This document shows, piece after piece, positions 1-22,644 of a DNA stretch of 22,644 bases. The position numbers and the translations under genes were made by a program. Position 1 is the first letter of the stretch; the number at the start of each line of letters is the position of its first letter. Under the pieces are notes generated by a model that was not told where the DNA came from, did no database searches, and saw only the letters and a list, made by a program, of their open reading frames with translations. This DNA comes from a virus. The stretch covers positions 1 to 22,644 of IMG/VR virus record IMGVR_UViG_3300009158_000217; one strand, 5' to 3'.

Positions 1-799
1 AATAGATTGCGGCACTGGCAGGCACTGGGATACCGACCTGAACATATGCGTAGATGACACTAAGGCGGCACTAGTCTGTCCTGCCGGTGAGCATGAAGAA
101 GCCGGTATATGCGTAAAAGACACTGTTACCCCTCCGGTATGCGCTGAAGGGTTTGAGCTAAATGACGCCAAAGATGCTTGTATTCCTGTGGTTACGGTTG
201 TAGATAAAAAGTGTAATGCTGGATTTGTCTTTGACGAAGCTGAACAGAAATGCGTACCGATAGATTGCGGCACCGGCTATCACTGGGATCCTGAGCTTAA
301 TCAATGCATGGAAGATACAGTTACGTGCGGCGCTGGTTATCATTGGGATTCAGAACTAAATCAGTGCATGGAGGATACGGTTCAATGTAGCGCTGGCTAT
401 CACTGGGATCCCGAACTAAAGCAGTGCATGCAAGATACGCCTGCTGCATGCCCAACGGGGTATACCCGTAACTCAGAGGGTGTCTGCGTTCTAAATACGC
501 CTACCACCTGCCCAACTGGGTTCCACAAAGATAGCACGGGGAATTGTGTAGCGAATACCAAGACGGGGACAACCACCACGCTTCCGACAATTACTGGCGG
601 CACTACCACCACTACAGAGACTCCGTTTTACGCCGGAGCTATGGACGAGTTTGATTTATTTGCCACGATGGATGAGTTGTTGCATCCAAAAGCTCAGCAA
701 AATCCGCAAGAGGATACTAAAATGGCTGATGGCGGGTATTTAGATCACATGCTGGCGGAGCCAATGTCGGTGGACGATCTGCTAAAACTCTTACGCTAA
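1..799 (+). CDS. Cysteine-rich tandem-repeat protein (5' partial), putative virion-associated
   Basis: The reading frame is open from base 2 of the window, so the true start lies upstream; the first ATG inside the window (188) falls in the middle of the repeats and is not the start. At least nine repeats of about 20 residues follow the pattern C-x2-G-[YFH]-x8/9-C-[VM]-x-[DN]-T, each with two cysteines (first Cys codons at 8, 77, 140, 212, 266, 326, 386, 449, 509). They are followed by a Thr-rich linker and an acidic/Leu-rich tail that contains MADGGYLDHM. Three consecutive repeats are nearly identical (GYHWD...LxQCM.DT). Two Cys per unit would suit small disulphide-bonded modules, although a cytoplasmic phage protein would have to form them late or bind metal instead. 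I do not recognise the family. The gene lies 10 bases before the next gene and is probably in the same late operon. A virion role is inferred from position and from the shared Gly-Gly motif. Confidence 0.75.
   Translation, partial: IDCGTGRHWDTDLNICVDDTKAALVCPAGEHEEAGICVKDTVTPPVCAEGFELNDAKDACIPVVTVVDKKCNAGFVFDEAEQKCVPIDCGTGYHWDPELNQCMEDTVTCGAGYHWDSELNQCMEDTVQCSAGYHWDPELKQCMQDTPAACPTGYTRNSEGVCVLNTPTTCPTGFHKDSTGNCVANTKTGTTTTLPTITGGTTTTTETPFYAGAMDEFDLFATMDELLHPKAQQNPQEDTKMADGGYLDHMLAEPMSVDDLLKLLR
8..568 (+). repeat. In-frame tandem repeats, mostly 60-bp period, encoding Cys-rich modules
   Basis: Nine units are spaced 69, 63, 72, 54, 60, 60, 63 and 60 bases apart, all multiples of three. The units at 266, 326 and 386 are nearly identical at DNA level, and the unit at the window start resembles them too. 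The similarity is in-frame and continuous, without spacers, so this is coding repeat expansion, not a CRISPR array. Recent duplication of the central units is the simplest explanation for their near identity. Confidence 0.85.
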
Positions 800-809
800 A
801 GGAATTGAT

Positions 810-3041
810 ATGGTCATGGTTTGCACACAGGTAGATACAGGCACTACTGACAAGTACGGAGATCCGGTCTACGAAACCCAATGCTCTGATGATGGGACTG
901 AAAACCCAGATACCACCACGCAAGACCCCAATGAGAACTTTATTCCTTCGTGGGAGAACAGAACAGTAGCAGATACACCGTTTGACTACAACGAATTTAT
1001 CAGAACCCATCCTGATTTTGCGGACGGGATCGCTAGTTCTGGTTTAACTGATGCGGAAAAAGCCACCATAGCCGAGCTTAAGAAAGACCCAAGCGTCTTT
1101 GACAAAATTTTAAAGCAGGGTAAAGCGGTTTTTGTTAATTCAGATGGTACGTTAAATTGGGCGGCATTGGCAACCACCGGACTGGCGGTCAAGAACATGA
1201 TAAGTGGTCAAGGGTCGTCCGCTGGCTACAATAAAGCGGTTCCAGTAGTAGATGCCACACGCGCTCAACTGCAATATGATGATCCAAATCGCGCTCCCGG
1301 ATCTGGTGGTCGGCAGTACCTTACCGATACACAGTATTCTAAAACTGGTGATCCAGTAGCTTCAGCAGCAGCAAAAACTGCCACTGAAGGGCAGGCAGCA
1401 GGCATACTAGGCGCATACAGGCCGGTGGCTGCTCCCGCAGTAAACCCGTGGGCGGGAAAAATGAAAACTAGCTGGAATTCAGCGCCTGTTGCGGCTAAAA
1501 CCAATGCTGCCAATACTACGGCGGCGAGTGAAAACCAGACTGATTACGATAAAACGTTTGAGGGTATTCAGCAACTGCTTGGCAGAACAGGCTCACAAGG
1601 GATCCCAGACGAGTATAAGAAATATGTCAATGTTGATGACACTGGGGTGGCGGCTCCCGGTACGTCTATTGGTGATTTTTCCGGTACAACAGACAAGAGA
1701 CAAAGACAAGGCCCGGGAAGTATTGTAGATGAGGGTTTTAGTAGGGGCTATAACCCACAAACACCAGAAGAAATAGCGGCTGGGCGACGAGACTTGGATG
1801 AAAAAATTGCAGCTAATTCACAAACTGCCCAGTCTCAGGCTGGGGATATGCAAAAAATGGCCGATTCTATGCAAAGACAATATGCTCAAGGTGGCTTAAT
1901 GGCTGCACATGGACGATATCTACAAGGCGGTACAGACGGGATGGCGGACAAGATTCCAAGCAGTATTGATGGCGACCAGCCTGCTGCCTTGAGTCATGGT
2001 GAGTTTGTTATTCCTGCTGATGTGGTTTCACATTTAGGCAACGGCAACTCAGACGCTGGTGCAGAAAAACTGTACGAAATGATGGCCCGTATTCGCAAGG
2101 CCCGCACTGGGAACTCGGATCAGGGTAAGAAAATCAACCCAGACAAGTTCATGCCCGGTGGTTTGGCTAACTCCAGCTACGCTACTGGCGGTAATGTCCA
2201 GCATTTTGATACCGGCGGCATCCCCTTAGATGTATCCACATCTAAAGGTCTAGCTCCTTGGGCTGGCGATTATGTGACTAATATGCTGGGAGAGGGCGCT
2301 GCTTTGGCTAAAGCCCCGATGCAAGTTTATGGTGGGCCACTTACGGCAGGTGCATCTAACCTACAGCAGCAAGGGTTTGCGGGAATTAGCGATGTAGCAC
2401 AGGCTGGGTACGATCCCGCTAAATTTACTTCTGGTACGTTTGACACTACTGCTGCGAATAAGTACATGAACCCGTACTTGCAAGCATCGCTCAACCCACA
2501 GTTAGCAGAAGCTCGTCGTCAGTCTGAGATCACGCAACTGGGTAATGCTGGTAGAGCTACGCAAGCCGGTGCGTTTGGTGGTGGTCGCCAAGCTATTATG
2601 GACGCAGAATCGCAGCGTTCACTGGGCGCAAACCTTGCCAACATCACTGGTACGGGCTACAACACGGCTTATGATAAAGCCCAGCAACAGTTCAATACTG
2701 AGCAGGGTCGCAGTATGGACGTTCAAAATGCTGAAGAAGCTTCTCGCAAATACAGCGCAGACTACGGGCTTAAATCTTTGAGTGATTTGATGGCTGCTGG
2801 TGCAACAGAGCGCGGGATTGCTGCAGAAGGCATTGCTGCAGACAAGAAACAGTTTGAAGAGCAAGCTCAGCATCCGTTCAATATGGTGGAGTTCCAACGC
2901 AAGTTGGTTGAAGGACTTCCGATTGGGTCGTCAACAGTCAGTACTAATCCAGATGACATCTCCAAAATTAAATCAGACATAGCTGGATTGGCAGCTATGT
3001 ATCAAACTTTGTCTAATCTTGGCATTAAACCTGCGAACTGA
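810..3041 (+). CDS. Putative virion structural/ejected protein with GG-motif domain
   Basis: This is a 743-aa protein. The ATG at 810 follows AAAGGA, which overlaps the stop of the preceding gene, with a 6-base spacer. The N-terminal half is Ala/Gly/Asp/Gln-rich. Residues about 358-434 form a recognisable module found in aquatic phage virion proteins: YAQGGLMAAHG, then GGTDGMADKIP, SHGEFVIPADVVSHLG and an Arg/Lys-rich helix. More Gly-Gly motifs follow (MPGGL, YATGG, DTGGI). The C-terminal third contains YMNPYLQ (about 552) and GAFGGGRQA (about 587) within helical sequence rich in Gln and Ala. That pattern occurs in phage internal or ejected proteins and tail-associated proteins. There is no signal peptide. 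The function is inferred from context (between two other putative virion genes) and from those motifs; I cannot say whether it is an internal core or a tail component. Confidence 0.75.
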   Translation: MVMVCTQVDTGTTDKYGDPVYETQCSDDGTENPDTTTQDPNENFIPSWENRTVADTPFDYNEFIRTHPDFADGIASSGLTDAEKATIAELKKDPSVFDKILKQGKAVFVNSDGTLNWAALATTGLAVKNMISGQGSSAGYNKAVPVVDATRAQLQYDDPNRAPGSGGRQYLTDTQYSKTGDPVASAAAKTATEGQAAGILGAYRPVAAPAVNPWAGKMKTSWNSAPVAAKTNAANTTAASENQTDYDKTFEGIQQLLGRTGSQGIPDEYKKYVNVDDTGVAAPGTSIGDFSGTTDKRQRQGPGSIVDEGFSRGYNPQTPEEIAAGRRDLDEKIAANSQTAQSQAGDMQKMADSMQRQYAQGGLMAAHGRYLQGGTDGMADKIPSSIDGDQPAALSHGEFVIPADVVSHLGNGNSDAGAEKLYEMMARIRKARTGNSDQGKKINPDKFMPGGLANSSYATGGNVQHFDTGGIPLDVSTSKGLAPWAGDYVTNMLGEGAALAKAPMQVYGGPLTAGASNLQQQGFAGISDVAQAGYDPAKFTSGTFDTTAANKYMNPYLQASLNPQLAEARRQSEITQLGNAGRATQAGAFGGGRQAIMDAESQRSLGANLANITGTGYNTAYDKAQQQFNTEQGRSMDVQNAEEASRKYSADYGLKSLSDLMAAGATERGIAAEGIAADKKQFEEQAQHPFNMVEFQRKLVEGLPIGSSTVSTNPDDISKIKSDIAGLAAMYQTLSNLGIKPAN

Positions 3042-3051
3042 AGGTTAAATT

Positions 3052-4797
3052 ATGAATCTCGTTAAAGCACAAGAATACGCGCAAGCACTTCCCCTTGCCG
3101 AATTGCAAAAATACGCAAACGGGCTTGACCCGGATATGCTACCGGCATGGCTTGCCACTGCCGAGATACAGGCTAAAGAAAAACGCAGCCAAATGGCAAA
3201 CAATTTGCGTGGAGCCGCGCAAGGCCCCCAGCCTAGCATCAAAGAACAGATTGAGCAAAAGGCTGGGTTGATGGCAGCGCAACAGCCGGGAATGACTCCC
3301 GGTGCCCCACAAATGCAGCCCCAAGCGCCACCTACTATGATGGCTGCTCATGGTGGGTTAACGCGTCTACCCTCACACTTTAACTTTGACGGCGGCGGCA
3401 TCGTAGCATTCGCTACTGGTGATAAAGTTAAAGAACCAGAAGAAAGTTTAAGCGAGCGGTATGGGGCGATTCCAAAACTTGCTGCGGAATTTGGAGTGCC
3501 AATTTGGATGTACCGCCAAGCCGCAGAAGTCGCATCACAAACAGGCACTACTGTTGGGCAAATCCTAAAGACTATGTTGGGCGACGCTGCGGGAAGTGCG
3601 GCAAACGTAGCCAAAGTAGCTGGTACGGCTCCCGGCCTAGCAGTTCTGGCGGGCGGTATACCCGCTACTCAGTTTGCAAATGACGTAATGGCAAACAACC
3701 CTAAGTTGCAAGAAGCGTATGCCGACATGGGGGCTATGGGCGGCGCTATGGATCCAGAAGGTGCTATGGCTGCAGCTATGTACCAACAAGCGGCTGCTAA
3801 CAAAACTAAAGCTACGCCCACTATTCCTGAAGATTTGGGACGTGAGGGCACCAGAGTGGGTAGGGGGATTGATAGTTCCCCCAATCTTGTTTTAGGTTCG
3901 GGCAAACCACCCGGCGCTCCTAGACCCCCGGGTTTACCCGGAGCCGCTAAACCTCCCGTTGCTGGCAGCCCCCCAGCAGCCCCAGCAGGGCCACCCCCAG
4001 ACAGCGCACAAGCTATGGCTATGCAGGCGCTTAAAGAACAGGCCATCCCCATGACGCAGGATGCCGCTATTGCTGAGCGTCGGGCTGGGGAGAAAGCTTT
4101 TGGTTTGGATAAACCTGCCGGTGAAGACCAAATGGCTCGGATTGACGCGCTCAATAAAAAGTATGAAAGTTCTAAACCAACAGGTTTGCAAGAGCTAATT
4201 CAAATGCTGGGGCAGTCTAGTCAGTACAAAGGTATGTCCGGTATGGCTCCTGCATACACCGCTATGGAAGCCCAGAAACGTGCCGCCGATTTAGCGCATG
4301 CCAAGGAGATCAACACACTGATGAGTGGCGTAGAAGGCACTCGCCGTGGAGAATCTACTGCTGGTCTGACTGGCGCTGGCACTACATTGGAGAAAAACCG
4401 GGAGCAGACTAACACGCTCAACAAAGAACGCATGCAGAGCTTGGCGGCTATGGCGGGCAATGAAACCCATGAGCGCTCAAGCAGATATACGGCTGATATG
4501 CATTACAAAGCGGCTATGGCTCAAGCGGCTAATGCAGACCGACGTCAAGATGCGGCTGAAAAACGTGCCGTTATGGATTCATTTAAGGTACGTCTCGCCG
4601 CCATCGACCGTGAGCTGGTGCCGCTAGAGAAGTCTATGATGCAAAAAGACAAAGACCTTGCTGCGGGATACCGAGCTGAAAAAGCCGGTTTAACTAAAGC
4701 ATTGGACGAAGCTTCAGGAATAGCTACAATGGTGCCAGCCCCTAGCGCAACACGCCCTAGCGGAACCAAACCACCACTAAGCTCATTCCAGAGGTAG
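3052..4797 (+). CDS. Putative virion protein, Pro-rich with C-terminal coiled coil
   Basis: This is a 581-aa protein. Its ATG is preceded by AAGGT with a 6-base spacer, 10 bases after the previous stop. The N-terminus (residues 1-60) is helical and resembles the start of phage proteins encoded beside ejected proteins. A Gln/Pro/Met-rich stretch and the motif MMAAHGGL...FDGGGI (about residues 98-120) come next. Then there is an Ala/Gly-rich hydrophobic stretch (about 175-215), a very Pro-rich linker (about 282-320), and a long, highly charged Ala/Glu/Lys/Arg C-terminus (about 450-565) likely to form coiled coil. The GG motifs link it to its two upstream neighbours. A structural or ejection-complex role is inferred from composition and position; no enzyme motif is visible. 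It is followed after 4 bases by the giant polyvalent gene, which implies co-translation. Confidence 0.7.
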   Translation: MNLVKAQEYAQALPLAELQKYANGLDPDMLPAWLATAEIQAKEKRSQMANNLRGAAQGPQPSIKEQIEQKAGLMAAQQPGMTPGAPQMQPQAPPTMMAAHGGLTRLPSHFNFDGGGIVAFATGDKVKEPEESLSERYGAIPKLAAEFGVPIWMYRQAAEVASQTGTTVGQILKTMLGDAAGSAANVAKVAGTAPGLAVLAGGIPATQFANDVMANNPKLQEAYADMGAMGGAMDPEGAMAAAMYQQAAANKTKATPTIPEDLGREGTRVGRGIDSSPNLVLGSGKPPGAPRPPGLPGAAKPPVAGSPPAAPAGPPPDSAQAMAMQALKEQAIPMTQDAAIAERRAGEKAFGLDKPAGEDQMARIDALNKKYESSKPTGLQELIQMLGQSSQYKGMSGMAPAYTAMEAQKRAADLAHAKEINTLMSGVEGTRRGESTAGLTGAGTTLEKNREQTNTLNKERMQSLAAMAGNETHERSSRYTADMHYKAAMAQAANADRRQDAAEKRAVMDSFKVRLAAIDRELVPLEKSMMQKDKDLAAGYRAEKAGLTKALDEASGIATMVPAPSATRPSGTKPPLSSFQR

Positions 4798-4801
4798 CAC
4801 A

Positions 4802-7800
4802 ATGGCATTTGACGTCAACGCCGCACGAAAAGCCGGGTACTCAGACCAAGATATTGCAGAGTACTTAGGGCAACAAAAGAAATTCGATGCGGCGGGGGCG
4901 ATCAGTGCTGGTTATGCCCCATCTGAGCTTATCAACTACCTAAACCCAAAAGAATCCACGATCGGCAGTGAGCTGGTCCGTGGCGGCAAGCAAGTTTTAT
5001 CCTCTGCCCGTACTGGTTTAGAGAGCTTGTTTGACAAAAACAAAGCAGCTACCGAAGGTGTTGCCCGTAGCGAAGCCATTGGACAAGAAGCCGGTATCGG
5101 CCCATCGCTAGACGCCGTACAAAAAGCATATCAAGACAAAGGCGTACTGTCTGCCGCAGGTGAAGCCGTATCTCAAATCCCTCGTGCGTTGGCTGGGCAG
5201 GGCGCAAACCTTGCCACCATGTATGCCGGAAGTAAAGCAGGTGCCGCTGCTGGTGCCCCGTTTGGTGTACGAGGCCGCATCGTTGGTGGTGCAGCGGGTG
5301 CAGCGGGTGCATTGCTTCCTCAGTTTATGGGGCAGACTGTTGAGACCCAAGCCGGTGAGCAGATGGAGCGTGGCGAAGCCGTAGATATCGACCGTACTAA
5401 AGCATACACAGCCGCCGCTGGTATGGCAGCGCTAGAAGGTGCAGGTACTGCATTTACCTTAGGTAAACGAGTTGTCAAAGGTATTCTTGGCATTGCTGAT
5501 GATGCCGCCCTCGTTACAGCCAAATCACAAGCCGAGTTAGTCAAAGCCGCCGAGCGTTCGCTGGCTGCATCTGTAGGGCGTGGTGTTACCCGTGGTACTG
5601 CTGAGATACCCGTAGAAGTTGGGCAAGAGATTATTGATCGCTACCAGTCGGGTCAAGACCTGACCTCCCCCGAAGCTATCAAGGCGTATGGCGAAGCCGC
5701 ATACATGGCGACTTTAGTGGGCGGCACTGTTGGTGGTGTATCTGGTCCGTTAGAGCGCAGTCAAGCCCGTGGTCAAGTCGAACAACAGAAACGTGAAGCT
5801 CAACAGACCGCCGCAAGAACTGAACAGGAACGTATTGCGGGGCAGGGTGCCCAGTTACCGCCCGAAGCGCCCGTAGGTACACAAGGTACGTTGTTTACCA
5901 AAGAAGATTTAGCGGGGGTAGACAAACGGAAAGGGGCTACGATTGAGCCTACGCCTGTGCCACCACAGACACCGCGTCCCCCTACACCTCCCGCAGCACA
6001 GGGCGAACAACTCGGCCTAGGTTTAGACTTTGAGCGTGACTATGCTGACCTCGTGAAAGAGCGTGAGCGTCTTAAGCAGGCTCCACAGACCCCCGAAGTT
6101 AAGGCGCGTATAGCCGAACTGACAGACCAAGTAGAGTCCTTGCATGAGATGGAGATTGGCAAGATTCGCGCAGAGAAAACGCTTGATACGGAGGCCAAAG
6201 ATAGGTTTCCCGGACTTACCGCAGAACCTACGCAGGCTGGGTTGTTTCCTGAGATTGACGTTGTTCGGCCTACGCCCGAAGCGCCCCCTGCACCACGAAC
6301 CGCTGCAACCGCTAATGACGCGCAGGCTATACAACGCGCCCAAGACCAGCAAGCGCAAGAGGCTGCAGACGCCGCGCAAAAAGAACAAGAGCGCAAGGGC
6401 GGTCAGTATCGGCTGCCATTGCGTACGGTGCCCGAAAGTAGGGACGTAGGACGGGGCTTAACTATCCCAGCACGCCCCGATGAACTCACCATGCAGGACT
6501 TAGAAGACATCGGATTTCCAATGCGTTCTGCCAAAACATGGTTGGAACAAAACGTTGTTGGTAAGACACCGGCTGAGATTCAAGTACTTGTAGCTAACAA
6601 TCCTGACCTATTATTAGAAAAGGGTACTCGCGCTCAGATATTAAAATACCTGACTGCGCCCGTACCTGAAGGATATAAGGAGGCACCCCGTGTCACGCCC
6701 ATTACCCCGCCGAATAAGCCTCAGCAACAACCTCAGCCCAGAGGAGGTAAGCCAAGCGTGGGAGTACCTAGTCAGCCTGCCGGAGTACAGCCCGTTCAAC
6801 CCGGAGCCGGAGTTTCCCCCGCCGCCAGAGCACCTACAGCACCTGTCGGACTCGGACTGGCACCTGCTGGACAACCTGCTGGCACGGGAGTTGTCCCTAA
6901 AAGCGCACCTGCCCCTACACTAAAATCAAATGCACCTGAAACACCAACGGTGGCTGCTAAACCGGCTCCTGCGCCTACCCCTGCCAAAGTCGTGGAAACA
7001 CCGGCTGCTCCTAAAGCTGCTGAAACTGTAAAGAGCCGATACGAACGACTGCTAGATGTTTCTAATAACGAGTCCATACCCGTTGCAACGCGCAAGCAAG
7101 CCGAAAAACAAATGGACTTGTTGGATGACCCAACAATGAACAGGGGCAAGGCAGACCGCAAAGCTAACGAAGACTACGCCGATAGATTCTTAACTCGTGT
7201 AGAAGGGCTTAAGTCAGTCGCCATTGCCGAAGGTCAATCGTTAGACAACCTAAAAGATGAAGTTAAAAACGCCAAGGGTGTTCTAGGTACTGCCCTGCGT
7301 CGCATGGTTGAGTCCGGCAAGGTTGTGTTGGAAGATGCGCACCCATCCGGCAAAAAAATTGGCGGTGTATACGACGGCGAGAAAGTTACGCTGTATGCAA
7401 ACGGAATCCCTTCCGGTCAATCCATAGCGGTTGCCTTGCATGAAGTCGGTGCTCACCTTGGCATGCAGAGATTGTTAGGTAAGAAGCAATACAACGCCGT
7501 GATTGATCGCATCTTGGATATGGTTGCCAAGGCGGATGGGTCTATCGAGGCTGATATAGCGCAGCGTGCGTACAAACGCATTCCTGTGTCTGACTTTAAG
7601 CGCGGTGTAGGGCGTGACGAGATGGTTGCCTACTTTGTTGAGGAGATGGCAAAAGCCGAAGTCGACGGTACCTTACCAAAAATTGGCCCCATGCGTGTCC
7701 TGTGGAACCAGATTAGGACTGCAATCGTTACATCAATCAACAAAGCATTAGGTACTAATTTTGGGGTAAAAGACTTCTCTGCCCAAGACATATTTGATAT

Positions 7801-10507
7801 CGCCAAGTCGTCGTTTGTTGCTGAATCCAAGACGGAAGTAACTAAAGGCGAGGTTAAACAGATGTTCTCCGTGTCTGCGTCTACCGAGTCTTTGGTAAAT
7901 TCATTAGGTGCTCTGGATGCTCAGGAAAAATCTTGGCTGGGTAAGGCTATTGACGGGTTTAAATCTAACCCCGATATTGACTACGTTACTAAGTTCCGCA
8001 CACAGACTGCCGACATCGCAGCCACTATTGAGCAAAGACTTCGCACTAAGTTTGATGGCGCTGTGCGGGACTCACTAGGTAAGCTCAACCCCATGGGCTT
8101 GTATCGTCAGGCGCAAGACTACGCCAAGATGCTGCTGGAGTATTACCAAACCGGCACGCTGTATAAAGACCCAACGACTGGGCTATGGATGTCTGGAGTT
8201 GGTAAGGGCGTGCGGCCTCCAGCCGAGGTCTATGCGTTGATTGACAAGTACGCAGCAAAGAACGGGTACAGCCGTGACCGCGCAACGCAGATTGCCAGCC
8301 GTGTGCTGGAAGGTGTCCGTTTAGATGCTATGCGCACCTCTAACCGGGTAGACGGTACAACCTTTACTCTGCATCTTAAAGACGCCGAGATTAACCAACT
8401 GCTTGCTGAGTACAACGCTGACCCTGATTTGAGGGCTATGAGCAAGCTCATGGATGAAGCCCGTATTGCTATGGTCGATAACATGGTAAAGGTCGGGCGG
8501 TTAACAAAAGAAATGGGCGATGATTGGAAGAAGGTTGTTGGCTATGTGCCGTTTGACCGCATCGAAGACTTCTCAAATAACTTCCACAAAGTTAAGAAGA
8601 TAAGCGGCAAGGGCTTAGCTCAAGTCGGCAAACTGCCAGAGTTGGTTGGCTCGTTGAATCGTCCGGTGGGCAATGTGTTTGATAACTACATCAACACGCT
8701 TGGTTGGATGGTCGGACAGACTCTGAAGACAGATGCCACTGTAACTACACTTCGAGCATTGGAAGACGTTGGGTTTGCTAAGTTCTTAGGGCGAAGCACG
8801 CAACAAAAAGACAATACGGTAGGCGCATACGTTGACGGTGAAATGCAATACTGGGAATTGCCAAGTAAGTACGACGTCATGGCGTTCAAAGATTTGAATG
8901 CGCCAAAACCCGGATGGCTGCGCAACATGGGCGCATTCTCCAACGTGCTGCGTAAGGCTGTAACTGTTTTGCCGCCGTTTGCGTTGAAGCAGGTAACGGA
9001 CGACGTGCAACGAGCCATCTTAACGTCTGGTGTGAAGAACCCCGGCGCTTTGATCTGGATGTCTTTGACTAACTTCCCTAAGTTGGCACTTGCCGAGCTA
9101 CGCGGTATCCAGCATCCGATGGTTAAAGATTTTGGGGTGATGGGCTTAACGGGTGAGTATGATTTTCAAGAAGGCAAACCCGCTATCTCATTGCTTAAAG
9201 ACTTGGGATATAAAAAACGCGGTAGGTTTGAAACTATTCTGCATCGTTTAGATGGCATTACCCGTGCGTCTGATTTAGCAGTTCGTAAGGCTATCTACGA
9301 CCAAACACTTAAAGAAGGTGGCGATCAACTGTTGGCACAGACCCGCGCTCGTGAGTTCATCAACTTCCGCCGCCGTGGAGCCAATGAGTTTGTAGGGGTC
9401 ATGGTCACGACTATTCCATTCTTTAACGCCTATGTACAAGGTATGGATGTGCTGTACCGTGCGGCGTCGGGCAAGGACTCTAGTTCGTCCGTTGACCGCG
9501 CTCAAGCGCGTCGTTTGTTCTGGAGCCGAGCCGCCATTACGTTTATGCTTAGTTCCCTGTATGCGTTGGGTAAAGACGACGAGGATAAAGATTACCAAGA
9601 CATGGACTTGCTTACTCGTGATAACAACTGGGTGTTCCCCGGCGGGTATAAGTTGTCCGTGCCGGGCGAGTTGGGTGCAATATTTAAAGTTATCCCCGAA
9701 CGCATCGTAGAGTACATGCGCCGCCAAGGTACACCGGAAGAACAAGAAGCGTTTGAAGCGGTGCGTACTACATTAAGTTACATGTACCAGCAGTACATAG
9801 GGCGCGTAACTCCAATCCCACAGGCCATCAAACCTGTGATAGAAGCATGGGCAAACAAATCGTTCTTGACTGGGCGTGCCTTGGAAGGTTTCCACCATAA
9901 AGCAATGGACCCAACCGAGCGCGTAACTGAACAGACGTCTGAGATAGCCAAACTTGCGGCGGTATCGGACCTTGGCAAAGCCATATCTGAGTTTAGCAAG
10001 GCCACGATTGGTGTGGAAGTCTCTCCTATCATGGTTGACAACGCGTTGCGCGGGTACTTCGGGTCATCTGCCGCAATGCTCACAATGGTGACAGACAGCC
10101 TGCTAAACCCAACGCGAGTGGATCGCCCACTGCACAAGTATGCATTGCTTAGCAACTACCTGTACGACTCCGTTGGCACGCGCCGCATGACTGAGTTTTA
10201 CGACGAACGCGAGAAAGTTGGCAAAGCCAACAACACTTTGCGTGAGTTAATGAAAACCGACTTAGACCGTGCTGAAAAATATGTGGAGTCCCATTCCGAC
10301 GAACTGCAGCTTGAGAGTGCGGTTAACTCAACGCTTGAGCACCTGCAACGCACCCGTGCATACCGTAAGTTCCTCAATAGTGTTGAGGGGGCCAAGGACA
10401 TGAGCAAAGAAGACCGCGAAGCCGAGCTTAAAGAAGTCAAACAGATGGAAGTTGAGTACGTTCAGTGGGTTCGTGAAGCTAAGGCTGAGTTGCGCAAAGT
10501 TCAGTAG
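4802..10507 (+). CDS. Giant polyvalent ejected protein (metallopeptidase-like HExxxH, LPD38-like C-terminus)
   Basis: This is a 1901-aa protein; the ATG follows AGGT with a 6-base spacer. The N-terminus begins with two short similar helical repeats (AGYSDQDIAEYL; AGYAPSELINYL). Ala/Gly segments with glycine-zipper character lie at about 140-180 and 300-312. A charged Gln/Glu region precedes a long Pro/Ala/Gln linker (about 620-745). A HExxxH site (H880, E881, H885, in ALHEVGAHLGM) with a downstream DEMVAYFVEEMA matches the metallopeptidase-like domain described in phage polyvalent proteins. The region about 1660-1770 (SFLTGRALEGF, then GYFGSSAAML) resembles large-polyvalent-protein domain LPD38. 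Such proteins are packed in the capsid and enter the host with the DNA, where they may act as enzymes or help form the DNA passage. The peptidase substrate is unknown. The linker DNA carries another ORF in the +1 frame. This is the last + strand gene of the window; its stop overlaps the convergent gene's end. Confidence 0.85.
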   Translation: MAFDVNAARKAGYSDQDIAEYLGQQKKFDAAGAISAGYAPSELINYLNPKESTIGSELVRGGKQVLSSARTGLESLFDKNKAATEGVARSEAIGQEAGIGPSLDAVQKAYQDKGVLSAAGEAVSQIPRALAGQGANLATMYAGSKAGAAAGAPFGVRGRIVGGAAGAAGALLPQFMGQTVETQAGEQMERGEAVDIDRTKAYTAAAGMAALEGAGTAFTLGKRVVKGILGIADDAALVTAKSQAELVKAAERSLAASVGRGVTRGTAEIPVEVGQEIIDRYQSGQDLTSPEAIKAYGEAAYMATLVGGTVGGVSGPLERSQARGQVEQQKREAQQTAARTEQERIAGQGAQLPPEAPVGTQGTLFTKEDLAGVDKRKGATIEPTPVPPQTPRPPTPPAAQGEQLGLGLDFERDYADLVKERERLKQAPQTPEVKARIAELTDQVESLHEMEIGKIRAEKTLDTEAKDRFPGLTAEPTQAGLFPEIDVVRPTPEAPPAPRTAATANDAQAIQRAQDQQAQEAADAAQKEQERKGGQYRLPLRTVPESRDVGRGLTIPARPDELTMQDLEDIGFPMRSAKTWLEQNVVGKTPAEIQVLVANNPDLLLEKGTRAQILKYLTAPVPEGYKEAPRVTPITPPNKPQQQPQPRGGKPSVGVPSQPAGVQPVQPGAGVSPAARAPTAPVGLGLAPAGQPAGTGVVPKSAPAPTLKSNAPETPTVAAKPAPAPTPAKVVETPAAPKAAETVKSRYERLLDVSNNESIPVATRKQAEKQMDLLDDPTMNRGKADRKANEDYADRFLTRVEGLKSVAIAEGQSLDNLKDEVKNAKGVLGTALRRMVESGKVVLEDAHPSGKKIGGVYDGEKVTLYANGIPSGQSIAVALHEVGAHLGMQRLLGKKQYNAVIDRILDMVAKADGSIEADIAQRAYKRIPVSDFKRGVGRDEMVAYFVEEMAKAEVDGTLPKIGPMRVLWNQIRTAIVTSINKALGTNFGVKDFSAQDIFDIAKSSFVAESKTEVTKGEVKQMFSVSASTESLVNSLGALDAQEKSWLGKAIDGFKSNPDIDYVTKFRTQTADIAATIEQRLRTKFDGAVRDSLGKLNPMGLYRQAQDYAKMLLEYYQTGTLYKDPTTGLWMSGVGKGVRPPAEVYALIDKYAAKNGYSRDRATQIASRVLEGVRLDAMRTSNRVDGTTFTLHLKDAEINQLLAEYNADPDLRAMSKLMDEARIAMVDNMVKVGRLTKEMGDDWKKVVGYVPFDRIEDFSNNFHKVKKISGKGLAQVGKLPELVGSLNRPVGNVFDNYINTLGWMVGQTLKTDATVTTLRALEDVGFAKFLGRSTQQKDNTVGAYVDGEMQYWELPSKYDVMAFKDLNAPKPGWLRNMGAFSNVLRKAVTVLPPFALKQVTDDVQRAILTSGVKNPGALIWMSLTNFPKLALAELRGIQHPMVKDFGVMGLTGEYDFQEGKPAISLLKDLGYKKRGRFETILHRLDGITRASDLAVRKAIYDQTLKEGGDQLLAQTRAREFINFRRRGANEFVGVMVTTIPFFNAYVQGMDVLYRAASGKDSSSSVDRAQARRLFWSRAAITFMLSSLYALGKDDEDKDYQDMDLLTRDNNWVFPGGYKLSVPGELGAIFKVIPERIVEYMRRQGTPEEQEAFEAVRTTLSYMYQQYIGRVTPIPQAIKPVIEAWANKSFLTGRALEGFHHKAMDPTERVTEQTSEIAKLAAVSDLGKAISEFSKATIGVEVSPIMVDNALRGYFGSSAAMLTMVTDSLLNPTRVDRPLHKYALLSNYLYDSVGTRRMTEFYDEREKVGKANNTLRELMKTDLDRAEKYVESHSDELQLESAVNSTLEHLQRTRAYRKFLNSVEGAKDMSKEDREAELKEVKQMEVEYVQWVREAKAELRKVQ
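6676..6683 (+). promoter_or_regulatory. Perfect Shine-Dalgarno inside the polyvalent gene
   Basis: TAAGGAGG is fully complementary to the usual 16S rRNA tail. It sits 6 bases before an out-of-frame GTG at 6690 and has no role for the 1901-aa frame it interrupts. It is the strongest ribosome binding site I saw in the window and is the main reason for calling the nested ORF. Confidence 0.8.
6690..6923 (+). CDS. Nested out-of-frame small protein (77 aa) inside the polyvalent gene
   Basis: This ORF runs in the +1 frame of the 1901-aa gene, from GTG 6690 with TAAGGAGG 6 bases upstream, to TAA at 6923. The product is not a typical shadow. It is acidic and Leu/Glu/Trp-containing, with a helical start (LSPEEVSQAWEYLVSLPEY), a Pro hinge (FPPPPEHL) and a helical end (LSDSDWHLLDNLL) finishing in PLH. 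The overlapping 1901-aa frame encodes only a low-complexity Pro/Gln/Ala/Gly linker there, which suggests that the nested frame carries the selected sequence. Codons in this frame end mostly in G or C (agc, gag, ctg, cac), unlike surrounding genes. No signal peptide, lipobox or membrane segment is visible, so it is not an obvious spanin. I do not know its function. Expression together with late virion genes is implied. Confidence 0.65.
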   Translation: MSRPLPRRISLSNNLSPEEVSQAWEYLVSLPEYSPFNPEPEFPPPPEHLQHLSDSDWHLLDNLLARELSLKAHLPLH

Positions 10508-10809
10508 ACTCGCCAGACCCGAGCGCCGTACCGCCCGTACTCACAACGGGCGCGTACGATTAACTGGATGCGTAGCTCGTTAGCCGGTTCTCGTAGAACA
10601 TTGGCTACCTGTGTTGGCGTAGCCGTAGTAGGGATAAAGAAGGACGCATCTCGGCCTAGCTCCTGCCATTGGATAAAGTATTGCACCCCGTGAAGGGTGA
10701 CAACCCGTATATCCTTAGGGGGCGTCGGCTCCGAAGTCTCGAGAGAATGCCGTTTCGTCGATGCCAATTGCGTCTCCATCAAATACATAGCATCGAACCG
10801 CAATGCCAC
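10501..10809 (-). CDS. Small conserved-type phage protein after the primase gene
   Basis: This is a 102-aa ORF overlapping the 3' end of the primase-ATPase gene by 95 bases in another frame. A GTG at 10809 has AGGTGG 5 bases upstream and is chosen as start; ATGs at 10788 and 10779 are alternatives without a clear ribosome binding site. The folded part seems to begin near residue 32 (DIRVVTLHGVQYF), with QYFIQWQ, SFFIPTT, and an ending RCEYGRYGARVWRV. A similar pattern of an SFFIP strand and a C-terminal G-x-R-x-WR is familiar from small phage proteins of unknown function. Its stop overlaps the convergent 1901-aa gene by 7 bases. It is the last gene of the - strand replication operon. Function unknown. 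Confidence 0.65.
   Translation of the reverse strand: MALRFDAMYLMETQLASTKRHSLETSEPTPPKDIRVVTLHGVQYFIQWQELGRDASFFIPTTATPTQVANVLREPANELRIQLIVRARCEYGRYGARVWRVY
10532..10552. terminator. GC-rich hairpin at the convergence of the two operons
   Basis: CGCCCGT (10532-10538) and ACGGGCG (10546-10552) form a 7-bp GC-rich stem around a 7-base loop. Further imperfect pairing is possible outside it (GTAC on each side). It lies 25 bases past the virion-operon stop and inside the 3' end of the opposing gene. There is no T-run on either strand, so intrinsic termination is doubtful; it may instead protect the 3' end or slow polymerase. Confidence 0.3.
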
Positions 10810-13561
10810 TTAGCCCACCTACCGCACCAGCCCCAATTCGAGTGGGGTGCGACTTACCATCATGCTTGAGGTAGTTAGCCTTATGTAGTTGGGCAAGACT
10901 CTCCTTAACATCAACCTGACGCAGTGAAAAGTATTTGCGCAACTCTGGAACTGGAATCGCAAGCGCTCGAGCATCGGGATCATAGCGCATACGCAATGGG
11001 CCTTTGGGAGCCATAGCTGGACGCTCGGGCAAACCGCCTTTGGGCGTATAGGCAGCAACCAAAGCGTTGTTAACATTCTCGTTGATGAACGCAGCCAAAG
11101 TCTCCTGTGCGATTGTCAGTGGGTCGCCTACATCGTTACGGTTTGCTATGCGCACTTCTTCTACCAACTTGAGTGCGTAATCGTAGATACGCGGTATCTC
11201 GATCTGGTGCAGCCCCAGCTTTTCGGAGATCAGCGCCCCAACAAAGGCACATGCCAATATGCACGAATAGAAACGGTCTACCTGATCTAACTTAAGCTTT
11301 TCATCTATCTTGGCCTGCATCCGCACCAGCAATAATTTGACTGATTCAAGGTTATTGATAACGTACTGTATAAAGATTGGCCCTGCATGCCCGTAGTTGT
11401 TAGCCAGCTTAGAAAACACGGCGTCAATCTCAGTCTTGCCTGCGCCGGTGTATTTAGGTACGGCAATCTCCAAGACCCGGCGAAGCTCCCCATCCGGGGT
11501 ACTCTTGAATTGCTGCAAGACGTCAACAACAGAGGCATTACCAGAAGTAAGCGTAATGGTGCACCACGTCGTATTATTCACACGCAACTTGTTTGTCTGT
11601 GCCTCCATCCGGTGTCTACCGCGCCCCGAGGTGAATCCATAGGCGTAGTCAGACAGCACATCTGGTTTATCGTTTGTAATCTCATCAACAGTAAAGCATA
11701 TATTGTTCATCATGCCTAGCATGTGCATCTTGGATGCGTATGTGTCAGCCTGCTTCATCAGCAACTCCTCAGGATTCCCAAAGATAGAGTTGACCACCAT
11801 CTGTGCCGTAGACTTTCCGGAGCCTGAGCCGTTATGTTTCAAGTGAACCATCGCACCTTTAACCGCCGTACCCCCAATAAATTTAAGCAGGGGTGCACCA
11901 AAGCCAAAGAACAAAGACAGCGCGTGAGGTTCAAGCCCCTCGCGGTTGTAGAAGTTGGCAATCTTGCTCCACTCTTCTAGTGTGCCCATTGGTTTAAATG
12001 ACGACGCCAGTTGTCGTGTGCCGCTTGCAGGGGGAGCCAGCTTAGTGCCAGCCGGTGTATATTCCATCTCGCCCACAACAAAGCCAGAGCCGTCAGGAGT
12101 CCACCCCATTTGGCTACGGGTTTTATTTGCCGAGTACTGGGCTTGCAGTTTACGTAATGTTGAAGCGAAGTAGGCCATAAGCGCATCCAGTTGTTTACCA
12201 TAAGCGACCACACCGTTCTTAATCAGTAGGTCACGCATCTTGTCTTTGGTGAACAGCACAGTCACCGGAGTAAAAAACCTGCGCATGCCGTCTTGCTTCA
12301 TGTGTAGGTTAATCCCCACTAACTCGCCATCACCATTCCCATGCTCATCAGAATCAAAAAAGCGTTCAGTTAGATATAGGTCATATGGGTAGATTTCAAT
12401 CTCTCGTTCTTCTCCATCGGGCGTGCGGTCTTTCTTAAACACCCCGCCATTTACGCCCCGAAAGTACGGAAACGGATACGCTGGGATAGATACATGTAGG
12501 GGAGGTGTTGTCTCGTCCAGTGGGGTCTCAATGATGTATTGGTCATCGGTAATCGGAGCCTCGTCCACAACACGTCCCAGCAGTAGGGGGGTAGTTATAT
12601 TGTGCCTACACCCCTTGCACTTTTCGGAGTTATTCTCCCGATACCACTCGCAGGTATACGGGCCCTTGGTGTCAGCGGCTTTATCTTCTGTATCTGTTGG
12701 AGAATACCCCGGATACGCTTTAGAAATCTTATGGATAGCTGCTGCCCCGTCTTCGCACCGGATGGCAATAGACAGGGCGGCTCTCCAAAGCGGCTCCTCT
12801 AGCGTAGCTGCCTCAGTTACAGCATGCTTAATCTGTGCGCAGCCTATATCTTTCAAACTACGCCTAACGATACGGCTGAAGTCGCACTTGGGGTAGTCGG
12901 TGCCGCCCACGTTTTTGGATGTCTCATCCAGCCCAAACTGTTTAGCTGCGCTCAGGTCTACTGCCGGAGCCGGTAAGTGTTTTATAAAATCGGCAAGTGG
13001 TGTTGGGTGCCCCGCAGAGATAATCTGCACGGATCTAGGCACCTCAAGCTTAAAGTTATGTGTGCCGGGGATGCGTAAAATACGCGCAGCATCCGCAGTC
13101 ACCGCCGGGTCAGCAAATAGCTTGTGTTGAGCGCACAAACGCTTTAAGGATTTTGCATGGCGCACCCATTCGGATGCGGCTATGTCTTCAGTCAGGGGCC
13201 AATAAACATGAAGGCCACCACCCGAGTTAACTAGAGTAGGGCTTGGTAAATTAGTTGCTTGGATAAATATGGACAGCGCTTGAGCCGCAGCGGGTTGGTC
13301 AGCGTATGGCTTACCAGTACCGCAATCCAGATCGAGGTAAAACGATTTTAGGAATGCTGCGTTCTCTGCTTTGCGACTTGTATTGTCGTTGAATGTGGCT
13401 AATGCAAAATAAGCATCCACACCCTGCGAATCCGTACCCGAGCCAACTTCTTCTACCGCTTCAATCGTTGTTTGAAACGACTGTTTAACGACGTCTAACC
13501 GAATACCCACAGTGCAGTACACGCCCTGCGTAGATAAAACGGATTTGAGAAAGTCAGTCAC
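10715..13561 (-). CDS. Primase-helicase: PrimPol-like N-terminus with DUF927-like ATPase
   Basis: This is a 948-aa protein starting at GTG 13561. Residues 1-170 look like an archaeo-eukaryotic primase (PrimPol) domain: a D-x-D pair at 77/79 (FYLDLDCG), NSGGGLHVYW with H118, and ARILRIPGTHNFK (160-171). A Cys group (CEWYR...CKGCRHN, about 305-322) could bind zinc. The C-terminal half has a Walker A (GSGSGKST, K583) and Walker B (FTVDE, D626/E627), followed by a conserved Arg-rich GFTSGRGRHR stretch. This is the layout of DUF927-like/SF3-like phage ATPases. Such fusions prime and unwind DNA at the fork, fitting beside a family A polymerase. GAGG is only 4 bases before the GTG and lies inside an inverted repeat, so translation may be controlled there. 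It is separated from the upstream HTH gene by a terminator, so it probably has its own promoter or depends on read-through. Confidence 0.85.
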   Translation of the reverse strand: MTDFLKSVLSTQGVYCTVGIRLDVVKQSFQTTIEAVEEVGSGTDSQGVDAYFALATFNDNTSRKAENAAFLKSFYLDLDCGTGKPYADQPAAAQALSIFIQATNLPSPTLVNSGGGLHVYWPLTEDIAASEWVRHAKSLKRLCAQHKLFADPAVTADAARILRIPGTHNFKLEVPRSVQIISAGHPTPLADFIKHLPAPAVDLSAAKQFGLDETSKNVGGTDYPKCDFSRIVRRSLKDIGCAQIKHAVTEAATLEEPLWRAALSIAIRCEDGAAAIHKISKAYPGYSPTDTEDKAADTKGPYTCEWYRENNSEKCKGCRHNITTPLLLGRVVDEAPITDDQYIIETPLDETTPPLHVSIPAYPFPYFRGVNGGVFKKDRTPDGEEREIEIYPYDLYLTERFFDSDEHGNGDGELVGINLHMKQDGMRRFFTPVTVLFTKDKMRDLLIKNGVVAYGKQLDALMAYFASTLRKLQAQYSANKTRSQMGWTPDGSGFVVGEMEYTPAGTKLAPPASGTRQLASSFKPMGTLEEWSKIANFYNREGLEPHALSLFFGFGAPLLKFIGGTAVKGAMVHLKHNGSGSGKSTAQMVVNSIFGNPEELLMKQADTYASKMHMLGMMNNICFTVDEITNDKPDVLSDYAYGFTSGRGRHRMEAQTNKLRVNNTTWCTITLTSGNASVVDVLQQFKSTPDGELRRVLEIAVPKYTGAGKTEIDAVFSKLANNYGHAGPIFIQYVINNLESVKLLLVRMQAKIDEKLKLDQVDRFYSCILACAFVGALISEKLGLHQIEIPRIYDYALKLVEEVRIANRNDVGDPLTIAQETLAAFINENVNNALVAAYTPKGGLPERPAMAPKGPLRMRYDPDARALAIPVPELRKYFSLRQVDVKESLAQLHKANYLKHDGKSHPTRIGAGAVGGLSGIAVRCYVFDGDAIGIDETAFSRDFGADAP

Positions 13562-13563
13562 AG

Positions 13564-13577
13564 AACCTCACGAGGTT
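13564..13577. promoter_or_regulatory. Inverted repeat at the primase-gene start (operator or RBS hairpin)
   Basis: AACCTC-AC-GAGGTT is a perfect 6-bp dyad with a 2-base centre. It ends 2 bases before the GTG of the primase-helicase gene and contains its only plausible Shine-Dalgarno (GAGG). It could be an operator for the small HTH protein encoded just upstream, or a structure occluding the ribosome site. The sequence alone cannot decide between these. Confidence 0.35.
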
Positions 13578-13581
13578 GCCG

Positions 13582-13613
13582 AAAAAAAGAGGCGGGGGGA
13601 CTAGCCCACCGCC
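13582..13613 (-). terminator. Intrinsic terminator after the HTH gene
   Basis: On the - strand, GGCGGTGGG pairs with CCCCCCGCC (8 of 9 pairs) around a 5-base loop. Two bases on, a run of seven T follows. It lies 13 bases past the HTH gene stop and upstream of the primase gene, ending the transcript that carries the SNF2, ssDNA-binding and HTH genes, or attenuating read-through into the primase. Confidence 0.8.
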
Positions 13614-13626
13614 CCGAGGGGGTTGA

Positions 13627-13875
13627 TTACTTACGCTTAGACAAGCGTAGGATAATCTTTGGCATTAGCGCCAGATGGCGGGGGCGAGGCACTGTCCTAC
13701 CGGTAATCCAGTTGTACGCCGTTGCGCGAGTCACCCCGAGCATGTCAGCGAGATCCGCAATGGGTACACCTTTGTCGATGCAGGTATTGGCAAGGGTTAA
13801 GACTACCCCCACCCGAACTGCACTTTCAACTTTTTGTAGGAACAGGGAGTCGTACCCCCGCAATCTATTACGCAT
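13627..13875 (-). CDS. Small helix-turn-helix DNA-binding protein
   Basis: This is an 82-aa protein. Residues about 38-60 (IADLADMLGVTRATAYNWI) are a clear helix-turn-helix of the kind seen in XRE/MerR-like or replication-associated phage regulators. The C-terminus is basic (RLSKRK). The ATG overlaps the end of the upstream gene (ATGCGTAA), so translation is probably coupled; no independent Shine-Dalgarno is evident. It is followed directly by a terminator and an inverted repeat at the primase start, which makes it a candidate regulator of that gene. A role as a DNA-binding accessory protein in replication is also possible. The target is unknown. Confidence 0.75.
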   Translation of the reverse strand: MRNRLRGYDSLFLQKVESAVRVGVVLTLANTCIDKGVPIADLADMLGVTRATAYNWITGRTVPRPRHLALMPKIILRLSKRK

Positions 13876-14740
13876 CTTCGTCAGTGGCCCAGTCGTTTAG
13901 GATGTCTGACACGTTCTTAGACGCGGCAGGTGCTTCAGCCTTAGGTTTGCTTGTGCGCTTGATCGGCTCTGCTACTGGCGCAGCAGCCTCAACAAACGAT
14001 GAAGGCAACGCAGGCATTGCGCCATCAGACCTAGACGGAACCATCTTCAACTCAATAGCCTGACGCGCATCTTCTGTCTGACTCTGTGTCTTACCCAACT
14101 CCCACTCGTCTTTGGACAAGGGGCGCACGGCACGGAACTTCAGCACTGGCACTGCCTCAGCGGTATCAAAACGGGCTTCAGTAACGATGCCTGTGATAGG
14201 GATACCGTGACCGGACAAGAACTTACCAAACGCTTGCAGAGGCATCTTCTCGCCCTCGGCACGACCGAAGTAAGACTTAGCTGGGACTGACAGACGATAG
14301 ATGTTCCCACCGATGTCGTTCTCTAATGCCACAGCCAAACGCTTGCTATAACGGCATGCACGAGCCTTACCATCCCCAGAGCCTTCGATGTTCTGAGGGC
14401 AGGTAGCGCACGAAGCGCTTTGAGGGGCGGGTACTTCGGAATTAGGCACGACACCTTCGGCAGACCAGCAGGAAGGCCGAACATCTTTACCTTCTTCGTA
14501 TTTCTCCGTATAGAACGTGCGAGTCACGCCCTTGCCTGATGCGATCACCACGAAGTTCATTGCGCGTTCTTCATTCTTGGCAACTTCTTCGCCGCCTACG
14601 ATCATGCGCCATACGCCGCCCTTGATCGAGATGGCCTTGCCGCCAGAACTACCGGCAATATCTCTGGTAGTGGCATCAGATGCCTCACGCAGATAGTCAG
14701 GGATAACGGAGCCAGATTTGAAAAGTGTCATATTACTCAT
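13868..14740 (-). CDS. Putative single-stranded DNA-binding protein with Cys cluster
   Basis: This is a 290-aa protein with AAAGGA 8 bases before the ATG. The N-terminal 200 residues look like a single globular beta-rich domain. Cysteines at 91, 111, 114 and 129 (PSCW, CATCPQN, ACRYSKR) suggest a zinc site. The last 80 residues are low-complexity (Ala/Pro/Lys) and end in an acidic tail, DILNDWATDEDA, the arrangement used by SSB proteins and T7 gp2.5 to contact replication partners. No OB-fold can be proved from sequence by eye. Its place between a coiled-coil protein and replication genes in a polymerase-helicase-primase operon supports an SSB role. The coding region overlaps the next gene by 8 bases. 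Confidence 0.6.
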   Translation of the reverse strand: MSNMTLFKSGSVIPDYLREASDATTRDIAGSSGGKAISIKGGVWRMIVGGEEVAKNEERAMNFVVIASGKGVTRTFYTEKYEEGKDVRPSCWSAEGVVPNSEVPAPQSASCATCPQNIEGSGDGKARACRYSKRLAVALENDIGGNIYRLSVPAKSYFGRAEGEKMPLQAFGKFLSGHGIPITGIVTEARFDTAEAVPVLKFRAVRPLSKDEWELGKTQSQTEDARQAIELKMVPSRSDGAMPALPSSFVEAAAPVAEPIKRTSKPKAEAPAASKNVSDILNDWATDEDA

Positions 14741-14762
14741 TTTGATTTCCTTTAATGGGAGG

Positions 14763-15155
14763 TTACTTGGATGAACGGCGAACCGTGATCGAGTATTTCG
14801 ACTCGATATTTACACCAGCGGGCATGCTGTCTGGGTTCTCTTTGACGAACTGCGAGAAGTTTCCTTGCGCAATACGACGTTCGAGTAAGTCAGGGGCATC
14901 ATGCTCACGGATGAACTTGTACATACTGTCCCAGTCGCTGGTCCAGTATCGTGTCTTTACGGATCGTGTGAACGACCCGAATGTAGTCTTGCCACCGTCC
15001 TGTCCGGTGGACTTGCAGATTTCAAGTAGCTCATCCTCGACCGCATCTAACTGCTGATCCAGCACTGCTAACTCCTCTTCCATCTGCCTGCGTTTTGTTT
15101 CTTTGGCGTCACGTATTTTTATGTATACCTGCACCAACTTGCTTGCGTCACTCAT
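14763..15155 (-). CDS. Conserved-type phage coiled-coil protein of unknown function
   Basis: This is a 130-aa protein with an AAGGT site before the ATG. Residues about 10-55 are highly charged and heptad-like (KRRQMEEELAVLDQQLDAVE), predicted to be coiled coil. A compact C-terminal half follows with RYWTSDWDSMYKFIREHDA and SITVRRSSK. The same order of coiled coil plus 'YWT-DWDSMYKFI' region is familiar from phage genes next to putative ssDNA-binding proteins, but I know no assigned function. It lies 22 bases upstream of the putative SSB gene, so an accessory role in replication or recombination is inferred only from position. Confidence 0.7.
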   Translation of the reverse strand: MSDASKLVQVYIKIRDAKETKRRQMEEELAVLDQQLDAVEDELLEICKSTGQDGGKTTFGSFTRSVKTRYWTSDWDSMYKFIREHDAPDLLERRIAQGNFSQFVKENPDSMPAGVNIESKYSITVRRSSK

Positions 15156-15201
15156 GATTTACCTTTTTGATTTGCGTTGAACGAATTGAAATTATACACT
15201 G

Positions 15202-16761
15202 TCAAACTTGGTCGTCAAGCACTTGTTTGTATAAATCTACTAAACTTTGGTGCAGGTCTATTTTATTTTGCAGCATGGCATACATGCGTCGCTCAACAGG
15301 GCTACCTTGTAGGTGCGTAACCGTAACGTGGTTTACCTGCCCTGCGCGGTGTGCGCGGGAGTTAGCTTGCAGATAGATTTCGGTAGAGCTTACTGGGCCC
15401 CACCAGACAACTTGGTCTGCTCGTGTGAGCGTGATGCCGTGCGCCGTAGCTTGAGGTACTAGCAGTAGTATGCGTGGGTCGTCCTCTGTTTGGAATTGTT
15501 TAATGATCTCTGCACGTTTGTTAGCCGGTACACCACCGTGGATGGTTTGCACCGTGTAGCCTTCTTTGAGTAGAGTATTCTCCACCATGATTAGCGTATG
15601 TCTATATGGGATAAACACCAATACCTTGTGGTCAGTTTGCTCAATGACGTTCAGTAGCTCACGCATGCGATTGGATACATCGAACTCAACTACGCTCTTA
15701 TCATCCGTATAAACCGCACCTTGCGAAACTTGCAAAAGTTTGTTAAGCATTGCGGCAGCGTTGACTGCCGTGATCTCTGACCCTGCGGCGATGGTCATCA
15801 TTTGTTTGCGCAAAGCGTCATAGTACTTATTCTGCTGCGGCGTTAGCGGAACCTCTCTGGTTGCGTACAGCAGGTCAGGCAAGTCAAGGCACTCCGCTTT
15901 GGTGTATCTGATAGCCGGTTGGAGTACTTGGTGCACTACCTGCTGGGCATCTTGTTTGGGCACCCACTTGTACTGCGTGAGTTTAAGCATCACCTTGTCT
16001 CGGAACGCACCAAAGAATCTAGGCACCGAGTTGGGAGCCACGAGCTTAGCCAACCCATACGCATCAAGCGGTGATTGCGATGCCGGTGTACCCGTCATAA
16101 GCCATAGGCGTGTAGTAGGCTTAACCAATGCGGCGAGGCACTTCCACCTATCCGTCTGCACGCTCTTGATGGCATTGGCTTCGTCAACAATGATGAGGTC
16201 AAACTTGCCCTCGTCTAACTCTTTTGTGATGACCTTTACGCCGTCAAAGTTTATGATGACAAACTCGTAGTCACCCGCAATAACTTTCTGGCGTTGCTTG
16301 CGCGTGCCCTGTGCAATCGCTACCGTGCGGTGCATAACCGTCTTGAATAAATCAGAGCGCCACGCAGTGTCCATGATGGACACAGGGCACACGACCAGTA
16401 CCCGTTTGATACGCCCTTGGTTCATCAAGTAGTCAGCCGCCCATGCTGCCGCACCGGTTTTGCCTGTGCCCGCTTCGTTAAATACAAAACACCGTGGGTG
16501 TAGCGTTAAGAATTCTGCGGTGGTGCGTTGGTGGTTGAACGGCGTAAACATGCCGGGCCAGTCATACCGGCCCAAGATGGGGCTAGGCACTTCCTTGATA
16601 CCTAGATTGCGTAGGAGTTGCACCTCGTCGTAGTCCCAGTTAACGAGCACTTGGTCTATGTCGCCGTTGCTGGCAATTAGTTTGCTCTTGGGGATAATGG
16701 CAGTGATTTGGCTGGCCTTGCGTGTATTAAACAGCAATGCCTTGTTATCAATTATTTGCAT
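15202..16761 (-). CDS. SNF2-type superfamily 2 helicase/ATPase
   Basis: This is a 519-aa protein with all the core SF2 motifs. They are a Q-like FNHQRT (75-80), Walker A EAGTGKT (96-102), DEAN box IVDEANAIKS (191-200), motif III LMTGTPAS (221-228), motif IV-type VLVFIPYRH, IHGGV, and motif VI QANSRAHRAGQ (465-475). Order and spacing match the compact SNF2/RapA-like helicases of phages, which probably translocate on duplex DNA and remodel protein-DNA or branched structures. In phage genomes they often occur with VRR-NUC nucleases, and one lies upstream here. The ATG has no obvious Shine-Dalgarno. The gene follows a terminator, so its transcript may start in the 125-base gap before it, although I could not identify a convincing promoter. 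Confidence 0.92.
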   Translation of the reverse strand: MQIIDNKALLFNTRKASQITAIIPKSKLIASNGDIDQVLVNWDYDEVQLLRNLGIKEVPSPILGRYDWPGMFTPFNHQRTTAEFLTLHPRCFVFNEAGTGKTGAAAWAADYLMNQGRIKRVLVVCPVSIMDTAWRSDLFKTVMHRTVAIAQGTRKQRQKVIAGDYEFVIINFDGVKVITKELDEGKFDLIIVDEANAIKSVQTDRWKCLAALVKPTTRLWLMTGTPASQSPLDAYGLAKLVAPNSVPRFFGAFRDKVMLKLTQYKWVPKQDAQQVVHQVLQPAIRYTKAECLDLPDLLYATREVPLTPQQNKYYDALRKQMMTIAAGSEITAVNAAAMLNKLLQVSQGAVYTDDKSVVEFDVSNRMRELLNVIEQTDHKVLVFIPYRHTLIMVENTLLKEGYTVQTIHGGVPANKRAEIIKQFQTEDDPRILLLVPQATAHGITLTRADQVVWWGPVSSTEIYLQANSRAHRAGQVNHVTVTHLQGSPVERRMYAMLQNKIDLHQSLVDLYKQVLDDQV

Positions 16762-16782
16762 ATAAATTTGAATAGAGGTGAC

Positions 16783-16812
16783 AAAAATAGCCCAGTAGCA
16801 CTGCTACTGGGC
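16783..16812 (-). terminator. Intrinsic terminator after the small HNH gene
   Basis: A perfect 11-bp inverted repeat (GCCCAGTAGCA / TGCTACTGGGC, one base between arms; real loop likely 3-5 bases) lies in the gap between the HNH gene and the SNF2 gene. Reading on the - strand it is followed by TATTTTTG. This is a good Rho-independent terminator shape, about 75 bases past the HNH stop. The rest of the 125-base gap shows no clear gene or promoter. Confidence 0.8.
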
Positions 16813-16886
16813 AAACCCATTACTGGGGAGGAGAAAAGCAACGAAACAACTTAGCAACTGCAGCCACTAAGTGTTTTTATCTTACA

Positions 16887-17177
16887 TTATTTTTTACGCT
16901 CTCGCTTAGAAATTTGTGACTTCATCGCACCAGTTTTAGTGCGGGAAAAGCTTGTGTTTTCTGATTGCGGTGCGGCACGAAGGTTGCCTAGGTTAGATTT
17001 ACCACCCTTGGACATAGCCTTCTTATGGTCTACATCTACGGTGTCCGGCAGATCGCCGTTAGCCTTCTCGTATGCGCGTCTTGCTTTGTGCCTCTCAGAT
17101 TGAGCGGCAAGCTGTTTTGGTGTGCCCTGATAGCGCTCATACTCCATTTTGTAATTGCGTGGTTTTTTATCAGCCAT
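16887..17177 (-). CDS. Small HNH-type nuclease
   Basis: This is a 96-aa basic protein. I chose the ATG at 17177, which overlaps the stop of the upstream nuclease gene (ATGGCTGA). The longer frame upstream translates the end of that neighbour in the wrong frame. Residues 48-78 form an HNH core: VDVDHKKAMSKGG (D50, H51), SNLGNLRAAP (N62, N65) and SENTSFSR (N74 in the place of the last His). The N-terminus is Lys/Arg/Tyr-rich and the C-terminus very basic, suggesting DNA binding. It may be a nicking or homing nuclease, or a DNA-processing enzyme of the replication module. It is the last gene before a terminator. Confidence 0.8.
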   Translation of the reverse strand: MADKKPRNYKMEYERYQGTPKQLAAQSERHKARRAYEKANGDLPDTVDVDHKKAMSKGGKSNLGNLRAAPQSENTSFSRTKTGAMKSQISKRERKK

Positions 17178-17832
17178 TGTAATTCTCACAAGTAGAAACT
17201 GGGCAAAACTTGCAGAGGGCAGAGCTCCTAGGGTTCCACACCCCATGCACAACTGCGGACTCTATTGCACCGGCCCTGCCAGCCCATTTAGACAGGATTT
17301 CCGGTAGCTGACTACGAGTGTACTCAGACTTAATTACATCGCCAACCACAACAAACAACAGCGCACCCTTGACCGTATGCACATCGGGGTGGTGAATCAT
17401 GACCATAGCCGCCATGAGTTCTAACTGAGCGCTGTCTGCGTACCGGCTTGACTTGCCCGTTTTGTAGTCAGCCACCCTAGCAATACCCTTATCGTGGTTG
17501 ATTGCCAAATAGTCAGGGATTCCTCGAAACCAAACATCCTTGTCAAAGAACCCACACGGTGTAAAGTTTGCACGGATGCCTAACTTTTCTTCACATCGAA
17601 TGTCGCCTTTGAACTCGGCAAGGGGTTCCACAAACGGCTTATATACCGCAAGCGTAGCAGGGAGCGGTTTCTTATCCCGCACATACTCCTCAAACGCCTT
17701 GTGCACGGCAGTGCCGTACATGGTTGCTTCAGTGTCTTTAGATTTGAACTTTTTTAGTATCTTGACTTCGTGGTATCTGCGTGGACAGCCTTCGTAGTCT
17801 TTGATACCTGAATAGGAATGTGTTAGTGCCAT
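17170..17832 (-). CDS. PD-(D/E)XK nuclease, Cas4/RecB-like with Fe-S cysteine set
   Basis: This is a 220-aa protein starting at MALTHSYSGIKDYEGCPRRY. Motifs are C16 (CPRRY), GTAVHKAFEEYV (40-51, motif I His), GIPDYLAI with D107, ADYKTGKSS with D122 and K124 (the D-x-K core), Q136, and a C-terminal Cys trio CKFCPVSTC (C207, C210, C215). Four cysteines split between the N- and C-termini are the signature of Fe-S exonucleases of the Cas4/AddB type. The expected role is 5'-3' exonuclease activity in recombination or DNA end processing. A longer frame up to 17958 exists, but those residues overlap the polymerase 3' end and look like noise. The chosen ATG has no strong Shine-Dalgarno. The gene begins 41 bases after the polymerase stop and overlaps the HNH gene by 8 bases. 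Confidence 0.88.
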   Translation of the reverse strand: MALTHSYSGIKDYEGCPRRYHEVKILKKFKSKDTEATMYGTAVHKAFEEYVRDKKPLPATLAVYKPFVEPLAEFKGDIRCEEKLGIRANFTPCGFFDKDVWFRGIPDYLAINHDKGIARVADYKTGKSSRYADSAQLELMAAMVMIHHPDVHTVKGALLFVVVGDVIKSEYTRSQLPEILSKWAGRAGAIESAVVHGVWNPRSSALCKFCPVSTCENYNG

Positions 17833-17873
17833 AGAAAGAACTGGGTTTGTTTTTGCAAGCCCTAGTGTACCAA

Positions 17874-20618
17874 TCAACAGTCCCCATAGGAAGCCCCTAC
17901 GCCCGATTCGCAAGCCAACGGTAGTGTTTGTGCCCATTTTGGTCGCCATGACATGCACTCCTCAACGTATTTTTGTGCTTCATCTTTTTCCTCAATCGGT
18001 GCAATACATGCCACGCTATCATGGACTGTCAACACCACTTTGTACTTCTTGCCGATTTTTAGCATCTGCTCCGCTACGACCTGCCTTGCTACGGCTTGAC
18101 AGATGTTCTCCACGCAGTTGTGAACTACAAAGGGTTCCGAATGACCTCGGACCATGAAGCGCGATCGGGGTCCGGCGTTGAGGATGTCATAGACAGCCTC
18201 CGGTGCCACCGAAACGCGAGCGTCGATCTCGAAATACCCGTTACCGCATGTGCTTTCCCCAAGTCCACCGGCAGTGCCCCCCTGCGGTTGGCTGCTTGTA
18301 CCGCCATCGACACCCATCGGCAGTTCTCTGGGGTATACGAACCGTTGTTGTCCCGTCGATCCAGCGTCAACCCCGGAGCGTAAGTTGGCCCCATGTCGGC
18401 CCAGAACGCCTCGAAAGACTGTTGCCACGCCGCGCATACAGTAACCCCACGCGCCCCGTAGTTGCGCCATGCCTGATGTGATGACAGTCGGCACCGATCG
18501 CGCATCGACCTCCACACCCAATACGCGGGGTGCTTGGACATTGCATGCGTCTGGTTCTTTGTGCCCACCTTGCACCCGCATGAGGGGTGCCCCCCACGCT
18601 TTGCGTACTTCTCCGTGTCGCCGACCGTCCGAACCACACTGGCCCCGCACTGACACTGGAACCCCCACAGCGCCCGACGCCCGTTCGATCCCACATACTG
18701 AGTCGCCGTCAGGTAACCGAACTTTTGCCCTGCGTAGTCCTTCGCACGATGATGCACTTTGCCACTCCTTTTCGGTTAGAACCTGATGCTCTGGGGTCAT
18801 TCGGACCCCATCAACTACGATGGTATGCTTTTCACCTTGGTATGTCAACCCGCCATGTTGCACCCATTCAACACCGTCCCAGACTCGGTCCTCCAACTGC
18901 ACAGAGGCAATGGTAATCCAGCCTCGGGGGGTAAGGACTTGCGTGTCAGCAGCCAAACACTTCCCGCCGTAGATATATACGGGCAAACCCTTAGAGAAGT
19001 ATCGCCATTGGTCTTTGCCAGTTTTTTCATCCGCTACTTTGGCTAAGCCGGGGTACTGGATAAACAACCCACTAGGCAGAGTCAACCCCTCGCCCGGAAC
19101 AGCGTGTATAAGCCCCTGCTCGTCCACCTGAAACCCGTTGCCTGTACGCAACGCAATCAACGCTTCATCGGCTTTGCGCCACAGTTCTGGAATCTTGTAG
19201 TACGTGTTCCGGTACGTATCAATGATGCGTCTTGCCTCAACCTCCGTAACATCTACCCCAGCCTGCATTTTTAGGAATAGCTGAAGCTTCTTATGACCGA
19301 CGCCGTAGCCTGCGCCCAAGACCACGGTTTTTCCTACCTGACGCTGGCTTGCATTGCCTGTTGTAACCGCCTCTGGCGGTATCTGATAAATCTGACTAGC
19401 CATCAGGCGGTACACATCCTTCTTATCTGCGAACGCTTGTATCAAGTCTTGTTGTCCCGCAAGCCACGCTAAAACCCGAGCTTCAATTTGTGAGGAGTCG
19501 CAGTCAATCACAACGTAACCCTCGGGGGCTTTGATGGCATTCTTGATCTTGCCTGCGTTATCACCGCGTGACGGCAAGTTCTGCAGGTTTACAGAGTCTT
19601 GACCAGACCAACGACCAGAGTGTGCCCCGTAGTAACGCAGAGGTACAGGAAACTTGCCTCGAGTAGACATACCAATAAAGCGCTCAGTGCGAGTTTCCTC
19701 AATTGTCGTCTTGTTTCCAAGGCGTGCGGCAACAAGCATTTGGACTCGTTCATCAGGGTGCTCCTCTAGGGCTTTAAATTCTTCGTCGGTTTTGGCAAAT
19801 GCGTATGCCTGCTTACCAGTGCGGGCACTGATTTTAAGTGGCGGCACTACATCGTAGTGCTCCAGCACGATGGCAAACTTCTCATTAGACATCAGCAATT
19901 TCTTAATGCCGCCCATGCCCTCACTAAAGATTGTGTGCACGTACTCGGGCTCGGCATCTGCCAGCATCATGTCCCGCACCGATTCAAGCAGCGACTCCTT
20001 GCGGTCTTTCACATCCTCTAGGTGGTCGATCAGTAGCTTCCTGTCTAGCTCTAGCACCGGCTCAATGAACATGCGCAAAGTCATGTCAATCAGTTTCAGT
20101 TCTTGTTTTGGGAAACCCATCGCCGTGTACATGTTGAACAGCTTGTACGTTAACTCTGTGTCGTTGATGCAGTACTCAGCGTAGCGTGCCAACTCCTCGG
20201 CAGAGAAGTCAGCGTAGTGCTTGCCCTTCGCATTCAATACCGCGTCACCCTTGACACCGACCCCCATGCGTTCAGCTTGTTTGGCAAGGCCGTGCCCCTT
20301 CTCATGCGGAAACAAAGCGCGGGACATACCGAGTGTGTCAAACCAAGCCATAGGGTTCACGCCATACAGCCAGTTGAGAACAGCACCATCGAACGCAGTG
20401 TTCTGTGCAACCACCATCGCATCAGACCAGTCGAACTCTTTCAGTATCCGTTCCACTTGCGGTTTGGGATACCAAACAGTTTCACCATCGTCCACCTTGA
20501 TTGCAATGCCAATCATCTCAAACTGAGGCGACCGCACATACTCCTCGGTAGGAATCTTGGTCAGGGAATACTCAGTTGAGTAGAAGCACTCTAAATCTAA
20601 AACCACTAACTTTGGCAC
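17874..20618 (-). CDS. Family A DNA polymerase with 3'-5' exonuclease, interrupted by an intein
   Basis: The precursor is 914 aa. I chose the GTG at 20618: AAAGGAG ends 5 bases upstream, whereas the GTG at 20624 overlaps that site. Exonuclease motifs: D8/E10 (VLDLEC), AQNTAFDG (D77), YCINDTEL (D153). Polymerase motifs: A, IDCDSSQIEAR (D374); B, RQVGKTVVLGAGYG (K430); C, TVHDSVACI (H866, D867, with Ser in place of the usual Glu). Residues 554-834 are an intein inserted after YGGK in the conserved segment before motif C. Splicing would give YGGKCVENICQAVAR and a 633-aa polymerase, close to phage enzymes with exonuclease but no 5' nuclease domain. The gene replicates phage DNA with the primase-helicase and SSB of the same operon. 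Its start overlaps the VRR-NUC gene by 13 bases. Unspliced precursor should be inactive, because the intein splits the fingers/palm region. Confidence 0.93.
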   Translation of the reverse strand: MPKLVVLDLECFYSTEYSLTKIPTEEYVRSPQFEMIGIAIKVDDGETVWYPKPQVERILKEFDWSDAMVVAQNTAFDGAVLNWLYGVNPMAWFDTLGMSRALFPHEKGHGLAKQAERMGVGVKGDAVLNAKGKHYADFSAEELARYAEYCINDTELTYKLFNMYTAMGFPKQELKLIDMTLRMFIEPVLELDRKLLIDHLEDVKDRKESLLESVRDMMLADAEPEYVHTIFSEGMGGIKKLLMSNEKFAIVLEHYDVVPPLKISARTGKQAYAFAKTDEEFKALEEHPDERVQMLVAARLGNKTTIEETRTERFIGMSTRGKFPVPLRYYGAHSGRWSGQDSVNLQNLPSRGDNAGKIKNAIKAPEGYVVIDCDSSQIEARVLAWLAGQQDLIQAFADKKDVYRLMASQIYQIPPEAVTTGNASQRQVGKTVVLGAGYGVGHKKLQLFLKMQAGVDVTEVEARRIIDTYRNTYYKIPELWRKADEALIALRTGNGFQVDEQGLIHAVPGEGLTLPSGLFIQYPGLAKVADEKTGKDQWRYFSKGLPVYIYGGKCLAADTQVLTPRGWITIASVQLEDRVWDGVEWVQHGGLTYQGEKHTIVVDGVRMTPEHQVLTEKEWQSASSCEGLRRAKVRLPDGDSVCGIERASGAVGVPVSVRGQCGSDGRRHGEVRKAWGAPLMRVQGGHKEPDACNVQAPRVLGVEVDARSVPTVITSGMAQLRGAWGYCMRGVATVFRGVLGRHGANLRSGVDAGSTGQQRFVYPRELPMGVDGGTSSQPQGGTAGGLGESTCGNGYFEIDARVSVAPEAVYDILNAGPRSRFMVRGHSEPFVVHNCVENICQAVARQVVAEQMLKIGKKYKVVLTVHDSVACIAPIEEKDEAQKYVEECMSWRPKWAQTLPLACESGVGASYGDC
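18125..18757 (-). CDS. HNH homing endonuclease encoded out of frame within the intein
   Basis: This 210-aa protein lies in the +1 frame relative to the polymerase-intein frame. The GTG at 18757 has AAAAGGAG 7 bases upstream. Residues 8-62 form an N-terminal zinc-binding-like module (GQKFGYLTA, then CQC at 35-37 and CGC at 60-62). Residues 76-160 are the phage HNH/AP2-linked core: AYWVWRSMRDRC, NYGARGVTVC (99-108), LDRRDNNGSYTPENCRW (132-148) and AANRR. Residues 167-189 (GKAHAVTGISRSTLAFRW...) look like a C-terminal helix-turn-helix DNA-recognition element. Length and order match complete free-standing HNH homing enzymes. The gene starts just after intein block B and ends 8 bases before the intein's last codon, so the splicing domain's C-terminal part and the endonuclease tail share DNA. 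The expected function is to cut intein-free polymerase alleles and spread the element. Confidence 0.88.
   Translation of the reverse strand: MHHRAKDYAGQKFGYLTATQYVGSNGRRALWGFQCQCGASVVRTVGDTEKYAKRGGHPSCGCKVGTKNQTHAMSKHPAYWVWRSMRDRCRLSSHQAWRNYGARGVTVCAAWQQSFEAFWADMGPTYAPGLTLDRRDNNGSYTPENCRWVSMAVQAANRRGALPVDLGKAHAVTGISRSTLAFRWHRRLSMTSSTPDPDRASWSEVIRNPL
18765..18772 (-). promoter_or_regulatory. Shine-Dalgarno for the nested HNH gene
   Basis: On the - strand AAAAGGAG is followed by a 7-base spacer and the GTG of the HNH gene. In the polymerase-intein frame the same bases encode the T-E-K-E-W segment directly after intein block B. A strong, correctly spaced site inside another coding frame argues for independent translation of the endonuclease from the polymerase mRNA. 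Confidence 0.8.
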
Positions 20619-20908
20619 AGGCACTCCTTTATTACGTTTTCTAAATGGTCGTAGTTTGTTTCGTTAACAATGAGGGTATACCCACCACAAGCGTTAATCA
20701 TCTGCAAATTCTTGAGTTGCAAAGCAGTTGCCTGCCCCTTGCCTGCCTTGGCTTCGATAGCCACGAAGTGTCCGTTGACACAGCACAAGAAGTCAGGGAC
20801 TCCACTGTTGCCAAAACCAGTACCAATAGGCATGGCGTAGTAAATGCCGTGGGCTTTCAAGATCGCTTTGATCTTGGCTTTAACTTTTGCTTCAGGTGTT
20901 GCTGCCAT
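20606..20908 (-). CDS. VRR-NUC domain nuclease
   Basis: This is a 100-aa single-domain protein of the VRR-NUC (PD-(D/E)XK) family. Visible motifs are GTGFGNSGVPDFLCC (active-site D39), FVAIEAKAGKGQAT (E52, K54, Q59) and a following Gln (Q64). GGAGGAG lies 9 bases before the ATG. Stand-alone VRR-NUC proteins of phages are structure-specific nucleases able to act on branched DNA, and often accompany an SNF2 helicase, as here. The gene overlaps its upstream neighbour by 17 bases and the polymerase start by about 13 bases, so coupled translation with the polymerase is likely. Confidence 0.92.
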   Translation of the reverse strand: MAATPEAKVKAKIKAILKAHGIYYAMPIGTGFGNSGVPDFLCCVNGHFVAIEAKAGKGQATALQLKNLQMINACGGYTLIVNETNYDHLENVIKECLCQS

Positions 20909-21233
20909 ATATCATGCTCCTCCAAACCGACACGGACGGCATATGATTATGCGACTTAGTGGGTGTTGTGTATCCGTTGTGTGCCACCCACCCAAGGGTT
21001 TGCAGCGTGCGAACACCGGACACCCAGACGTTTGGGTGTAGCGCAGGGGGGCGGAACAACAAGTTCTTACCGCAGTATTCTTTGAACTCATCCCCAAGTA
21101 CCAGTTGTTTAGTTGTTAGTAACTTTTCAGCAAGTTCTAAGTAGCGTTGCACAAACTCGGGGTGTAGTTTGCTGGCTTTGCCCCAACACTTATCTGCCAG
21201 TGCCAAGGCACCCGTCATTCGATCAGTTTCCAT
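20892..21233 (-). CDS. Conserved-type phage protein of unknown function (113 aa)
   Basis: The ATG at 21233 has GAGGT 8 bases upstream. The protein has a helical first half (ALADKCWGKASK, FVQRYLELAEKLL) and a second half with VLGDEFKEYC, LHPNVWVSGVRTL, LGWV, SHNHMPSVSVW and a closing MIYG. The pattern 'D-E-F-x2-[WY]-C ... H-P/H-N-x-W ... S-H-x-x-x-P-x-x-x-W/Y' recurs in small phage replication-region proteins; I know no function for it. It overlaps the DUF3310 gene upstream (11 bases) and VRR-NUC downstream (17 bases), so it is an integral part of the operon. Confidence 0.75.
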   Translation of the reverse strand: METDRMTGALALADKCWGKASKLHPEFVQRYLELAEKLLTTKQLVLGDEFKEYCGKNLLFRPPALHPNVWVSGVRTLQTLGWVAHNGYTTPTKSHNHMPSVSVWRSMIYGSNT

Positions 21234-21444
21234 TTTCAGTTACCTCAATTAGTTTAGCTAAATAGTGTTGGGCTTTCTTCAGGTCATCGACCCCGCCCTT
21301 GACTTCCCATCGGGAAATGTATTTCACGATGTTGCCCTCGAGATACCCTAGCTTGTTTGCAATGATGTAATCCCAAGGTTGGATGGCCTTGTCTTTGTAG
21401 TGCGTGCCTGCAACTTGCACGTCGTTTGCTAACTCAACGGTCAT
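21223..21444 (-). CDS. DUF3310 family protein
   Basis: This is a 73-aa protein matching the DUF3310 pattern: GTHYKDKAIQPWDYI (13-27) and then EGNIVKYISRWEVKGGVDDLKKAQHYL (36-62 region), including the N-I-V-K-Y-x-x-R core. GGAG precedes the ATG by about 8 bases. Proteins of this family are common in phage early or replication regions and are sometimes called nucleotide kinase-like, but their function is not established. The upstream 58-aa gene overlaps its start by 11 bases. Confidence 0.88.
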   Translation of the reverse strand: MTVELANDVQVAGTHYKDKAIQPWDYIIANKLGYLEGNIVKYISRWEVKGGVDDLKKAQHYLAKLIEVTENGN

Positions 21445-21610
21445 TTATTTTCTCCGGTTGTTTAAATACTTCGTAATACCTACGGGGTTTTGTTCCCAAC
21501 ACCTTGCGCAACCATTCGGCTCCACCCGCTTCCTTGAACTTCGTCCACTCGCTGTCCGACAGGCGCATCTGCCTTGGCTTTAGCGGCTCCGGTGGTCTTG
21601 GTCTTGGCAT
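21434..21610 (-). CDS. Small out-of-phase gene (58 aa)
   Basis: The ATG at 21610 has AAGGA 10 bases upstream and an in-frame TGA two codons before it, so the start is bounded; it ends with TGA at 21434. The basic, Pro-rich N-terminus is followed by MRLSDSEWTKFKEAGGAEWLRK, a helical pattern ('L-[ST]-D-x-E-W-x-x-F-x-x-x-G-G-x-x-W-L-R') that I recognise from short phage and mobile-element proteins of unknown role, perhaps MetJ/Arc-like accessory factors. It overlaps the 109-aa gene by 131 bases in another frame and the DUF3310 start by 11 bases. The recognisable helix pattern makes this frame more convincing than the 109-aa frame where they overlap. Confidence 0.65.
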   Translation of the reverse strand: MPRPRPPEPLKPRQMRLSDSEWTKFKEAGGAEWLRKVLGTKPRRYYEVFKQPEKINDR

Positions 21611-21809
21611 GGCTCAGGAATCCTTCGTGTTTGTTAGGTTGTGGTTTTTCTTTGGCTCGTGTGTAGACACCAAACGATTTGTAATCTATGCCGTTCTTGT
21701 CCATTACTGTCCCTGCGCTATTGCGGGTACGGAAATGTGTGTCGGTTAGAAAGATGCTAGGTCGTGGGTCTTCCTTCCAGTGGAAGGGGCATAAGTTAGT
21801 TGGTGTCAC
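21480..21809 (-). CDS. Hypothetical protein (109 aa), 3' half overlapped by another gene
   Basis: The GTG at 21809 overlaps the previous stop (GTGA) and has GGGAG 8 bases upstream, good coupling signals. The first 65 residues look like a real protein (LCPFHWKED, SIFLTDTHFRTRNSAG, NGIDYKSFGVYTRAKEK). After about residue 68 the sequence becomes Lys/Ala/Thr-rich and Gly/Val-rich and coincides with the out-of-phase 58-aa gene, so the C-terminus may be a passive overlap product. No family recognised. A frameshift linking the two frames is possible but not required, because the 58-aa gene has its own start. Confidence 0.55.
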   Translation of the reverse strand: MTPTNLCPFHWKEDPRPSIFLTDTHFRTRNSAGTVMDKNGIDYKSFGVYTRAKEKPQPNKHEGFLSHAKTKTTGAAKAKADAPVGQRVDEVQGSGWSRMVAQGVGNKTP

Positions 21810-22078
21810 TTCTTCATCTCCCGCACAAAAGCCGCATAGCTGGATGCAGTATCTCCAAAGGGTAACTTAGCCAACGCCGTAGCCACCTCTTCCAGCACAT
21901 CGTTGCGACGTATGTATTCTGGTGGACACACAGCTAACGCACAGGCAGCTTGAAGCTTGTCGTAGTGCAAGCTCCATTGGGCAAGCGCATCTGCCGCACG
22001 CTCTACCCATGCGTCGTTGAGATAGTGTTTATCCTTATGCTGCTTAAGCAAGTAGTCAGTTATTTGCAGTATCGTCAT
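21806..22078 (-). CDS. Hypothetical phage protein (90 aa)
   Basis: The ATG is preceded by AAAAGGAAA with normal spacing. The sequence is mostly helical (ILQITDYLLKQH, AWVERAADALAQWSLHYDKLQ, NDVLEEVATALAKL) and ends in VREMKK; two Cys occur near the middle. No family or enzyme motif recognised. It sits in a chain of overlapping small genes (4 bases with the next gene, 23 bases with the previous one), which supports it being real. Its role is unknown. Confidence 0.7.
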   Translation of the reverse strand: MTILQITDYLLKQHKDKHYLNDAWVERAADALAQWSLHYDKLQAACALAVCPPEYIRRNDVLEEVATALAKLPFGDTASSYAAFVREMKK

Positions 22079-22238
22079 TGTGTTTCCTTTTCAGTTTCCT
22101 ATATTTTGCCCATGTCGCATTCTCTGTACGCTTGTAGCCTTCCAAACGTAGCTGTCGATAGGCTGAAGCACGATCTTTTGAATTCAGAACAATATGCTCT
22201 TCGATGCACGACCAAAGCTCTATTTTCTTGCTGGACAT
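22056..22238 (-). CDS. Small basic helical protein (60 aa)
   Basis: AAGGT lies about 5 bases before the ATG at 22238. The sequence is charged and helical: KKIELWSCIEEHIV, SAYRQLRLEGYKRTENATWAKYRKLKRKHN. The S-A-Y-R-Q-L-R-L-E-G-Y ... W-A-K-Y-R-K-L pattern resembles a small winged-helix or homeodomain-like DNA-binding unit, but this is only a visual impression. It overlaps the neighbours on both sides (19 and 23 bases), consistent with the compact operon. Confidence 0.65.
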   Translation of the reverse strand: MSSKKIELWSCIEEHIVLNSKDRASAYRQLRLEGYKRTENATWAKYRKLKRKHNDDTANN

Positions 22239-22426
22239 TGCCTACCTTGATCGCAGTGGTTGTTGCAGGGTGGGCAGATGTCTTTGTGCCGCTGGATGTC
22301 TGCTGCTGACGCATCTCTGTCAACAAACTCGTCATCGCTAAACCAAGTGCGCAGGATCAACCGCTTGCGCCAGCCGGTCACGGCTTTGATAGCATCAAAG
22401 GCTTCGTCTTCAGGTTCTTTAATCAT
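22220..22426 (-). CDS. Small protein with C-terminal Cys cluster (68 aa)
   Basis: AAGGAG lies 8 bases before the ATG at 22426. The N-terminus is acidic (EPEDEAFDAI), followed by a basic patch (WRKRLILRTWF). The C-terminus is a Cys cluster, CPPCNNHCDQGRQCP, whose four cysteines could bind a metal. The ending C-x-Q-G-R-x-C-P is familiar from short phage proteins of unknown function. Its start overlaps the stop of the 30-aa membrane peptide by 2 bases inside an ATGA, so translation is coupled. Confidence 0.75.
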   Translation of the reverse strand: MIKEPEDEAFDAIKAVTGWRKRLILRTWFSDDEFVDRDASAADIQRHKDICPPCNNHCDQGRQCPARK

Positions 22427-22515
22427 GTTTTTTGCTCCTTAATTTTGCAAACAAGCCAGTTAATAAACATTTGAATTGCTACGCCCAACATAATCAAACA
22501 AAAATCACGAATCAT
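22423..22515 (-). CDS. 30-residue single-span membrane peptide
   Basis: ATG 22515 has AAGGAG 6 bases upstream and the ORF ends with TGA inside the ATGA that starts the next gene; its own start likewise overlaps the previous stop. The sequence MIRDFCLIMLGVAIQMFINW continues with two Cys-flanked hydrophobic residues and a charged tail (KIKEQKT). It is one predicted transmembrane helix with a basic C-terminal end. Phages encode many such micro-proteins in early regions; functions include host-membrane modification or exclusion, but nothing specific can be assigned here. Confidence 0.65.
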   Translation of the reverse strand: MIRDFCLIMLGVAIQMFINWLVCKIKEQKT

Positions 22516-22644
22516 GTGTTGCTCCTTGCTCGGATGGCTAATGCCGCCAACTTTGTTACTTCAGATGCATATTCAGGATGTACTGCCAACACATCACACA
22601 ACTTTGCACACGCCTCACGCTCTTTCTCTGCTATTTGCCATTCA
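22512..22644 (-). CDS. C-terminal end of a small phage protein (5' partial)
   Basis: A frame open from the window edge gives the last 43 residues: EWQIAEKEREACAKLCDVLA, then HPEYASEVTKLAALAIRARS and a stop that overlaps the next ATG. The E-R-E-A-C-A-K-L-C ... A-x-A-I-R-A-R ending is a common C-terminal pattern of short phage proteins of unknown function. The start is outside the window. The 4-base overlap with the membrane-peptide gene and the clear pattern support it as real. Confidence 0.65.
   Translation of the reverse strand, partial: EWQIAEKEREACAKLCDVLAVHPEYASEVTKLAALAIRARSNT

Follow-up and report, generated by a model that had tools for sequence, protein, structure and literature searches.

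The window analysed here is the 22,644-base virus record IMGVR_UViG_3300009158_000217, in which the structural module on the + strand ends with a 1901-aa open reading frame (ORF; 4802–10507, + strand), with the replication genes lying on the opposite strand. Wholly inside this host ORF, in its +1 frame, lies a second, putative gene of 77 codons (6690–6923, + strand). The host protein is a large polyvalent protein with an LPD38 domain at residues 1595–1772 (9584–10117, + strand), matching Pfam PF18857 (E 1.1e-24; 87.9 bits against a cut-off of 27) and PHROG 18222 and 9854; it has the make-up of the LPD38 polyvalent proteins, namely this domain within a very long multidomain phage protein. Its family, together with its position as the last gene of the structural module, suggests that it is an ejected virion protein, delivered into the cell. 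In a near-complete 63 kb relative, the ends of which are circularly permuted, the virion and tail-fibre genes precede the polyvalent-protein gene. The host segment that immediately precedes the nested gene (6497–6680, + strand) was present in almost all relatives in the host-gene alignment (occupancy 0.95–0.96), and the regions before 6497 were variable.

Several other features of this phage lineage were observed. Its genomes are of about 63–68 kb (records G001–G006), and only metagenomic contigs were found. At residues of about 900–930 (window about 7500–7590), the polyvalent protein has the sequence HEVGAHLG, and in its distant relatives a comparable place is occupied by HELVHVA, HELIHAA or HELVHAQ, which suggests a zincin-type metallopeptidase domain; this region gave no Pfam match. 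Upstream in the + strand module, the ORF at 2–799 (+ strand) contains cysteine-rich tandem repeats, C-xx-GYHWDxELNQCMEDT, that match eukaryotic CBM_14-type cysteine repeats, and the protein encoded at 810–3041 has matches in cyanobacterial phages only. The 916-aa family-A DNA polymerase (17874–20624, − strand) is closest to those of KPP25-like and Rhizobium phages, with 33–34% identity, and carries an in-frame, intein-like insert at residues of about 556–838, which starts with CLAADTQVLTPRGW, includes TPEHQVLT and ends with FVVHN-C. No intein match to the insert was found in Pfam or NCBIfam, and the insert is missing from the 635-aa polymerase of a relative (G002; L209:6868-8775).

The nested ORF is preceded by a Shine-Dalgarno sequence, TAAGGAGG (6676–6683, + strand), at which the host frame reads ..YKEA. 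After a 6-nt spacer, CACCCC, a GTG codon at 6690 opens the 77 codons, which include those for the peptide ISLSNNLSPEEVSQAWEYLVSLPEYSPF and are followed by TAA at 6921–6923. The host frame encodes a Pro/Gln/Ala/Gly linker here, RVTPITPPNKPQQQPQPRGGKPSVGVPSQPAGVQPVQPGAGVSPAARAPTAPVGLGLAPAGQPAGTGVVPKSAPAPTLK, and AAGGAGG occurs a single time in the whole window, both strands counted. This arrangement bears out a preliminary description of the DNA, which had reported at 6676–6923 a perfect Shine-Dalgarno sequence, six bases, GTG and a 77-codon +1 ORF opposite Pro/Gln/Ala filler in the host frame. When the host codons were shuffled synonymously, the nested frame stayed open in 7% of the shuffles for the window and in a median of 17% of trials for 64 distinct relatives, so that an open frame in one genome is only mildly surprising. 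On these figures a single genome proves little against the view that the ORF is a chance product of a Pro/Ala/Gln/Gly linker poor in +1 stops, its Shine-Dalgarno sequence being a coincidence of the EGYKEA codons; chance was dismissed on the comparison with relatives.

The nested peptide served as a first query for relatives among viral contigs; since such a search could be biased, an independent one used the C-terminal host stretch 9002–10504, which holds the LPD38 domain and lies 2 kb downstream of the nested gene. The nested peptide found 49 loci and a profile search found further ones, and the two approaches converged on one set of loci, all from metagenomic viral contigs. We obtained 74 distinct copies of the nested gene, every one of them (74/74) lying in a host frame that runs for at least 500 codons without a stop, and none of them duplicated. 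Free-standing homologues, for which the preliminary description had proposed a search, were not found among these copies. It had also regarded relatives with a conserved host protein but with stops in the +1 frame or no Shine-Dalgarno sequence as evidence against a gene; among the distinct loci from the host C-terminus search that reach the region, the ORF was present in 54 and absent in two. One of the two (L148) begins just downstream, and in the other (L138) the host identity is only 26%. All distinct relatives reaching the region with a host identity of at least 49% contained the ORF, the most distant complete carrier (L208) being at 49%, and a contig with 31% host identity (L087) appeared to hold the last 31 residues at its edge, ending SPLH, with a weak profile match (E 0.08–0.095). 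Extra searches with the host parts of L087 and L077 added few relatives, and those with divergent nested members as queries returned nested copies only. Divergent members, L077 (33% identical), L208, L187 and L194, kept the core of the product despite the low-complexity host frame. Among GenBank phages encoding a distant LPD38 protein (23–28% identity), those checked lacked the nested gene; together with its absence from L138, this suggests that it is restricted to a lineage.

Comparison of the two frames showed that selection for coding acts on the nested one. The nested ORF was open at the homologous place in 57 of 58 relatives, as compared with 0–26 of 58 (at most 45%) for the 19 other alternative-frame ORFs of the host gene. 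Among 41 distinct sequences, mean identity was 64% for the nested protein and 43% for the overlapped host peptide, and differences at nested codon positions 1, 2 and 3 were 0.30, 0.24 and 0.45, respectively. The most conserved position in the overlap, nested position 2, is the host wobble position, which should vary most if only the host frame mattered; the codon-position comparison proposed in the preliminary description thus came out in favor of the nested frame. In 59 aligned host genes, differences at fourfold-degenerate sites of the host frame were about 0.6–0.7 (~0.65) along most of the gene, dropped to 0.18 and 0.11 across 6731–6886 and recovered to 0.54–0.66 past 6965. No second comparable dip was seen in the 5.7-kb host gene, suggesting that it contains one nested gene and not several. 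When changes were classed by their effect on both frames, the nested dN/dS in the overlap was, for the closer pairs, 0.16 (pairs <10% divergence) and 0.24; the corresponding host-frame values were 0.58 and 0.90, becoming near neutral farther out (range 0.58–1.1), and control values for the +1 frame along the host gene were 0.68–1.06. These values fit the earlier suggestion that the small gene either overprinted the linker or is the reason why it stays open. The conserved host third positions, the single sharp fall at fourfold sites, the low nested dN/dS and the openness in relatives refute the chance reading, the probability of which we consider negligible. Conservation beyond the needs of the host protein could also come from a DNA or RNA element, such as a packaging site, an RNA structure or a regulatory site, but this is extremely improbable, as the variation tracks the nested codons (third position 0.45 vs. 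second position 0.24), nested-synonymous changes are frequent (NS rate 0.15–0.55 vs. NN rate 0.02–0.33) and the stop codon holds its position but varies among TAA, TGA and TAG.

The predicted product of the window copy is a protein of 8.9 kDa with a calculated pI of 5.1 and a GRAVY of −0.6, and the family has the consensus core LSPEEVSQAWEYLxSLP...PPxxLxxLSDxDWxLLxNLLARELxLK..SxLH. AlphaFold2, run with 31 sequences and no template (pLDDT 83.4; pTM 0.64), predicted helices at residues 17–29 and 54–73 with a Pro-rich loop between them, suggesting a soluble acidic two-helix protein, in line with the acidic, helical, structured-looking product anticipated earlier. A Pfam and PHROG scan of 38 members gave no consistent family (best PHROG E 0.063; best Pfam E 0.046), PDB sequences gave nothing credible (best E 0.17), and a fold search against BFVD and PDB gave weak matches (E at least 2.1). 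Neither the window protein nor the family consensus nor the divergent form from L077 gave a tblastn match in GenBank phages, even at E 10, although this search may have lost sensitivity through masking of the Pro-rich loop as low-complexity sequence. A search of genome contigs with profile A1 found no relative, and whole-record profile scans found none in Pag-Yong1, two Vibrio phages, Pondi, Palmer, phiARM81mr, KPP25, a Rhizobium phage or a Caulobacter phage. Nested phage genes most often serve in lysis, as do phiX174 E and lambda Rz1, and the latter is brought to mind here by the +1 nesting and the Pro-rich middle. Inspection of the sequence revealed no transmembrane or other hydrophobic segment, signal peptide or lipobox cysteine, the window copy having no cysteine at all; together with the GRAVY and the calculated pI, this argues against a typical nested lysis gene, and we consider a lysis or spanin protein, including an Rz1-like one, highly unlikely.

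We then consider how the product may be translated. In 63 distinct relatives, the AGGAG at −12 to −8 was 86–100% conserved, including the host third positions −11 and −8, whereas the other host third positions upstream of the nested start were near random. The T and G of the start codon were 100% conserved, the T being a host third position, and the distance from AGGAG to the start was fixed at 7 nt in 63/63. The start codon was GTG at 67, ATG at 40 and TTG at none of 107 loci with an assigned start (GTG 38 and ATG 25 among the 63 distinct sequences). Judged from sequence, the nested gene has its own translation start, with a conserved Shine-Dalgarno sequence and with GTG or ATG in 63/63. The products were of 73–87 aa, mostly 77 (about 73–79), and the first ~10 residues were variable; in the three with a longer N-terminus (L034–L036; 84–87 aa), the Shine-Dalgarno sequence and start were both shifted upstream together. 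In prfB and dnaX, frameshifting is promoted by Shine-Dalgarno sequences within the gene, and the frame relation here is +1, as it would be if the site drove a programmed slippage yielding a truncated polyvalent protein with the nested C-terminus. We consider this very unlikely, as the fixed spacing, the joint shift and the variation of the first residues, in the manner of an N-terminus, favor internal initiation over a frameshift product. No sigma-70-like promoter was found by an internal promoter scan at 6300–7000, so that the nested gene is probably read from the host-gene transcript.

Taken together, these data make it very probable that 6690–6923 is a real overprinted protein-coding gene, whole in the host +1 frame and translated by internal initiation, and we regard it as almost certainly genuine and overlooked. 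Ribosomes would bind the Shine-Dalgarno sequence at 6676–6683 on the mRNA shared with the host ORF, initiate at GTG 6690 and terminate at 6923, so that the small protein would be made alongside the polyvalent protein. Its expression would be late, since the host gene closes the structural module. The gene most likely arose by overprinting of a low-complexity linker, which may now be maintained mainly by the small gene.

As to function, the product may act on the bacterium, in host takeover, counter-defence or superinfection control. In favor of this, small acidic orphan phage proteins often bind host factors. Polyvalent proteins are, moreover, conflict-related (PMC5512222). Against it, takeover genes usually move about, whereas none of the 74 distinct copies lies away from the host gene, and the product matches no defence or inhibitor family in Pfam or PHROGs. 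We consider such a role quite possible, though short of probable, and about as likely as our leading guess, which comes from location. This tentative guess is that the product works with the polyvalent protein as a small partner, in the role of an assembly or ejection chaperone or of a keeper of its enzymatic domains, because the nested gene never left the host gene in any copy and the adjoining segment 6497–6680 is kept. More speculatively still, it may be devoted to the one polyvalent protein whose gene encloses its own, as a chaperone, inhibitor or keeper. If so, a virion-delivered multidomain effector and its controller would be encoded by the same nucleotides and would be inseparable by recombination.

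Complete overprinted phage genes are a known kind. Lambda Rz1 is nested in Rz in the +1 frame and phiX174 E in D, each with its own ribosome-binding site, and the gene described here resembles them in being a complete small alternative-frame gene with such a site inside a longer phage gene. It differs in sitting in a giant polyvalent-protein gene, and its predicted soluble, acidic, two-helical product bears no resemblance to these membrane or lipoprotein lysis proteins. Overprinting has been reviewed (PMC8227390). As in LPD38-type large polyvalent proteins (PMC5512222; PF18857), the host gene has LPD38 and ends the structural module, and it is unlike those of the checked GenBank phages in holding a nested gene. 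Literature searches found no description of the gene, and a text search of the paper that founded the LPD families (PMC5512222) found overlapping or small genes unmentioned and "reading frame" once in passing. Small-protein catalogues (such as GMSC, PMC11364881) gather unannotated small ORFs; this family matches no PHROG or Pfam family and had no counterpart in the libraries and phage records that were searched. Pfam, PHROGs and the searched GenBank-phage collection all lack this deeply conserved family, probably as a result of gene callers discouraging full overlaps. Among tailed phages, the locus is one of the clearer examples, on comparative grounds, of complete overprinting, the old frame being near-neutral filler and the new frame carrying the selection, and it allows an exact, host-synonymous mutation test. 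It further suggests that the Pro/Ala-rich linkers of giant virion proteins are worth a systematic search for hidden genes.
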